This document shows, in pieces, positions 1-64,000 of a DNA stretch of 64,000 nucleotides. This stretch comes from Rhodohalobacter barkolensis (GTDB taxonomy: Bacteria > Bacteroidota > Rhodothermia > Balneolales > Balneolaceae), in contig NZ_PISP01000002.1 of assembly GCF_002834295.1 (NCBI RefSeq), positions 248,001-312,000 on the forward strand. The letters run 5' to 3'. The notes below the pieces were generated by a model. That model made no database searches and was not told the origin of the DNA. It saw only the letters and a program-made list of their open reading frames with translations. How positions within the stretch are numbered: position 1 is the first letter of the stretch; every line of letters begins with the position of its first letter. The position numbers were made by a program, and so were the translations under genes.

Positions 1-195
1 TGTGCCGAGTGAAGTGTCTGTTATGGAGTACTCATAAGTTGAAATTTGATGAACGTCTCCTCCATATAATTCCTGCAGCATATGAGCTACAGTTTCCATG
101 GAAACTCCGGTAAACTCAAACTCATACCCAACTTTTCGCTCCTCACCCTCAGGATTATTCCTTACCGGTGGCGATTTGAATTCTATATCATCCAT
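1..195 (-). CDS. Amidoligase-like protein, 3' part cut by window edge
   Basis: An open frame of 65 codons begins with ATG at 195 and runs off the window edge without a stop. The N-terminal peptide contains RKVGYEFEFTGVSMETVA and then ELYGG. This fits the start of the putative amidoligase family (ATP-grasp-like enzymes related to glutamine synthetase), whose members open with a GxExEFxG-type strand and a LxxLFGG segment. Such enzymes are predicted to form amide bonds between amino acids or peptides. The gene lies 78 bp downstream of the penicillin acylase gene on the same strand, so the two may be cotranscribed. Only the first 65 residues are visible and the catalytic part is missing, so the family call is an inference from a short segment. 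Confidence 0.6.
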   Translation of the reverse strand, partial: MDDIEFKSPPVRNNPEGEERKVGYEFEFTGVSMETVAHMLQELYGGDVHQISTYEYSITDTSLGT

Positions 196-273
196 GAATT
201 AGCTTTAGGGAAATCATCAACTGTATGTATAGAAAGCATTTGGAAGATGATAAGTTTCATACGGCCGGAAAAT

Positions 274-2706
274 TCAAGAGTCACCAAAACGAATGACCAG
301 TGGGTAATTTTCACTGTCAGAAGGAATTTCTGGCAGGAAATTAAGCTCAAATAGTTCACCGGTTGTCCAAGACTCAACAAAAGCGTCATAAGATTTTGAG
401 CCCGGATTACCACTCTGTCCGCCCGGATAGACACCGTAGCCTCGAACTCCGTTTGGATCGAGTTCAACCACCATTCTCCATGACGGGCCGTGACTCCCCC
501 AAACTGCATTGACCGACTCATTACTTCCGTCGGTGAATAAGTCGTAAACTCCCATGCCGGGAATTTGGCCCAGATGGTTCAAATTTGTGTTGTTGTAATG
601 TCCCCACATCCACTCGTCCGGTTCAACACCGAATCGTTCTTTTAAATTCTGAACAGCTTGTTGAAATGCGGGATATACAAGGTCATTAAACTCTTCTGTT
701 TGATCCGTTTCCGGATTATCAAACCAGGACGACTGTGGATTGCTGACAAGCAAATCTACTGTTACGTCGCGTTCGGGAGTCCGCATTGGGATATCTGAAT
801 CAAATTTGTTTGACCAGATAGCACTGTAGAGTTCACGCCACCACTCCCTGAAAACAGTGGGAGCAACCAGTTCACCTTTGTTGAGGTAATCCCAGCCGTT
901 GAGTTTATCAATAAGATTTGTCTCAGTTTCATCGAGCTGTTGATTATTCAGAGCTGCGAGCATGGGAGGCAGGGCGCGCTCAGCATGATAGCTGTAGGAG
1001 TCCATCAACAAGTCGCTGAAATCTTCAACTGTAATGTTTCCCACTTCGGCCAGCCGATCGTTAATTCTTCTGCCTCGTTCGAAAGGTGCAAAAGATTCAC
1101 CCAGATAGTATGGATAGTTTTCATCGACGGGGTACTGGTTTGCTGCACTCAGATATCCACGGTCGGGATTGAGTGAAAATGGATTGTGATCATAGGGAAT
1201 GTACTCATTCCAATCGTACCTGGAGTCGGAACCGTCGCTTACAGTTCTGCCCTGAAACTCCCATTTCAGCGGAAATTTCCCACCGGTTTGAATAGCTATG
1301 TTTCCATCTGTTCCGGCATAGTTCATATTCTGAGCGGGCGCTTTATACGTTTTAAAGGCTTCTTTAAAATCTTCGTAGTTTTCTCCGCGATTCAGTTTGT
1401 AGAAGGTCAGGAGTTCGTTCGAAGGTTCGTGTCCGATCCATTTAAGTGCATGGTCTTGCTGAATGGTTTGGCTGATCGGAGTCTCTTCACGTGTTTCATA
1501 TACAGGTCCGTGATGTGTAAAAAGAATCGTATCCTGTACGGCGTGACCCGATTTTGATTGAATAACCTCAATTCGCTCAGTAGTTGGGAGCCATTCACCA
1601 TCATGGAGATAATGCGTTCTATCCTCATCCTGGAATGTAATTTCATACCAGTCCATTACATCTGCACCGGTATTTGTTGATCCCCAGGCAATATGATCAT
1701 TGAAACCTACGATAATGGTGGGCGTGCCCTGAAGACTGACACCATACGCATTCTGATCCGGTGTGTGAAGCTGAACTTCATACCAGATAGAGGGCATACT
1801 CATATTCAGGTGCATGTCGTTAGAGAGAATCGGATAGCCGCCTTGAGTTTTGCTTCCATCCACAACCCAGTTGTTACTTCCATTAAATGGGTGTGGCTGC
1901 CAAAGTTCAATCTGATCTGTAAATGAAGGTTGATGCAGTTCATCCGGACTTTGTACTGCCATCGGTTCAAAATTCCATTCACTGCCTTCCGGTACAATTG
2001 GATCCATCAGTTCCGGTCTGGAGCTCAAGAACCGGTTGACAAAATCCTCACCGAGGTGTGCCATTGTGTTGCTTGTGCGAACATCTTCAGAGCGTGCCGC
2101 TAGCATCTGTGTCATGTATTTCAGCAGCAGCGCCGTATTGATCGGTTTCCACTCCTCAGGTTTTACGTCCAATATTTTGTACTCAACCGGATAATTTTTG
2201 TAGTTGAGAGTCTGAATGTATGCATTGACACCATCTGCATATGCATTTATTGCATTCGAAATAACGGGATCTGAACCAATTTCTTCCATTGCTTTTTCTG
2301 CACCGTACAGCATCCCTAGGCGCCGCTGATTTTTATCGTATTCGATCATTTCATCCCCCAGCCACTCGGCAAGAAATCCCCCGGCTGCCCTAATCTGAAG
2401 CTCCATCTGGAATAATCGGTCGCGAGCGGTTATGTATCCCTGAGTGTAGTAGAGGTCGTAGTCGTTCTGTGCGAAGATGTGGGGGACCTGACGTTCATCA
2501 AAATAAACTTCAACAGGTTCATTCAGTTCATTCGATTGGAGCGATATTTCACCTGCTGCCTGCTCTGTTTCGGCATTTGCCCAGAAACCGCTTGTCGGAT
2601 GAAAAAATGATCCGACCGGTGGAAGTGGCCCCAGCTGCAGTGAATAGGTAAAAAGAAGTATCCCAAGAAGAATGATTGAAAGAAAAGCGTAAATTTTGGT
2701 AACCAT
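274..2706 (-). CDS. Penicillin acylase family protein (Ntn hydrolase)
   Basis: An 810-residue protein of the penicillin/acyl-homoserine-lactone acylase family. Members are exported and cleave themselves into two chains, with the new N-terminal Ser of the beta chain as nucleophile. Here the N-terminal hydrophobic segment (about residues 5-22) fits a signal peptide or anchor. The alpha-chain motif GYITARDRLFQMEL lies near residues 90-103. The self-cleavage site GSNNW places the nucleophile at Ser277, followed by the conserved NDMHL. Length matches the family (about 750-850). The substrate cannot be read from sequence; amide hydrolysis in the periplasm is the family role. I chose ATG at 2706; a GTG two codons upstream is also possible. 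The start codon sits in a perfect 13-bp inverted repeat, listed separately. The downstream neighbour is an amidoligase-like gene. Confidence 0.9.
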   Translation of the reverse strand: MVTKIYAFLSIILLGILLFTYSLQLGPLPPVGSFFHPTSGFWANAETEQAAGEISLQSNELNEPVEVYFDERQVPHIFAQNDYDLYYTQGYITARDRLFQMELQIRAAGGFLAEWLGDEMIEYDKNQRRLGMLYGAEKAMEEIGSDPVISNAINAYADGVNAYIQTLNYKNYPVEYKILDVKPEEWKPINTALLLKYMTQMLAARSEDVRTSNTMAHLGEDFVNRFLSSRPELMDPIVPEGSEWNFEPMAVQSPDELHQPSFTDQIELWQPHPFNGSNNWVVDGSKTQGGYPILSNDMHLNMSMPSIWYEVQLHTPDQNAYGVSLQGTPTIIVGFNDHIAWGSTNTGADVMDWYEITFQDEDRTHYLHDGEWLPTTERIEVIQSKSGHAVQDTILFTHHGPVYETREETPISQTIQQDHALKWIGHEPSNELLTFYKLNRGENYEDFKEAFKTYKAPAQNMNYAGTDGNIAIQTGGKFPLKWEFQGRTVSDGSDSRYDWNEYIPYDHNPFSLNPDRGYLSAANQYPVDENYPYYLGESFAPFERGRRINDRLAEVGNITVEDFSDLLMDSYSYHAERALPPMLAALNNQQLDETETNLIDKLNGWDYLNKGELVAPTVFREWWRELYSAIWSNKFDSDIPMRTPERDVTVDLLVSNPQSSWFDNPETDQTEEFNDLVYPAFQQAVQNLKERFGVEPDEWMWGHYNNTNLNHLGQIPGMGVYDLFTDGSNESVNAVWGSHGPSWRMVVELDPNGVRGYGVYPGGQSGNPGSKSYDAFVESWTTGELFELNFLPEIPSDSENYPLVIRFGDS

Positions 2707-2747
2707 CAGCACATTTTTTTATTAATCATTTCAAGGTTACCAAAATT
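2692..2747 (-). promoter_or_regulatory. 13-bp perfect inverted repeat across the acylase start codon
   Basis: Arms 2692-2704 and 2735-2747 are exact reverse complements (aattttggtaacc / ggttaccaaaatt) separated by 30 bp. In the mRNA the downstream arm begins at the G of the ATG start codon, so a hairpin would place the ribosome entry region in its loop. The 9-bp core tttggtaac also occurs upstream of the response regulator gene (6606-6614, reverse) and hemH (9624-9632). Either a translational hairpin or a DNA operator is possible; the function is inferred. Confidence 0.45.
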
Positions 2748-2803
2748 GATTGTAACTGAAAAGTTTAGTTGTAGCGGAATGAGTATTTAGGGTGCAATCA
2801 TTT

Positions 2804-3562
2804 TTAAAATGACAGTACAATCCCATTTTTCAATTCGTAAGTCAGGTTTGGTACATCAATGACAGGTTCTACGTCATATGTCATGCTAAAGCTGACCCTG
2901 AATGTGAGTGAGCGACTCATCCTGATATTGAGTTGGTTTTCTGATGTAGCTCGCGGCTTAAAAAATCGACTAGGTCTGGCCTGATAGTAGCCAATCATAG
3001 TGAGGGATGTTTGTGGGTTGAGCTGACCCCGAACTACAATATTGCTTGTACTTTTGATGAATTCATTTTTCACGGTTACTGCATCACTTAATCCCCACTC
3101 TTCAAATTCGTACATGAATCCTGTGGAGATCCGGCCCATTAAATTGGGTTGTGATAAAAACGTATATCGAATTCCAACTCCTGCAATTGCGCGGTTTAGC
3201 AAACCCAGATTGTCGTTGTACTGATACTGGACAAAACCTTCCGGAGAGAGGGTATTCTTTCGATGGAGTGTAGACCGCAAATGTACGTAGCCGTTACTGA
3301 CAAGTGAATTGCCGTCGACATTTACAAGGTCAATATTTGTAAGCAGCAGATATCCGTGTTTGTCAGAAAAGTAGGCCGCATTCGCCTGTCCGCCTACTTT
3401 TATAACTCTATCGTTAAATTTGTTAAGTGAGAAATCGGCCCCTAGTTCTCCGGTCCAGCCGGTGGTGTCGGCATCGGCACGAACTCGTTCCACGTTAAGT
3501 ACCTGTGCCTGCAATGTATTTAGAGAGAGAAAAAAAATGAAAAGTAATAACAGTGTTCGCAA
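2804..3562 (-). CDS. DUF481-like outer membrane beta-barrel protein
   Basis: A 252-residue protein with a clear signal peptide (hydrophobic stretch at residues 3-17, then QAQ). Alternating strands and a C-terminal Phe are typical of outer-membrane barrels. Repeated strand patterns such as NLMGRISTGFMYEFEEWG and the overall size match DUF481-type proteins, which are salt-induced barrels of unknown role. The frame has no ATG near its start. The best start is TTG at 3562, because the signal peptide begins directly behind it and a stop codon closes the frame six codons upstream. It lies about 100 bp upstream of the acylase gene on the same strand; cotranscription is possible but not shown. Confidence 0.7.
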   Translation of the reverse strand: MRTLLLLFIFFLSLNTLQAQVLNVERVRADADTTGWTGELGADFSLNKFNDRVIKVGGQANAAYFSDKHGYLLLTNIDLVNVDGNSLVSNGYVHLRSTLHRKNTLSPEGFVQYQYNDNLGLLNRAIAGVGIRYTFLSQPNLMGRISTGFMYEFEEWGLSDAVTVKNEFIKSTSNIVVRGQLNPQTSLTMIGYYQARPSRFFKPRATSENQLNIRMSRSLTFRVSFSMTYDVEPVIDVPNLTYELKNGIVLSF

Positions 3563-3633
3563 TGTACTGATGATTGGTTAAACGTTGGACTTATTGAACT
3601 GGATTACTCAGTTGTAGGATTCAGAATAAAAAA

Positions 3634-3662
3634 AACGGAATCGCGTGCAGAACGATTCCGTT
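3634..3662 (-). terminator. Rho-independent terminator of the guanidine-modifying enzyme gene
   Basis: A perfect 10-bp stem (aacggaatcg at 3634-3643, cgattccgtt at 3653-3662) with a 9-nt loop. On the minus strand it is followed by a T-run, from the A-run at 3628-3635. It ends transcription of the gene at 3706-4602. Confidence 0.85.
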
Positions 3663-3705
3663 AAAGTTTAAAACTGTGGTGTAAACAGAAAAAGAAGCAA
3701 GAAAA

Positions 3706-4602
3706 TTACCAAAGAAGCATTTTCATGCAGAAAACACTCCCGCCACTTTTAATGTATTCGAATGTACTGTACTCGTGAACTGAAAAACCTGCGTCACGTA
3801 ATTTTTGATTTACGTCGGTACATCCCTGCTGGATGAGCACATTTTTTCCATCCGGACAAGTTGCGTTAACCGCAAACAATTTCTCAGCTTCATACTGTGT
3901 GGCTTCAATAACATTTTCGAAGAGTTTGTGAATCATATCCAGGCCTTCTTGCTGAAATGCATCAGGATAGATCAACACGCTGTTTTCATTCAGCATGGCC
4001 ATGCAGGTATCCAGGTGATAGAATTTCTCGTCGGTTAATTCAAGAGCCACAACCGGAGTGTCAAATTTTTCTGAAATCTGGTCATAGGCTTTCAAAGATG
4101 AGCGAAAACCGTAGCCGCCCCAAAGCAGTCTCTTCTTAAAGTGCCAAAGTGCATCTCCCATGCCTTCAAAATCGTCGACTTGAGAGTTGTCAAGATATTC
4201 AACCTCATAACCCAATTGTCGGTACCACTTTTCAATATGCGGAACTTCATCTTTCCGTTCCGGAGAGTGCATGATGCTCATCAACACTTTCTTATTTCCA
4301 TCTTCATCGATAAATGGCAGGCTTTGATTGGCACAGAAAACCATGTCCGGTAATCCTTCAACACCATCTAACTGATGAACATTAAAACCGAGCTCTTCAT
4401 ATCCATCTACAAGATGTTCCCACTCATTGAGAGCCTGCATTTTGTCCACGCGGCCCACGTGATCTTTCATATGCGGGTTGATCACATACTCCACATCAAA
4501 GTAAGTCGGTTTTACCGTTAGTACCTGTTTAGGTGCAGGCATAGATGGGATATCAGAAAGAGTGAAATCGATTTGATCAGCAGAGGTGTAAATTTTTTTC
4601 AT
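3706..4602 (-). CDS. Guanidine-modifying enzyme (DDAH / arginine deiminase-related)
   Basis: A 298-residue protein of the pentein fold that includes dimethylarginine dimethylaminohydrolase, arginine deiminase and amidinotransferases. These enzymes attack a guanidinium carbon with a Cys and release citrulline or transfer the amidino group. The expected landmarks are visible: PDMVFCANQ (Asp86 and Asn92), FYHLDTCM with His196, and SGGSVFCM near the end with the nucleophile Cys292. The size fits DDAH-like proteins better than the longer arginine deiminases. It is monocistronic, with its own terminator, and divergent from the DUF58 gene. The exact substrate (arginine, methylarginine or another guanidine) is undetermined. 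Confidence 0.82.
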   Translation of the reverse strand: MKKIYTSADQIDFTLSDIPSMPAPKQVLTVKPTYFDVEYVINPHMKDHVGRVDKMQALNEWEHLVDGYEELGFNVHQLDGVEGLPDMVFCANQSLPFIDEDGNKKVLMSIMHSPERKDEVPHIEKWYRQLGYEVEYLDNSQVDDFEGMGDALWHFKKRLLWGGYGFRSSLKAYDQISEKFDTPVVALELTDEKFYHLDTCMAMLNENSVLIYPDAFQQEGLDMIHKLFENVIEATQYEAEKLFAVNATCPDGKNVLIQQGCTDVNQKLRDAGFSVHEYSTFEYIKSGGSVFCMKMLLW

Positions 4603-4776
4603 TTCTATAGTTTTTTAGTGAAGTCTCTCGGCCAGGCCATGAGCAATTGGCCTGTTAAAATTACATCGCTTAGTTTACAGTATACAAGAGTAAGAAATTT
4701 CGCAGCCATCTTCCAAATATAGCATACAATTAAAATCAGTTTTTGCCGATAAAGTCTAAAAAGTATAGGTTCTGTT

Positions 4777-5697
4777 ATGCTATTGGATTCAGACATATTA
4801 ACACAGTTAGCGCCACTGGAGATAAAAGCCCGAAGAATTGTTGAAGGGTTTATATCCGGGCTCCATAAAAGTCCTTATCACGGGTTTAGCGTAGAGTTTG
4901 CGGAGCACAAGCCTTACAATCAGGGAGATGATTTTAAACATATTGACTGGAAGGTATATGGCAAAACCGAACGTTTTTATGTGAAGCGATATGAAGCGGA
5001 GACAAATCTCCGGGCTCATGTAGTTCTGGATATCAGCAGTTCTATGAATTACAAATATTTTGCTGAGTGGAGCAAATTGAAGTATGCAATCCATTATGCT
5101 TCTGCTTTGATGTATATGATGCATCGACAGAGAGATGCTTGCGGTCTGGTACTGTTTGATGATAAGATCCAAACACAGTTTCCGGCTAAATCGTCCTATA
5201 CTCACCTCAGATTGCTGTTTACGGAACTTGAAAAAGAGCTGAAGGCTGAATTGAATCAATCCAAACCCAAAAAGAAATCCGCTTCTGCAGAAGCACTGCA
5301 TTCATTGGCAGAAAGTCTTAAAAACAGGAGCCTTGTGGTGATTATTACCGATCTTTTTGAAAATGTAAGCGGTCACGATTCCTTGATCTCCGCTATGCGG
5401 CATTTACGGCACCAGCGGCACGAGGTTTTGTTGTTTAATGTTCTGGAGCATAAAAGTGAAAGAGAACTCGACTTTCCGGACGGGCGTTACCTTTTTGAGG
5501 ATATGGAGACAGGGGAAGAGATGGAGATGAATCCGTCACAGTTTAAAGAATCATACAAAAAGAAAGTGGACGAGTTTACTCAGAAATTCAAAATTGAATG
5601 TAATGAGGCCGGCGTGGATTTTGAAGAGATTGACACACAGAAACCGTTTGATCTTGCACTCCTGGCCTATCTGAATAAACGCAAACGTCTGGGTTGA
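4777..5697 (+). CDS. DUF58 domain-containing protein
   Basis: A 306-residue protein containing the DUF58 signature HKPYNQGDDFKHIDWKVYGK around residues 44-63, followed by a von Willebrand factor A-like fold (LDISSSM, a MIDAS-type DxSxS, near residues 89-95). DUF58 proteins normally sit next to a MoxR-type AAA+ ATPase and vWA/BatA proteins and act as adaptor or chaperone partners. No MoxR gene is in this window, so this copy looks detached from the usual cluster. No membrane segment is evident, so it is probably cytoplasmic. Its stop is 3 bp from the stop of the converging SDR gene. Confidence 0.85.
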   Translation: MLLDSDILTQLAPLEIKARRIVEGFISGLHKSPYHGFSVEFAEHKPYNQGDDFKHIDWKVYGKTERFYVKRYEAETNLRAHVVLDISSSMNYKYFAEWSKLKYAIHYASALMYMMHRQRDACGLVLFDDKIQTQFPAKSSYTHLRLLFTELEKELKAELNQSKPKKKSASAEALHSLAESLKNRSLVVIITDLFENVSGHDSLISAMRHLRHQRHEVLLFNVLEHKSERELDFPDGRYLFEDMETGEEMEMNPSQFKESYKKKVDEFTQKFKIECNEAGVDFEEIDTQKPFDLALLAYLNKRKRLG

Positions 5698-5700
5698 GAA

Positions 5701-6495
5701 TCAGGTGACGCTTACTCGTTTCAGGATTTTGTTGAATAACTTTGGTACCCATCTTTTCAGATATACGCCTACAATTTCAGCTCCGCCTAAATAGATTTCT
5801 TCTTTACGGGAGGCCAATTTTGGGATCAGTTTTTTAGCGAATTCATCGGGCGGCATAGCATTTTTTTGGCCTTTACCCATTTTGTTAAATTTTTCGCCTG
5901 TGCCGGTCAGGGCGTTAATTGTAACGTCTGTTTTAACGTAACCCGGACAGACGAGTGTTACCTCGACGTTGTGCTCATAAAGCTCTTGGCGCAGTGAATC
6001 GAACCATCCATGCAGGGCATGTTTTGAGGCAGCGTAGGTGCTTCGGAACTTGGTGCCAAATTTCCCCATTACGCTGCTTATTACTACAATATGTCCTGAT
6101 TGCTGCTCAATGAGTGTAGGCAAGAGAGCTTTTGTGAGGGCCACGGTGCCAAAAAAATTAACCTCCATAACCCGGCGCACGGTAGACATTTCCGTTTCAA
6201 CTGCATAGGACCTTTGGCTAACTCCACCGTTGTTAATGAGCATGTCTATATGGCCAAACATGGTGAGTGCTTCTTCAACTTTATCTTTCATTGCTGAAGT
6301 ATCCGTTAAATCAAGCGGCAGAATTTTGACACTCTCTTCGCCATCCTCACAGTTGCTCTTTACGCGCTCAAGTTCATCTACACGGCGTGCAGACAGAATT
6401 AAAAGTGCTCCTTTTTTGTTAAATTCGTACGCAAGAGCTTCCCCAATTCCGGAAGAAGCTCCGGTAATCCAGATTACTTTTTTTTGAAGACCCAT
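5701..6495 (-). CDS. Short-chain dehydrogenase/reductase
   Basis: A classical SDR of 264 residues. It has the NAD(P)-binding motif TGASSGIGEA near residues 10-19, the NNGG motif (NAG variant), the catalytic Ser (VVISSVMG) and YAASK with the catalytic Tyr and Lys. The C-terminal tail PKLFNKILKRV resembles DHRS7/retinol-dehydrogenase-like SDRs. The substrate is unknown. I place the start at ATG 6495, because the Rossmann strand begins directly behind it; a TTG eight codons upstream also opens the frame. It converges with the DUF58 gene with almost no spacing. Confidence 0.88.
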   Translation of the reverse strand: MGLQKKVIWITGASSGIGEALAYEFNKKGALLILSARRVDELERVKSNCEDGEESVKILPLDLTDTSAMKDKVEEALTMFGHIDMLINNGGVSQRSYAVETEMSTVRRVMEVNFFGTVALTKALLPTLIEQQSGHIVVISSVMGKFGTKFRSTYAASKHALHGWFDSLRQELYEHNVEVTLVCPGYVKTDVTINALTGTGEKFNKMGKGQKNAMPPDEFAKKLIPKLASRKEEIYLGGAEIVGVYLKRWVPKLFNKILKRVSVT

Positions 6496-6604
6496 TTGCT
6501 GAAGTTTGTTATCATTCAATCGAAATATAGTCGATTCATCGTCAACTCTAAATCTAAATTGAATAAACCGGGTTGATACAATCAGATTCTGTATGGGAAG
6601 TTTT

Positions 6605-6616
6605 AGTTACCAAACT
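6605..6616. promoter_or_regulatory. Semi-palindromic site upstream of the two-component genes
   Basis: The sequence agttaccaaact, 37 bp upstream of the response regulator start, is the exact reverse complement of agtttggtaact upstream of hemH (9622-9633). Its central 9 bp also occur in the acylase leader. A shared regulator site is possible; chance cannot be excluded from three occurrences. Confidence 0.3.
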
Positions 6617-6652
6617 CAAATAGCGTCAAATTAATAGAACTCAAAACCTGAT

Positions 6653-7348
6653 ATGCAGCCAAAACAAACCATCCTTTTAGTAGAAGATGAAATTGAGCCG
6701 GCAGAAATGTTGGCCAATTATTTAGAGATGAATAATTTTAACGTATTGATGGCTCATGATGGACTAAAAGCACTGGAATTGATTGAAAAGCATGCGAGTG
6801 ATATTCACCTGGCCGTGCTGGATATTATGGTCCCGAATGTGGATGGGAAAGAGATTTGCAGCGTTATTCGCAATCATCCTGTAATGAGTGATATCCCGGT
6901 TATTTTTCTAACAGCCAAAGATAAAGAGAAAGATGAAATTGAAGGGTTGGAGTTAGGAGCGGATGATTACATTTCAAAACCTGCAAGTTTAAAGCTTGTT
7001 CAGGCACATATTGAATCTCTACTGCGAAGGCAACATCCACAAAACAGTAAATGGATTCAGCATGGTGATCTTTTCCTGGATACCAGTGGGAAAGATCTGT
7101 ACTACAAAGATCACCGTGTAGACTTAACATCAACGGAATACGCTATTGCAGAGATTTTTTTTCAGAATCCGAAAAGGGTTTATTCCCGTCAGGAAATTTT
7201 AGAACATATTGGTGGTGAAGATCGGTTTGTGTTTGACCGAACCGTTGACGTGCATATCAAAAACCTGAGATTGAAATTGGGTGAAGCTTCGGATATGATT
7301 AAGACCTATCGTGGTTTGGGGTATGGAATGAACAGGGAACTCCTTTGA
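6653..7348 (+). CDS. OmpR/PhoB-family response regulator
   Basis: A 231-residue regulator. The receiver domain spans about residues 1-122, with the acidic pair Glu11/Asp12, the phosphate acceptor Asp57 (AVLDIMVP), Thr in FLTAKD and Lys in ISKPAS. The C-terminal winged-helix domain (about 135-230) contains the typical LTSTEYAI and RTVDVHIKNLRLKLG segments. It is followed after one base by its sensor kinase gene, so the two form one operon. The target genes are unknown. Confidence 0.95.
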   Translation: MQPKQTILLVEDEIEPAEMLANYLEMNNFNVLMAHDGLKALELIEKHASDIHLAVLDIMVPNVDGKEICSVIRNHPVMSDIPVIFLTAKDKEKDEIEGLELGADDYISKPASLKLVQAHIESLLRRQHPQNSKWIQHGDLFLDTSGKDLYYKDHRVDLTSTEYAIAEIFFQNPKRVYSRQEILEHIGGEDRFVFDRTVDVHIKNLRLKLGEASDMIKTYRGLGYGMNRELL

Positions 7349-7349
7349 T

Positions 7350-8741
7350 ATGAGTATTCGCTCCAAACTGGCCTGGACGTTTATTTTGCTGTTAATTTTT
7401 GGCATTACAGCAATTAGCAGTTATTCCATTCTTTTTATTCGAAACTATCTTCTCAGTGAAGGGGAGCTTCAAATTGTGAATGATACCGAGTGGCTGGCCA
7501 TCACCATTCAAAATCTGCGACTGGGCAGTGATTTTGAGACGAACCTGAACGAAGCGGCTCGAACATCAGGATACCAAATAGCAGTGTACGATGAGGATGG
7601 AGAGCTCTTTGCAGAGGTGCCTTACCATACCGAAAGAGTGGCGCCCGAACTGATTGATGGCTTAACAACGTCGTTCGATCAGGCCGAGAATGGCGTCTTG
7701 TTGCAGAATCAATCAGATAACGATCTTTTACGCGCATTTTATGAATTGGACAGTGATTTAAATCCGGCCAGTTATCTCTTGGTCAGTATAGAAAAAGATC
7801 AGATTTACGCACCTATTAAAACGATTCGATGGATTATCTACACCGGAATGTTCATTTCAATCGGGCTGGTCATTTTAGTGAGCATTCTCTTTTCGCGCTA
7901 CATATCGAGGCCCATCCTGCAGTTAGAGTCTGCCGCGAGGGATATTGCAGAAGGTAACGTTGACCGGACATTGAACCTAGACAGAAAAGATGAATTTGGA
8001 CAGTTGGCAAAATCATTGAACCGAATGGCAGAACGATTCAGGGCAGACAATGAAGAGATGAAAAAGCTGTACGAGAAGCAGAGTCAATTCTTTGCAGATA
8101 TCACCCACGAAATCAGAAATCCGTTGCATACTATCTCAGGTTCACTCGAAATGCTGGAGTTGGACTCTTTGTCGGAAGAACAGAAGGATCATTACCTGAA
8201 AACCGCTGCCCGGCAGGCTGTACGAATTAACCGGCTATTTGTTGACCTTAAAACCCTTCAGCACTACGATTCAGATTCTCATTTTATTGAGAAAAAGCCA
8301 TTTGATATCAAAGAAATAATCACTCAGGTAATCAGTGTGTACAATTCTCAGGCTGAGAAAAAAGGAATTGATATAGAGTATAATGGCAGCACAGGGGAGG
8401 TTTATGCAGATCCTAACAAAATTGAACAGGTTCTGGAAAATCTGGTTTCAAACGCTGTTAAGTATACCAATGATGGGAAGATTGTGGTTTCGGTAGAGAA
8501 AGATGAAAACCAATTCACCATACATATAAAAGATTCAGGAATTGGAATATCCAATGAACATCTTGAGAGGTTATTTGATCGATTTTACCGGACAGATAAA
8601 GCACGTTCCAGGGATAAGGGAGGGACAGGTTTGGGCCTCGCTGTTGTAAAAAGCATTCTGAGTGCCCACGGATCTGACATTCAAGTTAAGAGCAAGCCCG
8701 GTAAGGGATCAGATTTTTGGTTTACCCTACCGTCGGCTTGA
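7350..8741 (+). CDS. Sensor histidine kinase with HAMP domain
   Basis: A 463-residue membrane kinase. Transmembrane segment 1 covers about residues 8-30, followed by a periplasmic sensor region to about 160 and transmembrane segment 2 (about 161-181). A HAMP linker follows, then HisKA with phosphoacceptor His253 (FADITHEIRNPL). The HATPase domain shows the N-box (ENLVSNAVKY), DSGIGIS and GGTGLGLAVV. It is the partner of the response regulator gene directly upstream. The periplasmic part matches no sensor I recognise. Its 3' end overlaps the converging aquaporin gene by 15 bp. Confidence 0.95.
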   Translation: MSIRSKLAWTFILLLIFGITAISSYSILFIRNYLLSEGELQIVNDTEWLAITIQNLRLGSDFETNLNEAARTSGYQIAVYDEDGELFAEVPYHTERVAPELIDGLTTSFDQAENGVLLQNQSDNDLLRAFYELDSDLNPASYLLVSIEKDQIYAPIKTIRWIIYTGMFISIGLVILVSILFSRYISRPILQLESAARDIAEGNVDRTLNLDRKDEFGQLAKSLNRMAERFRADNEEMKKLYEKQSQFFADITHEIRNPLHTISGSLEMLELDSLSEEQKDHYLKTAARQAVRINRLFVDLKTLQHYDSDSHFIEKKPFDIKEIITQVISVYNSQAEKKGIDIEYNGSTGEVYADPNKIEQVLENLVSNAVKYTNDGKIVVSVEKDENQFTIHIKDSGIGISNEHLERLFDRFYRTDKARSRDKGGTGLGLAVVKSILSAHGSDIQVKSKPGKGSDFWFTLPSA

Positions 8742-9344
8742 AATGTTCACGTGTGCATAGGCAGCCGCCAATCCTCCAACAAGCGGCGAAAGAATATAGA
8801 TGGGTAGATGGTAATAGGAATAACCATTATTAAGCGTATCGGCAGATGTAAAGCCAATATTTAGCGCAGGATTTAATCCAATTCCGGAGTACGGTTCAGC
8901 AAACAGATAGCAGGCGCCTAGCATCCCGCCGGCCATTAGTCCATAGAGTGGATTTCTTCGTCGCCTGTCCGGATAGACGAAGCTTAAGAATGTGAGAATA
9001 AAGAGAAAAGAGAAAACGAACTCTACAGCAATAAAACCGGCAATGGATGTACTTGGGTTTGGTTGAGTGACAAAAGTTGAGCCGGAGAGCCACCAAACAA
9101 ATCCGGAGGCCATTAATGCACCTAATACCTGAGAGGTAAACGTTCCGGTTAAACCGGAGGCAGGAATCTCGTCAGCAGCCCAAGCTGCAAGTGTTACGGC
9201 GGGGTTAAAGTGACCCCCTGACAAATCAGCGCCAATGTAAATAAGTGCCGCCAGTAACAATCCAATTGCAATTGGATCACCTGAAATTCCTAAAGCCGTT
9301 ACTAATAAAAAGGTGCCAAAAAACTCGATATAATATTTGAGCAT
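8727..9344 (-). CDS. Aquaporin / MIP family channel with altered second NPA motif
   Basis: A 205-residue membrane protein with the two half-helix motifs of the aquaporin family: GGHFNPAVTLAAW (first NPA) and GIGLNPALNIGF (second NPA). Six hydrophobic helices fit the family, although the protein is short for it. The residue after the second NPA is normally Arg, part of the aromatic/arginine selectivity filter. Here the codons read Asn-Pro-Ala-Leu, so that Arg is missing. This suggests altered selectivity, perhaps for gases or small neutral solutes rather than strict water transport; that is inference. The gene overlaps the kinase 3' end by 15 bp, tail to tail. Confidence 0.85.
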   Translation of the reverse strand: MLKYYIEFFGTFLLVTALGISGDPIAIGLLLAALIYIGADLSGGHFNPAVTLAAWAADEIPASGLTGTFTSQVLGALMASGFVWWLSGSTFVTQPNPSTSIAGFIAVEFVFSFLFILTFLSFVYPDRRRRNPLYGLMAGGMLGACYLFAEPYSGIGLNPALNIGFTSADTLNNGYSYYHLPIYILSPLVGGLAAAYAHVNISSRR

Positions 9345-9653
9345 GTAGAGGGGTTAATTAAGTCTACGCTCGAATCTACTTTATAGATGGCCAATATTGC
9401 AAATAAAAACTGTGTTTATTTCGAAAACAGTGTGAATCTGCGTTTTAATGACTAGCCCGGGATGTTGAATAATTGATATAGTAATTGATAAAACAGCTAT
9501 TATTAGGTCTGGATCAGAAATTGAACAGAGAAAATGTTTTTACATAGTGCTGAAATATTGTAATTCGGCCAAAAGAGTATTCAGAAAGAGCTCTTCACGA
9601 ACGCTTCACAAAAAAACAGTTAGTTTGGTAACTGTAAACCCCCAAAAGTGATA
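9345..9653. promoter_or_regulatory. Intergenic region before the haem operon with a small hairpin
   Basis: These 309 bases separate the divergent aquaporin and hemH genes and should hold both promoters. I see no ORF or RNA gene. A 7-bp inverted repeat (acagtta 9616-9622, taactgt 9629-9635) lies 18 bp upstream of the hemH ATG and overlaps the agtttggtaact motif (9622-9633) shared with the response regulator leader. It could be an operator or a leader hairpin. Confidence 0.4.
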
Positions 9654-10790
9654 ATGACAGATAAAATGCGTATTGGTGTAGTGTTGATGAACCTGGGTGG
9701 GCCAACCCATGAAAATAATGTGAGAACATTTCTCAGAAATCTGTTCAAAGACGAGGATATTATAAAATTGGGTGGTGGTACAGCCCAAAACCTGTTTGCA
9801 AATGTAATTTCTAAATTTCGAGCGCCATCTGTAGCGGAGGATTATAAAGAGATTAACGGTTGCCCAAACGGATGCACCGGAAATAAGCACTGTTTTAACC
9901 GGCAGAACAAAGAGGTCTCCACATGCTGTTCTCCGATTAATGGCCTGACTGAAGCTCAAAGACGAGGGTTGGAGAAATACTTTAAGAAAATTTTACCGGA
10001 GCATGAGGTTAAAGTCTACACCTGCATGAGATACTGGCTGCCGTTTGCAGATCAGATCATGGATGACATGGTAGAAGATGGGATAACGCATACGGTTTTG
10101 ATGCCACTTTATCCGCAGTTTTCATGGACAACCACAGGGAGTAGTTTCCGTGATTGGGAAAACACTCTCAAGGAAAAATTTCCGAATGGCGAAAAACCAT
10201 GGAAAGAGTTTCATGTAAAGAATTATTACAAGAATGAAGCGTACCTTGGTGCCATCAATGACCGAATTGATGAGGCGCTGGGTGAGATGGACGAAGAGAC
10301 CAGACGTAAAACTCATCTCATATTTAGCGCACATGGAACACCGTTGCTGGAAGTGAGAAGTGGTGACCCCTATACGGTAGAAATTAAAGAGACGATGGAA
10401 GCCGTGATGGAGCGAAGAGAAGAGAAAAATTCGTACTGGCTCGGTTTTCAATCAAAAGTTGGGCCTCAAAAGTGGACTCAGCCAAATACGGAGGAGTTGG
10501 TTAAACGACATCTGGAATATGGCATCAAGAATTTTCTGATGGTGCCCATTGCATTTGTGACAGATCATATCGAAACTCTGTACGAACTTGGTGTGGAGTT
10601 GGTTGAGGATCTCGAAGAAGAAGGATTTGAATTTGAAAGCCTGAAGGTGATGAAGGGTCTGAACGATCATCCGGGTTTTATTCAGGCATTGGCAGAAGAG
10701 ACTCTGAACTCATTAAAGCATGAGATCTCTCCGGATGCCGTTCAATGGGATCATGTAGAAATAACAAGAAAGAAAGAAGTAACAACGTAA
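9654..10790 (+). CDS. hemH: Ferrochelatase with cysteine-rich insertion
   Basis: Ferrochelatase inserts Fe(II) into a porphyrin at the end of haem synthesis. The 378-residue protein has the family start VVLMNLGGP, the metal-binding active-site motif LIFSAHGTP with His227, and the conserved PQKWTQPN and FVTDHIETLYEL. Unusually, the substrate loop, which normally reads GGSPL, is split by about 20 residues containing five cysteines (Cys70, 74, 80, 91 and 92, within residues 68-93). These could ligate an iron-sulphur cluster or zinc; known Fe-S ferrochelatases usually carry their ligands elsewhere. I start at ATG 9654; a GTG two codons upstream is weaker. It is the first gene of the haem operon, 3 bp before hemA. 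Confidence 0.93.
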   Translation: MTDKMRIGVVLMNLGGPTHENNVRTFLRNLFKDEDIIKLGGGTAQNLFANVISKFRAPSVAEDYKEINGCPNGCTGNKHCFNRQNKEVSTCCSPINGLTEAQRRGLEKYFKKILPEHEVKVYTCMRYWLPFADQIMDDMVEDGITHTVLMPLYPQFSWTTTGSSFRDWENTLKEKFPNGEKPWKEFHVKNYYKNEAYLGAINDRIDEALGEMDEETRRKTHLIFSAHGTPLLEVRSGDPYTVEIKETMEAVMERREEKNSYWLGFQSKVGPQKWTQPNTEELVKRHLEYGIKNFLMVPIAFVTDHIETLYELGVELVEDLEEEGFEFESLKVMKGLNDHPGFIQALAEETLNSLKHEISPDAVQWDHVEITRKKEVTT

Positions 10791-10793
10791 AGA

Positions 10794-12056
10794 ATGGTTC
10801 ATCCAACTGTTCAGGATTTTGTAGTTATCGGGATAAATCACTGGGATGCCCCGGTAGAGATTCGTGAAAAGTTCAGCCTTAGTGATGAGGGAAAAGAACT
10901 TTTAATGGAAGGGGCACGCCGTGAAGGGATTACCAGTCTTTTTTTGGTGTCAACGTGTAATCGAACGGAGATTTTTGCTCAAAATGTCTCAACCCGTGAA
11001 TTGATTCGACTGCTTACCAATTACTCTTATGGTACACTCGATGAGTTTCATCGGTATGGATTTGAACATGAGGGAGAACGAGCCGTACAGCACCTTTTTA
11101 AAGTAGCTACAGGCCTTGATTCGCAGATCCTTGGGGATCTCCAAATTGTTAAGCAGGTTAAAGAGGGCTACGAGCAGGCTGCCCGACAGGAGATGGTATC
11201 CGGTGAATTCCATCGATTAATGCAGCACGTTTTCAGAGCTCACAAGCGCTCTCGAAGTGAAACAACGCTTGGACGGGGTGCAGCAACGGTAGCTTACGCC
11301 GCAGTTCAATTTGCCTTGCGAACCTTTGAGAATCTTACCAATAAGAACATCCTTCTTGTTGGTACCGGCAAAATTGGTAAAGTTACTTGCAAGAATCTTG
11401 TAAATCTGGGTGCAAGCAAATTGACGCTGATCAACAGAACTCGGGATCGGGCTGAATTTGTTGCGGATAAGTTTAACCTGGAAGTTGCGGATATGAATCA
11501 GCTTCCTGAGCAGATAGCGGATGCAGACCTGGTTATTGTTGCAACCGGTGCAGATACAGCTATTATTCGTCCGGAGCACATGCAGCCATCGATGGAGAAT
11601 CCGAAATTTAAAGTGATGCTTGATCTTTCCGTACCGCGAAATATCGATCCGAATGTTGCTACTCTTGACTTTGTGGATGTGGCAAATATGGACATGTTGG
11701 GTGATGTTACTGATGAGGCATATAAAAAACGGGAACAGCAGGTTCCTGCCGTTAAGAATATTATCAACGAAGAGCTCTCAGATTATAAGCTTTGGCTGAA
11801 TGAACAGCGTGTGGTTCCAACGATTAAAGCGCTTACCCGCAAGTTTGACTCTATCCGAGAAGATGAGCTGAACTTCTTTAAAAATAAAATTTCGACGGGA
11901 GATTTTGACAAAATTGAAAATATGACCCGGCGTATTGTGAACAAAATCGCAGCTTACAGTATTGAACATCTGCGTGATCATCACGAATCTGAAGAAGTTG
12001 CAGATATGGTAGCCGAAATGTTTAAGCTCGAAGCCAAAAATGGCAATCATGAGTAG
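10794..12056 (+). CDS. hemA: Glutamyl-tRNA reductase
   Basis: A 420-residue NADPH-dependent enzyme that reduces Glu-tRNA(Glu) to glutamate-1-semialdehyde, the first committed step of the C5 haem pathway. The thioester-forming Cys55 lies in LVSTCNRTEI. GLDSQILGD and the nucleotide-binding ILLVGTGKIGKV segment follow, and a C-terminal helical dimerisation domain ends the protein. It starts 3 bp after hemH and overlaps hemC, consistent with cotranscription. The partner GSA aminomutase (hemL) and hemB are not in this window. Confidence 0.96.
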   Translation: MVHPTVQDFVVIGINHWDAPVEIREKFSLSDEGKELLMEGARREGITSLFLVSTCNRTEIFAQNVSTRELIRLLTNYSYGTLDEFHRYGFEHEGERAVQHLFKVATGLDSQILGDLQIVKQVKEGYEQAARQEMVSGEFHRLMQHVFRAHKRSRSETTLGRGAATVAYAAVQFALRTFENLTNKNILLVGTGKIGKVTCKNLVNLGASKLTLINRTRDRAEFVADKFNLEVADMNQLPEQIADADLVIVATGADTAIIRPEHMQPSMENPKFKVMLDLSVPRNIDPNVATLDFVDVANMDMLGDVTDEAYKKREQQVPAVKNIINEELSDYKLWLNEQRVVPTIKALTRKFDSIREDELNFFKNKISTGDFDKIENMTRRIVNKIAAYSIEHLRDHHESEEVADMVAEMFKLEAKNGNHE

Positions 12057-12963
12057 TAAGATTCGAATTGGCACCAGAGACAGCGAATTGGCAACCTGGC
12101 AGGCAAAACAGGTTCAGTCAAAGTTAAAAGAGTTTGGATTCGAAGCTGAACTGTTTTTTGTGAAGTCGGAGGGAGATCTGGATCTAACAACTCCTCTGAC
12201 GGAAATGGGTGGAAAAGGAGTTTTTACCAAGGCATTGGATGATGCGCTTCTAGAAAACAGGATAGATATTGCGGTTCATTCATTTAAAGATCTGCCTACC
12301 GAAAACCCGCTGCCGCTTACTGTTAGTGCTGTAATGGAAAGAGAAGATCCGCGCGATGCTTTGGTTGCACCAAAAGGTGTTGACTTTCTGGAGGATGAAT
12401 CATCAAAAGCTATCATTGCTACAAGCAGTAACCGCAGAAAAGCACAGTGGCTGCATCGCTACCCTAATCACGAGATTACGAATATTCGCGGCAACGTAAA
12501 TACCCGTTTGCGGAAAGTGAATGAGAATGGATGGAATGGTGCTATTTTTGCAGCCGCAGGTTTGAAGCGGATTGGACTGGACAATAATATTTCTGTTTAT
12601 CTCGACTGGATGGTTCCGGCACCGGCGCAAGGCGCTATGGCTGTCATGATTCGGGAAGAGGACCAAAAGATGCTGGAAATTACTTCTCAACTAAATCATA
12701 AAGAGACAGCAATCTGTACAGGTATTGAGCGAGAGCTACTGAACGAGATGGAGGCAGGCTGCAGTGCCCCGGTAGGTGCTTTTGCGGAAATCGTTGATGG
12801 AGACGTTCATCTTTCGGCAATTGCACTAAAAATTGACGGGTCTCTACAGTATGATATTGAAGTGTCGGCCCCGGTGCATACTGCAAAAGGGCTGGGAAGA
12901 GAGGCGGGAAGAAAACTGCTCGATATGGGTGCCTCAGAAATTGTCGCCGATCTACGTTCTTAA
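12049..12963 (+). CDS. hemC: Hydroxymethylbilane synthase (porphobilinogen deaminase)
   Basis: A 304-residue enzyme that polymerises four porphobilinogens. It has RIGTRDSELATWQA at the start, VHSFKDLPT with the catalytic Asp, SSNRRKAQ, and MEAGCSAPVGA with Cys238 carrying the dipyrromethane cofactor. I prefer ATG 12049, overlapping the hemA stop by 8 bp; an in-frame ATG at 12040 would add three residues. Length fits the family (about 305-315). Confidence 0.96.
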   Translation: MSSKIRIGTRDSELATWQAKQVQSKLKEFGFEAELFFVKSEGDLDLTTPLTEMGGKGVFTKALDDALLENRIDIAVHSFKDLPTENPLPLTVSAVMEREDPRDALVAPKGVDFLEDESSKAIIATSSNRRKAQWLHRYPNHEITNIRGNVNTRLRKVNENGWNGAIFAAAGLKRIGLDNNISVYLDWMVPAPAQGAMAVMIREEDQKMLEITSQLNHKETAICTGIERELLNEMEAGCSAPVGAFAEIVDGDVHLSAIALKIDGSLQYDIEVSAPVHTAKGLGREAGRKLLDMGASEIVADLRS

Positions 12964-12991
12964 TTGCAATCAACCTGAATCGGCAAATCCT

Positions 12992-13729
12992 ATGAAAAAA
13001 CGTCATAAGATTTTAGTCACGCGGGAGCTGACGGATCAACAGTTACAGCTGGCTGATGATTTGGGATTAGACGTAACGGTTGAACCTGCCATTCGTTTTG
13101 AATTCAGGAGTAATTGGAGTTCAGTTGTAAACTCCATCGAAAATGCGGAAACTCGAATTTTTGCATTTACCAGCCAGAACGGTGTCAAAGCTTTTCAAAA
13201 ACTGATAGACCATGGCTATAAGTTGCCGGATGGTGTGGTGTTTTATGCCGTAGGTGATAAAACAGCCTCTGCACTTGAGGAGTTGGGTTATTTAGCTTTG
13301 GTTCCTGAATTGAGCTATGGTGATCAGCTTGGTGAGAAGATCGTTTCAGATTTGAAACAGACGGGTGTAGAAGATGCAACGGTGTTTCATTTTTGTGGAA
13401 ATCGTCGCCGGGAAGAGATGAGGCAAGTTTTAGAGGATACAGCTATCAACGTCAAAGACCTGGTAGTTTACGAAACCATTTTAAATCAGCTGAATGTGGA
13501 TAGTATTGATGCAGATGGAATTTTGTTCTACAGTCCTAGTGCGGTGGAAGCCTTTCGAAAGAGCGGCGGATTCAGACGTGAAAAACTACCTGAACTGTTT
13601 GCTATCGGCCACACTACGGCCCGGGAATTGAGCATCGAATCTGGACGTAATGTCCATATATCACCAAAAACAAATACCGAAGATTTTTTAAGATTCACGG
13701 CACAGGTTTTGCGCGAAAGCAGAGATTGA
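12992..13729 (+). CDS. hemD: Uroporphyrinogen-III synthase
   Basis: A 245-residue protein that closes hydroxymethylbilane with ring-D inversion. HemD is poorly conserved. The call rests on its two-lobed pattern: KILVTREL at the start, FAFTSQNGVKAF, an ILFYSPSAVEAF segment near the end, and AIGHTTARELS. Its position between hemC and hemE supports it. I place the start at ATG 12992, 28 bp after hemC; the longer open frame that begins inside hemC is not coding. Confidence 0.88.
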   Translation: MKKRHKILVTRELTDQQLQLADDLGLDVTVEPAIRFEFRSNWSSVVNSIENAETRIFAFTSQNGVKAFQKLIDHGYKLPDGVVFYAVGDKTASALEELGYLALVPELSYGDQLGEKIVSDLKQTGVEDATVFHFCGNRRREEMRQVLEDTAINVKDLVVYETILNQLNVDSIDADGILFYSPSAVEAFRKSGGFRREKLPELFAIGHTTARELSIESGRNVHISPKTNTEDFLRFTAQVLRESRD

Positions 13730-13759
13730 ATAACAGTAATCCAATAACCAAGAATAACC

Positions 13760-14803
13760 ATGTCTCACAATTTTCCGGAACTTAAAAACGACCTGTTTCT
13801 CAGAGCTCTTAATGGTGAAGAGGTTGAACGTCCGCCGGTATGGATGATGCGGCAAGCCGGCCGGTATCTGCCACAGTATATGGTTTTGAGAAAAAAGTAT
13901 ACGTTTTTTGAACGGGTGGAGACTCCTGAACTTGCTTGTGAAATTACCATTCAACCCATTGATGAATTGGAGCCGGATGCAGCCATCATATTCTCCGATA
14001 TTCTGACCGTTCCTCAAGCACTGAACATTGACGTGCAGATGGTTCCCGGGAAAGGTCCTGTGATGGGGAATCCCATTCGAACCGTAGATGACGCATTTGC
14101 AATCCTGGCCGAAGATGTACCTGAGAAGTTAAGTCACGTGATGGATGCTATAACTCTTACCCGAAAAGAGTTGAACGGCAGGGTGCCGCTAATCGGATTT
14201 GCCGGCGCTCCATGGACACTTTTTTGTTATATGGTTCAGGGTGAAGGGTCCAAGAATTTTGATAAGGCGAAGTCGTTTCTCTATCAGCATCCTGATGCAT
14301 CAAGACATGTAATGAAAGAGCTGACGAAAGCCACGATCGATTATTTGAAAGCCCAGGTGAAAGCCGGTGCTCAGGCCGTTCAGGTTTTTGATTCATGGTC
14401 GGGTTTACTCAGTCCGGACGATTTTAATGAGTGGGCGTTACCCTATTTGATGGAGATCACTCAGTCGATTAAAGAGGTTCCGGTGATACTGTTCGCAAAG
14501 GGATCCTGGTACGCATTGGAACGGTTAAGTTTTAAAAGTGGTGCTTCTGCACTCGGGATCGACTGGACAATTTCACCTGAATTTGCCCGTGAAAAAACCC
14601 GAAATGAAATCACGCTTCAGGGTAACTACGACCCGACTCACCTGCTGGCACCTATTCCGGAAATCAGGAAACAGACAAAGCGCATGATTGATCGATTTGG
14701 CGTTCAGCGATATATTGCAAACCTGGGGCACGGAATTCTCCCTCACGTTCCGGTTGATCACGCACGTGCATTTGTTGATACCGTTAAAGAGTATGAACGG
14801 TGA
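13760..14803 (+). CDS. hemE: Uroporphyrinogen decarboxylase
   Basis: A 347-residue enzyme that decarboxylates the four acetate side chains of uroporphyrinogen III to give coproporphyrinogen III. It contains the signature RPPVWMMRQAGRYLPQY, the IIFSDIL motif with the catalytic Asp, FAGAPWTL, FDSWSGLLSP and the C-terminal NLGHGILPHVP. It follows hemD by 30 bp. A palindromic repeat 6 bp after its stop could act as a terminator or attenuator before hemF. Confidence 0.97.
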   Translation: MSHNFPELKNDLFLRALNGEEVERPPVWMMRQAGRYLPQYMVLRKKYTFFERVETPELACEITIQPIDELEPDAAIIFSDILTVPQALNIDVQMVPGKGPVMGNPIRTVDDAFAILAEDVPEKLSHVMDAITLTRKELNGRVPLIGFAGAPWTLFCYMVQGEGSKNFDKAKSFLYQHPDASRHVMKELTKATIDYLKAQVKAGAQAVQVFDSWSGLLSPDDFNEWALPYLMEITQSIKEVPVILFAKGSWYALERLSFKSGASALGIDWTISPEFAREKTRNEITLQGNYDPTHLLAPIPEIRKQTKRMIDRFGVQRYIANLGHGILPHVPVDHARAFVDTVKEYER

Positions 14804-14809
14804 TTAAAA

Positions 14810-14844
14810 AAATCCCCTCTCGAGAGGGGATTTAGGGGTGTGTA
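14810..14844. repeat. 24-bp perfect palindrome plus conserved tail (copy 1)
   Basis: Positions 14810-14833 form a perfect 24-bp palindrome centred on ctcgag with tcccc/gggga arms, followed by taggggtgtgta. The stretch 14817-14844 matches 15905-15932 at 27 of 28 bases, in the same orientation, on the other side of hemF. As RNA it would fold strongly just after the hemE stop. Confidence 0.8.
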
Positions 14845-14977
14845 AGGCAGGAGTTGGATAAGATGAGAAATTTGAAAAATACACATCTATCGTTTATGAG
14901 ATTAAGTTTTGCTGTTTTCATTTCACTTTTCTCCTCCAAGGAAGGAGCTTCCAAATCCCAAAATTAAATAAAATCCC

Positions 14978-15895
14978 ATGTCAACCATCAGAGATTCGTT
15001 TACTTCCTACATTGAAAATCTCCAGGACGAAATCTGTTCCGCTTTTGAAGAAGTTGATAGCACAGCAAAATTCCGTGAGGACAACTGGAGTCGAAAAGGA
15101 GGGGGTGGCGGAAGAACACGTGTGATTGAAAAGGGAGATGTATTTGAAAAGGGAGGAGTAAATATTTCTACGGTGCACGGAGAACTGCCCGACCCGATAA
15201 AAGAACACTTTAAGGTTGAGAACGGATGGTTTTGGGCGGGCGGAATTTCCTTGGTTATTCATCCCAAAAACCCGATGGTGCCAACCGTACATGCTAACTT
15301 CAGATATTTCGAGCTCTATGATGATGAAGAGATGAAAAATGCTGTGGATGGCTGGTTTGGCGGTGGCGCAGATTTAACACCCTACTATCTGTTTGAAGAG
15401 GATGCAGTTCATTTTCATACCGAACTGAAAAAGGCTTGTGACAGGCATGGAGAGGATCTCTACCCAAAATTTAAAAAGCAGTGTGATGAGTATTTTTATA
15501 ATTCGCATCGGGGTGAAGCCCGGGGAATTGGCGGGCTGTTTTTCGACTACCTGAGGGAAGATGATGAGCGTTCATTGAAAGATTGGCACGCATTTACAGA
15601 AGGTGTCGGTTCGGCGTTTTTAGATGCCTATCTGCCGATATTAAAAGACAGAATTCAGGAACCCTATAATCGTGCCCAGCGATATTGGCAGGAAGTTCGA
15701 AGGGGCAGGTATGTTGAGTTCAATTTAATTCATGACCGGGGAACTCTTTTCGGTTTAAAAACCGATGGAAGAATTGAATCGATATTGATGAGCTTACCCC
15801 CGCAGGTTCGATGGGATTACGATTTTACTCCAAAACAGGGATCTAAAGAGGCTGAATTGCTGCATGTTTTGGAGAACCCAAAAGATTGGGTATAA
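14978..15895 (+). CDS. hemF: Oxygen-dependent coproporphyrinogen III oxidase
   Basis: A 305-residue enzyme that uses O2 to convert coproporphyrinogen III to protoporphyrinogen IX, implying aerobic growth. Signature segments are NWSRKGGGGGRTRVI, HANFRYFE, WFGGGADLTPYY, EARGIGGLFFDY and GRYVEFNLIHDRGT. The gene is 174 bp after hemE, a wider gap than within hemH-hemE. It is bracketed by direct copies of a palindromic repeat, so it may be transcribed separately or have joined the operon later. No protoporphyrinogen oxidase gene is in the window. Confidence 0.96.
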   Translation: MSTIRDSFTSYIENLQDEICSAFEEVDSTAKFREDNWSRKGGGGGRTRVIEKGDVFEKGGVNISTVHGELPDPIKEHFKVENGWFWAGGISLVIHPKNPMVPTVHANFRYFELYDDEEMKNAVDGWFGGGADLTPYYLFEEDAVHFHTELKKACDRHGEDLYPKFKKQCDEYFYNSHRGEARGIGGLFFDYLREDDERSLKDWHAFTEGVGSAFLDAYLPILKDRIQEPYNRAQRYWQEVRRGRYVEFNLIHDRGTLFGLKTDGRIESILMSLPPQVRWDYDFTPKQGSKEAELLHVLENPKDWV

Positions 15896-15904
15896 AAAAG
15901 TCCG

Positions 15905-15932
15905 CTCTTGAGAGGGGATTTAGGGGTGTGTA
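15905..15932. repeat. Palindrome-tail repeat (copy 2), direct orientation
   Basis: 27 of 28 bases match 14817-14844. The left half of the palindrome is decayed here (tccgctctt instead of tcccctctc), so the hairpin is weaker. It lies 10 bp after the hemF stop. The rest of the gap to 16118 holds only the NTF2-like gene's terminator. Confidence 0.75.
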
Positions 15933-16071
15933 TAATAAGCTTAGAAACTTTATGATTGGATCGATGCTTCGTAATCTCCCTTCAGTTAAACGCTAAACAC
16001 CTTCAATAATTCTCCCCACAAGGGTTATACTCTTAGCCTGGTTCTATTGATCATTTAGATAGGATAAAATA

Positions 16072-16097
16072 AAAGCCCTCCATTTCTGAAGGGCTTT
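16072..16097 (-). terminator. Terminator of the NTF2-like gene
   Basis: The stem aaagccct (16072-16079) / agggcttt (16090-16097) has a 10-nt loop. On the minus strand it is followed by TTTTATTTTAT. It lies 22 bp downstream of the 16119-16481 gene. Confidence 0.75.
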
Positions 16098-16118
16098 GGA
16101 GTGAAAACTCAGCAGTGA

Positions 16119-16481
16119 TTAATTCTGCTGTGTTCCATAGAATCGTTCGCGAACAATCTTGCCGTTTTCCCAATCCTGAGTGGCAACCTGTTCAATTTTC
16201 ATTCGTCCACCTTCTTTAAAAGTTACATCCATCCAGCTTTCAACTGCGGTGGCTTCCTCTTCTTCATTTGCTGTAATGTTTACTACACCGGCACCGTGGA
16301 ACTCTTCAACACTGTCGAAAAATTCATTTTCACGATCTCGGTTGGCGTCTTTCCCTTCAACCTCGGTTCCGTCTTCGAGGATCATGGTTACGTTATCCGC
16401 ATAATATTGTTCGAATGCGTCTAAAGCTGTTCCGTTTTGGACGTGTTGATACACATCTTCAATTTTCTCTTTAACACTCAT
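16119..16481 (-). CDS. NTF2-like (SnoaL-type) small protein
   Basis: A 120-residue protein with the alpha-beta cone pattern of the NTF2/SnoaL-like superfamily: an N-terminal helix (VYQHVQNGTALDAFEQYYAD), a strand with VTMILEDGTEVEGKD, and C-terminal strands with WENGKIVRERFYG. These domains serve as small-molecule-binding or isomerase folds, and the substrate is not predictable. It has no signal peptide, so it is cytoplasmic. It has its own terminator and stands about 100 bp from the crotonase gene upstream on the same strand. Confidence 0.75.
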   Translation of the reverse strand: MSVKEKIEDVYQHVQNGTALDAFEQYYADNVTMILEDGTEVEGKDANRDRENEFFDSVEEFHGAGVVNITANEEEEATAVESWMDVTFKEGGRMKIEQVATQDWENGKIVRERFYGTQQN

Positions 16482-16579
16482 AATTTTATAGTTTAGTTTA
16501 ATATGAAATTGTTTACACCTAAACCAACTATGATGAGCGTTTCTCCGTTCAGCCTGTTCGTTAAAAGATTTAAAAAAAA

Positions 16580-17311
16580 TTAACGGTTTCGGTTCAGGAA
16601 GCTAGATACTCTTGAAGCGTGTTCTTCGCTCTCCCAAAACCGGGTAAAGGGTTCCAGCTCATCTGTAATTTTACGCTTCCCTCTCTTTTTCATGTATTCG
16701 ATATAGGTTCTGTCATTGAGGGTGAGTCTTTGAATCAGTTTTTCCAATTCAAGTTCATACTCACTGTCAGCAAACAGATCCTGAATTAACCCGGCCTGAA
16801 GAGCTGTTTTTGAATTCACTACTTTATGAGATGCTAACCAGTAATCTGCAAGGTTTTCACCAATAACTTCACTCAAACGGGTCAATCCTCCCCAGCCGGG
16901 AGGGAGATAGAATTTACCCTGGGTAAAACCGAATTTAGCCGATGCCTTGGCTACTCTGAAATCGCAACTGAGAATTGTTTCCCAGCCTCCGCCATACGTA
17001 TGACCATTAACTGCAGCAAGAGTCCAGCATTTCAGATTTTCGATGCGTTCCAAAATATTGAGCATACGAATTGACATATCTCGTGCACCTTCGGCATCCG
17101 TAATGCTGTGAAACTCCTTTAGATCTCCGCCTGAAATAAAGCGATCATCACTCCCGGTTAAGACAAATAATCGAACGTTGGGATCTTGCTCCAGGTCTGT
17201 GAGAATTACTTCAAGCCTTTCCATAACATCAAAATTGATTGCGTTCATGGCGTCCGGCCGATCGATGGTTGCCTTGGCGACATATGAATCTTTTTTAAAG
17301 GAGACAGGCAT
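16580..17311 (-). CDS. Enoyl-CoA hydratase/isomerase-family protein, atypical active site
   Basis: A 243-residue crotonase-fold protein. The oxyanion-hole segments are present: RFISGGDLKEF and VNGHTYGGGWETILSCDFR. The first catalytic Glu position of crotonase is kept (GGGWE, Glu111). The second, usually in QPE before the PGxGG turn, reads FGFTQGKFYLPPGWGG with Gln131. Loss of that Glu argues against simple hydration, and the GWGG turn recalls ECHDC1-type decarboxylases of methyl/ethylmalonyl-CoA. The reaction is therefore open. It ends 99 bp before the NTF2-like gene and starts 2 bp after cutA, so the two form an operon. Confidence 0.83.
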   Translation of the reverse strand: MPVSFKKDSYVAKATIDRPDAMNAINFDVMERLEVILTDLEQDPNVRLFVLTGSDDRFISGGDLKEFHSITDAEGARDMSIRMLNILERIENLKCWTLAAVNGHTYGGGWETILSCDFRVAKASAKFGFTQGKFYLPPGWGGLTRLSEVIGENLADYWLASHKVVNSKTALQAGLIQDLFADSEYELELEKLIQRLTLNDRTYIEYMKKRGKRKITDELEPFTRFWESEEHASRVSSFLNRNR

Positions 17312-17313
17312 AC

Positions 17314-17676
17314 TCAGGAGTTTTTTAGTTTCTCATCATTTGGGAGCAGCGGTTTCACTGAACTGACAATCCAATCAAGATAATCCGGATTTCCTTCCTG
17401 TTCAGAAATATTACACGTAACAACGCAGGGAACTTCGTACGAGTGGAGTTCTTTAACGCGCTCGGTTAAGGCTAAAACGTTACTGTAGGTTGTTTTGGCA
17501 ATAAGAACACACTCATTTTCTGAAACGACCTTGCCCTCCCATCTGTAGACGGAGTTCATATTGTCCAGAATATTTGCACAGGCGGCGAGTTTTTCTTCAA
17601 CTAAAGCAGTGGCTATTTTTTTGGCTTCTTGCCGATCTTTTGTTGTGATGTAGACCAAACGTAAATTTCGAAACAT
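17314..17676 (-). CDS. cutA: Divalent-cation tolerance protein CutA
   Basis: A 120-residue CutA1-type protein, a trimeric ferredoxin-like fold linked to copper tolerance. It shows the family segments VYITTKDRQEAKKIA, LVEEKLAACANI, SVYRWEGKVV and LHSYEVPCVVT. No signal peptide is present, so it is cytoplasmic. It is followed after 2 bp by the crotonase-family gene, an adjacency without an obvious functional link. Confidence 0.93.
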   Translation of the reverse strand: MFRNLRLVYITTKDRQEAKKIATALVEEKLAACANILDNMNSVYRWEGKVVSENECVLIAKTTYSNVLALTERVKELHSYEVPCVVTCNISEQEGNPDYLDWIVSSVKPLLPNDEKLKNS

Positions 17677-17838
17677 GACTTAATATTTTATAAAAAATGA
17701 ATTTAGATGAAACTACAAAAAAGAGTGGAATGGTACTCCAATTACGAACAAATTAAATGCCTTGATTAGGTTGAATTCAGGGTAAAAAAACTTTAAATTA
17801 TTAGGCTCTGATTCAAATCTATTTTTGATCAGATAGTT

Positions 17839-17922
<84 letters not shown>

Positions 17923-17965
17923 CTTCCAATCTTACATATTATCCGAAAATTAAATCATATAACAC

Positions 17966-19264
17966 GTGGACATTTCTGTTCAGGATATTACATCCGTAGA
18001 TAAAGAGATTATCGTAAAAGCAACAAGGGACGATCTCTCTTCTAAATTTGACAAAGCTTACAAAAAATACCAAAAACAGATCCAGATGCCCGGATTTCGA
18101 CCCGGACACGTTCCTCTCGGACTCGTAAAAAAGCGATTTGGTAAAGAGATCGAGATGGAAGAGATCAATACATATGTTCAGGAAATATATGAGAAGAAGA
18201 TTGTACCTGAGCATGAGCCTGTAGGGGAAACCAAGATGCTCGATATGGTCTGGGAAAATGATGAGCTTGAGGTGAAATTTCAGGTAGGTAAAAAACCGGA
18301 ATTTGAATTGACAGATCTCGAAAAGGTAGAAGTGGACAAGATGGTTCATGATGTTACCGACGAAGAAGTTGAAGAAGAGATCGAGCGAACATTGGAGCGA
18401 CAGGGAAACTGGAAAGAGACAGACGGTGAAATTACCGAAGAGTGCCAGGTAACAGTTGATGCCATTTCACTGGATGAGGAAGGAAATCCGGTTGAAGGTG
18501 AAAAGGATGAAGATCAAAAGCTTGATCTGAGACAGGAAGGCGCAAAGGATTTTCGTGAAAATCTGGTTGGCCAGAAAAAAGGTGATGTAGTAAAAATGGA
18601 GATCGGCGAAGAAGACGAGACCGATCGTTTTGAAATTCACGTCAAGAAAGTGGAGAAAATGGAAAAGGCTGAACTCACAGATGATTTTGTGAAGGAGCAG
18701 TCTAACGGTGAAGCCAAGAATGTTGATGAATTCAAGAGCTTTATAAAGAGTAAAATGCAGGAGTATTACGACCAGTCTGCTGAAGACATGTTTAAGCAGG
18801 ATGTAATCGATGCATTAACCGAGAAGCATGATATTGAAGTGCCTGAAGTGATGCAGGATCAGATTTTAGACTCCTATGTAGAGTACGCTAAACAGCAGTC
18901 AGGCGGTCAGCTTCCTGAGGATTTTGATTTTAGTGAGTACAAGGAAAGTATGCGTGAGCAAGCTGTTCGCGAAGGAAAATGGGCGTTTATCAGTGAAAAA
19001 CTGCAGGCTAAATTTGATGATATTGAAATCAAGCCTGAAGACATTGACGAATTTATCGGAATGGAAGCGGCCAAGTACGGAATGTCACCCGATCAGCTGA
19101 AAGGATATTATGCTCAGAATCCGAATCAACTTGAGAGCTTACGCACAAGCATTCGGGAGAACAAAGTTTTTGATAAATTGAATGATGTCGTTACTATTAA
19201 TGAACTCTCAAAGGATGATTTTAGTAAAAAGAGAGAAGAAAAACAGAATAAAGACGACAAGTAA
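17966..19264 (+). CDS. tig: Trigger factor, ribosome-associated chaperone
   Basis: A 432-residue protein. The N-terminal ribosome-binding domain carries the FRPGHVP variant of the conserved GFRxGKxP signature, as MPGFRPGHVPLGLVKKRFG. A peptidyl-prolyl isomerase-like middle region and a long helical C-terminal domain follow. The length matches trigger factors. The start codon is GTG at 17966. It is followed by clpP and clpX, a widespread gene order coupling nascent-chain folding to proteolysis. Confidence 0.95.
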   Translation: MDISVQDITSVDKEIIVKATRDDLSSKFDKAYKKYQKQIQMPGFRPGHVPLGLVKKRFGKEIEMEEINTYVQEIYEKKIVPEHEPVGETKMLDMVWENDELEVKFQVGKKPEFELTDLEKVEVDKMVHDVTDEEVEEEIERTLERQGNWKETDGEITEECQVTVDAISLDEEGNPVEGEKDEDQKLDLRQEGAKDFRENLVGQKKGDVVKMEIGEEDETDRFEIHVKKVEKMEKAELTDDFVKEQSNGEAKNVDEFKSFIKSKMQEYYDQSAEDMFKQDVIDALTEKHDIEVPEVMQDQILDSYVEYAKQQSGGQLPEDFDFSEYKESMREQAVREGKWAFISEKLQAKFDDIEIKPEDIDEFIGMEAAKYGMSPDQLKGYYAQNPNQLESLRTSIRENKVFDKLNDVVTINELSKDDFSKKREEKQNKDDK

Positions 19265-19279
19265 ACCTACGGCTTAGCC

Positions 19280-19930
19280 ATGTATACCAAACAACCCCTT
19301 TTTGAATTCCCTGAAATGAGTGAAGTAGAACCTGTACAGAATAATTTAATCCCGATGGTGGTAGAAACTACCAATCGTGGCGAGCGAGCATATGATATCT
19401 ATTCCCGTCTGCTCAAAGACAGAATTGTTATTTTGGGTACGCCCGTTAATGATGCTGTTGCCAGTTCTATAGTAGCCCAGCTGCTGTTTTTGGAGTCGCA
19501 GGATCCCGAAAAAGATATCAATCTTTATATCAACAGTCCGGGTGGGGTCGTTTCGTCTGGAATGGCTATCTACGACACGATGCAGTACATCAAATGTGAT
19601 GTTGCTACAACATGTGTTGGTATGGCGGCTTCAATGGGTGCTGTTCTGTTAACTGCCGGAGCCAAAGGAAAGAGAAATGCACTTCCTCACTCCAGAATTA
19701 TGATTCATCAGCCTCTGGGCGGTGTGCAGGGACAGGCCAGTGACATTGAAATTGAAGCTCAGGAAATCCTCCGGCTGAAGAAAGAATTAAGTGGAATTCT
19801 GGCACATCATTCCGATAACACTATTGAACAAATTGTAGAAGATTCGGATCGTAATAAGTGGATGACAGCCGATGAAGCCAAAGATTACGGTTTGGTAGAC
19901 CGCGTAATGAGAAGGGAAGAGAAGAAGTAG
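19280..19930 (+). CDS. clpP: ATP-dependent Clp protease proteolytic subunit, Asn in triad
   Basis: A 216-residue serine peptidase that forms the ClpXP chamber. Ser118 (GMAASMGAV) and His143 (MIHQPLGG) match the E. coli catalytic Ser and His. Where E. coli has the triad Asp (TERDRFLS), this protein reads SDRNKWMT, so Asn192 takes that position. An Asn in this place is known from Listeria ClpP1 and affects activity there. The N-terminal extension is short. It sits 15 bp after tig and 32 bp before clpX, in one operon. Confidence 0.95.
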
Positions 19931-19962
19931 TTTAGATCGTAAATTAAACGAGTTCAGCAGCC

Positions 19963-21213
19963 ATGAGTAATAAAAATAAAGATAAGGTCACATGCTCTTT
20001 TTGCGGCAGATCCAACAATGAAGTAAACTCAATGGTGGCAGGCCCTGATGTTTACATCTGTAATCACTGTGTTGAAGATGCCTCAAGTATTATAGAGAGT
20101 GATCTGGCGGCACTGAACAAAAGAAGAGAGAAGAAATATAAGCCAATGCTCAAGCCGCTGGAGATTAAAGCGAAGCTTGACGACTATGTGATTGGGCAGG
20201 ACGATGCAAAAAAAGCACTCTCCGTTGCGGTCTATAATCATTACAAACGAATTTCTGCCGGTGCCGATGCAGATTATGATGACACCCGTATTGAGAAGAG
20301 TAACATCTGTTTACTGGGTCCAACCGGTTCAGGTAAAACACTTCTTGCCAGAACACTTGCCGATGTAATTGATGTACCCTTCACAATAGCTGATGCAACT
20401 GTTTTGACAGAGGCCGGATATGTAGGTGAAGATGTAGAAAGTATTTTAAGCAACCTGCTACAGGCTGCAGATTATGATGTGGAGCGGGCCAAGCGCGGAA
20501 TCGTTTACATCGATGAGATCGATAAAGTTTCCCGCAAAAGCGATAATCCGTCTATAACACGGGATGTTTCCGGTGAGGGAGTTCAGCAGGCACTGCTGAA
20601 AATTCTGGAAGGTACAACAGCCAATATTCCTCCCAAAGGCGGACGTAAACATCCGGAACAGAGTTTTATTCAGCTCGATACCTCAGATATTCTATTTGTT
20701 TGCGGTGGAGCCTTCAGCGGATTGGAAGAGATCATCTCAAGAAGATTGTCATCCAGTTCAATGGGTTTTCATTCAGAGGATCAGATTATCATCGATAAAG
20801 ATGATCCAAAGATTTTTACCAAAATTGAGCCGGAAGATCTTCAGAAGTTTGGTCTCATACCTGAATTGATTGGTAGACTTCCAATTATTTGTGGTCTGGA
20901 GCATCTCTCTGATGATGCAATGACTGAAATTCTTCTCAAGCCCAAAAATGCCATTACCAAACAGTATAAAAAACTCTTCGATATGGAAGATGTTGAGCTG
21001 GTATTTGAGGATGATGCACTGCAGGCAATTGTGGAGCGAGCAAGAGAACGCAAAACCGGCGCCCGTGGCCTTCGGTCCATTCTGGAAGACGCCATGCTTG
21101 ATGTGATGTTTACACTGCCTTCCATGAAAAATGTGAAAAGATGTGTGGTAACGCGAGAAACCATCGAGAAGAAAGCACCGCCTGTGTACGAAAAACAGAA
21201 AGCTTCAGCTTAA
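19963..21213 (+). CDS. clpX: Clp protease ATP-binding subunit ClpX
   Basis: A 416-residue AAA+ unfoldase. The N-terminal zinc domain has the four cysteines CSFCGR...CNHC (about residues 11-38). Walker A is [11 protein letters not shown], Walker B is VYIDEIDK, and [10 protein letters not shown] forms the sensor-2 region. An SSMGFHSE segment occupies the place of the IGF loop that docks on ClpP. It delivers tagged substrates to the ClpP encoded just upstream. Confidence 0.97.
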
Positions 21214-21307
21214 TTCACTTCCGGAAACTCACCACAAGGTTAGTTTAGAAGCATTCTTTTTTGGATATTAAGCCCAGATTTCCTTTTTAAATGTTCTTGG
21301 CGTTTCA

Positions 21308-22600
21308 ATGCGAAAACTGCTTCCACTAAACCGTCTTAAAATAATACTGGTTGTACTGCTGATTATATTGGCAGGTATATCCTTCTTTTATAACCAGTTC
21401 CTGCTCAATAAAATTATGGAACAGGAGAGAACCAGTATTGAGCTGTGGGCTAAGGCGTTTGAATTTTACAACCTGCCATCCCACGATCGCGCCAGCAGAG
21501 ATTTGTTTGATGTGGCGAATGAACTTCGCAACTACCAGGAAGTACCGGACAGTTTGTCGCGGATGATATTAGAAGCAGAAGCGAATGAGTCGAATGCCAG
21601 TTTTGTATTTTCGCAAATTATCCGTCCTGACCTTTTTAATATTCCGGTTATTGTAGTTGATGAGCCTAATTTTATCGTTTTCTATCGGAATCTTGATGAC
21701 CCTGACATTTCGGTTACGGAGTTTATCGATAAATATTCAGTCAGCACTCCTCCAATTCCTATCTCGTTTGGAGAGGAGCCCAGAATCAGGCGGAGATATG
21801 TCTACTACGGTGAGAGTCCAACCATACAGTACCTTCGGTATTTTCCTTATATCCAGTTTGGGATTTTGGCTCTCTTGATGGGAATGGGCTTTACAACTTA
21901 TCGGAGTATAACGCGATCGGAACAGTCTAATCTTTGGGTAGGAATGGCTAAGGAGGCGGCACATCAACTGGGTACGCCACTGTCAAGTATGTATGGATGG
22001 CTGCAGCTCCTCAAAGATCGGCACCAGGAAGACGAAAAAACACTTTCCATTGCCTATGAGGTGGAGAAGGACGTAAGCCGTTTGAAAGGAATTGCGGAGC
22101 GATTTAATAAAATTGGATCCCAGCCGGAGTTAAAAAGATTAAGTATTGAGCCAATTGTAGATGAAGTTATTGCGTACATGGAAAAAAGATTGCCTCAGCT
22201 TGGTAAGCATATCGATGTAAGAAAATCAATTGAGACCAACGCTAAAGCAAATTTAAATGCAGAACTTTTTCAATGGGCCATTGAAAATCTGATCAAAAAT
22301 GCAATGGATGCCATTAAGTCAACATCATCTGATGCATTTGTTTCAATATCGGTGAGTCAGGACGAGCATCAGCTATTTATAGACATTGAAGATTCAGGGA
22401 CGGGAATTGATAAGAAGAATCTAAGTGATGTATTTAAGCCGGGCTATAGTACTAAGAAGAGAGGATGGGGACTTGGGTTGAGTCTCACCAAAAGAATTAT
22501 TGAGGATTATCACAGCGGTAAGGTGTTCGTTCTCAATTCAGAACTGAATAAAGGGACAACAATCCGAATTGTTATTCCCGTGTCTGAAAATCAATCCTGA
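21308..22600 (+). CDS. Orphan membrane histidine kinase
   Basis: A 430-residue sensor kinase with transmembrane segments at about residues 9-29 and 181-198. The extracytoplasmic domain of about 150 residues shows no recognised motif. The H-box is AKEAAHQLGTPLSSM with His219, and the HATPase domain has ENLIKNAMDAI, DSGTGID and RGWGLGLSL. This H-box variant (EAAHQLGTPLS) is typical of a Bacteroidota kinase group. No response regulator is adjacent. Its end overlaps the converging sigma factor gene by 10 bp, which suggests but does not prove a functional link. Confidence 0.9.
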   Translation: MRKLLPLNRLKIILVVLLIILAGISFFYNQFLLNKIMEQERTSIELWAKAFEFYNLPSHDRASRDLFDVANELRNYQEVPDSLSRMILEAEANESNASFVFSQIIRPDLFNIPVIVVDEPNFIVFYRNLDDPDISVTEFIDKYSVSTPPIPISFGEEPRIRRRYVYYGESPTIQYLRYFPYIQFGILALLMGMGFTTYRSITRSEQSNLWVGMAKEAAHQLGTPLSSMYGWLQLLKDRHQEDEKTLSIAYEVEKDVSRLKGIAERFNKIGSQPELKRLSIEPIVDEVIAYMEKRLPQLGKHIDVRKSIETNAKANLNAELFQWAIENLIKNAMDAIKSTSSDAFVSISVSQDEHQLFIDIEDSGTGIDKKNLSDVFKPGYSTKKRGWGLGLSLTKRIIEDYHSGKVFVLNSELNKGTTIRIVIPVSENQS

Positions 22601-23166
22601 GTATACCCTTTCTTTGAAGCGTAGTCCATCAACTGTGCTTTGAGAAGATTTCTACCCCTGTGGAGCCTGGATCGGATCGTACCGATGGGTACATCCAGCA
22701 TATTCGCGATCTCTTCGTACGTAAAATCCTCTACATCGCAGAGTAGAACGACCGTTCTGAAATCTTCCGGAATTTCATCCAAAGCGTTGGAGATGTCATC
22801 ATCAATCAGCTCTCTGAACATTTTATCTTCCATGTCTGATGTCTCTGTCCGCTCGGCACGGATAGACTCATAGAAAGATGCAACCTCATCATAATCTACT
22901 TCCTGAGGCTTTTTAGACTTCTTTCGGTAGTTATTGATATAGGAATTTTTAAGAATTCGGAATAACCACGCTTTGGCATTGGTGCCCTTTTCATAACTGT
23001 CGAAGAATCGGTAGGCTTTAACAATTGTATCTTGCACAAGATCTTCCGCATCGTTTGGGTCTGACGTAAGACGCAATCCGAAATTGTAAAGCGCATCAAG
23101 ATGAGGTATGATTTCATCATTGAAGTCTTCTTGTTTCCTAATTTCTTGCTTTGTAAGTGACGCCAT
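22591..23166 (-). CDS. ECF-type RNA polymerase sigma factor
   Basis: A 191-residue sigma-70 family protein of the ECF (RpoE-like) group. The region 2 signature is LTSDPNDAEDLVQDTIVKAYRFFDSY (quoted in parts: DAEDLVQDT, KAWLFRILKN) and region 4 has FTYEEIANMLDVPIGTIRSR. It directs polymerase to stress-type promoters. No anti-sigma gene adjoins; the next gene on this strand is a CPBP protease about 180 bp further on. If an anti-sigma exists it is elsewhere. Confidence 0.93.
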   Translation of the reverse strand: MASLTKQEIRKQEDFNDEIIPHLDALYNFGLRLTSDPNDAEDLVQDTIVKAYRFFDSYEKGTNAKAWLFRILKNSYINNYRKKSKKPQEVDYDEVASFYESIRAERTETSDMEDKMFRELIDDDISNALDEIPEDFRTVVLLCDVEDFTYEEIANMLDVPIGTIRSRLHRGRNLLKAQLMDYASKKGYTQD

Positions 23167-23349
23167 CCCTTCCTCGTCAGAACGAGTCTGAAAATTAATG
23201 ATTAATTATTGTTCTATCCGAGTGATCCAAACCCCAGATATTAAACTCTATCAGAGAATTAATGTATTTCCTCTCAACGACTTTTTCCAATTGAAAGAAT
23301 TGATCGATGCTGTAAAATAAATTTAAGACTGAGCAGTATTTTTTTGCAA

Positions 23350-24057
23350 TCATAAGTTTATTACAACTATCAAATCGTAAATTGCATGTGTCCATGCGGC
23401 CATCCCAAATCCTCTAATAACATAAATAAGATTTAGCGCTAAGCCAAACAAAAACCGAAATAAAAAGGAGCTGAGAGCCATCGTATCGGCATATTCACCT
23501 ACGTAATGAACACCGCTAAATAACAGTGCTGCAACGACTACAGCTAACCCTACAGCGTATTTCTTATTATTTAATACTGTATCAAAAAAATAAACTAATA
23601 TAGTTACCAGAATAACTCTAAAAAAAAGCTCTTCATATAGACCGGCACCTAAAGAGAGCGCAATAAGCTGAAGCTTACTAAAGCTACCCGGTATACCATT
23701 TGAAGATTGCAGTAGAATAAATTCTACAACATTTGAAACAGTGATCGCTACGATGATAGCATATAAAGCCGCTTCCGCTATCATAAAAATAAAATAACTG
23801 CTACGAACCGTACTGAGTTCCCTTCTTTTTCTAAAGATAATTATACCGCCTGCGATCGCCGCAACAATCAAGGTGGTAGATATGGCATCTAAACCGAAAT
23901 ATGCGAAAAAAGATTTAAACCAGATATCAACAGATATTCGGGCAATATCACCATCCGGCTGCGATACCAGAATCAGAACTTCATACAGAAGGAGCAGAGG
24001 GATAGAAATTAAATAACTATATAGTATCCCATTTGTTCTTTTAAAGTACTGCTCCAT
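23350..24057 (-). CDS. CPBP family intramembrane glutamic protease
   Basis: A 235-residue membrane protein with about seven hydrophobic helices and the Abi/CPBP motifs: GLYEELFFRVIL (paired Glu and Arg), a SGVHYVGE segment with the second motif His, and FGMAAWTHAIYD near the end. The family includes CaaX-type proteases and bacteriocin-immunity proteins, and the substrate here is unknown. It lies 23 bp downstream of the LysM/RlpA gene and likely ends the aroC operon. Confidence 0.85.
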   Translation of the reverse strand: MEQYFKRTNGILYSYLISIPLLLLYEVLILVSQPDGDIARISVDIWFKSFFAYFGLDAISTTLIVAAIAGGIIIFRKRRELSTVRSSYFIFMIAEAALYAIIVAITVSNVVEFILLQSSNGIPGSFSKLQLIALSLGAGLYEELFFRVILVTILVYFFDTVLNNKKYAVGLAVVVAALLFSGVHYVGEYADTMALSSFLFRFLFGLALNLIYVIRGFGMAAWTHAIYDLIVVINL

Positions 24058-24080
24058 AGATGCGATGAGGAAAAGAAATA

Positions 24081-25253
24081 TTACTGATCTAAATAAATCG
24101 TTACTCTGGCTTGTTCAACAGAGCTAAAGCTTAGCATATCATATGCTGCGGTTGATAACTTTAATCCATCTCCGGAGTGGCGATCATTAATTTTAACAAA
24201 AATCCCATTATTGTTGGATGGGTTTTCAATGTAAACCACTTTCCCCAGGGCGATATTTGGGTGGGCGGCTGTGAGCTGATCAGGATTGTAGAGCTCACCA
24301 CTTGTTGTTGGGTTAGCAACATCGTTTCCGGAATAACGGAATACGGATACACTTCCCAGATTTTCCAGGTCAGATTCTGTGCGATATGGATTTTGGAATG
24401 AACGTGTAGGGGGTAAAAGAACGGTAACTCGTTGTCCTGATGAAATCTGATTCATACTCAGGTCGGGATTCAGTGCAAAAAGTTCACTCTCACTCATATT
24501 GAATTTATCGAGAATGGACTCTCCCGTTTCTCCGGACTGTACCCTGTATTGAACAAACTTTCCCTGAGGTGTAGATTCTGATGCTTCTTCAGCAACAGAC
24601 GGTGCGGATGATCGCTCGGAGGGAACTGTGAGTCGCTGGCCAACTCTCAGCATATCCGTCTCAAGGTTGTTTAACTGTTTTAACTCATCTACAGACAAGC
24701 CGTGTTGATTGGCAATCCGGAATAAGGAGTCTCCGCTTCTTACTATATAATAGGTGTTAGGCGCGTCTCCTTCCGACTCCCGTATAATTGATTCTCTCTC
24801 TTCTGCCGGAATTTCAGCTTCAGCAAGCTGGGGTTCTTCTGTTGAGGTAGAATCATCTGGCCTAAAGATTGTCAGTTCTTGCCCTAAAGAGAGATTCGTT
24901 GATTCCAGATCGTTCCACTGCTGAATCTCAGCGATCGTTACGCTATATCTTCTGGATACAGAGAATAGAGTTTCTCCGGGCTCAACTGTATGCGTTATTT
25001 GATTGTCGGCACGCGGTGGGGCAATTCTGATAGTCTGACCAACAGAAAGGTTATCACTCTCTAGCTCATTCCATCTTCGCAAATCTCCGACGGCTAAATC
25101 GTACTGCCTGGCGATACTAAATAGAGTTTCTCCTGTCTGAACCGTATGTGTTGTTGCAGGCTGCTGAGCCGCGGATTCGGCTGGTGCAAAAAGAAGAATC
25201 CCAATAGAAAGAGCAATTACTACAATAAAAGATGTATGGAGTTTAGTGATCAT
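24081..25253 (-). CDS. Exported protein with four LysM domains and RlpA-like barrel
   Basis: A 390-residue protein with an N-terminal signal peptide (about residues 1-28, ending near AAQQPA). Four LysM modules follow, at about residues 34-78, 86-130, 165-210 and 230-278, each beginning with a Y/H-x-V-x-x-GE/D-x-L/G segment. The C-terminal domain (about 300-390) has the double-psi barrel pattern of RlpA (LTAAHPNIALGKVVYI, INDR). It should bind peptidoglycan, and RlpA proteins are lytic transglycosylases or septal factors. The catalytic state of the barrel is unclear. The start overlaps the TPR gene's end by 11 bp. Confidence 0.87.
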   Translation of the reverse strand: MITKLHTSFIVVIALSIGILLFAPAESAAQQPATTHTVQTGETLFSIARQYDLAVGDLRRWNELESDNLSVGQTIRIAPPRADNQITHTVEPGETLFSVSRRYSVTIAEIQQWNDLESTNLSLGQELTIFRPDDSTSTEEPQLAEAEIPAEERESIIRESEGDAPNTYYIVRSGDSLFRIANQHGLSVDELKQLNNLETDMLRVGQRLTVPSERSSAPSVAEEASESTPQGKFVQYRVQSGETGESILDKFNMSESELFALNPDLSMNQISSGQRVTVLLPPTRSFQNPYRTESDLENLGSVSVFRYSGNDVANPTTSGELYNPDQLTAAHPNIALGKVVYIENPSNNNGIFVKINDRHSGDGLKLSTAAYDMLSFSSVEQARVTIYLDQ

Positions 25254-25584
25254 AATCTGTATCGATCTTGAGAGTTTCCAATGCTTCCGATAATTCCGAT
25301 TTCGTTCGAGTGTTGTTTTGCTTGTCTGCTAACTGAATACCATTGGTAAACAATTCACCGGCCAATTGAGCATTGCCTGTTTGCTGATAAAGCTTACCCA
25401 AATGATAGTAAACGCCCAAATAGTCAGGATCTTGTTCCAAAATAGATTCAAATAAAATTATAGCTTTTGATACTTGATCCCGCTTCAGGAGTTCCAAGGC
25501 CAAAGCAAACTTAGAGAATGAATCATTGGGATTCTTCTTAAGATTGAACGCTAATTTTTGAACTTTGTCATTTTCTTGAGTCAT
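25243..25584 (-). CDS. Small TPR-repeat protein
   Basis: A 113-residue protein with tandem TPR-like helices: FALALELLKRDQVSKAIILFESILEQ and VYYHLGKLYQQTGNAQLAGEL (parts of repeats at about residues 24-57 and 60-92). It is cytoplasmic by lack of a signal. Its ATG overlaps the aroC stop by 4 bp (ATGA), and its end overlaps the LysM gene's start by 11 bp, so the three genes are translationally coupled. The role is probably a protein-interaction adaptor; no partner is evident. Confidence 0.8.
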   Translation of the reverse strand: MTQENDKVQKLAFNLKKNPNDSFSKFALALELLKRDQVSKAIILFESILEQDPDYLGVYYHLGKLYQQTGNAQLAGELFTNGIQLADKQNNTRTKSELSEALETLKIDTDYDH

Positions 25585-26762
25585 GATGTTCTATTTTGAA
25601 ATCGAGTGCGAATTTCATTCATGGAATCTCCGCCAAATTTCTCAAGAATGGCATTGGCTAAAACAGGGGCAATCACACTTTCTGCCACAACAACAGCACG
25701 GGGCAGTGCACATACATCTGAGCGTTCATAGCGTGTATCCTGCTCCTTTTTGGTTTCAAGATCAGCCGTTTTAAGTGGTTTAATCATCGTGGGGATGGGT
25801 TTCATGGCACCTCTGATGATAACCGGCATTCCGGTTGTCATGCCTCCCTCAATTCCACCGGCCCGATTTGTTCTTCTCGAAAAATGGTTTTTGTAAACGA
25901 TTTCATCATGAACTTCATGACCGCGGCTTCGGGCAGCTTCAAATCCCAGTCCAATTTCTACACCTTTCATCGCTTGCGTACTGACGATCGCCTGTGCAAT
26001 TTGTCCGTCAATTTTTCGGTCCCAATGCACATAACTTCCAAGGCCGGCCGGTAAACCTGTTACTACAATTTCATAAATGCCACCGAGTGATGTTCCCTCT
26101 TTCCTTCGGTGTTTGATCTCTTCCCGCATCTGATGGCTGAGATCACTGTTCAAACATCGAACATCAGATTTATCTGCTTCTTTATAAATGGATTCTGAAC
26201 CGTTTTCAGCCAATGGATCGGCAATAGCTCTGACGTCATCCCAATCTGAATAGCCAATAGAGCCAATTTGAATAACATGTCCGCCAATTTCAATTCCAAG
26301 TTCTTTCAGGAAAGCGCGGGCAACGGAACAGCAGGCAACCCGCATGGCAGTTTCGCGGGCACTCGATCGTTCAATTACCGGTCTTATATCATCAAAGTCA
26401 TATTTTTGGACACCCACCAGATCTGCATGACCGGGTCTGGGCAGGGTGATTTTTTCAACATCACCGCGCTCTCCTTCTTTAGCCATTACTTTTGGCCAAT
26501 TACTGTCATCTTTTTCAAATGCACGGTTCACCATAGAGAATGCAACTGGAGCCCCTGTAGTTTTGCCAAATCGAACACCGGATTGAATGATGGCTTTATC
26601 CTTTTCAAAAGCCATCCTCCCGCCACGCCCGTATCCTTTTTGGCGGCGAACCAGGTGTTGTTCTATAAAACCTTCACTTAATTCAAGGCCTGCAGGAGTT
26701 CCTTCTACAATTCCTGTAAGGCTTGGTCCGTGCGATTCACCGGCTGTAAAATATCGAAACAT
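25581..26762 (-). CDS. aroC: Chorismate synthase
   Basis: A 393-residue FMN-dependent enzyme that converts 5-enolpyruvylshikimate-3-phosphate to chorismate. Family segments are TAGESHGPSLTGIVEG at the start, RRQKGYGRGGRM, PRPGHADLVG, IERSSARETAMRVA and the C-terminal RSDVCALPRAVVVAE. It heads the minus-strand operon aroC-TPR-LysM. The second shikimate-pathway gene of the window, aroQ, lies at 38232. Confidence 0.97.
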   Translation of the reverse strand: MFRYFTAGESHGPSLTGIVEGTPAGLELSEGFIEQHLVRRQKGYGRGGRMAFEKDKAIIQSGVRFGKTTGAPVAFSMVNRAFEKDDSNWPKVMAKEGERGDVEKITLPRPGHADLVGVQKYDFDDIRPVIERSSARETAMRVACCSVARAFLKELGIEIGGHVIQIGSIGYSDWDDVRAIADPLAENGSESIYKEADKSDVRCLNSDLSHQMREEIKHRRKEGTSLGGIYEIVVTGLPAGLGSYVHWDRKIDGQIAQAIVSTQAMKGVEIGLGFEAARSRGHEVHDEIVYKNHFSRRTNRAGGIEGGMTTGMPVIIRGAMKPIPTMIKPLKTADLETKKEQDTRYERSDVCALPRAVVVAESVIAPVLANAILEKFGGDSMNEIRTRFQNRTS

Positions 26763-27012
26763 AGGGGATAATAGTTTAAACAGTTAAGTAAGATGGATGA
26801 AGATAATATTTTTGAGTGCTAAGTTCTCAAATGTAAGTAAAGATGTTAAGCGAGCTTGCCGGGATTTATATAGTAGTTTTGCATAATAGTAGTATGTAGG
26901 ATTTGAATTAACAGCACATTTTGGAAAAAAGTTTTGTAATATTGACAACTTAAAATCAATCAGACGGAATTTATAATATTCCTTCGATCTATAGTTTAGT
27001 CTAAACCGATAA

Positions 27013-27750
27013 ATGCACTATCTCAACGAGCTAGGAAAATATAGTTCATTACTTTATCAGGCGCTGAGATCATCAACAGAGTTTGGAACGTATCGTAAAA
27101 ATCTGTTTCAGGAGCTTGTAAAAGTAGGGTACGATTCTGTTCCAATTATAATGCTCACAGGTGTTTTTACAGGTTCTGTTATGACGTTGCAATCGGCATA
27201 TCAATTGCAATCGGCATTTATTCCAATTTCCACTATAGGCGCAATTGTTTCAGAATCAATTTTAATAGAATTAGCAGCCGTTATTTCCAGTTTGGTGCTG
27301 GCCGGTAAAGTGGGTGCACGGGTGGCTACTGAGCTGGGAACAATGCGAGTAAGTGAGCAGATTGATGCATTGGAGTCGATGGGATTCAATTCTATCTCCT
27401 TTTTGGTAGTTCCCAGGGTATTGGCCGGAATTTTAATGTTCCCTGTGCTATACATTGTAGCAAGTATATTTGGACTTGGTGGGGGAATTGCCGCCGGCTT
27501 ATTTTCTGGACAGGTGCCTCCGGCTGATTTTTTACAGGGTGCGCGAATGTACTTCTACCCCTGGAATGTGATATTTGGGTTTGTAAAGATGATTGTATTC
27601 GGTTTCATTATCACATCCGTTTCATGCTATAAAGGATATTTTGCCCGCGGTGGAGCCGAGGGAGTTGGTAAAAGTACAACAGATGCAACGGTATTGAGTT
27701 GTATTCTTGTTTTACTGGCTGACTTTGTACTTGCAGCACTTTTGTTATGA
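27013..27750 (+). CDS. mlaE: MlaE-type lipid ABC transporter permease
   Basis: A 245-residue integral membrane protein of the MlaE/YrbE family with about five hydrophobic segments and the typical ITSVSCYKGYFARGGAEGVG loop and TTDATVLSCI. It forms the inner-membrane channel of the MCE system that moves phospholipids between outer and inner membranes. It overlaps mlaF by 4 bp and heads the mlaEFD operon. The 250-bp divergent gap towards aroC should carry both promoters; I see no other element there. Confidence 0.93.
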   Translation: MHYLNELGKYSSLLYQALRSSTEFGTYRKNLFQELVKVGYDSVPIIMLTGVFTGSVMTLQSAYQLQSAFIPISTIGAIVSESILIELAAVISSLVLAGKVGARVATELGTMRVSEQIDALESMGFNSISFLVVPRVLAGILMFPVLYIVASIFGLGGGIAAGLFSGQVPPADFLQGARMYFYPWNVIFGFVKMIVFGFIITSVSCYKGYFARGGAEGVGKSTTDATVLSCILVLLADFVLAALLL

Positions 27751-28481
27751 TTGAAATACAGAATTTAAAAAAATCTTTTGGTGGTGTTCTCGTTTGGGAG
27801 GATGTCTCTTTCAAAATTGAGGATGGTGAAACCGTTGCCATCATCGGGCGGTCAGGTTGTGGAAAGTCCGTGTTGTTAAAGCATATCAACGCATTACTGG
27901 TACCCGATACCGGGAAAATTCTGATCGATGGAAGTAATATTTTTGAACTGGATTATGTGGATCAGCGTATTATGCGCCAGAAATTTGGAGTGCTTTTTCA
28001 GGGTTCGGCGCTTTTCGATTCGATAAACACATTTGAAAACGTTGCGTTTCCACTTCGATACTTTACAAATCAATCCGAACAGGAGATTCACGATAACGTG
28101 ATGCAATCCCTTGAGTATGTAAACCTGGAAAATGCTGCAGATAAAGAGACATCGGAGTTATCCGGTGGAATGAGAAAACGGGTAGGTATTGCCAGGGCTA
28201 TTGTGCTGAAACCGGAATACATTATGTACGATGAACCTACTTCAGGATTAGATCCAAAAACGGCCGGCGAGATCAATGAATTGATAAACGGCATGGCTAA
28301 CGCCCTGGATATCACCTCGATAGTAGTTACACACGATATGCACAGTGTTCTTGAAGTAGCTGATAAGGTTGCTTTTCTGGATCAGGAAAAGTTAAGTTGG
28401 ACGGGTGCTGTTGAAGATATGAAGAACAGTGAACATGAAGAGTTGCTGAGTTTTATTAAAGCCAGTGAATACCAAATTTGA
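27747..28481 (+). CDS. mlaF: MlaF-type lipid ABC transporter ATPase
   Basis: A 244-residue ABC ATPase with Walker A GRSGCGKS, Q-loop FQGSALFDSINTFENV, signature ELSGGMRKRV, Walker B IMYDEPTSGLD and the switch His (VVTHD). The SALFDSxTVxENV-like segment is typical of MlaF/MKL proteins. It powers the MlaE channel. It overlaps mlaE and is followed by mlaD after 21 bp. Confidence 0.95.
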   Translation: MIEIQNLKKSFGGVLVWEDVSFKIEDGETVAIIGRSGCGKSVLLKHINALLVPDTGKILIDGSNIFELDYVDQRIMRQKFGVLFQGSALFDSINTFENVAFPLRYFTNQSEQEIHDNVMQSLEYVNLENAADKETSELSGGMRKRVGIARAIVLKPEYIMYDEPTSGLDPKTAGEINELINGMANALDITSIVVTHDMHSVLEVADKVAFLDQEKLSWTGAVEDMKNSEHEELLSFIKASEYQI

Positions 28482-28502
28482 GTAAAGAAAAATTGATTTA
28501 GA

Positions 28503-29426
28503 ATGAAAAACGAAGTTAAAATTGGAGTTACGGTATTGCTGGCTATTATTGTAGCCGTTGTGGGATTCCGTTTCATGCGGGATGTACCCATCTTTCGCCA
28601 AACACTTGAGGTATCCGCCGTCTTTGAACGAGGTGACGGAATCAATCGCGGTAGTTTGGTAAACCTGAAAGGTGTAAAGGTTGGATCGGTAAGCAGAGTT
28701 CAGTTAACCCAGGATAATCAGGTGCGTATTACCATGCAGCTCAATGAAGATCTGAAATTACCTGAAAATTCTGTTGCTAGTCTCACCTCTTTAGGAATTG
28801 TAGAGGGTAAGTCTATCGTAATAGAAATGGGAGATTCTGAGAATAATGTAGAATACGGTGGTGAAATTGAAGGCAATTATGTTGAAGGAGTAACGGAAGT
28901 ATTGAGTAGTAAGGGCGAACAACTTGCAGGGGATGTATCAGAATCTCTATCTGAACTAAACAATTTTTTAAGACAATTAAACGCAACGCTGGATGATGAC
29001 ACCCGAATGACGGTAGATCAAACACTGCGAAATGCAGACTCTGCGATGAAAACGATATCCGAAACACTTACGCAGAATCAACAGGAAATTGATAGTGCAA
29101 TCTCTGCGGCCAGTAAAACTATGATGCAGCTGGATACATTGACTACAAATAACCGTCCGCGAGTTGACAGCTTAATGGTTTCACTGGAAGAGAATATAAA
29201 CGAATTAAGTAAAGTACGGGTCCAGTTAGAAGAGGCCTCTACAAGCTTAAACGAGATTCTGGATAAAATTAACCGTGGAGAAGGCACGGTTGGTAAACTC
29301 GTGAATGACCCGTCACTGTACGAAAATATGGATCAGCTATCCAAAGAGTTGAGCGAGTTGGTGAAGGGAATTAATGAGGATCCCGGACGTTATCTGAAGC
29401 ATATGGATATCATTGAATTATTCTGA
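28503..29426 (+). CDS. mlaD: MlaD-type MCE substrate-binding protein
   Basis: A 307-residue protein with one N-terminal transmembrane anchor (about residues 7-25) and an MCE domain (about 36-115, with VFERGDGINRGSLVNLKGVKVG). A long helical, partly coiled-coil tail (about 130-290) follows. It is longer than E. coli MlaD, and such tails can form a periplasmic channel. It captures lipids for MlaE/MlaF. The outer-membrane partner MlaA and soluble MlaC are not in the window. Confidence 0.92.
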   Translation: MKNEVKIGVTVLLAIIVAVVGFRFMRDVPIFRQTLEVSAVFERGDGINRGSLVNLKGVKVGSVSRVQLTQDNQVRITMQLNEDLKLPENSVASLTSLGIVEGKSIVIEMGDSENNVEYGGEIEGNYVEGVTEVLSSKGEQLAGDVSESLSELNNFLRQLNATLDDDTRMTVDQTLRNADSAMKTISETLTQNQQEIDSAISAASKTMMQLDTLTTNNRPRVDSLMVSLEENINELSKVRVQLEEASTSLNEILDKINRGEGTVGKLVNDPSLYENMDQLSKELSELVKGINEDPGRYLKHMDIIELF

Positions 29427-29557
29427 TTTTAATGACTCAATATGATATTACAATCTGAGCATTAAATTGCGGTTCGTAAAGCGTTGTCGTATATTTTCAG
29501 GCTCAAAAAAAAATTATTCACGCTTAATTATAATTTGAAGATTCAGAGGTTTTTCTC

Positions 29558-31330
29558 ATGGGTGTAATGGAAAAAATGAGGAACAGTACCGCGTCTATTT
29601 TGTGGATACTGATTTTCTCGTTTGGTGTATTATGGGTACTGGCAGATACACAGGTATTTGACGCAATGTCAGTTGGTCCCAGAAATTTAGGAACAGTAAA
29701 CGGTGAAGAAATTTCGCTTGATGAGTACAATCAGCGGGTGAGTAATTACACCGATCAATTCAGCCAACAATCCGGCCGTACAATGACACCCGAAATGCGG
29801 GCTATGTACGAAAATCAAGCCTGGGAAGATTTGGTTGCCGCGCGCCTGATTGAGCAGAAAATTAATGAGCTTGGCATTACTGTTACAGACAGCGAGTTAA
29901 TGGAGATGGTTACCGGAGATAATCCGGCACCGTTTATCCGCGAGCAATTTCAGCAGGAAGATGGCACCATTGACCAAATTGCCCTTCGTGCCGCAATTGA
30001 GTCTCCGGAGAACAGTGAAATCTGGATTATGATTGAGCAGCAGCTGCGGGAAAATCGCCGTCAGCAAAAGTTGAATAATTTCATCTCATCCGGCATGCAG
30101 GTAAGTTCGATGGATATTAGAAACGAATTTATTCGCGCGAACTCATTTGCGGATATCGAATATGTTCGATTCCCCTACAGTGAAATTTCAAACGATGAGA
30201 TTACAGTAACAGAAGATGAGCTGAGAGATTATTATGAAAATAATTCGGCGCGTTTTCAAAGAAACGAAACTTACCAATTCCGTTTTGTAAGCTGGGATAA
30301 AACACCAACTGCAGAAGATACGACCAATACTGTTCAGGAGATTGAAGATCTCAGACCGGCATTTGAAGATGCAGTTAACGATTCCCTTTTTGTACTGCGT
30401 TATCAGTCAGCAGTACCGTACAGAGGTTCTTTTGTTTCTATTGATGAAATTCGTGACGAGTATCGACCTGTTGTTGATCTTGAAGAAGGCGAAGTTTCTG
30501 AAGTGGTGATGATAAACGGGGATCCGTTTGTATTCAAGAAAATTGAACAGCGTGGTGATGAGATTAAATTTGCTGTACTCTCTTACGGTGTAGAAGCCGA
30601 TCCGATTGGAACGATTGACAGGCTTGCTGAAGAAGCAGAAGAGTTCCAGTTTTATGCCGAATCAGATGGATTTGAAGAGGAAGCAGAACGTCGCGAACTT
30701 GAAGTTCAACAGGCAACGGCTACCAAAGATACTCCGTTTATTCCGGGTTTAGGAGCTAGTGAACAGACTTTAAGAATTTTAGAAAATCTTCGTGAAAACA
30801 GAATTTCAGACCCGATTGAACTGGATAACGTATTTATTGTAGCACAGATGCTTGAAAAAACTCCTGAAGGGACAAGACCGTTTGAAGAGGTAAGATCTCA
30901 GGTTGAAAATGCGGTACGTACCCAGAAGAGAAAAGAGCTTATGGCTTCAAGAGTAAGTGAAAGGTTGCAGGGAAATTCCGATCTGGAATCTTTAGCGTCT
31001 GCTTCAGATAGAGAAGTACAATCGGCCAGTGACATTCGTATGAATGGTTCAAATATTTCGGGAGCAGGTCGTGAACTGAGAGTAATCGGTGCAATATTTG
31101 ATATGGAAGTTGGTGAGACATCAAATGCTATTCAAGGCGAAAATGCTGTATTTGTAGTTCGGGTTACTAACTTTGACAAAGCAGATCCTTCGGAAATGAC
31201 TTCTGCAGATGAGTCTGAGATCAGAAACAGGTTGGAGCAGCAAAAGTTTACCTCTTTCAATGAAGTATTTATTGAGAGGCTTCGGGAAGGAGCTGATATC
31301 AAGGATAACAGAAGTCAGATTTTACGTTAA
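29558..31330 (+). CDS. PpiD/SurA-like membrane-anchored peptidyl-prolyl isomerase
   Basis: A 590-residue protein. The N-terminus MGVMEKMRNSTASILWILIF carries a single transmembrane helix as in PpiD. A SurA_N-like chaperone region follows (GTVNGEEISLDEYNQRV onward), and then parvulin-like domains that are weakly conserved (about residues 225-470). It is expected to help fold outer-membrane and secreted proteins at the periplasmic side of the inner membrane. It is monocistronic, with a strong terminator behind it. PpiD is the nearest name, but a Bacteroidota-specific variant is likely. Confidence 0.85.
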   Translation: MGVMEKMRNSTASILWILIFSFGVLWVLADTQVFDAMSVGPRNLGTVNGEEISLDEYNQRVSNYTDQFSQQSGRTMTPEMRAMYENQAWEDLVAARLIEQKINELGITVTDSELMEMVTGDNPAPFIREQFQQEDGTIDQIALRAAIESPENSEIWIMIEQQLRENRRQQKLNNFISSGMQVSSMDIRNEFIRANSFADIEYVRFPYSEISNDEITVTEDELRDYYENNSARFQRNETYQFRFVSWDKTPTAEDTTNTVQEIEDLRPAFEDAVNDSLFVLRYQSAVPYRGSFVSIDEIRDEYRPVVDLEEGEVSEVVMINGDPFVFKKIEQRGDEIKFAVLSYGVEADPIGTIDRLAEEAEEFQFYAESDGFEEEAERRELEVQQATATKDTPFIPGLGASEQTLRILENLRENRISDPIELDNVFIVAQMLEKTPEGTRPFEEVRSQVENAVRTQKRKELMASRVSERLQGNSDLESLASASDREVQSASDIRMNGSNISGAGRELRVIGAIFDMEVGETSNAIQGENAVFVVRVTNFDKADPSEMTSADESEIRNRLEQQKFTSFNEVFIERLREGADIKDNRSQILR

Positions 31331-31351
31331 AAACTGACGAACTGATTTTTT

Positions 31352-31383
31352 AAAAGGGTAAGGGAGATTTCTCTTACCCTTTT
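31352..31383 (+). terminator. Terminator after the PpiD-like gene
   Basis: The stem aaaagggtaag (31352-31362) / cttaccctttt (31373-31383) is perfect over 11 bp and runs into a T-run to 31387. It lies 22 bp after the stop codon. Confidence 0.9.
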
Positions 31384-31424
31384 TTTATTGGTAATTTACC
31401 TATTCATCATAACCATTCGAGCTT

Positions 31425-32543
31425 ATGCCTGATCAGAAGGATAAAATTTGGATGCAGCGGGCATTGAGCCTTGCTGAGAAAGGGTTGGGATATGTTTCGC
31501 CAAACCCAATGGTTGGATGTGTGATTGTATCTAAAGACGGGGATATTATTGGGGAGGGATACCACGAGCGGTACGGTAAAGCGCATGCCGAAGTAAATGC
31601 TGTTCGATCGGTTAAAGATCCCGAAATGCTTAAAGGCGCGACTGTTTATGTGACTCTTGAACCCTGTTCCCACCACGGCAAAACGCCTCCTTGTGCCGAT
31701 ATGCTTGCCGAACTTCCCATAAAAAAAGTGGTAATGGCAATGCAAGATCCCAACCCATCAGTGAATGGGAAAGGATTGAAGATTTTAAGAGAACAAAACA
31801 TTCAGGTGGATGTAGGTGTTTTACAGGACGAAGCAGAGAAATTAAATGAAAAATGGCTGCACGCAATTGGCACTTCCACGCCATTTGTAACCTTGAAAAT
31901 TGCTCAAACGGCTGACGGTTACGTAGCTGCACCGAATGGTGATTCAAAATGGATCTCCTGTAAAGAGTCCAGGAAATTAGTGCACCGGTGGCGCAGTGAG
32001 GATGATGCCGTTTTGGTTGGAAGAAATACGGCACTTCATGATAACCCTCAGCTTACCGTACGTTTGACTGAAGGCCGGCAGCCGAAAAGAGTAGTATTGG
32101 ACGGACCTTTAGAACTGCCCAAACATCTGAATCTTTTTTCTGACTCATTTGAGGAGAAAACAATTGTGATCACTCATAATAAAAAGAAAGCAGAACAGGA
32201 CGTCGATCCGATGCTAAAAATGCTTCAAAGCAACTATTTTCGCGGTGAATTGATTACTGTTGAAAATGATTCGGGCCACGTTCACCTGAGGGAATCACTC
32301 TCAAAGCTTTACGAAATGGGAATTCATTCCGTGCTGGTAGAAGGAGGGCAGCAACTATCGAGCGCGCTGCTCAGGCAGGGGCTGGTTGAACGCTTACAGC
32401 TATTTATAGCGCCAAAAATTCTGGGCGGAGGTACCAAGTCCATCATTAATTTAAACATCAACCGAATGGAAGATGTGAGACCATTCAGAGATTTTACCTG
32501 GCAACAGTCGGGCAGTGATATGTTATTAACAGCTAATCTATAG
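31425..32543 (+). CDS. ribD: Bifunctional pyrimidine deaminase/reductase RibD
   Basis: A 372-residue two-domain riboflavin enzyme. The deaminase domain (about 1-145) has the zinc ligands HAEVNAV and LEPCSHHGKTPPCAD. The reductase domain (about 150-370) has KIAQTADGYVAAPNGDSKWI and VLVEGGQQLSSALL. It deaminates and then reduces the pyrimidine intermediate of riboflavin synthesis with NADPH. ribE follows 5 bp downstream. No FMN riboswitch is visible in the short gap upstream. Confidence 0.95.
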   Translation: MPDQKDKIWMQRALSLAEKGLGYVSPNPMVGCVIVSKDGDIIGEGYHERYGKAHAEVNAVRSVKDPEMLKGATVYVTLEPCSHHGKTPPCADMLAELPIKKVVMAMQDPNPSVNGKGLKILREQNIQVDVGVLQDEAEKLNEKWLHAIGTSTPFVTLKIAQTADGYVAAPNGDSKWISCKESRKLVHRWRSEDDAVLVGRNTALHDNPQLTVRLTEGRQPKRVVLDGPLELPKHLNLFSDSFEEKTIVITHNKKKAEQDVDPMLKMLQSNYFRGELITVENDSGHVHLRESLSKLYEMGIHSVLVEGGQQLSSALLRQGLVERLQLFIAPKILGGGTKSIINLNINRMEDVRPFRDFTWQQSGSDMLLTANL

Positions 32544-32548
32544 AATTT

Positions 32549-33145
32549 ATGTTTACAGGAATAGTATCAGAAATTGGAGACGTAACGGAAATCAAAAAGA
32601 TAAAAGGCGGACAAGAGCTGTCGATCAAATGTTCGTTTGCAGACGATGTTCATGTGGATGAGAGTATTGCCATTAATGGTGTTTGCCATACAGTCGTTTC
32701 CCATACAGATGATGTCTTTAAGGTTCAAAGTGTAGAGGAGACACTTCGTAAAACGAATCTGGGTGATCTTGAAGTAGGGAATCCGGTCAATCTGGAGCGG
32801 TCACTAACGCTGAACAAAGCTATTGAAGGGCACATTGTTCAGGGGCATGTGGATACAACAGGGACGATCAAAAAAATTGATAAGGATGGAGCGGATCTGC
32901 TGATAACCATTGAATTTCCTGAAGAGTACAGAGATTACATTGTAGGCAGGGGAAGCATTTCGATAGACGGTATCAGCCTGACGATTGCCCGGAATGAGGG
33001 AAATCTGTTTACAGTTGCAATTATCCCTTATACGTGGGATGAAACGAATCTGCACGCCAAAAAAATTGGGGATAGAGTCAACCTTGAGTTTGATATCTTT
33101 GGCAAATACATCATTCAGTATCTGCAAAATAGAGAGCAAAAATAG
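32549..33145 (+). CDS. ribE: Riboflavin synthase alpha subunit
   Basis: A 198-residue protein made of two lumazine-binding repeats. The first starts with MFTGIVSEIGDV. The second begins at about residue 98 with GHIVQGHVDTTG. SINGVCHTV-like and SIDGISLT motifs occupy equivalent positions. It dismutates 6,7-dimethyl-8-ribityllumazine to riboflavin. It is cotranscribed with ribD; ribBA and ribH are not in the window. The gene converges with lptD 13 bp away. Confidence 0.95.
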   Translation: MFTGIVSEIGDVTEIKKIKGGQELSIKCSFADDVHVDESIAINGVCHTVVSHTDDVFKVQSVEETLRKTNLGDLEVGNPVNLERSLTLNKAIEGHIVQGHVDTTGTIKKIDKDGADLLITIEFPEEYRDYIVGRGSISIDGISLTIARNEGNLFTVAIIPYTWDETNLHAKKIGDRVNLEFDIFGKYIIQYLQNREQK

Positions 33146-33158
33146 TCATTGCTCTCTA

Positions 33159-35915
33159 TTAAAATCTTGGGGATCGACCGGTAGGTGATGAGCTTCTTTC
33201 CAGGTTGTTTAACAGTGGCAGTTTCTGGAATAGTCCCTGAATCTGAGAACTTGATAGTGACAACCGGAAGAAGTAATACTGGAAGTCTCCGAATGGATTA
33301 AACTGGAAAGAGAGATTCCAGCAGATCATATCCCGTTGCAGGCTGAACTGTGATGGGGTTAACTCTTTTTCGATGAAGTCATATCCCAATCGAGTGCTTA
33401 CACGCCATTTGGGCGTTAGGTTAAATTGAATATTATTAGCGTTGAGAACGGCGCTTTTTCTGGCGTCCTGTCCAAACTGATAGTTCCAGCGGTAGTTGAA
33501 GTCTAATCCAACGCTCCAGGGAGAGCCGGTTCGCTGTACAGGTTGCAGATTGAACCGTTGATCCACTGGACTGAAAAATGTCTGATCCAGCGGGTCGTAG
33601 GGACGATAATCGGGGGTTGTAATTCGTGGACCTCTGCTGCCACCATTGAAGCTGGTTGATAGATTCAGGCTGTAACTCAATGGCTGCAGATATTTATTTC
33701 CATCTTCCCAGATAAAAGTGTTGATTTCACGTCCGTTTTCATCTCTGGAATAAACTGAATATGAAGCATTTGCCGAAATTCGCAACCCATCTACTACTCG
33801 AGAAGAGAGCGACATATTAACGCGGCCAAAATTCAGGCTGTCTGCAGCAAAATTATAGTTTGAGTTAACAGACAGATTATCAATCAATCGTAAGTTTGTT
33901 GACTGAACTTCACCTGTAGAGTCTCGCTTCACCTGCTTGGTTTCAAAAATATTGGTGATACCAAACGACATGGTCATCTGCTCACCCCGGCCGGGTCCTC
34001 GAAAAATCTCATCTTCAAAGATGGAATACTCCTGAGTATTGCCAAGTGAATCGGATTGAACCTCCCGATAATACCCCCAGGACGATTCAGAAAAATCAGG
34101 ACTATAGCTGAAGCTGACATTTGGACGAACGGTATGTCTCAGTCCTTCCAAATTTCCGATACTCATTTGCGATACACCATAAAAAGTTGTGTTAAAATTC
34201 AGACTCGTGGAAAAATCCCTGGCAGCTTCAAATCCTCTTACCCGTTCCGTCTCAATTTCATTTTCCTCTTCATTCCACTGTTTACGGATTGTAGCAGGGT
34301 ACCAGTATTCGGTGAGGTTTGCATTTGCACTAATATTCAGAAACTGGCTGGGAATAACTTGACTGGCCGAAAGGCCAACTCGTTGTTCAAAACCGTACTG
34401 CAAATGCCGATCGTTATCTGTAGCCTCTCTGTATTTGGATGGATCAAATAAGGCTTCGAACCAATTTACTTCTGCCGAATCGGCATCTTCCGGATTGAAC
34501 TCAAACTCAGATTTAAAGTTGTTTCTATAGGTTACAGAAATTCTTTCATACCACTTTTCATCCTGCAAGCCGGGCTCATCAGACTGAAAGGGCGTAAACT
34601 GTCGGGCAGAAAAAGTGAATTCTGGTCCTGTAAGTCGGGTTCTATTGGTTGATAACTGCTGATTGAGGCTGGAAGTAGCACTGAAATTGTACGATCCCTC
34701 CGGGTGACTGTATCTGTATGATAATCGCGATGTACTATTGGTTCGAGCTCTTTCATCGGGGTCGAAAGAGTTTCGCTTGAAGTAGTTGGATGATTGAAGG
34801 TTTATGTTCGCAGATAGATTTGCATACGGCGACAACTGCTGATCGTGAGTGAGTGATAGCCGTTTACTGGTGGTTTCTGTAAATCCCGGATCTGTTGGTT
34901 CCAGCCCTCTTTCGCGAGAGTATCCTAAAGTGAGTGAACCGTTGTACTGTCCGGTGTTTCTGTACTGAAAACGGGACTCATTGAAAAATGTACCGGACGT
35001 GAACAGATCAAACGAGGTTTGAGCCGTAAAGTAGTCATTAAAGTATTGAAACCATCCAAGGTTTTGCAAACCGATACCCCGGGCAGATGTATTTTGATAG
35101 ACATACGTGGGCTCGAGCAAACCGGATCTGCGGCTTTCTATACCCGCCGGTACATAACCAAATGGGAAAACAAGCGGGTAGGGAATATCCAGTATGAAGA
35201 GACGCGCGTTCGTGAAAAAGACTTCCTCTTCTTCAACCACCTTCATTCGATCAGCCTGAATGTAGTAGTACATATGATCCGGCGGACAGGTGGAGTAGAT
35301 CCCGTCTTCTATAAAAACCTCTTCACGGGAAACATTTTTAACTTTAGTGCCAATCAGGTAACCGTCGTCAATTTCAATTTCAGCAACTTCAAATTTTCCT
35401 CTTTCAGATTCGTAGTTGAATAAGATTCTGGTACTTCTCAACTCATCCTGCTCGCGTCTTAAAATTGGGTATGAAAGTGTATCCTGCGGATTATCGGCAA
35501 GTGCCTCCACCTGGCTCATATTTAAATCCAGCTCAATCTTACCGGCACTCAGTTCGCCGTTTGTATGCTTTACATTACTGGAGCCATATAGGTTAGCTAC
35601 CCGTTGATCCCTGAAGTTAAAGGTCAAAGAGTCTTTTGCCTGAAAGTTGACGGCATCGGGTGATGATTGTAGGTCTGCCTGTGGTGATTGCGAACTCTGA
35701 CCGGTTTCGTCATTCAGCTCGCGTGGTGACGGGATAGTGTCGGATTCAGCTGCTTGGATACTGTCGCGTTCAGCCGGAGGTATCGTGTCTATTCTTGCCG
35801 ATCGCAGTGAGTCTGAAATAACCTGAGCCGACAAATTGCTCCATACTGGGAAAACCAAGAGGCATAATATCCCAAAAAATAGAAGCTTGTGATTTGTGGA
35901 TGGGCTGTTTCTCAT
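33159..35915 (-). CDS. lptD: LPS-assembly outer membrane protein LptD
   Basis: A 918-residue protein. The signal peptide is at residues 1-31. An OstA-like periplasmic jellyroll follows (about 85-230, from VNFQAKDSLTFNFRDQRVAN). The very long C-terminal beta-barrel carries the family segment PLVFPFGYVPAGIESRRSGL and ends close to a terminal Phe. It inserts lipopolysaccharide into the outer leaflet. The low-complexity linker rich in Ser, Asp and Glu at residues 32-82 is typical for this phylum's variants. It lies 12 bp downstream of the ROK kinase gene. Confidence 0.9.
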   Translation of the reverse strand: MRNSPSTNHKLLFFGILCLLVFPVWSNLSAQVISDSLRSARIDTIPPAERDSIQAAESDTIPSPRELNDETGQSSQSPQADLQSSPDAVNFQAKDSLTFNFRDQRVANLYGSSNVKHTNGELSAGKIELDLNMSQVEALADNPQDTLSYPILRREQDELRSTRILFNYESERGKFEVAEIEIDDGYLIGTKVKNVSREEVFIEDGIYSTCPPDHMYYYIQADRMKVVEEEEVFFTNARLFILDIPYPLVFPFGYVPAGIESRRSGLLEPTYVYQNTSARGIGLQNLGWFQYFNDYFTAQTSFDLFTSGTFFNESRFQYRNTGQYNGSLTLGYSRERGLEPTDPGFTETTSKRLSLTHDQQLSPYANLSANINLQSSNYFKRNSFDPDERARTNSTSRLSYRYSHPEGSYNFSATSSLNQQLSTNRTRLTGPEFTFSARQFTPFQSDEPGLQDEKWYERISVTYRNNFKSEFEFNPEDADSAEVNWFEALFDPSKYREATDNDRHLQYGFEQRVGLSASQVIPSQFLNISANANLTEYWYPATIRKQWNEEENEIETERVRGFEAARDFSTSLNFNTTFYGVSQMSIGNLEGLRHTVRPNVSFSYSPDFSESSWGYYREVQSDSLGNTQEYSIFEDEIFRGPGRGEQMTMSFGITNIFETKQVKRDSTGEVQSTNLRLIDNLSVNSNYNFAADSLNFGRVNMSLSSRVVDGLRISANASYSVYSRDENGREINTFIWEDGNKYLQPLSYSLNLSTSFNGGSRGPRITTPDYRPYDPLDQTFFSPVDQRFNLQPVQRTGSPWSVGLDFNYRWNYQFGQDARKSAVLNANNIQFNLTPKWRVSTRLGYDFIEKELTPSQFSLQRDMICWNLSFQFNPFGDFQYYFFRLSLSSSQIQGLFQKLPLLNNLERSSSPTGRSPRF

Positions 35916-35927
35916 GCATAAAACTAA

Positions 35928-36878
35928 TCAACGGAGTTCTTCAAAAGCAAGGCTGGCTGCTCCCAGAAGTGCGGCATCATTTCCAAGTGATTCGTCGATG
36001 ATTTCAAATTCCTCTCTAAAAGGAGGCATCAAATATTTCAACGCTGTTTCCTCTGCCGGTTGCAGTAACCATCTGCCGGCTTTTGCTACTCCACCACTCA
36101 CAACAATTTTGCGGATATCAAGTATGTGAACGTAGTTGACAATAGCATAACCCAGTTTTTCTCCGGCCTGACGTAGAATATCTATTCCCAGTTCATTACC
36201 GTCTTCGGCTGCATGGTATAAATCAACGGGTTCCAGTTTATCAAAATTTTTGTGGAATTTGGAATAGAGTGAATTCTCGGGATTCTGACGAATCGTATCC
36301 GCGGCAAAACGACTTAAGAAGCGCTGTCCTAAATAGGCCTCTATGCCTCCGCGCGTATTACTGTTAGAAAGTGGGCCGTGGTAATTGATAATTACATGAC
36401 CAAGTTCTCCGGCCATTCCTGTAGTACCCCGGTAGATTTTCTTGTCAATAATGATTCCCCCGCCAACACCGGTGCCAAGGGTAACCATGATAAAACTGTT
36501 GAATGCTTTGCCTTTTCCAAAATGAGCAGATCCAAGGGCGGCAAGATTTGCATCATTTTCGATCACGCACTTATAACCCGTGCGTTTAAAAATTTCATCG
36601 GCAACATTTTCCACCTTCCAACCGGGTAGATTGGGTGGATTTTTTACAGTTTTTCGATCCAGGCTTACCATTCCGGGTAATCCCATCCCAACTCCAATAG
36701 GGTCTGCATTATGCTCTTCAACCAAATCCTTTACGGCCAACGCAATTCTGTCAAAAACGTGCTCTTTCCCTAAATCGGCGTGTGTGGGAATTGAGGTCGT
36801 CTGCAGGAAGCCCTTTTTGTGGTCTACCAAAGCTGCCTTAATGTTCGTTCCTCCTAAGTCAATCCCGATGGAAATCAT
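35928..36878 (-). CDS. ROK-family sugar kinase lacking the zinc-binding cysteines
   Basis: A 316-residue ROK protein. The phosphate-binding IGIDLGGTNIKAALVD opens it, followed by IENDANLAALG with the catalytic Asp, and VTLGTGVGGGII. It has no DNA-binding N-terminus, so it is a kinase (glucokinase-like) rather than a repressor. ROK proteins normally carry a CxCGxxGCxE zinc motif after the GH segment. Here the equivalent is GHVIINYHGPLSNSNTRGG, with none of the cysteines, although Gly-Gly-Ile-Glu remains. The sugar specificity is unknown. It is probably transcribed with lptD. Confidence 0.87.
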   Translation of the reverse strand: MISIGIDLGGTNIKAALVDHKKGFLQTTSIPTHADLGKEHVFDRIALAVKDLVEEHNADPIGVGMGLPGMVSLDRKTVKNPPNLPGWKVENVADEIFKRTGYKCVIENDANLAALGSAHFGKGKAFNSFIMVTLGTGVGGGIIIDKKIYRGTTGMAGELGHVIINYHGPLSNSNTRGGIEAYLGQRFLSRFAADTIRQNPENSLYSKFHKNFDKLEPVDLYHAAEDGNELGIDILRQAGEKLGYAIVNYVHILDIRKIVVSGGVAKAGRWLLQPAEETALKYLMPPFREEFEIIDESLGNDAALLGAASLAFEELR

Positions 36879-36944
36879 GATATCTCATTTTTTTGTAGTG
36901 GAAAGGAATGCACGAAAATAGTGAAAAATGAGCAAAGGAGTAGA

Positions 36945-37250
36945 TTACTCAGCTGAATTAATCCGGTAAACTTTTTCATCCGGTTTTCTCATTCCATACT
37001 CCTCACGGGCAATTTTTTCGAGCAAATCCGGATTGTTTTCCAGTTCTTCTATTTTCTTTTCCAGTTCCGCTGTTTGTTGTTTGTACTCTTCTGTTTTTTC
37101 GATGAGCTCATCTTTTTTAAAATTGAGCTGAGCCCTGGTAAATACACTATAGGTATCTATAAACAGAAACCATATGGCAATAAAAGCGACTAATACGCTT
37201 ACCAGAATGGAACGTTTCCAGCGAAGAGGATTTAAGTAATGGGTTTTCAT
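36945..37250 (-). CDS. FtsB/DivIC-type cell division protein
   Basis: A 101-residue bitopic membrane protein. It has a short cytoplasmic tail, a transmembrane helix at about residues 14-34, a coiled coil (about 42-75, KKDELIEKTEEYKQQTAEL) and the conserved IAREEYGMRKPDE that ends the septum-formation-initiator domain. FtsB/DivIC joins FtsL and FtsQ in the divisome. I start at ATG 37250; a TTG seven codons upstream also opens the frame. A 277-bp gap to 37548 holds a tRNA terminator and little else. Confidence 0.88.
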   Translation of the reverse strand: MKTHYLNPLRWKRSILVSVLVAFIAIWFLFIDTYSVFTRAQLNFKKDELIEKTEEYKQQTAELEKKIEELENNPDLLEKIAREEYGMRKPDEKVYRINSAE

Positions 37251-37467
37251 AGCATTAGATGGATATTTCAATGAAATTAGTTTAAATATCGGGCAGAAAC
37301 AAAAGTTTGCCCCAAAAACTCAGATGAAATTTTTTGAATAGATAGCACCAAAGATTTGAGAAACTAAAGTGGTGCAAGGTTCAGATTTAACTCTAATGGC
37401 ACAAGAGGCATAAAGGGCACAAACAAGATGCTTAAAACCAAAAGTGGTAAAAACTGAGCAAAAAAAT

Positions 37468-37498
37468 AACCCCAGCCGGGTATCAGCCGACTGAGGTT
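37468..37498 (-). terminator. Terminator behind tRNA-Lys
   Basis: Arms 37468-37479 and 37487-37498 pair over 12 positions on the minus-strand RNA, with two G-U pairs, and are followed by a T-run. Reading from tRNA-Lys, it lies about 50 bp past the tRNA 3' end. Confidence 0.7.
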
Positions 37499-37548
37499 AA
37501 TCAAGAGAGAGTCATTAAAAATATGAGTAACTCATAAAAAAAGAGTCG

Positions 37549-37621
37549 TGAATCGGGAGGGGCTCGAACCCTCGACCCACGGCTTAAAAGGCCGTTGCTC
37601 TACCAACTGAGCTACCGATTC
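37549..37621 (-). tRNA. tRNA-Lys (TTT)
   Basis: A 73-nt tRNA on the minus strand. The acceptor gaatcgg pairs with ccgattc, the D-arm is gctcagttggtagagc, and the anticodon loop is cttttaa with anticodon TTT. The T-arm is gggttcgagcccc and the discriminator is A. Confidence 0.96.
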
Positions 37622-37829
37622 AGCAAATGTTTCAAGACTCAAAAGATAAGGATTCGTTAAAGAGAAAATCAAACGAATACTTATAAAATTTGAAAAAAAT
37701 TTGAGCATCATTTGTGCGGTAGCACAATTCATAAACACTTATTCAATTGTGCCTTTAAGTTATTACATTTATGTCGAATAAACATGAAATTCAGTTATAA
37801 CGTTTGTTAAATAAAATGAAAGCGCAGAT

Positions 37830-38228
37830 ATGGCAACTATATTCACGAAAATTATAAAGGGCGAGATCCCCTGCTACAAAATCGCGGAGAGTGAAACTCA
37901 TTACTCATTTTTAGATATCAACCCGATTGCCGAGGGTCATACTTTGATTGTACCTAAAAAGGAAGTCGATTATCTATTTGATCTTTCGGATGATCTTTTG
38001 GGTGATACCATGATCTTTGCAAAGAAGGTTGCAAAAGGGATCGATAAGGCGTTGAATCCGATCAGAACGGGAATAATCGTGGAGGGACTTGAAGTTCCAC
38101 ATGCACATATTCATCTGGTGCCGATCTATAAAGAATCTCAGGAAGTCTCCCTGAAACGGAAAGTGGACGTGTCGGAAGACAGAATGAAAGAGCTGGCTGA
38201 TCTGATTTCTAAAGCTGTGGAGATCTGA
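37830..38228 (+). CDS. HIT family nucleotide-binding hydrolase
   Basis: A 132-residue histidine triad protein. It begins ATIFTKIIKGEIPCYKI and carries the triad as VPHAHIHLVP at about residues 90-99. HIT proteins hydrolyse nucleoside phosphoramidates or dinucleoside polyphosphates. aroQ starts 3 bp after its stop, so the two are cotranscribed, followed by the flippase gene. Confidence 0.94.
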   Translation: MATIFTKIIKGEIPCYKIAESETHYSFLDINPIAEGHTLIVPKKEVDYLFDLSDDLLGDTMIFAKKVAKGIDKALNPIRTGIIVEGLEVPHAHIHLVPIYKESQEVSLKRKVDVSEDRMKELADLISKAVEI

Positions 38229-38231
38229 TTG

Positions 38232-38666
38232 ATGAAAATTCTTGTACTGAACGGACCAAACTTGAATATGCTTGGGAAGCGTGACCCTGAAGTGTATGGA
38301 TCTGAAACACTGACGGATATTGAAGAGAATCTGCAAGGTGAATATCCCAATGTCGATTTTGAGTTCCTGCAGAGCAATCACGAAGGAGAGCTGATCGATG
38401 CCATTCAAAAAGCAAGAGATGGGTCTGTTGATGCCCTGATTGCAAACTGGGGCGGATTCACCCACTCATCGGTTGCCATCCACGATGCACTGGAACTTCT
38501 GGAGATTCCCAAAGTGGAAGTTCACCTGTCTAATATCCATGCGCGGGAAGAGTTCCGTGAGCGATCCATTACCGGAAAAGCGATGAATGGAATCATAACA
38601 GGATTCGGCTCGATCAGTTATACGCTGGGTGTTGAAGCTGCACTGAAAATCCTGGCCAACCGATAA
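38232..38666 (+). CDS. aroQ: Type II 3-dehydroquinate dehydratase
   Basis: A 144-residue enzyme of the shikimate pathway that dehydrates 3-dehydroquinate. Its signature is VLNGPNLNMLGKRDPEVYG with the catalytic Tyr. SNHEGELIDAI, GGFTHSSVAIHDAL and VHLSNIHAREEFR follow. The usual NPGAYTHTS appears here as NWGGFTHSS. I use ATG 38232; a TTG immediately before is also in frame. It sits between the HIT and flippase genes. Confidence 0.94.
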   Translation: MKILVLNGPNLNMLGKRDPEVYGSETLTDIEENLQGEYPNVDFEFLQSNHEGELIDAIQKARDGSVDALIANWGGFTHSSVAIHDALELLEIPKVEVHLSNIHAREEFRERSITGKAMNGIITGFGSISYTLGVEAALKILANR

Positions 38667-38671
38667 AATCT

Positions 38672-40153
38672 GTGCAAAAACTTAAAGAACTCTTTTCGGA
38701 TACATTGATCTACGGCATCAGCAGTGTGCTGGCGCGGTTTATCAACTATCTGCTGGTTCCGCTGCACACCGGTGTGTTCAACACGGCTCAGTATGGTGTG
38801 ATTGGATTGGTGTATGCCGCCATCGCCTTTCTGAATGTGGTATTCACGTTTGGAATGGAGTCGGCTTACCTGCGTTATGCGGAAAACCGAAAAGAAGCTG
38901 CTTCCGTTTTTAAAACGCTTCAAACCGGCCTTTTAATTTTTGCATCTCTTCTCTGTGTGATCCTTTATCTCACAATGCCGGCACTTTTGCCTCTGCTGAA
39001 TCTCGGTGAAGAGACATCCGTCATCTTTTTGATGATGCTCGGTATCCTTTGGTTTGATACGCTCTCTATTGTGCCGATGGCGGAACTTCGCTTAACCAGA
39101 AGAGCGTATCTTTTTGCGGTTCTGAAGACCCTGAATGTGCTGATCAACCTGGCGCTCAACTTTTATCTTATTCTCTCTCTGGGATGGGGAATTGAAGCGG
39201 TCTTTTTTGCAAATCTGGCAGGGTCATTTGTAATGACGGTTCTGGTCTGGATTTCTACGGCTGATCTGCTCAAGGGATCATTCAGTAAACAGTGGATGAA
39301 AACCGCGTTTGAGTTTGGCTGGCCGTTTGTTCCTTCAGGTATCGGTTTTGTGGTGAATGAGATGCTGGATCGCTTTCTTCTGAATGGAATGGATCCGGCA
39401 AACACCGAGCGGCTGTATGGCTTGGGAACTACCCCGGAAGATATTGTAGGAATCTATAATGCCTGTTATAAGCTTGCAGTATTTATGCTGCTGCTCGTTC
39501 AGATGTACCGAATGGCCTGGCAGCCATTTTTTATGCGTCATGCAAAGGATGGAGAGTCGCGCAAGCTTTTTGGTCAGGCGTTTATCTGGTACAATGCGTT
39601 CTCGGCCCTGCTCTTTCTGGGTGTGGCTCTGTTGAAAGAGCAGATCGTAGCCATTCCAATTCCCGGCACCGAGGCTACGCTGATTGACAGTGCCTATTGG
39701 GGAGGACTGGAAATTGTGCCGTTTCTCCTACTGGCATATTGGTTTCATGGCTGGTATATCAACTTTTCGTCCGGGGTATTTATCAAGGAGAAGACAAGGG
39801 TATTCTATAAAATCACCCTGATGGGAGCGGCAGTAACGATCATCGCCAACCTGATTCTGATTCCCTACTTCGGTATGACCGGCTCCGCAGTAGCCACACT
39901 TCTTAGCTACGGTGCGATGGCTACAACGCTGGGAGTCTATAGCAAAAAAGTGATGGAGGTGCCGTATCGTCTTCCGGAGAGCTTTGGGTTGATGGCGGTG
40001 ATGGCAGCGTTGGTTTTTGCTGAACCGATGGTTATGAATCTATTCAACAATGGATGGCTGCTATCAAAAATAGTCATCACTTTCATCGGCCTGATTGCTA
40101 TTGCAACCTATCTGAAAGTTCTGCTCCACAATTCTGAAAAGGAATTGTTGTAA
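38672..40153 (+). CDS. Oligosaccharide flippase family membrane protein
   Basis: A 493-residue membrane protein with about 12-14 hydrophobic helices. The Wzx-like opening LFSDTLIYGISSVLARFINYLLVPLH (parts: GISSVLARFINYLLVPL) leads into the polysaccharide biosynthesis/MATE-like fold. It probably flips lipid-linked sugars across the inner membrane. It starts with GTG at 38672, 5 bp after aroQ. Its C-terminal codons recur as a decayed copy at 40733-40801, beyond the GxxExxY cassette. Confidence 0.87.
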   Translation: MQKLKELFSDTLIYGISSVLARFINYLLVPLHTGVFNTAQYGVIGLVYAAIAFLNVVFTFGMESAYLRYAENRKEAASVFKTLQTGLLIFASLLCVILYLTMPALLPLLNLGEETSVIFLMMLGILWFDTLSIVPMAELRLTRRAYLFAVLKTLNVLINLALNFYLILSLGWGIEAVFFANLAGSFVMTVLVWISTADLLKGSFSKQWMKTAFEFGWPFVPSGIGFVVNEMLDRFLLNGMDPANTERLYGLGTTPEDIVGIYNACYKLAVFMLLLVQMYRMAWQPFFMRHAKDGESRKLFGQAFIWYNAFSALLFLGVALLKEQIVAIPIPGTEATLIDSAYWGGLEIVPFLLLAYWFHGWYINFSSGVFIKEKTRVFYKITLMGAAVTIIANLILIPYFGMTGSAVATLLSYGAMATTLGVYSKKVMEVPYRLPESFGLMAVMAALVFAEPMVMNLFNNGWLLSKIVITFIGLIAIATYLKVLLHNSEKELL

Positions 40154-40194
40154 GGAATCAAGACTTACAGTTCCCTATGTGTGCAGAGATTTTC

Positions 40195-40234
40195 TTCTCG
40201 CAGATTTCCGCGGATTCTACCGCAGATGTTTAGC
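40195..40234. repeat. Left inverted flank of the GxxExxY cassette
   Basis: This stretch starts ttctcgcagatttccgcgga and matches the reverse complement of 40647-40686; the outer 21 bases agree at 19 positions. A related but rearranged version lies at 45700-45743. Confidence 0.75.
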
Positions 40235-40262
40235 AGAAAATAAAATAAATCAAGCTGGAATA

Positions 40263-40640
40263 ATGCACGAAAATGATCTTTCATATGAAATTCGGGGAGC
40301 AGTTTTTAAGGTACATTCCACTTTGGGACCGGGCTTGCTGGAGTCTGTATATGAAACTGCAATCGCTCATGAAATGAGAAAAAAGGGAATTGATGTTCAG
40401 ACTCAGTTTGGTTTACCGGTGGTTTATGATGATATAAGAATGGATCAAGGGTTTAGGTTGGATTTGTTGGTAAACAACAAAGTTATTGTTGAAATAAAAT
40501 CTGTAGAGAATTTATTGAATGTTCATCACAAACAGCTACTCACATATTTGAAGTTGAGTAATCTAAAACTGGGACTTTTGATTAACTTTAATTGTATAGA
40601 TTTAAATAAATCAATGACACGGATCGTAAATAATCTTTAA
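40263..40640 (+). CDS. GxxExxY protein
   Basis: A 125-residue protein with the defining motif in STLGPGLLESVYE (Gly-Glu-Tyr spacing) near residues 20-32, then LDLLVNNKVIVEIKSVENL. That segment has the D...ExK arrangement of PD-(D/E)XK nuclease-like folds. The family is widespread in Bacteroidota and its function is unsettled. I start at ATG 40263, because the 28 codons upstream lie in the flanking repeat. The gene stands alone between inverted repeats and between two copies of the flippase 3' end, as if it were an inserted unit. Confidence 0.88.
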   Translation: MHENDLSYEIRGAVFKVHSTLGPGLLESVYETAIAHEMRKKGIDVQTQFGLPVVYDDIRMDQGFRLDLLVNNKVIVEIKSVENLLNVHHKQLLTYLKLSNLKLGLLINFNCIDLNKSMTRIVNNL

Positions 40641-40646
40641 GTTTTG

Positions 40647-40686
40647 CGTAAATCAGCGAAAATGATCTGCGGAAATCCGCGAGAAA
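40647..40686. repeat. Right inverted flank of the GxxExxY cassette
   Basis: The reverse complement begins ttctcgcggatttccgcaga and matches the left flank at 40195-40234. The repeat starts 7 bp after the GxxExxY stop codon. Confidence 0.75.
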
Positions 40687-40732
40687 CAGACACAATATTC
40701 AGGTAAACATATTTATTATTTTAATCAGTTGG

Positions 40733-40801
40733 ATTTAGCTTTATATAATTTCGGCTTATTTAAAAATCCTGCTCCGGAGCTCTGAAAAGGATTTGTTGTA
40801 A
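40733..40801 (+). pseudogene. Decayed copy of the flippase 3' end
   Basis: One frame reads AYLKILLRSSEKDLL and then TAA. The flippase at 38672-40153 ends ATYLKVLLHNSEKELL and TAA. The identity continues past the stop codon (taaggaat in both). Differences are mostly synonymous or conservative, so this looks like the tail of a once-functional second flippase allele or paralogue whose body is gone, not a recent duplication. Confidence 0.7.
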
Positions 40802-40887
40802 GGAATATCTGAATTTCCCCTCTTATATATAAGTCAGTATTAAATTTTGAATTCTCAATTTTGAGTGTTGAATTAAATGGAGGCAAA

Positions 40888-41244
40888 ATGGGTAAATCGG
40901 ATAATGTAATTTTAGATAAGTCATTTGAATTCTCTTTGATGATCATAAAGATATATCAGAAGCTTAAGTCGAAAAGCGAATTTGATATGGCTAGGCAACT
41001 GTTAAGAGCGGGAACGAGTATTGGTGCGAATGTTGAGGAGTCACTTGCTGCCTATTCAAGGAAGGATTTTAATTATAAAATGGGCATTGCCTCCAAGGAA
41101 GCGAGGGAAACCCGGTATTGGATGAGACTTATTCAAAGAGGGGGAATTCTCAATATTCCAAAAGAATATTTTGACGAAATCAATGAAATAAACTCTATTT
41201 TAACTTCGATTGTTAAAACGACTTCTGAATCATTAAACAAATAG
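40888..41244 (+). CDS. Four-helix bundle protein (23S rRNA IVS-type)
   Basis: A 118-residue all-helical protein of the family encoded in 23S rRNA intervening sequences and scattered through Bacteroidota genomes. Typical segments are LLRAGTSIGANVEESLAA and KMGIASKEARETRYWMRLI. The function is unknown. The start at ATG 40888 is preceded by a clear ggagg Shine-Dalgarno sequence 6 bp away, unusual among the neighbours. It is probably a lone mobile-type gene near the GxxExxY cassette. Confidence 0.9.
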   Translation: MGKSDNVILDKSFEFSLMIIKIYQKLKSKSEFDMARQLLRAGTSIGANVEESLAAYSRKDFNYKMGIASKEARETRYWMRLIQRGGILNIPKEYFDEINEINSILTSIVKTTSESLNK

Positions 41245-41384
41245 TCATTATTTATTAATGAATGTTGATTTTGTGTTCTTGATGTATAATTTCAATTTTT
41301 GATATCTAAATATTCAGAGTTCTACATTTTTTCCACCAATAATAATTCAAAATTCATCATTCCTCATTCAAAATTCTGAAAGAA

Positions 41385-43091
41385 ATGATCAAATCCCTCT
41401 ACATCAAAGATTTTGCTCTGATTGACGAACTGGATGTTCAGTTTGAGAAAGGGCTCAATATTATGACCGGTCAGACCGGTGCGGGTAAATCGATTATCAT
41501 CGGTGCACTGAATATGATTTTGGGTGAGCGTGCAGATACGGAAGTGATTCGCCAGGGAGCCCAAAAGGCGATCGCTGAAGCTACGATTTTTGTCGGGAAG
41601 AATGAGTATCTGTTTGAACTGCTGGAAGAGAATGCGGTTGAAGTTTCCAAAGAACTGATTCTGCGACGAGAAATCCGTCAAACCGGAAGCCGGGCGTTTA
41701 TTAACGACACTCCGGTCAATATCTCAGTACTGAAAGAGGTAGGGGATCAGCTTGTGGATCTGCATGGTCAGCACGATCATCAGCTACTGTTGAAAGAGGA
41801 GAATCACCAGGATGTGATTGATCAGTTTGATTTGGTTCAGCCGGTCATGAAGGCGTATCGGACAGAGTATCAGAAAATGTCGGAATTGCAGAAAGAGCTT
41901 CGTGATTTAAAACGCCGGGAGCGTGATTTAAGTGAGAAGATGGAGCTCTATCAGTTTCAGGTAAAAGAGCTGGAAGCAGCTGAACTGGATGCCCATGAAG
42001 AGGATGAACTGGAATCGGAGATGAATCTGCTTGACAATGCCGAGGATCTGGATCAAAAAGCGGCGGCTATTTCGGAGATCGGTAATGGCGAGGATGTGAG
42101 CCTGATTGAGCTGCTCAATACCATCAAAATGCACCTGGAGGATATGGCCCGAATTGAACCGGAGTTTCAAACCTACCTGGAAGAGGTGACCACAGCCCGG
42201 ATCAGCATCCAGGAGGCCGTACAGTTTGCCGAAAGATACAGGGATGGGATAGAGTTCAACCCGAAACGGCTGGAGACTCTGCGTCAGCGCCAATCAGAGC
42301 TGAACCGTCTTCAGAAGAAGTATCAGCGCGATATTCCGGAATTGATTCAGTATTACAATGAAATCAAAACGGAACTGAATGTAGCTGAAAATTTTGATTT
42401 GGAGATTGAGCGGATTGAGAAGAAGATTGCAGATCAGGCGGAAGTGTTAAAGGAGAGAGCAGTGGATCTGCACGAGACAAGAGTACAGGTAGGAAATCAG
42501 CTCTCAGCTGATATAGCCGATGCGCTGAAGAATTTGGGTATTGAACATGGCCGTTTTCAGGTAAGGGTGGACTGGCTGAAGGGCGGCTCCGGCTGGGTTG
42601 AGGTTGATGGAGTTCCGGTTGAGTGTACATCTGAAGGATGTGATGAGGTGTCTTTCTTCATTTCAACAAACAAGGGAGAGTCTCCAAAACCGTTGGCTAA
42701 GATTGCATCGGGCGGTGAGATTAGCAGGGTGATGCTGTCGCTGAAATCGATTCTGGCGAAGGAGCACCACTTGCCGGTGATGATCTTTGATGAGATCGAT
42801 ACGGGAATTAGCGGGCACATCTCTGAAAAAGTGGGTCGTGAGATGAGGAAGTTGTCGGAGTATTGTCAGATAGTGGCGATCACGCATCAGCCGCAGATTG
42901 CGAGCCAGGCGCACAAACACTACAAGGTGGAAAAAGTGGAGGAAGGAGAGAGAACCATCACGAAAATTATTTCACTTTCTGAGGAGGAGCATATCCGCGA
43001 AGTGGCCGGTTTGATGAGCGGTGAGGAGATTACAGACTCGGCACTAAGCAGTGCAAAAGAACTGATTGAGAGAAGCGGGATGAGGAATTGA
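41385..43091 (+). CDS. recN: DNA repair protein RecN
   Basis: A 568-residue SMC-like ATPase for double-strand break repair. The N-terminal Walker A is MTGQTGAGKSIIIGAL near residues 27-42. A long coiled-coil middle (about 155-370) follows. The C-terminal half has KIASGGEISRVMLSLK as ABC signature and VMIFDEIDTGISG as Walker B. The length matches the family (about 550-570). No LexA box is evident in the 140 bp upstream. Confidence 0.96.
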   Translation: MIKSLYIKDFALIDELDVQFEKGLNIMTGQTGAGKSIIIGALNMILGERADTEVIRQGAQKAIAEATIFVGKNEYLFELLEENAVEVSKELILRREIRQTGSRAFINDTPVNISVLKEVGDQLVDLHGQHDHQLLLKEENHQDVIDQFDLVQPVMKAYRTEYQKMSELQKELRDLKRRERDLSEKMELYQFQVKELEAAELDAHEEDELESEMNLLDNAEDLDQKAAAISEIGNGEDVSLIELLNTIKMHLEDMARIEPEFQTYLEEVTTARISIQEAVQFAERYRDGIEFNPKRLETLRQRQSELNRLQKKYQRDIPELIQYYNEIKTELNVAENFDLEIERIEKKIADQAEVLKERAVDLHETRVQVGNQLSADIADALKNLGIEHGRFQVRVDWLKGGSGWVEVDGVPVECTSEGCDEVSFFISTNKGESPKPLAKIASGGEISRVMLSLKSILAKEHHLPVMIFDEIDTGISGHISEKVGREMRKLSEYCQIVAITHQPQIASQAHKHYKVEKVEEGERTITKIISLSEEEHIREVAGLMSGEEITDSALSSAKELIERSGMRN

Positions 43092-43133
43092 GATTTTGAA
43101 AAGTGAAAAGGCAAACGGGAAACGTGAAAAATT

Positions 43134-44066
43134 ATGAAAAGCATATTTACCTTAAAAATAATCACTGGTTCAGTCTTAGTACTCATATTTTCCGGGGTAT
43201 TTTGTGAGGTCGTTTCTCAAAATCATCCAAGCATTTCTGCAATTGGAGAGTTTCGTTATGGACTGTCGGAATCATTAATTGAGGATGCTGAAGGATTAGA
43301 AGAGTTACAAGTAATGGAGTTGGATGATGGGACTGTTCGCAAGTTTTACTTGTTAGATGAAGAGTCAGAAACGTACGTTGGATTCACTTTTCCGCCCTTT
43401 AGAAATGAGTATGCACATGCTGTTCAACTAACAGGCTACGATGAAAGAGAAGAATTGTTTGGTGGTTTGAAACTGGGTATGTCTAAGGGAGATGTTTTTG
43501 AGCGTATCGGCTCTGCTTCAGATTCAAGTTTAGTAGAGATAACCGGAGGTACATTTTACAGTTTTGAAGGGAAAAACTACTCCATTGAATTAGACAGCAA
43601 GGACAGGCTGTATAGTGTTTCTTTTCATGGAATTGATAGCTATCTGATTGAACAAGGCTGGCCAAGGAGTTGGTTCAGATATGAAATTGATACAATTCAA
43701 AATGTGACTTCCTCAATTACAAATACTTCTGATTCAGATCCAACTATATTAGTAAATAATCAACCTTTTCGCCCAAGAGTGGAGTTTACCGGACGAGTAC
43801 GCGAAGTTCCTGAAAAAAGAAAAGATGTTATCGATTTATGGTTAACACAACTTGGTCAACCTGAAGAGGTGCAGAGATTATTTCTAAATGAATTTGAAGT
43901 TAGGGAAAATGGAGTTGAGTATTGGGTTGCAATTCAAAAATCATTGCTGCAGCCCCTTTTAGAAGAGACCGGAGAGGGATTATATCCAGTTGATCTATTC
44001 TTGAATATTGTCGGCCAGAGAGATGGTGAGTCAGTTTTTGTATGTAACGAATTTGTAGTTTTATAG
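43134..44066 (+). CDS. Exported protein of unknown function
   Basis: A 310-residue protein with an N-terminal signal peptide (hydrophobic about residues 8-24; probable cleavage near VVSQ). I recognise no family. The segment GLKLGMSKGDVFERIG, followed by a tyrosine/phenylalanine-rich stretch, resembles the GMSxxEVxxxLG motif of SmpA/BamE-like or peptidase-regulatory modules. That is only a local resemblance. It follows recN by 42 bp and precedes another exported protein. Confidence 0.7.
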   Translation: MKSIFTLKIITGSVLVLIFSGVFCEVVSQNHPSISAIGEFRYGLSESLIEDAEGLEELQVMELDDGTVRKFYLLDEESETYVGFTFPPFRNEYAHAVQLTGYDEREELFGGLKLGMSKGDVFERIGSASDSSLVEITGGTFYSFEGKNYSIELDSKDRLYSVSFHGIDSYLIEQGWPRSWFRYEIDTIQNVTSSITNTSDSDPTILVNNQPFRPRVEFTGRVREVPEKRKDVIDLWLTQLGQPEEVQRLFLNEFEVRENGVEYWVAIQKSLLQPLLEETGEGLYPVDLFLNIVGQRDGESVFVCNEFVVL

Positions 44067-44234
44067 CATCTATAGGAAATCAAAAATGGTTCTGGACTTC
44101 GTGAATCTTTGAGGCTTACTGACTTTGAGGTAACTTATTTTCTTTGAAACCAGCCATTTCTGTTTTCTGTTACCTTTGAATTGTTTTTCTTGTGTACTTC
44201 AAGTTTGCGTCTGTCAATTAACCCCGATGATATA

Positions 44235-45110
44235 ATGAAATTTTTTCGAGTGTTCTTCTTCGTGTTCAGTTTAGTTCTGATATCAAGCGCCTACAATACT
44301 ATATCTGCTCAGGATCGGACAGGCGAAACCGTTCGGATTACAACGACGGATGGGAATATTTTTCTCGGAGTGATTGAGCAGGAAGATGATGCTCAAATTG
44401 TTTTGCGAGTGGAAGGAATCGGAGAGGTTACGGTTCAAAAAAGGAACATTAAAAATATACAGTTCATTGATCCTGAGAGAATAAAAGAGGGTGAGTATTG
44501 GTTTGAAAATCCACAGGGTAACCGATACTTTTTTGCACCCAATGCCATTGGGCTAAAAAATGGGAACGGATATTATCAAAATGCGTGGATTCTGTTTAAT
44601 AATGTGAACTATGGAATTTCGAATAACTTCTCTTTGGGTGCCGGCACCATTCCCGTCTTTTTATTTGGAACAACATCGGTGCCATTCTGGATTTTGCCAA
44701 AGCTATCCATTCCTGTTTCTAATGATAATCTTCATTTGGGCGCAGGTGCGTTAATTGGCGGAGTAATGGGAGAAGATTCCGGTGGTTTTGGACTTTTCTA
44801 CGGGAATACGACCGTGGGTGATCGGGATAAAAATCTAACCATTGGACTGGGTTACGCATATGCTGGAGGCACATGGTCGAACACGCCACTCATTAACATA
44901 AGCGGTCTTTACAGATCGAGTAAGAGTATTCAGTGGCTGGCTGAAATTTACTTTTTACCGGGTATTGAAGAGAGCGGTGTGGGTATTTTTGGCGGCAGAT
45001 GGGCACCGGAAAAGTTCGCCGTAGATTTTGGGCTGGCCACCCCGCTGTCTAATTTTGATTTTATTGGAATACCATGGCTTGGTATAACGATTCCTTTCGG
45101 AAATAATTAA
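44235..45110 (+). CDS. Exported beta-rich protein, probable outer-membrane barrel
   Basis: A 291-residue protein with a signal peptide (residues 1-24, ending near ISAQ). A small N-terminal domain (about 27-80, ETVRITTTDGNIFLGVIEQ) resembles an Sm-like/SH3-type strand set. A glycine-rich, strand-rich C-terminal part (about 100-290), ending in ITIPFGNN, fits a beta-barrel. I start at ATG 44235, directly before the signal peptide; an ATG at 44181 would prepend a polar stretch. The function is unknown. The flavodoxin-like gene follows 5 bp downstream. Confidence 0.72.
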   Translation: MKFFRVFFFVFSLVLISSAYNTISAQDRTGETVRITTTDGNIFLGVIEQEDDAQIVLRVEGIGEVTVQKRNIKNIQFIDPERIKEGEYWFENPQGNRYFFAPNAIGLKNGNGYYQNAWILFNNVNYGISNNFSLGAGTIPVFLFGTTSVPFWILPKLSIPVSNDNLHLGAGALIGGVMGEDSGGFGLFYGNTTVGDRDKNLTIGLGYAYAGGTWSNTPLINISGLYRSSKSIQWLAEIYFLPGIEESGVGIFGGRWAPEKFAVDFGLATPLSNFDFIGIPWLGITIPFGNN

Positions 45111-45115
45111 ACTTC

Positions 45116-45697
45116 ATGATTAAATACGTACTGTTGCTGATATTCTTTTTTTGGAGCAATCAAGGGTTCGCTCAGAAGACGGTTTTGATTGCCTACCACT
45201 CTGAGACTGGAAATACAGAAGTGATGGCTCAATCTGTGGAAAAGGGAGCGTTATCCGTGGATGGAGTTTCTGTTGTTTTGAAAAGTGTAGACGATGTTTC
45301 AAACGAAGATTTGATTTCGGCAGACGCCATTATCGTAGGAAGCCCGGTTTACAACGCCAACGTCACTCCTGAAATATCAGCCTTTATTGCTTCCTGGCCG
45401 TTCGAGGTGCAACCGCTGAAGGATAAAATCGGAGCGGCTTTTGTGACTGCCGGAGGGATTTCGGCAGGTGAGGAGATCGTGCAGATGAACATCCTGCAAA
45501 GCATGCTGGTTTTCGGAATGATTGTGGTTGGTGGTCCGGATTGGACACAACCGTTTGGTGCATCTGCTGTGACGGGTGAGCCGCCGTTTGAGGTGAGTGA
45601 ACAAAATGAAATATCAGAACAGTTTACAGAGAAAGGTTTTCTATTGGGTGAGCGGGTGGCGAAGCTTGTTAAAAGTATGAACTCCGTGGTAGAATAA
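45116..45697 (+). CDS. Exported flavodoxin-like protein (WrbA-type)
   Basis: A 193-residue flavodoxin/NAD(P)H:quinone-oxidoreductase-like protein. The FMN phosphate loop is LIAYHSETGNTEVMAQ, and further family segments are IIVGSPVYNANVTPE and AFVTAGGISAGEE. Unusually, a signal peptide precedes the fold (MIKYVLLLIFFFWSNQGFAQ, residues 1-20), whereas flavodoxins and WrbA proteins are normally cytoplasmic. Export with bound FMN would require folding or cofactor loading outside. It is coupled to the upstream barrel gene (5-bp gap). Confidence 0.82.
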   Translation: MIKYVLLLIFFFWSNQGFAQKTVLIAYHSETGNTEVMAQSVEKGALSVDGVSVVLKSVDDVSNEDLISADAIIVGSPVYNANVTPEISAFIASWPFEVQPLKDKIGAAFVTAGGISAGEEIVQMNILQSMLVFGMIVVGGPDWTQPFGASAVTGEPPFEVSEQNEISEQFTEKGFLLGERVAKLVKSMNSVVE

Positions 45698-45699
45698 TT

Positions 45700-45743
45700 T
45701 TCTCGCAGAGTCTCGCAGATGGGTCGCTGAGTCACGCAGATTT
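45700..45743. repeat. Rearranged copy of the GxxExxY-flank repeat
   Basis: Starts ttctcgcagagtctcgcaga and continues with further cgcaga/cgctga units. It shares the ttctcgcaga start and cgcagattt end with the flanks at 40195 and 40647, but there is no gene beside it. It lies 3 bp after the flavodoxin-like stop. Confidence 0.55.
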
Positions 45744-45796
45744 TTAAAAATTTTCATGTTTCGCTTCGCGTCAAAAGATGAGTCGTGGCTATAAAA

Positions 45797-48670
45797 TTAA
45801 GACTGATACTCTTGCATCGCTTCCCACATAATTACAGCGGGATGCTTCGCTTCTTTCCCGACTCCATCCCGGATTTGATGTCTGCACGAAAAACCCTCTG
45901 AACAAATTTCATATTCACTATTCAATTCCCTGAGTTGCGGGAATAACGTCTGCTCCCCAACCTCCATTGAGACCTCGTACTTATCCTGCTCATACCCAAA
46001 GCTGCCCGCCATACCGCAGCAGCCGGTTTGAAGCTCTACCGGATCAAACCCAAGCAGTCGAAAACTCTGGAGAAGAGGATCATTTCCAACCAGTGATTTT
46101 GTGTGGCAGTGTCCGTGAACAAGAATTTTTTTCCCATTTACCGGTTTTTTAAATTCTTCGCCGGCCAGTTCAGTTGCCAGGAATTCTTCCCATAAAAACG
46201 TATTGGCAGCTATTGTTTGTGATTTTGCCAGCAAATCATCTCCACAGAGATCCGTGTATTCATCCCGGAGTGTGAGGATCTCACTTGGTTCCAGTCCAAC
46301 AATAGGAATGTCCTGCTCTGCAAATGGGATTAATCGGCGGATATTGGTTTCGCAAATCTCTTTTGCCTCATCCAGAAAACCTTTGGAGATTTGCGGGCGC
46401 CCGGTCGGGAAGATTCCCGGCACGATCACGCTATATCCAAGACGGTTCAAAACCTGACAAGCTGCTTTTGCAATCTCCGGCTCATGGTAGTTGGAGAAGA
46501 GATCGACCAGAAGCATAACTTGTTTTCTGCCCGGCTGAATGATTTTCTTTTCATTTTTTTGATACCATTTATAAAATGTCTGATGCGCAAACTCCGGCAG
46601 ATTTCGTCGTTCATCAATGCCGGCAACTTTTTGGAGAAGATTTTTGATCGGTTTTTGCCGGGTCATAAAGTTGGTCAGCGGAGCGAACAGAGACGCTACA
46701 GGATAGAATTTCTCAGGATGACCAAAAAAGGTTTCTGTTAGTGTAGCACCATTTTCTTGATGCCAGCCGTTCATAAACTCCGCTTTCATTTTGGCCATAT
46801 CCACATTGGCCGGGCACTCACTCTTGCACGCCTTACAACTCAGGCAGAGACTCAGTGCCTCTTTCAACTCTTCAGATTTGAAAGCTTCTTGTTGTTTTCC
46901 TGAAAAGAGCTGACGAAACAGGTTCGCGCGTCCGCGGGTGGTGTCTTTCTCATCCCGGGTGGCGTGGTAGGAGGGACACATTGTGCCACCGCTCTCAGCC
47001 AGCTTTCGGCAAACACCGGCACCGTTACACAGCTCAACGGCTGAATCAAACCCTTTTTCTACTCTCCAATTGAACGTTGTTTCAACGGTCGGCTTTTTAT
47101 ACTCGGGTGAAAACCGCAGGTCGCTATCGATCGGTTTGGGATCGAGAATTTTACCGGGATTGAAACGGTAGTCCGGGTCCCACAACTCCTTCACCTGCCT
47201 GAGCAGCGGCATCATCTCCTTGCCGAGAACGGTTTCAATGTAAGGGGCGCGCGCACGACCATCACCGTGTTCGCCCGAAAGTGATCCTCGATATTTTTTC
47301 ACCAGATCTGCCACTTCCTGTGCAATCAATTTGAGTGTTTTTAGTCCCTCTTCAGTCATTGTATCCACAACCGGGCGAAGATGTAGTTCACCAACAGAAG
47401 CGTGCGCATAGAACACACAGGAGGTATTGTGGCGCTTCAGTATTTCCTGAAATTCTTTCACGTAATCAGGCAGATCCTCTACACGAACGGCTGTATCTTC
47501 AACAAAAGTAGGAGAACGATTCTCGGAGCCAAGACCCATCAGTAGGCCCAGACCTGCTTTTCGAAGATCCCATACCCGGCGCATTTTATCCTCATCCGTT
47601 ACAACAGGGTGAGCGTATCCCAAGTTGACCTCCGTTAGTTTTTTGGCCAGTTGGTCGGCCTTGGTTTGAAGCTCTTCGGGATTATCACCTTCAAACTGGA
47701 TGATCAAAATACACTTTGGCTCACCTTCCAGGAAAAACCGATTCTTTCGCTGTTCAATATTTCCTTTTGTTGCATCCAGAATGATGTCATCCACCAGCTC
47801 AACTGCGGCAGGATTCCATTTTACGGCTTCCACGGTGGCGAGCATCGCTTCATGGAGTGAATCAAACTGAGGAATGACAACTGTTTTGTGTTTGGGCAGA
47901 GGAACCAGATTCACTTTGGCGGATGCGGTCATTGCCAGGGTGCCTTCACTTCCGCAGAGCAGTTCGGCAAGATTGAAAGGTCGACCACCCGGGGTGATCG
48001 GATCCATTTCACAGAGGCGGTCGAGTGCGTATCCGGTATTTCTTCGGATGATGTCGGGATGTGGGTAGTGCTTCAGAATTTTATTTTTATGCTTTTTCAG
48101 CAGTTCCAGCATTCTTCGATAGATCTCTCCCTCCAACGAATCGAGCTTCAGTTTTTGGTTGAGTTTTTCACCTGATAACGGTTTAAATGTGACTGCGGAG
48201 CCGTCACTCAGCACGGCGTCAATTTCGAGAATATGCTCACGCGTGGTTTTATGTTTGATGGAGAACGAACCGCAGGAGTTATTGCCAATCATCCCGCCCA
48301 GCATGCAGCGATTTGTGGTTGCGGTGTCGGGTCCGAACTGAAGTCCGGTCTTTGCTGCTTCACGGTTTAGCGTGTCACGTATCACCCCGGGCTGAACTAT
48401 TGCATAATTCTCTCCCGAATTGATTTCAAGGATGTCTTGCATGTGGCGGGAAGTATCCATGATGATACCCGCCCCGGTTGTCTGTCCGGCGAGACTGGTT
48501 CCGGCACTTCGCGCTGTTATTGTAAATTTTTCAGCTTTTGATCTTCTAACCAGAGTCTGAATATCATCCCGGGAATTCGGGAAAGAGACTCCTTTCGGAA
48601 GCTCTTCATAAAGAGAAGCATCGTTTGCATAGAGACGACGGGTAAGGGAGTCGGTTTGAATATCAGACAA
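45797..48670 (-). CDS. FAD/Fe-S 2-hydroxyacid dehydrogenase, YdiJ-like (D-2-hydroxyglutarate dehydrogenase)
   Basis: A 957-residue fusion. An FAD-binding type 4 domain (about residues 20-240: ARSAGTSLAGQTTGAG, FGPDTATTNRCMLGG) is followed by a D-lactate dehydrogenase-like C domain (GEHGDGRARAPY). An iron-sulphur module with NGAGVCRKL...MCPSY and CLSCKACKSECP follows, then CCG-type cysteine segments (HGHCHTKS, TGCCGMAGSFG). The order and length match YdiJ, shown in E. coli to oxidise D-2-hydroxyglutarate. The neighbouring LhgO-like gene for the L isomer supports that substrate. The start is TTG at 48670; no ATG exists before the upstream in-frame stop. Confidence 0.87.
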   Translation of the reverse strand: MSDIQTDSLTRRLYANDASLYEELPKGVSFPNSRDDIQTLVRRSKAEKFTITARSAGTSLAGQTTGAGIIMDTSRHMQDILEINSGENYAIVQPGVIRDTLNREAAKTGLQFGPDTATTNRCMLGGMIGNNSCGSFSIKHKTTREHILEIDAVLSDGSAVTFKPLSGEKLNQKLKLDSLEGEIYRRMLELLKKHKNKILKHYPHPDIIRRNTGYALDRLCEMDPITPGGRPFNLAELLCGSEGTLAMTASAKVNLVPLPKHKTVVIPQFDSLHEAMLATVEAVKWNPAAVELVDDIILDATKGNIEQRKNRFFLEGEPKCILIIQFEGDNPEELQTKADQLAKKLTEVNLGYAHPVVTDEDKMRRVWDLRKAGLGLLMGLGSENRSPTFVEDTAVRVEDLPDYVKEFQEILKRHNTSCVFYAHASVGELHLRPVVDTMTEEGLKTLKLIAQEVADLVKKYRGSLSGEHGDGRARAPYIETVLGKEMMPLLRQVKELWDPDYRFNPGKILDPKPIDSDLRFSPEYKKPTVETTFNWRVEKGFDSAVELCNGAGVCRKLAESGGTMCPSYHATRDEKDTTRGRANLFRQLFSGKQQEAFKSEELKEALSLCLSCKACKSECPANVDMAKMKAEFMNGWHQENGATLTETFFGHPEKFYPVASLFAPLTNFMTRQKPIKNLLQKVAGIDERRNLPEFAHQTFYKWYQKNEKKIIQPGRKQVMLLVDLFSNYHEPEIAKAACQVLNRLGYSVIVPGIFPTGRPQISKGFLDEAKEICETNIRRLIPFAEQDIPIVGLEPSEILTLRDEYTDLCGDDLLAKSQTIAANTFLWEEFLATELAGEEFKKPVNGKKILVHGHCHTKSLVGNDPLLQSFRLLGFDPVELQTGCCGMAGSFGYEQDKYEVSMEVGEQTLFPQLRELNSEYEICSEGFSCRHQIRDGVGKEAKHPAVIMWEAMQEYQS

Positions 48671-48800
48671 AACAGGAGTTGGATTGTGATCGGAATTTCA
48701 ATTAGCAAGGCCGGATAACAGACTTGAGTTTTGAGTGTACACGGAATTCCGAACCAATTCAACTTCTACAGACTATTTATTTAATGAATTAGGAAATATT

Positions 48801-48835
48801 CCCCTCCTGTGTAAGGAGGGGTTAGGGGAGGTAGC
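48801..48835. repeat. Palindromic repeat (cccctcc type), copy A
   Basis: The stem cccctcc (48801-48807) / ggagggg (48815-48821) is followed by ttaggggaggt. The arrangement matches copy B at 48914-48947 in opposite orientation and resembles the hemE/hemF repeats. It is one of two such units in the 319-bp space between the YdiJ-like and LhgO-like genes (48671-48989), which otherwise shows no gene. Confidence 0.75.
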
Positions 48836-48913
48836 CAAATAATACTTCAAAACAATTTGAAGTGTAGAAGTGAACATCTATTGAAATGAATGTGAGAAAA
48901 ACAGGTTTTTTTA

Positions 48914-48947
48914 ACCACCCCTTTGTCCCCTCCTTAAAAAGGAGGGG
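48914..48947. repeat. Palindromic repeat (cccctcc type), copy B, inverted
   Basis: A 9-bp stem ccccteett-like unit: cccctcctt (48927-48935) and aaggagggg (48939-48947) pair with a 3-nt loop. The flank accaccccttt (reverse: aaaggggtggt) corresponds to the tail of copy A. It could also act as a terminator of the lhgO gene on the minus strand. Confidence 0.75.
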
Positions 48948-48989
48948 AAAGTTTTATCTAAAATTCTATTATGAATAAAACGTCAGCCC

Positions 48990-50195
48990 TCAAACCAGCG
49001 AAAAATTCTCTTTAACTTTTTTGACGATCTCATCACCAATTGCAAGACCTGCAGTTGCAGCCGGGCTCGGGGCGTTCAGTACGTGCACTTCCCTGTCGGT
49101 GGTCTCAAAGTAGAAGTCGTCCAGAATTTCACCATCGGGTTTCAAAGCCATGGCCCGTACACCTGATGGGGAACCGGTTAGATCCTCAAGCTGAATGGAC
49201 GGGATCAATTTTTGAAGTTTTTTAAGGAAGCCTCGTTTTGAATAGGATCTGTACATTTCATCAATCCCCATTTTCCAGTGCTGTGAGGCAAGTTTCCAGA
49301 ATCCGGGAAAGTCGGCCACTTCAATGGTATCCTGCAGGTCAAAAGAACCTTTTTTGTAACCCTCTCGTTTGAAAGTGAAGACTGCATTTGGTCCGCACTC
49401 TACACCGCCGAGAGCCATTTTGGTAAAGTGAACGCCTAAAAATGGAAATTCGGGATTGGGCAGGGGGTAGATCAAACCTTTTACTTTATGTTCAGCTTCC
49501 GGCGTAAGTTCGTAGTATTCTCCCCGGAACGGTACAATCTTCACAGGACTCTGAACACCGGCTGCCCGAGCGACACGGTCAGAGTGTAATCCAGCACAAT
49601 TAATCAGGTAATTAGTTTTAAAAGAGTCGGTATTTGTCTGAACGTTAAGCGATCCATTAGAGTGAATTACATTTTGAACTTGCCGGTTCAATTTAACAAT
49701 ATGTCCACTTTCGGATAACTTATCAGCTAAAACCCGGCAAAAACCAACGAAATCTACGATTCCGGTACAGGGAACATGGATAGCCTGGACACCGTTTACA
49801 TACGGTTCAATCTCTTTCATCTGCTGTTGATCAATCCGTTCTATTCCCTCGATTTTATTTTGAAGACCACGCTCATAGATCTCTTTGAGAGTGGGAATTT
49901 CAGACTCGTCAGACGCCACAATAATTTTACCACAGATATCGTGTGTAACATTATTCTCTCTGCAAAATTCAACCAGCTGGTGTCGCCCATCCACACAGTT
50001 TTTTGCCTTGTAGCTACCCGGTTTGTAGTAAATACCGGAGTGAATTACACCCGAATTGTGTCCGGTTTGATGGGAGGCTACCCGGCCTTCTTTTTCAAGA
50101 ACTAAAATATTGGCATCCGGATAGGAAAGGGATAATTTATAAGCCGTTGATAAGCCAACAATTCCGGCTCCAACAATTGTGAAATCGTAAATCAT
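48990..50195 (-). CDS. lhgO: L-2-hydroxyglutarate oxidoreductase
   Basis: A 401-residue FAD enzyme of the DAO fold. The dinucleotide motif FTIVGAGIVGLSTAYKLS opens it. QTGHNSGVIHSGIYYKPGS follows, which is highly characteristic of LhgO, then CAGLHSDRVA and the C-terminal GSPSGVRAMALKPDG with NAPSPAATAGLAIG. It oxidises L-2-hydroxyglutarate to 2-oxoglutarate and feeds electrons to the quinone pool. Next to it on the same strand, across the repeat-bearing gap, is the YdiJ-like enzyme for the D isomer. Confidence 0.93.
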   Translation of the reverse strand: MIYDFTIVGAGIVGLSTAYKLSLSYPDANILVLEKEGRVASHQTGHNSGVIHSGIYYKPGSYKAKNCVDGRHQLVEFCRENNVTHDICGKIIVASDESEIPTLKEIYERGLQNKIEGIERIDQQQMKEIEPYVNGVQAIHVPCTGIVDFVGFCRVLADKLSESGHIVKLNRQVQNVIHSNGSLNVQTNTDSFKTNYLINCAGLHSDRVARAAGVQSPVKIVPFRGEYYELTPEAEHKVKGLIYPLPNPEFPFLGVHFTKMALGGVECGPNAVFTFKREGYKKGSFDLQDTIEVADFPGFWKLASQHWKMGIDEMYRSYSKRGFLKKLQKLIPSIQLEDLTGSPSGVRAMALKPDGEILDDFYFETTDREVHVLNAPSPAATAGLAIGDEIVKKVKENFSLV

Positions 50196-50360
50196 ATTAA
50201 TTTATTGCCTTTAAAAATGTTTGGAATATAAGAATTGTTAAATCGATTCACATGCGATGATCAGAGAATAAAGAACCACGCTAGCCGTAATTAGATCACA
50301 CATTTTTGCAGAATTACCCTTATTTTCATCAATCTTAAAACTAAACTGAATATCAAATTA

Positions 50361-50858
50361 ATGAAATATTTTAAGTTTCTGATTATCCCATTTTTATTAT
50401 TGAACTTTATTTCTTGTGGCAGTTCAGACGATTCTGTTGAAGCAATTGTCGAGAACGCTGTATTTAATGATCTGGATGGGAATCAGGTGAGTGTGAAGGA
50501 TTTTGAAGGTAAACTGGTACTGATAGATTTTTGGGAGTCGTGGTGTGGCCCTTGTCTTCAGGTTTTTCCATCTATGGATGAACTAAGAGAAGAGTACCCT
50601 GACCAGTTTGAAGTACTGGCAGTAACGGTAGGAATGAATGAAGGCCCTGAAGATGCACGAGCATTTGCAGAGGAAAACGGATACGATTTTAACTGGTTAT
50701 ATGACGAAACCGGGGTATTTGTTAAGCTGGGAGGTCAAGGGATTCCATTCAAAGCGTTTGTTGACCCGGACGGAAACTTTATAAAAATCGAAATGGGGTC
50801 TTACGGACGTGAAGGAGATTACAATAAAACCAAAGAGATGATTGAGGAGTATTTTTAA
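50361..50858 (+). CDS. TlpA-like thioredoxin-fold lipoprotein
   Basis: A 165-residue protein. A lipoprotein signal ends at Cys19 (NFISCGSS), and the thioredoxin fold has the redox pair WCGPC (Cys62 and Cys65) and the cis-Pro segment GGQGIPFKAFVD. It acts as a membrane-tethered thiol reductase or disulphide handler in the periplasm, often for cytochrome c maturation. No cytochrome genes are adjacent. It precedes ahcY by 71 bp. Confidence 0.9.
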   Translation: MKYFKFLIIPFLLLNFISCGSSDDSVEAIVENAVFNDLDGNQVSVKDFEGKLVLIDFWESWCGPCLQVFPSMDELREEYPDQFEVLAVTVGMNEGPEDARAFAEENGYDFNWLYDETGVFVKLGGQGIPFKAFVDPDGNFIKIEMGSYGREGDYNKTKEMIEEYF

Positions 50859-50929
50859 CACAAATTGAACCCTCACTCTCAATTATCTGTTCGAAAATAA
50901 ATGAAATTAATTCTTAATAAATAGACGAC

Positions 50930-52240
50930 ATGGAGCAACAAGTAGAAAAATTACCTTATAAGGTTAAAGATATATCACTGGCACATTACGGACGGCAAGA
51001 AATTGATTTGGCAGAAGCGGAGATGCCCGGATTGATGGCTCTTCGAGAAGAGTATAGAGACGAGCAACCCTTGAAAGGTGCCCGTATTGCCGGATGCCTC
51101 CACATGACGATCCAAACAGCGGTTCTTATTGAAACGCTTATCGAACTGGGAGCCGATGTAACATGGTCTTCCTGCAATATATATTCCACTCAGGATCACG
51201 CTGCTGCAGCCATGGCCGAAGCCGGTGTTCCGGTGTATGCATGGAAGGGAATGACCGAAGAAGAATTTGATTGGGCAATCGAACAGACCCTGCATTTTCC
51301 TGACGGACAGCCACTAAACATGATTCTGGATGACGGAGGAGACCTTACTAATATGGTGCTCGACCGCTATCCTGAACTGGTTGATGGCATCAACGGAATT
51401 TCTGAAGAAACCACAACGGGTGTTCTTCGCCTGATCGAGCGCGAGCGAAAAGGTACGCTTACACTGCCTGCTATCAATGTGAATGATTCTGTAACTAAAT
51501 CTAAGTTTGACAATAAATACGGATGTCGCGAATCTGCAGCAGATGCGATTCGTCGCGCCACAGATGTGATGATGGCCGGAAAAGTAGCTGTTGTTGCCGG
51601 ATACGGTGATGTGGGTAAAGGAACTTCGGCTTCGCTGAGAGGGGCCGGTGCCAGAGTTATTGTAACAGAGATTGATCCTATTTGCGCCCTTCAGGCTGCA
51701 ATGGACGGCTACGAAGTGAAAAAAATGGATGATGCCGTTGAAGAAGGCGACATTTTTGTAACGGCTACAGGAAACAAGGATATCATCAAAGACCGCCACT
51801 TCCTGGCAATGAAAGACAAAGCTATTGTTGGAAACATCGGTCACTTCGATAACGAAATTGATGTAGCCTGGCTGAAGCAGAACGCAGAAGAGGAGAATAT
51901 CAAACCACAGGTTGACCTTTTTACAATCAAGGAAACCGGCCGGCAAGTTGTACTTCTTTCTCAGGGACGCTTGATGAATCTTGGGAATGCGACTGGGCAT
52001 CCTTCGTTTGTGATGAGTAACAGTTTTACCAACCAAACGATCGCTCAGATTGCACTTTGGAATCGTCCGGAGGAGTTTGAGCCGGGTGTACACGTTCTGC
52101 CAAAATCACTGGACGAGAAAGTAGCACGACTGCACCTATCCAAGATTGGAGTGGAGCTTGAAACACTGACTGAAGAGCAATCAGAATATATCGGTGTACC
52201 GATCAAAGGACCTTATAAGTCTGATCAGTACCGATACTAG
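50930..52240 (+). CDS. ahcY: Adenosylhomocysteinase
   Basis: A 436-residue NAD-dependent enzyme that splits S-adenosylhomocysteine into adenosine and homocysteine. Landmarks are [48 protein letters not shown], the NAD site [15 protein letters not shown], and the C-terminal KSDQYRY-type end (YKSDQYRY). A perfect-stem terminator follows 22 bp later. The 71-bp gap upstream shows no SAH riboswitch. Confidence 0.98.
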
Positions 52241-52262
52241 GAAGTAAATCTTTCTGACTGTT

Positions 52263-52295
52263 AAAAAGGCATGGGTGAATAACTCATGCCTTTTT
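52263..52295 (+). terminator. Terminator of ahcY
   Basis: The perfect 11-bp stem aaaaaggcatg (52263-52273) / catgccttttt (52285-52295) has an 11-nt loop and is followed by further T residues. Confidence 0.92.
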
Positions 52296-52336
52296 TGTTT
52301 TTAACAGCTTGGGATAAGGTTTGAATACCAAAAGTG

Positions 52337-52354
52337 TCCCCCTTCGAAGGGGGA
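52337..52354. repeat. 18-bp perfect palindrome
   Basis: The sequence tcccccttcgaaggggga is a perfect palindrome between the ahcY and yceI terminators. It resembles the stems of the cccctcc repeats but lacks their tail. Confidence 0.6.
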
Positions 52355-52406
52355 AACCTTGTTTTCAATTTTAGATAGTTTTCACTGAACGAAGAACCAT
52401 AAAAAA

Positions 52407-52434
52407 ACCGCCATGCTCTTTCGGATATGACGGT
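52407..52434 (-). terminator. Terminator of the YceI gene
   Basis: On the minus strand accgtcat (52434-52427) pairs with atggcggt (52414-52407), with one G-U pair, and runs into seven T residues. It lies 23 bp past the yceI stop. Confidence 0.75.
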
Positions 52435-52457
52435 GGATCTAACCTAAACTTCTGGGT

Positions 52458-52997
52458 TTAGTTTTTAGTAAACTGAACATTCAGATTCAGTTTTACTTCA
52501 TCCGAAACAACTACGCTTCCGGCTTCCGTAACTGCGCTCCAGGTCAAGCCGAACTCTTTTCGGTTGATTTTGCCGGTCACTTCAAATCCGGCTTTAGTAT
52601 TTCCATATGGATCAACCACGGTTCCGCCATACTCTGCATCGAGCTCTACCTGTTTGATATGATCACGAATGGTCAGATCGCCTATCAGTTTGTACTCACC
52701 GTCGCCGGTTTTCTTAAATGAAGTGGACTCAAATTTCATTTTTGGATATTCGGAGGCATTAAAGAAATCATCAGACTTAAGGTGATTATCGCGATCTTCG
52801 TTGCCGGTTTCAATGCTATCTATTGACGTTTCAAAGGTGATTTTTGCATCTTCAAAATCGTCATTATCCGTCTCAACTGTGGCATCAAACTCTTTGAACT
52901 TTCCGGTTACAGTTGAAATGACCAGGTGCTTTACTTTAAATGTTATCTCAGAGTGAGCCGTGTCGATGGTCCATTTGGTTAGTGTGTCAGTACTCAT
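52458..52997 (-). CDS. YceI family lipid-binding-like protein, no signal peptide
   Basis: A 179-residue YceI-like protein with the lipocalin-type barrel pattern. It begins WTIDTAHSEITFKVKHLVIS and contains RDNHLKSDDFFNASEYPKM and LTIRDHIKQVELDAEYGG. The family binds polyisoprenoids or other amphiphiles. Unlike periplasmic YceI it has no signal peptide, so it should be cytoplasmic. Upstream lie two palindromic operator-like sites that may control it. Confidence 0.9.
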   Translation of the reverse strand: MSTDTLTKWTIDTAHSEITFKVKHLVISTVTGKFKEFDATVETDNDDFEDAKITFETSIDSIETGNEDRDNHLKSDDFFNASEYPKMKFESTSFKKTGDGEYKLIGDLTIRDHIKQVELDAEYGGTVVDPYGNTKAGFEVTGKINRKEFGLTWSAVTEAGSVVVSDEVKLNLNVQFTKN

Positions 52998-53025
52998 GTC
53001 TTTTTATTATGATTGATGTGTAATT

Positions 53026-53092
53026 GTTTAATATTAAACTAAATATAATCCTTGTATGGTTCCCGTTCAAATATTTTATTTTAATATTGAAC
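53026..53092. promoter_or_regulatory. Two operator-like palindromes upstream of yceI
   Basis: Site 1 (53026-53039, gtttaatattaaac) is a perfect 14-bp palindrome. Site 2 (53079-53092, ttttaatattgaac) differs from it at three positions. Both are followed by taaa, and they are spaced 53 bp apart, about five helical turns. The pattern fits a dimeric regulator of MarR or similar type; which regulator is unknown. The rest of the 265-bp gap is AT-rich with no gene. Confidence 0.5.
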
Positions 53093-53262
53093 TAAAAATT
53101 CAAAAATATTACCGGCGGGATGCGGGAGGGTTGATTTTATCTGGTGAATCAAAGATAGATAAGGAATTCCCTTAGTGTTTATTCAGTTAATTTTATATAT
53201 GATGTAATGAGTGGAGACATTTTTGAACAGAAGGGCATAAACCAGTTACAGAGGAGGAGATT

Positions 53263-53505
53263 ATGAGCAATTTGAATAATGGGGAAAGAGAATCTGCACT
53301 TCAGGAAAGAGTTAATATTTTGAAAGAGACAGGTTACCGCAGTTTTAATGTCGTATCGGCGAAAAAAAGTGAAAAGTGGGCCGGGGTCAAAGTGGTTGTT
53401 AAGAATAAAAAAGGAAGAGAGCTAACTGCCGAGGGAGAAACGATGGATGAGGCTTATGAGAATGTCATTGAGCTGATTGACATCGCAATGGACGATAAAG
53501 CCTGA
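53263..53505 (+). CDS. Small conserved-looking protein of unknown function
   Basis: An 80-residue charged protein. A strand-helix pattern (GYRSFNVVSAKKSEKWAGVKVVVKNK, in parts) is followed by EGETMDEAYENVIELIDIAM, which recalls a small alpha/beta dsRBD-like or HPF-like fold, but I do not recognise the family. The start is preceded by a strong gaggagg Shine-Dalgarno sequence, rare among its neighbours, suggesting high expression. It is followed 37 bp later by the universal stress gene, also with aaggag. The pair may be a stress operon. Confidence 0.65.
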   Translation: MSNLNNGERESALQERVNILKETGYRSFNVVSAKKSEKWAGVKVVVKNKKGRELTAEGETMDEAYENVIELIDIAMDDKA

Positions 53506-53542
53506 ATCAAATTCACTTCGAATAATTTCAAGGAGTTCTCTT

Positions 53543-54574
53543 ATGAAAACATATAAGAAAATTTTAGTGCCAACTGATTTTTCAAAAGGGGCTGAAGCCG
53601 CATACGCAATATCACGACAGATAGCCTATAAGTTTGGCGGTAAAACAGACTTTATGCATGTCCTGCCTACCTCAGAATATCTACGGGACAGTTTAAAGAA
53701 AGTGCCGGTTGCGGTAGACCCTGAACAAGATGTGATTCCTGAAATTGTTAAAGAGGCAGAGATAAAACTGAAGTCTGTTTTAGAAGAAGTGGATGAAGAG
53801 GTTCGCGGGAAAATTCATATCGGGAAAAACAGGAAACCGGCCGATTCCATCATTCATTACTCCAAGGATGAATCTTACGATTTGATTGTTATGGGTGCTA
53901 AAGGGGAAGACCGCTCTTTAATGAAAAGAGGCGCGACAACCCTGCGAACGCTAAGAAATTCAAAAATCCCGGTTCTGGCAGTTGATGAAGGAGTTTCACC
54001 CGGAGATATCAAACGAATTCTCCTGCCAACGGATTCATCACAACTTTCCCTAACGGCGCTACCGCATGCAGTAGCACTGGCGCATGCATTTGGAGCAGAA
54101 ATCGCCCTATTCTATGTCATGGAAATGTTTGGCGGTATTACTGAGGAGTCTGATTTTAAACCAGAAGAGCATGAAAAAGAGAAGATTTATGAGCAGCTGA
54201 TGGTTCGGTTAGAACACTACCTGCAGGACAGAAATCCTGAAGGAATTGAACTGCAAAGGAGTGAAAAGTCATTTCTCGATAGCCTTAAAGCCGGTGTGGG
54301 TGCATCAGAAAAATTTATTCCACTTAAAACTGTGGTAATTGCAGGATATTCCGTTCACTATGAAATTGAGAAGTACGCCGAAAAGAATTCAGATCTTGTT
54401 GTGATGGCAACCCACGGCCATAGCGGATTTGCACATCTATTTCTGGGATCGATTACGGAGAAAGTGGTTCAAAATCTATCCAAGCCTGTGATGACTACCC
54501 GTCCAACAGAAACTGAATTTGAACGGGCTGAAAAAAGCAGTATCGGTATGGTGACGTTCAATCCACTTCCTTAA
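53543..54574 (+). CDS. Tandem universal stress protein (UspA-type)
   Basis: A 343-residue protein with two Usp domains. Domain 1 (about 1-148) begins KKILVPTDFSKGAEAA and ends DLIVMGAKGEDRSLMKRGA. Domain 2 (about 155-325) begins KRILLPTDSSQLSLTA and ends with VVMATHGHSGFAHLFLGS, the ATP-binding glycine motif. The first domain has a poorer glycine loop, so only the second may bind ATP. The start at ATG 53543 has an aaggag Shine-Dalgarno sequence; the frame is open for 22 codons upstream. It overlaps the converging gene by 4 bp. Confidence 0.92.
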   Translation: MKTYKKILVPTDFSKGAEAAYAISRQIAYKFGGKTDFMHVLPTSEYLRDSLKKVPVAVDPEQDVIPEIVKEAEIKLKSVLEEVDEEVRGKIHIGKNRKPADSIIHYSKDESYDLIVMGAKGEDRSLMKRGATTLRTLRNSKIPVLAVDEGVSPGDIKRILLPTDSSQLSLTALPHAVALAHAFGAEIALFYVMEMFGGITEESDFKPEEHEKEKIYEQLMVRLEHYLQDRNPEGIELQRSEKSFLDSLKAGVGASEKFIPLKTVVIAGYSVHYEIEKYAEKNSDLVVMATHGHSGFAHLFLGSITEKVVQNLSKPVMTTRPTETEFERAEKSSIGMVTFNPLP

Positions 54575-55005
54575 TTAGCTGCTTCACCATTCTGAAAGCG
54601 AACCTGTTCGGTTGAATTGATTCTGATTTGAGGAGTTCCTTCATGAATTTGAATATACCCTTCCACACATATATTTCGATTTATATAAAGATCCTCAGGT
54701 AAGGTTTGCCATTCTGCGCGATCTTCTCCCCATATCAAACCGGTAAAATGCTGGTTGGGATATTCCTCTCCAAAATTAATAAAGGTAGGTTCACCGTCTA
54801 TCTGATAAATGGTTTGAACCGAAACGACCTCCCCACAAACTTCAGCATACTTTCCCCGGTGCTCACCGGCTTCATTTGCACTGGTTGTAACTTCAATGTT
54901 CTGCTGACGATCCGGTGTAAAAACACGGGATAGAATCAAGCCGGTGAATAGAACGATGATCAGCAGAGGAAGTAACTTCTTCGTGTATTTTCGTAGTTGA
55001 TTCAT
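54571..55005 (-). CDS. Membrane-anchored OB-fold-like protein
   Basis: A 144-residue protein. A transmembrane or signal segment (about residues 10-27) precedes a small beta domain with GKYAEVCGEVVSV, FINFGEEYPNQHFTGLIWGED and ICVEGYIQIHEGTPQIRI. This strand order is that of an OB fold seen in nucleic-acid-binding or cell-surface proteins (the tOB/YhcR type). The function is unknown. It follows the lipase gene by 21 bp on the same strand. Confidence 0.72.
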   Translation of the reverse strand: MNQLRKYTKKLLPLLIIVLFTGLILSRVFTPDRQQNIEVTTSANEAGEHRGKYAEVCGEVVSVQTIYQIDGEPTFINFGEEYPNQHFTGLIWGEDRAEWQTLPEDLYINRNICVEGYIQIHEGTPQIRINSTEQVRFQNGEAAN

Positions 55006-55026
55006 CTCTCTTAGTAATCCAATAAA

Positions 55027-55950
55027 TTACACATCTAGTTGATTCTGCATCCATAAAAGAACATCATTCATTACTTTATCGCGATTTATTTCAAGTAGCA
55101 TTTCGTGCCTGCCCCCGGGATAAATCTTCATGTCTACAGATTCAGCCCCGGATTTTTCCAGTAGCGATTTGAGTTGATGAACTCCCTTTCCCATATTCGA
55201 AACGGGATCCTGATCGCCTGAAATCAAAAATATAGGGATCAATTTACTGTAGCCGGCAAATGGTTTGTGCTTCTGAAGGGTTTTCAAGCCACGAAAGAGA
55301 TCATGATAAAAAGAAGCTGAGTATATAAATCCACAACTGGGATCCTGTACATAGTTGTCAACAATCTCATCATCGCGACTCAACCAGTCGAAGTCTGTGC
55401 GATTGGGTTTAAAAGGTTTGTTGTATTTGCCAAATGTGAGATAGTTGATGAGCGGACTCTTCTTTTTAGAACCAAAAATGGATGTAATCATACCAGATAG
55501 GATAATTCCAAAATGGAGGAGAAACGGGGGTTTGCCATTACTACCGGAATAGATAATGCCTTGTAGTTGGACAGGGTACAGTTGTATGAATCGCTGGACC
55601 AGGAACGAACCCATACTGTGTCCGAGCAAAAAAACCGGAAGCCCAGAGTATTTATGTTCAACAAATTTATATACAGAGTGAATTCCATCAACAAGAGTGT
55701 GAAAGGCATCATCAGAATTCACAAAGCCTAATCCGTTTGATGCAGATTTTCCGTGACCCCGATGGTCATGTGCAAGGACAGCGATTCCATGGTCGGTTAA
55801 AAATGAGGCGAATTCGTGGTATCGGCCGCCGTGCTCAGCCATTCCGTGAACAACAATGAGAACGCTTTTTGGAGGGGTATCGGGTAGCCAAACAGAACAG
55901 TGCAATTCAACACTCTCTGAATCTTTAATCTTAATCGTTTCATTCTTCAT
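55027..55950 (-). CDS. Monoacylglycerol lipase-like alpha/beta hydrolase
   Basis: A 307-residue serine hydrolase. It contains VHGMAEHGGRYHEFA (oxyanion HG), LAHDHRGHGKSA, and the nucleophile elbow FLLGHSMGSFLV. The acid is in ISGDQDPVSNMG and the catalytic His in YPGGRHEMLLE. These match lysophospholipase L2 / monoacylglycerol lipase proteins that release fatty acids from glycerides. It has no signal peptide. It is followed by the OB-fold-like membrane gene. Confidence 0.9.
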   Translation of the reverse strand: MKNETIKIKDSESVELHCSVWLPDTPPKSVLIVVHGMAEHGGRYHEFASFLTDHGIAVLAHDHRGHGKSASNGLGFVNSDDAFHTLVDGIHSVYKFVEHKYSGLPVFLLGHSMGSFLVQRFIQLYPVQLQGIIYSGSNGKPPFLLHFGIILSGMITSIFGSKKKSPLINYLTFGKYNKPFKPNRTDFDWLSRDDEIVDNYVQDPSCGFIYSASFYHDLFRGLKTLQKHKPFAGYSKLIPIFLISGDQDPVSNMGKGVHQLKSLLEKSGAESVDMKIYPGGRHEMLLEINRDKVMNDVLLWMQNQLDV

Positions 55951-56100
55951 AATAATTAAAGTAAAGTGTTTTTCACTTATGCAACAAGCATAGGACAGTA
56001 AAAGAGAAAACAGAGTTGAATTCAGTTGTGTAGAAGTGTAAAAACGATTAACTTTGAAATCTGTAAAAATTTGAGATTATTTTTACAGATGCATAGAAAT

Positions 56101-56174
56101 GCGCCCGTAGCTCAACCGGATAGAGCGTCTGACTTCGGATCAGAAGGTTGAGGGTTCGAATCCTTCCGGGCGTA
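56101..56174 (+). tRNA. tRNA-Arg (TCG), probable attachment site
   Basis: A 74-nt tRNA. The acceptor gcgcccg pairs with cgggcgt (G-U at the end), the anticodon stem tctga/tcaga encloses loop cttcgga with anticodon TCG, and the T-arm is agggttcgaatcctt. An integrase gene begins 172 bp downstream in the same direction. The tRNA 3' half is therefore the likely integration site, kept intact by the element's left junction. Confidence 0.96.
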
Positions 56175-56181
56175 CACTTGT

Positions 56182-56217
56182 AAAAACCCGCTTTAATACA
56201 CTTTAAAGCGGGTTTTT
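56182..56217 (+). terminator. Terminator behind tRNA-Arg
   Basis: A perfect 15-bp stem (aaaaacccgctttaa 56182-56196, ttaaagcgggttttt 56203-56217) with a 6-nt loop, followed by more T residues. It may lie inside the element, since the attachment site is probably in the tRNA. Confidence 0.93.
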
Positions 56218-56346
56218 TTATGCTTTTAAACCAAATTCAGCCATCTTGATTCGTGAAAAGTTTTCCCAAATTAGGGTATTTTTCTTGAATTAAGGGTACA
56301 AAAAAGGGTACATTTTTATTGATCTAATAACTTAAAATAGACTACG

Positions 56347-57507
56347 ATGGCTGGATTAAAGAAGAGGGGTAAGAACTATTACATTGTCTTTAGTAGGAGC
56401 GAAGACGGCAAACAGGTTAAAAAGACCTATTCATTGGGCACAACGTTCAAAAAAATTGCCGAAGAGAAAAAGGTCAATTTTCAAAAATTGTATGATCAGG
56501 GAGAAATTGATCCCTTTCAGGATAGATGGTGTGTTAAAGCATTTGAGGACCAGCAGAAAGAGAGCGGAGGAAGTGCCGGATCGGTTGACAGCTACTTTAT
56601 CGATGACCTAAAAGAAGAGTTCTTAAAAACCAAGGCACATACGGCGGCTGCGACAAGGAAAGCATACAAATCGGTTATTAAGCTTTTCATCGAAGAGGTG
56701 GGTCGTTCTATGACAATTAGCCTAATTAGGCCTTCTGATATCCGAAATTTCTGTTTTAAGGGAGGGTACTCCAATGCAACTCAACGAAATTACTATAAAC
56801 ATTTAAAAGTTTTCTTTTCATGGGTGTCTGAACAGGGAATTATTGATCAAAATCCTTGTGATCAGGTTACCCCACCTAAAAAGAAAGACAAGCTTGTTGA
56901 TAAAATTTTTAGTGAAAGTGAATTAGAAAAAATCTTTGAAGCTTTTAGGAAGCATCATAAAAAGTGTAAAGAGAATAAGCATATCGTTCAATCATCTTTA
57001 CGTCAACACTGGTTTATTCCCTTAATTACGACCTGTTATTATACCGGCCTTCGCAGAAAAGAGATAACACAGCTGAAGTGGCATCAAGTGGATTTTGATA
57101 ACCGAGAAATTAGCGTAACAGATACGAAGAACGGACGAGAACGAACGGTTATACTTTTTGATAAAGCGTATGAAAGTTTAAAGGATTGGCATGCCCATAT
57201 GGGTAAGCCTCAAGGTGGCTTCGTTTTTCCAAGCCCAAAGTCCAACGAGAAAACTCAATTTGGACACAGGGGAGATTACGTGTCAAAAGTTTTTAAGAGT
57301 TACGTGGTAAAGGCAAAACTGAAGGATAGTATTCACTTTCATGGATTACGTCACTCATGTGCCACCTTTATGATTCGCAAAGGTTTTGACGTGACGATAG
57401 TAAAAGAGATGCTTGGGCATAGAAGCATTGAAGTAACCATGAGGTATGTAAGCCTTGCTGTAAAAGATCACAAGAACAGAGCAAAAGAATTAGGACTAAT
57501 TACATAA
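56347..57507 (+). CDS. Tyrosine-type site-specific integrase
   Basis: A 386-residue recombinase. The N-terminal DNA-binding part (about 1-60) is Arm-like. A SAM-like core-binding domain follows (about 85-175, with TQRNYYKHLKVFFSWV). The catalytic domain contains Arg236 (YYTGLRRKE), Lys261, His332 and Arg335 (HGLRHS), His358 (LGHRS) and nucleophile Tyr367 (MRYVSL). All are present, so it should be active. It lies next to tRNA-Arg, its likely target. The 276-aa gene follows without a gap. Confidence 0.95.
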   Translation: MAGLKKRGKNYYIVFSRSEDGKQVKKTYSLGTTFKKIAEEKKVNFQKLYDQGEIDPFQDRWCVKAFEDQQKESGGSAGSVDSYFIDDLKEEFLKTKAHTAAATRKAYKSVIKLFIEEVGRSMTISLIRPSDIRNFCFKGGYSNATQRNYYKHLKVFFSWVSEQGIIDQNPCDQVTPPKKKDKLVDKIFSESELEKIFEAFRKHHKKCKENKHIVQSSLRQHWFIPLITTCYYTGLRRKEITQLKWHQVDFDNREISVTDTKNGRERTVILFDKAYESLKDWHAHMGKPQGGFVFPSPKSNEKTQFGHRGDYVSKVFKSYVVKAKLKDSIHFHGLRHSCATFMIRKGFDVTIVKEMLGHRSIEVTMRYVSLAVKDHKNRAKELGLIT

Positions 57508-58338
57508 ATGGAAACACAACAAAAGCTATTTACTAAAGGAGATAAACCATTACCCATTGATGAATTTGAAGCATACCAATTGCTGTTAGCAGAAAAGCTT
57601 TACCGCCACTATAAAGCACATTATACATCTGATTATCGGAAGGTGCCAAATGAGTTTTCAATAGACTATATGAAATACAAAGGTAGACTGTTAGATGTTC
57701 GAAGTACTGCTCTAAAAAAATTGGATGGTTTTGTATCCAAAGAATTTAGAGAAGACAACTCCAGGGGAAAAATATTTTCAAAAAATACGAAGAAGGCTCT
57801 TTTGAAAAGATTTAAAATAGAGAGGGATCAGCATTTGGAAAATCTTTTAAACCACCTCGGAGGAATTAAATATGGTTCTAAGTACCATTACTTCACAAGG
57901 GTAAATAATAGTCACATTGAGAATGTGCCAATAAGAGCGCTGTTATCTGATTTAGAAAAGGATGGGGAAATAAAAGTAAGAGCTCATTCAAAAACGAAAT
58001 TGAAAGAATTAGATATAAACTTAAATAAATATGCCAAGAGTGAAGCGAAAATTTGGGCAGTTAAATACGTTAAAGACAGAATTGATACTACAGGTGAATT
58101 TAATGCAAAATGGTTAGTAGAAAGTGTAGAAGAAATGTTTAGCCTAATGTTCGTAGAAGGCAAGTACTCAGAAGCTGACCCTGAAAAGGTGTTGAAGAAT
58201 TTGAAGAAATACGTCAAGGAAGCGATTAAAAAGTACGAAGTAATAGATAATATCGACTTCATTCTTGATACAAAATCATTTTACGATTCTGTAAATACTT
58301 CTTTTAAGAATAAATTGACAAGAATTAGCCCAAATTAA
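57508..58338 (+). CDS. Unknown protein of the mobile element
   Basis: A 276-residue, lysine-rich, mostly helical protein. It starts on the base after the integrase stop codon, so it is coupled to it. I recognise no family. A middle segment (about 130-180) ends VRAHSKTKLKELDINLNKY, and the C-terminal half is helical. No membrane segment or signal is present. The DNA is clearly more AT-rich than in chromosomal neighbours, a sign of transfer. A DNA-binding or element-control role is a guess from its position. Confidence 0.75.
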   Translation: METQQKLFTKGDKPLPIDEFEAYQLLLAEKLYRHYKAHYTSDYRKVPNEFSIDYMKYKGRLLDVRSTALKKLDGFVSKEFREDNSRGKIFSKNTKKALLKRFKIERDQHLENLLNHLGGIKYGSKYHYFTRVNNSHIENVPIRALLSDLEKDGEIKVRAHSKTKLKELDINLNKYAKSEAKIWAVKYVKDRIDTTGEFNAKWLVESVEEMFSLMFVEGKYSEADPEKVLKNLKKYVKEAIKKYEVIDNIDFILDTKSFYDSVNTSFKNKLTRISPN

Positions 58339-58403
58339 GGTTAAAAGTTTCATTTTGTGATACCTCCTATAGCCCATAGAGGTTGATTTTTTAACACTTT
58401 CCA

Positions 58404-58453
58404 AACTTTTAGAGTAAAACTGCTTCTTTACACCCCCTTTTATTCTAAAAGTT
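58404..58453. repeat. 16-bp near-perfect inverted repeat
   Basis: Arms aacttttagagtaaaa (58404-58419) and ttttattctaaaagtt (58438-58453) match at 15 of 16 positions around an 18-bp spacer. It lies in the 204-bp gap between the 276-aa gene and the HTH gene. It could be an operator, a terminator-like hairpin or part of a replication origin. Confidence 0.55.
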
Positions 58454-58542
58454 ATATGGGAGATTGCTTGAAACCAGTGCTTATAGTCCACATGGTCCTG
58501 ATCTTAGGTGTGTAAATAAACACCAATTAAAACAAAAAGATC

Positions 58543-58827
58543 ATGACTACAGACAATACACTTATCAAAAAAATCTCGAACCTTGAGGACAAACTCGACT
58601 TTGTCGTGAGTGCCCTTCAGCGTAAACGAGACACTTCCAAATACCTAACAGCTCAGGACATTGAAGCTGAATACGGTATTGATCAGCGAACGGTACTAAA
58701 CCGTAGCAACCTTCATCCCAGCTCACCCGGATTTATTCCAAGTATGAAGATCAGCGGTAAAGGCCGCCGAAAATACTTTGAGAGAAAAGTAATCGACCGT
58801 TTACTAAAACCAGTTTCAAGGAGGTAG
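58543..58827 (+). CDS. Small helix-turn-helix protein of the element
   Basis: A 94-residue protein. A short N-terminal coiled coil (LIKKISNLEDKLDFVVSALQ) is followed by an HTH of the excisionase/MerR-like type (YLTAQDIEAEYGIDQRTVLNR) and a basic wing (SGKGRRKYFERKVIDRLL). Such proteins on integrative elements act as excisionases or replication regulators. It is followed after 4 bp by a 61-aa gene and is probably cotranscribed with the helicase gene. Confidence 0.75.
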   Translation: MTTDNTLIKKISNLEDKLDFVVSALQRKRDTSKYLTAQDIEAEYGIDQRTVLNRSNLHPSSPGFIPSMKISGKGRRKYFERKVIDRLLKPVSRR

Positions 58828-58831
58828 TACA

Positions 58832-59017
58832 ATGAAAACAGTAATACAATATAAAGACCTGAAAATAGAGATAACCATTAATGATGGTGGTAACGATAAG
58901 GTGGAAACAATTAGTGACTGTATTCCACCAAATCATCCAGCTTATGAGTCGGTAGAAGACTTACGGACAATGGAGAGACGAGTGGAAGAAGCAAAATTAA
59001 TACTGAAAGGGGAATAG
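58832..59017 (+). CDS. Small unknown protein of the element
   Basis: A 61-residue protein fitted tightly between the HTH gene (4-bp gap) and the helicase gene (4-bp gap). Its start has an aaggagg-type Shine-Dalgarno sequence. It has an N-terminal pair of strands (TVIQYKDLKIEITINDGG) and a C-terminal charged helix (VEDLRTMERRVEEAKLILKG). No family is recognised. Operon packing and codon use support it as real. Confidence 0.6.
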   Translation: MKTVIQYKDLKIEITINDGGNDKVETISDCIPPNHPAYESVEDLRTMERRVEEAKLILKGE

Positions 59018-59021
59018 TATT

Positions 59022-60479
59022 ATGCCAAGATTATCATTCAGTGACGTAAAGCGAGAAGTAAAGCAGCAGCTTCATAAAGCGAAGACTAAAATTTCCGGAC
59101 AAAATGTAATACCCCACAAGGATGTATTATCCCAAATGCTGGAAAAAGTTGAGTTATTAGACTATCAAAAGGAAGCAAAAACGGATAAGAAGCTCTCAAA
59201 AAAGCATTTTTTAGTCATAACAGTTGAGAAAATACTTGAACTGGCAAAAAAATATGACTGGGGATTGTGTAAGCGACTTGATTTCATCTACCTATACAAT
59301 GGAGCGTATTGGGATGAAATTGAGAAGGAATCACTGCAGAGTTTTTTAGGCTTAGCAGCGTACCGGATGGGAGTTGATCGATTTGAGTCGAAGTACCATC
59401 GATTCAGGGATGAACTTCTCAAACAGTTCATAGTGACAGCTCATCTTCCGGCTCCTGAGAAGGATGGCCCGGAGGTGCTGATCAACCTTAAAAATGGTAC
59501 GGTAGAGATAAACCCGGAAGCGGAAAAAAGAGTTAACCTGAGACAACCTGAAAGTGATGACTTCATCACCTATCAGTTACCGTTTGAGTATGATCCTTAT
59601 GCTACTTCACCACGATTCGATAAGTATCTGGATAAGGTACTCCCAAGCAAAGATCTGCAAAAACTCCTGGCGGAATATTTAGGGTACATTTTCTTAAAGC
59701 CATCCACATTGAAGCTTGAAAAGACATTGCTTCTATATGGTACGGGAGCTAATGGGAAATCGGTCTTCTTTGATATCGTGAATGCGATGCTTGGCGATGA
59801 AAATGTGTCAACATATACCTTGAAAAGTCTGACGAATCAGAATGGCTACTACAGGGCAAAGCTTGCAAACAAGCTGCTGAACTATGCAACGGAGATAGAT
59901 GGTGAGATGAATACGGCTCTATTCAAACAGCTTGTATCCGGTGAGCCTGTAGAGGCGAGATTGCCATATGGTGAACCGTTTACATTGACCAACTATGCAA
60001 AGCTCATTTTTAACTGTAATGAGCTTCCATCCGATGTAGAACATACCAACGCTTTTTTCAGGCGCTTTTTAATTGTTCCCTTTGACGTTACCATTCCACC
60101 GGAGGAGCAGGATAAGGAGCTCTCAAGAAAGATTATTGAGAATGAGTTGTCAGGTGTTTTCAATTGGGTGATTGAGGGACTTCACCGCCTACTCGAGCAA
60201 AAAGGATTTACAGAGTGTGAAGAGGTAAATCAACAGGTCGAGAACTACCGAAAAGAATCCGACTCCGTACTCTCTTTCATCGATCAGAGGGGATACAAGT
60301 CAAGCAAGGTATCTTATACACGACTATCAGAACTCTATCAAGGATACAAGAGGTTTTGTGAACAGGACGGATACAGAGCGTGCAGTAATCGAAAGTTTAG
60401 CACCCGTTTAAAGAATGCCGGATATACAACCGATCGGAAGGAGTATGGACGAGTATTCTACCTGGTGCAGGATTTATGA
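59022..60479 (+). CDS. D5/P4-family helicase (phage/plasmid primase C-terminal type)
   Basis: A 485-residue protein. A D5_N-like region (about 75-215) precedes a superfamily 3 helicase domain with Walker A YGTGANGKSVFF (residues 239-250), Walker B NYATEIDGE and the SF3 motif KLIFNCNELP, followed by RRFLIVPFDVTIP. Phage P4 alpha and related proteins unwind the origin of satellite or plasmid replication. Here the usual N-terminal primase part is missing, and the next gene could supply it. Confidence 0.92.
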   Translation: MPRLSFSDVKREVKQQLHKAKTKISGQNVIPHKDVLSQMLEKVELLDYQKEAKTDKKLSKKHFLVITVEKILELAKKYDWGLCKRLDFIYLYNGAYWDEIEKESLQSFLGLAAYRMGVDRFESKYHRFRDELLKQFIVTAHLPAPEKDGPEVLINLKNGTVEINPEAEKRVNLRQPESDDFITYQLPFEYDPYATSPRFDKYLDKVLPSKDLQKLLAEYLGYIFLKPSTLKLEKTLLLYGTGANGKSVFFDIVNAMLGDENVSTYTLKSLTNQNGYYRAKLANKLLNYATEIDGEMNTALFKQLVSGEPVEARLPYGEPFTLTNYAKLIFNCNELPSDVEHTNAFFRRFLIVPFDVTIPPEEQDKELSRKIIENELSGVFNWVIEGLHRLLEQKGFTECEEVNQQVENYRKESDSVLSFIDQRGYKSSKVSYTRLSELYQGYKRFCEQDGYRACSNRKFSTRLKNAGYTTDRKEYGRVFYLVQDL

Positions 60480-60502
60480 TTTTGTTTATGAACAGCAGTA
60501 GT

Positions 60503-60565
60503 GACAGTATCGACAGGGAATCATAGGTTAAACACTATAAAAGCTTATATCCTGTTGATACTGTC
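60503..60565. repeat. Inverted repeat between helicase and TOPRIM genes
   Basis: Arms 60503-60517 (gacagtatcgacagg) and 60551-60565 (cctgttgatactgtc) match at 14 of 15 positions. The core acagtatcgaca echoes again in actgtcgaaactgt (60560-60573). The sequence lies in the 113-bp gap between the replication genes, so an origin or operator is plausible. Confidence 0.55.
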
Positions 60566-60592
60566 GAAACTGTAGGTTCACAAAAAACTTTT

Positions 60593-61459
60593 ATGAAGAC
60601 GTATCGATATCAGTTAGACTCCGGTTCAAAAAAATACAGGTGCCCATCTTGCCAAATGAAACGATTTGTGAGATATGTGGATCAAACTAACGGGAATTAT
60701 TTGCCTTCTCAGTACGGAAGGTGTGACCGTGAGGTCTCCTGCTCCTATTTTTACTCTCCCTATGATGATCACACCTTTGCCGACCAGAAAGTTGTTCGCA
60801 TTCCAAAAAGAAAGGTTAAGCCTATATTCATTCAAAGAGAGCTATACAAAAAAAGCTTAGCAAACTATCGGCAAAACAACTTCGTCCGCTATCTGCATAC
60901 GCTTTTCGATGAAGAGAAAGTTAACGGTTTGATTAAACGCTACCATCTGGGTACATCTACAAAGCTAAAGGGTGGCTGTATCTTCTATCAGCTGGATCTT
61001 GAAGGGAACATCCGAAGAGGAAAGATTATCGTTTACAACCCGATTACCGGTCGGAGAGGAAGAATTCATTCTGTTCACAGCTTGCTGGGTATAGAAAAGA
61101 GGTTCTATCCTGAATGGAGGTTTTTTGGTGAGCATTTGCTTATTGACAAAAGGAAGCCTGTAGCCATAGTTGAAGCAGAAAAGACAGCCATAATTGCAAG
61201 TGCGTACTTTCCGGAATTCATCTGGGTGGCAACAGGTATGAAAGCAACGCTTAAGATTGAGTATGCTCAGTGCTTGAAGGATAGAAACGTAACGTTATTT
61301 CCCGATTTAGGGGCGTTTGATGACTGGGAGCAAAAAGCTGATGAGCTATCCAGAATTTGTACGGTCTCGGTATCGGATATGCTTGAAGTGAACGCAAATG
61401 CAAATGATATGGCGAAAGGGTTGGACTTGGTAGATTATGTAATAGCTCAAACCAATTAA
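60593..61459 (+). CDS. DUF6371-like zinc-ribbon/TOPRIM primase-like protein
   Basis: A 288-residue protein. The N-terminal zinc ribbon has YRCPSCQMKRF and GRCDREVSC (four cysteines within residues 19-46), as in DnaG-type primases. A linker follows, then a TOPRIM-like half with VAIVEAEKTAIIAS (conserved Glu) and TLFPDLGAFDDW (DxG variant). The arrangement matches DUF6371 proteins of Bacteroidota mobile elements. It may act as the primase partner of the helicase encoded upstream. It overlaps the convergent RES gene by 4 bp. Confidence 0.82.
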   Translation: MKTYRYQLDSGSKKYRCPSCQMKRFVRYVDQTNGNYLPSQYGRCDREVSCSYFYSPYDDHTFADQKVVRIPKRKVKPIFIQRELYKKSLANYRQNNFVRYLHTLFDEEKVNGLIKRYHLGTSTKLKGGCIFYQLDLEGNIRRGKIIVYNPITGRRGRIHSVHSLLGIEKRFYPEWRFFGEHLLIDKRKPVAIVEAEKTAIIASAYFPEFIWVATGMKATLKIEYAQCLKDRNVTLFPDLGAFDDWEQKADELSRICTVSVSDMLEVNANANDMAKGLDLVDYVIAQTN

Positions 61460-62520
61460 GAAACGATTTTAGAGTCAAGTTGAATTGATATTATTTCATG
61501 AACTTTAATATCAGTGATTTCCAATTTGCTATCATCAAATACGGCAAGATTAATTCCTCCGTCATGTAGGGAACTTCCATATTCAATGGCATCGTAACCG
61601 AGTGACTTAACATATTCACATAAATACTGGGTGGGCAAGTAGTCGAGCATTTTATTGTCGTGTGTTCTTAATGGTCTTGATAATTCATGTTCTAATCGCT
61701 TGAGGTAATTTTTGTACTTAAGGTAGTTTTCAAGTCCATCTTCTGCCATAAATGGGCTAAGGTCATCAATCCTCCGGAGGCGTAAAACTTTCATGTTATC
61801 AGCGATCAAACGAAATTCGGCAATTGTAACAAAGTCTGAATGGGTCGCTCTTGATTCATATAGGACAGTTTCTTTTTCAGTTGATAAGTACAAGTAAGGT
61901 ATTCCTATAGGGTTTGCCCTGCCAGACTCACTTAACTCTATAGGAGGTTTTCCCATTTTCTCTTTTTGATATCCTTTTTCCTTTGATATTCTACCGCGAT
62001 AAAATAGCTTCCCCTTTTTATAAGCTTTAGTATGAACTCTGAATAGGTCTTTAAGCAAGTCAAGATTAATACTTTCTCCAATGAAGAATCGGTTATTGGT
62101 CTTTATCTCATTGGCAAATGCTTCCCATTCTTTTTCCAGGCTATCAGCTTCTTCAAGCTTATGTAATATAACTCTTAGCTCGTAGGGCTCCGAAAATAAC
62201 CTATCGTTGGCCTTAAATGAGCTCGATAGGATTTCTTTTAGCAATGATTGATGAACGTTAGCGCTAATGTCACCATTAAAAATAGACCAATCATCTTGAA
62301 TTTTTTTGTGAATTAAATCAGGAGAAATGTCTCCCTCAACCTCACCTTTAACTGGTTCATATATATCAATGAGAGAGATGAATTTTTCCTCAAACTCTCT
62401 TGGGTTTATGAGTGAAGTATTTGTCTTTGAGCAATAGTCGCAATCACCAGATTTAACTGAATTGGAGGTAATAAAACCTGTTAATTCTATGTCATCAAAG
62501 CAGTTTGAGCAGCAATTCAT
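61456..62520 (-). CDS. HEPN/RES-type NAD-processing protein (candidate effector)
   Basis: A 354-residue protein. The N-terminus has a zinc-ribbon-like CCSNCFDD and CDYC (Cys4, Cys7, Cys27, Cys30), as in the HEPN/RES N-terminal domain family. The RES domain lies at about residues 165-350. Conserved positions seen are FYRGR (Arg175 or Arg177), GRANPIGIPYLYLS with Tyr209/Tyr211, LYESRA with Glu222, and IEYGSS (Ser316) ahead of GGINLAVF. RES toxins such as MbcT destroy or phosphorolyse NAD+. No Xre-type antitoxin is next to it. It is the last gene of the operon, 2 bp after the sce7725-like gene. Confidence 0.85.
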   Translation of the reverse strand: MNCCSNCFDDIELTGFITSNSVKSGDCDYCSKTNTSLINPREFEEKFISLIDIYEPVKGEVEGDISPDLIHKKIQDDWSIFNGDISANVHQSLLKEILSSSFKANDRLFSEPYELRVILHKLEEADSLEKEWEAFANEIKTNNRFFIGESINLDLLKDLFRVHTKAYKKGKLFYRGRISKEKGYQKEKMGKPPIELSESGRANPIGIPYLYLSTEKETVLYESRATHSDFVTIAEFRLIADNMKVLRLRRIDDLSPFMAEDGLENYLKYKNYLKRLEHELSRPLRTHDNKMLDYLPTQYLCEYVKSLGYDAIEYGSSLHDGGINLAVFDDSKLEITDIKVHEIISIQLDSKIVS

Positions 62521-62522
62521 TG

Positions 62523-63458
62523 TTAATTTAGAACTCCAATTATAAGTTCTATGTGGTGTATTATGGAAAGCTTTTTAACACTACCTAAACCTGGATAGTG
62601 ACCGGCTGCAGCTTGTTTGCGGAATTCCTCACATGCGCTTGATTGCAGATTTTCATCATTTATAAACTCAATTAGCTTATCAAGAGCTTCTTTGTAAGTT
62701 CCAGGCACATCGGTGTAATCATCGTTTGAATCAGAAACAAAGTGGCGTATCCAGATTTGGCCATCATCTCGTAGATAAGTGAGGTGAATAGTAACGGCAT
62801 AAGGAGCAAAACCTGAGTCAGAGTAATCTTCACCAATGGTTAGATAATCAGAAAAACCGATGTAACCATCTTCATGGTAGAAATTATGTTCATCAGTAAA
62901 AAACTCGTCTGGAACTTTTGCATAATCTGCATTGGTTCGCTTCGAGTTAAAAGGGTCGCTAAGAACCACCTTAGTATTTTGGTTAATTATCCTTCTATAC
63001 CTTCTAACGAGATTTGAGTCTCTGAATAGATTATAATGTACCGTCTTATCATTATAAAAATCGGAGAGGCTATCTGTATCAGGATACTGGCTTAAATGAA
63101 CAATTGTGAAAGGATAGTTATTCTCTAATTCATTAAGACTTTGGTTCAGGGGGGCAAGATTAGTATTTGAATGTATTAGTACTCCAAGGTGTAACTGCTC
63201 GTAGTCGCCTACTTCTGCATTAATGAAATGAATAATCTCATGAAGTGAATCTTTGAGATCGCCAACAGAAGGATTTAGAATGAGAGTAAAGGGTACTTCA
63301 GCATCTACTAACTGTTCACAGGTAATTCTCAGTGTAGATGTTGTTTCTTTAACAGGTTCTATTATGGGGTGTATTACACCCGTTTCGCTCATTTTCTCAG
63401 ATAGCTCACGCAGAGAAATGAGTTCGTATTGTTTACCCCTCAGATATGGAAAGTACAT
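62523..63458 (-). CDS. sce7725 family protein
   Basis: A 311-residue protein whose start, MYFPYLRGKQYELISLREL, is the hallmark of the sce7725 family. It continues with HPIIEPVKETTSTL and VPFTLILNPSVGDL, a strand-helix pattern that resembles beta-protein (PF14350-like) TIM-barrel-type folds. The function is unknown. It begins on the base after the stop of the sce7726-like gene and ends 2 bp before the RES gene, so the three are translationally coupled. It has no signal or membrane segment. Confidence 0.85.
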   Translation of the reverse strand: MYFPYLRGKQYELISLRELSEKMSETGVIHPIIEPVKETTSTLRITCEQLVDAEVPFTLILNPSVGDLKDSLHEIIHFINAEVGDYEQLHLGVLIHSNTNLAPLNQSLNELENNYPFTIVHLSQYPDTDSLSDFYNDKTVHYNLFRDSNLVRRYRRIINQNTKVVLSDPFNSKRTNADYAKVPDEFFTDEHNFYHEDGYIGFSDYLTIGEDYSDSGFAPYAVTIHLTYLRDDGQIWIRHFVSDSNDDYTDVPGTYKEALDKLIEFINDENLQSSACEEFRKQAAAGHYPGLGSVKKLSIIHHIELIIGVLN

Positions 63459-64000
63459 TCAGTTAATTTTTGTGTTTAAAAATTGGAATAAGCGATCATA
63501 CTGATTAGCAGTAGGGTCTATGGCCATGCAGACACTGTTTAGATACTCAGGTAGGAGATTTTCCTTAAAAGGGGTTGTCTCTTTTGGCTTCCTTTTCTTT
63601 AGCTCCGTAGTCATTAATTTATGGAAGTGTTTAGGTGGCATTTGCTCGGCTAATTTAAGGCACTCTTTGAAATAGTACATATTAGGTACATCCGGCACTT
63701 CCCCATATTCTGATTCGATTATATTGGAGTATTCTTCTTTTCTGAGGGACTTAAACATGGTTGTTATATCCAGGTATCGGGTTTCTTTTTTAGCCTCTCT
63801 TACCTCAGATAGGGTAAAATTATTCGTAAGAGCTATTAATCCGACTTCTTCGTCCTTCAGTATAGAAAGGTATTTTTCAATAAGTGAGTGGTGAGTTACC
63901 AAGTAGATATGTGTAAAGGTTTTTCTGTAATCCGCCAACTGATCTTCTAACCGTTCTGGGGTATCAAGCTCAGTTTTGATTTCATACACAACCGATTTTC
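63459..64000 (-). CDS. sce7726 family protein, 5' part cut by window edge
   Basis: The open frame continues through the right window edge, so the true start is outside. The visible 180 or so residues begin KSVVYEIKTELDTPERLEDQ and continue with YLVTHHSLIEKYL. This is the conserved centre of sce7726 proteins. The VYEIK segment, E-x-K after a strand, is the second half of a PD-(D/E)XK nuclease motif; the preceding Asp would lie beyond the window. The GTG at 63989 is a chance start inside the gene. It is the first visible gene of the operon with sce7725 and RES. Confidence 0.83.
   Translation of the reverse strand, partial: KSVVYEIKTELDTPERLEDQLADYRKTFTHIYLVTHHSLIEKYLSILKDEEVGLIALTNNFTLSEVREAKKETRYLDITTMFKSLRKEEYSNIIESEYGEVPDVPNMYYFKECLKLAEQMPPKHFHKLMTTELKKRKPKETTPFKENLLPEYLNSVCMAIDPTANQYDRLFQFLNTKIN

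Follow-up and report, generated by a model that had tools for sequence, protein, structure and literature searches.

The ferrochelatase (HemH) encoded in the window, the 64,000-nucleotide stretch of Rhodohalobacter barkolensis DNA analyzed here, carries five Cys residues within a 23-residue cassette (C66-x3-C70-x5-C76-x10-C87-C88; 9861–9929, plus strand, delimited by sequence and alignment) in its GG-SPI loop. We consider it likely that the enzyme is a protoporphyrin ferrochelatase with an iron-sulfur cluster, most plausibly [2Fe-2S], held by four of these five residues at the active-site mouth. As judged from sequence comparison, the cassette probably adds a third place to those at which ferrochelatases carry a metal cluster.

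Identity and genomic context of HemH

The hemH gene (9666–10790, plus strand) encodes a protein of 374 residues (P0001) that was identified by Pfam PF00762 (Ferrochelatase; E = 3.9e-89), NCBIfam TIGR00109 (hemH; 269 bits against a cutoff of 124.6), and a fold match. Alternative start codons on the same strand are located at 9648 (GTG) and 9654 (ATG). Residues are numbered here from the ATG at 9666; the earlier note had described a GGSPL loop interrupted by an insertion with Cys residues at 70, 74, 80, 91, and 92, and these are exactly the positions obtained when counting starts from the ATG at 9654. Alignment with human ferrochelatase showed that the catalytic and substrate residues were present, namely His223 (10332–10334, plus strand; human H263), His301 (H341), Glu303 (10572–10574, plus strand; E343), and Arg122 (R164), together with the propionate residues Arg52 (R115), Tyr60 (Y123), and Ser89 (S130). 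The AlphaFold model (42 rows; pTM 0.82, mean pLDDT 80) had human ferrochelatase 2hre as its best structural match (Z 38.3; rmsd 2.0 over 324 residues).

The gene is the first of an operon ordered hemH-hemA-hemC-hemD-hemE-hemF in the 64-kb window, all on the plus strand. It is followed by the genes for glutamyl-tRNA reductase (hemA, 10794–12056; Pfam GlutR), porphobilinogen deaminase (hemC, 12040–12963; Pfam), uroporphyrinogen-III synthase (hemD, 12992–13729, with a start chosen by us; Pfam HEM4 on 12986–13726), uroporphyrinogen decarboxylase (hemE, 13760–14803; Pfam URO-D), and coproporphyrinogen III oxidase (hemF, 14978–15895; Pfam). Downstream hemA was present in 40 of the 41 loci L102–L142, and the remaining locus (L107) stops at hemH. 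HemY was detected in the window genome (321.7 bits), and this genome, which is 97% complete, gave no match to coproheme decarboxylase (PF06778) or HemJ (PF03653). Because HemF and HemY are present and coproheme decarboxylase was not found, protoporphyrin is the likely substrate, and the window HemH is probably protoporphyrin-dependent (PpfC) rather than coproporphyrin-dependent. Two SUF-type proteins are also encoded in the genome, and the host cell is therefore probably able to build iron-sulfur clusters.

A response regulator and a HAMP histidine kinase are encoded upstream of hemH (6653–8741). The kinase occurred upstream of hemH in 36 of the 37 loci L102–L138 (L105 has too little upstream DNA) and in none of the four loci L139–L142; the pair may answer to heme or iron in the window's family. 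Divergent from hemH on the minus strand (8727–9344) is a sequence that presumably resembles an aquaporin, judged by its NPA motifs, and that was near hemH in 13 of the 37 loci L102–L138. Eight genomes of the window's family (G077, G139, G191, G046, G127, G143, G065, and G175; 98–99% complete) had no match to PF00762, and the organisms are possibly heme auxotrophs or users of another pathway.

Position of the cassette

Relative to solved human ferrochelatases, the cassette is an insertion immediately ahead of SPI, and the GG-SPI loop of the window HemH is 22 residues longer than that of the human enzyme. Tyr60 (9843–9845, plus strand), which aligned with human Y123, lies shortly ahead of the cassette, and Ser89 (9930–9932, plus strand), which aligned with human S130 and, by alignment ends, with S53 of Listeria CpfC, directly follows Cys88; 28 residues separate this Tyr from this Ser, versus six in the human enzyme. 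According to the accessible text of PMC9133952, human Y123 and S130 hydrogen-bond porphyrin propionate 6, R115 forms a salt bridge with propionate 7, and G129-S130-P131 lies in the loop joining helices α3 and α4, with S130 proposed to help closure of the mouth. S53 of Listeria CpfC is described as bonding propionate 4 of coproporphyrin in the accessible text of PMC9794026. The alignment thus agreed with the earlier claim that the cassette stands beside the porphyrin site, placing it between the equivalents of the two human propionate-6 residues.

The human cluster ligands are missing from the window HemH; C196 corresponds to Trp154, C403 to Lys, C406 to Thr, and C411 to a gap. With these ligands absent and no insertion after the catalytic His, the place of the cassette differs from the known ligand sites, as had been suspected from the sequence. 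The cassette is a short insertion that matches the published motif CX(1,11)CX(1,11)C and has the adjacent CC; it contains no CxxC knuckle. A search with a 35-residue sequence retrieved no convincing cassette-like motif from solved structures (one match, E = 5.6). In the AlphaFold model, pLDDT was near 50 for the cassette and below 50 at residues 65–72 and 78–83; the model therefore gives neither a pre-formed site nor ligand geometry.

A sixth Cys residue that the earlier note did not mention, Cys120 (10023–10025, plus strand; VYTCMRYW), was excluded from the core motif, since this position, mostly Ala outside the window's family, was occupied by Ala in 28 and by Cys in three of 31 loci (L174–L204, mostly from other families of the order). 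Origin of the cassette by a frameshift or assembly artifact was also ruled out, because the frame is open in relatives with synonymous changes.

Conservation and distribution of the cassette

Among the matches listed, full-length matches to the cassette profile were found in 79 of 244 genomes of the class, all from the window's own order and distributed over five families, and reading of each sequence showed that C-x3-C-x5-C-x10-C-C was kept in 79/79. The other class matches, among those listed, start at profile position 25 or beyond, the cassette spanning positions 17–39; G410, a further match, and L143 are both cut by contig ends and were not scored as lacking the motif. The concern of the earlier note that the Cys residues might not be conserved in close relatives was therefore not borne out. 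In an evenly drawn sample of the phylum, 27 of 394 genomes matched at E 1e-25, and all of these belong to the same order as the window. Named strains with the cassette include Rhodohalobacter halophilus, Fodinibius sediminis, and F. roseus. A contig scan, which outside Bacteroidota was the sole search for the cassette, gave a metagenome bin and R. halophilus as the nearest named relatives, followed by Balneolaceae bins; its two peptide patterns come from the window's family, and it therefore under-reports deeper branches.

Codons and residues were counted in 79 distinct ORFs, a set that differs from the 79 class matches and includes the named loci. All five Cys columns were invariant in this set, which was selected by the motif itself; for this reason, the claim of invariance rests on the 79/79 class matches. 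Both TGC and TGT were used at each Cys position (23 to 56 of the 79 ORFs each), with 51 TGC and 28 TGT codons at the first. Gly69, Gly72, and Ser85 were likewise invariant and Asn78 and Arg79 nearly so, and the other cassette positions varied. Counting from approximately 12 residues ahead of the NLGGP motif, we found only the five cassette Cys residues in 28 ORFs, six Cys in 28, seven in 21, and eight in two.

Outside the order, the cassette was present in L142 (metagenome bin "Bacteroidetes bacterium ACE_BAC9", of another order; 52% identity), and full-length matches occurred in five of the 22 genomes of that order, including the genome of L142. All five Cys residues were kept in L142 and L226–L229 at 46–52% identity, and sequences that share only 43–52% identity over the segment also have them. 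Spacing was unchanged in L226–L228, in which CCSAT or CCSST replaces CCSPI, and x9 replaces x10 before CC in L229. Alignment A4, with 11 rows, had seven invariant columns among the 23 of the cassette, and five of these were the Cys columns. Six of the 395 genomes of the class of L142 matched at E 1e-20, comprising the five cassette genomes and G638, whose HemH has a plain GGSSPI loop. The patchy presence of the cassette in the order of L142 suggests horizontal transfer or repeated loss. Conservation of the cassette is not a matter of chance, because spacing is kept in 79/79 matches, both Cys codons are used, and distant sequences keep the Cys residues.

Three cysteine sites in the ferrochelatase phylogeny

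We sorted 147 distinct ORFs, a nonrandom set, with sequence patterns for each Cys site and obtained 80 with the loop cassette, 20 with a Cys insertion after the catalytic His, 12 with DPYCC plus a C-terminal CxxC, and 35 with none; two kinds of site co-occurred in 0 of the 147. The set of 35, which indicates that ferrochelatases often manage without a cluster, consists mostly of top-scoring Pfam matches (29/35) and takes in L143, cut by a contig end, and L079 and L091, in which the post-histidine stretch was missed by the pattern. With the later-added L226–L229, the loop type rises to 84.

The 20 ORFs with the post-histidine insertion belong to other Bacteroidota, including other genera of the window's family; the insertion of L062, for example, reads SYHGVPERHIKKRDITGDHCLKCENCCEVTSPAHNYC. 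DPYCC and the C-terminal CxxC were found in 12 of the 13 ORFs read from other families of the window's class, and L068 had neither. These tail-type rows are termed Rhodothermia-like here because the tail type is reported for Rhodothermus and Salinibacter in the accessible part of PMC8529089. DPYCC, located shortly after the catalytic His, was paired with the C-terminal CxxC in 12/12 ORFs (L021, L067, L069–L076, L207, and L208), and the two likely constitute the tail-type ligand set, unlike the human one.

In a tree built with the cassette cut out (57 hand-picked rows, of which L208 was dropped at trimming), the loop rows (100/97), the tail rows (100/99), and the post-histidine rows (100/100) were each set apart by one branch. 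The tail rows were placed near the loop type, with a joining fork of 82/56, and the tree program warned of long branches meeting. A strict clade of all loop rows cost 8.0 log units and was not rejected (p-AU 0.224). A first tree, made from 72 hand-picked rows (14 dropped at trimming) before L226–L230 were added, agreed on the loop and post-histidine groupings. Loop-type ferrochelatases group as one lineage. On the tree, the cassette arose once in the ferrochelatase lineage of the window, apart from the other two sites, and stands in their place. The HemH of L230 (G561) groups with that of L229 (97/82) within the loop clade, although it has a plain GGGSPL loop and no cassette, and the enzyme can thus do without the cassette.

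In four loci from other genera of the window's family (L062, L063, L065, and L066; genomes G092, G042, G100, and G432), HemH is of the Bacteroidota type and has the post-histidine insertion. Behind hemH come a gene for a HemY-like flavin amine oxidase (Pfam, L062 only) and hemA, in that order. Their hemA is only 38–41% identical to that of the window, and the heme operon looks to have been replaced in these loci. The 774-residue open frame of L083, considered as a fusion, proved to be an ordinary gene with a long upstream open frame.

Putative metal site and its function

A cluster on four of the five cassette Cys residues most simply accounts for their invariance, the adjacent CC, the lack of the other two sites, and the history of the family. 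The ligands would be four of the five invariant Cys residues, with the adjacent Cys87 and Cys88 among them. Two features were counted against this reading: the cassette has five Cys residues rather than four, which leaves one over, and the invariance of Gly69, Gly72, and Ser85 means that conservation is not confined to Cys. The cluster would lie in the α3–α4 loop at the active-site mouth. Since Tyr60 and Ser89 flank the cassette, its intactness or its redox state would determine how the propionate clamp is shaped and how the mouth closes. We infer the activity of the window HemH, its metal binding, the type of cluster, and the effect on the clamp from these comparisons, and we likewise infer which Cys is spare, the role of the cluster, and the gating of the mouth.

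The main rival to an iron-sulfur cluster is a structural zinc, held by the five Cys residues, that would stiffen the inserted loop and have no part in redox or iron sensing. Conserved Cys-rich loops often bind zinc, and the computed evidence does not tell zinc from iron-sulfur. We nevertheless regard zinc as unlikely, since the cassette is without a CxxC knuckle, its adjacent CC resembles the iron-sulfur motif of the published internal insertion, and the Cys sites of other lineages of the family hold iron-sulfur according to the accessible part of PMC8529089.

A thiol redox switch, in which disulfides formed under oxidative stress would change the mouth loop without any metal, appears improbable; the loop touches the propionate clamp, but the number of Cys residues is odd and their spacing, fixed in 80 distinct ORFs, is stricter than a disulfide pair requires. 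The position at the mouth would also suit a role in iron handling, with the Cys residues taking Fe(II) from a donor and passing it to the active site. This role is highly improbable, because labile Fe(II) delivery by all-Cys sites is unusual and both L230 and the cassette-free ferrochelatases manage without the cassette. A heme-regulatory Cys-Pro motif, through which the product would be bound in feedback control, as the Pro following the first Cys in the window protein might imply, was rejected as scarcely credible, since that residue is Pro in only 69 of the 79 ORFs (Thr in nine and Ala in one), whereas the Cys itself is present in 79/79.

Beyond the presence of an iron-sulfur cluster, it is possible, and we advance this only tentatively, that the cassette is a third, independently evolved iron-sulfur site wired into the propionate clamp that couples heme output to iron-sulfur supply or redox state. 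Loss or reduction of the cluster would reshape the Tyr60–Ser89 loop and thereby open or shut the active-site mouth, and heme output would then follow iron-sulfur supply or redox state. In the accessible part of PMC8529089, bacterial cluster ferrochelatases are described as keeping activity in Cys-to-Ser variants, and it is therefore not safe to conclude that the cluster controls catalysis tightly; what the cluster does in bacteria is reported there as unknown. If such coupling exists, three lineages would have used different Cys sites to the same end, and the bacterial cluster would have a selected function. That a third site takes the place of the other two in related lineages argues for selection on the cluster. 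Because the cassette adjoins the propionate clamp, an effect on substrate binding is directly testable by mutation.

Comparison with known ferrochelatases

The ferrochelatases of Myxococcus xanthus and Bacteroidetes, with [2Fe-2S] in an internal insertion, were reportedly first described by Shepherd and others. In the accessible part of PMC8529089, cluster ligands are assigned to one of two places, the C-terminus or an internal insertion, and 18 sequences with the motif elsewhere were set aside. The internal insertions are given as 22–34 residues long with an adjacent CC, both Cys residues of which are ligands, and one large clade gathers the insertion-bearing sequences (PMC8529089, accessible part). 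The string "Balneol-" does not appear in the main text of that paper, and its supplement may hold an unremarked loop-type sequence. We found no papers combining ferrochelatase or hemH with Balneola or Balneolaceae, and no other report of a loop Cys site in the literature covered, most subscription papers lying outside that coverage.

Bacillus CpfC and the ORFs without any site have the core and the SPI serine in common with the window HemH, and their loop is short, with no cassette. The C-terminal [2Fe-2S] ferrochelatases of human, M. tuberculosis, and Caulobacter have a core homologous to that of the window HemH (33% identity with human 2hre). The window HemH has no C-terminal Cys, no equivalent of human C196 (Trp154), and no tail-type DPYCC, and was excluded from the C-terminal type, which is defined by three tail Cys residues plus the internal C196.

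The internal-insertion type of M. xanthus and Bacteroidetes resembles the window HemH in having a short Cys insertion with adjacent CC on an ordinary core. The place of that insertion was judged from the Bacteroidota sequences rather than from the M. xanthus protein itself. In them it comes after the catalytic His motif (SYHGxPER), whereas the GG-SPI loop, which holds the cassette of the window HemH, is approximately 145 residues nearer the N-terminus. The published insertion class, as it occurs in Bacteroidota, was ruled out for the window HemH by this difference in place, by the lack of a post-histidine insertion, and by clade, the Bacteroidota post-histidine type and the loop type forming separate deep clades.
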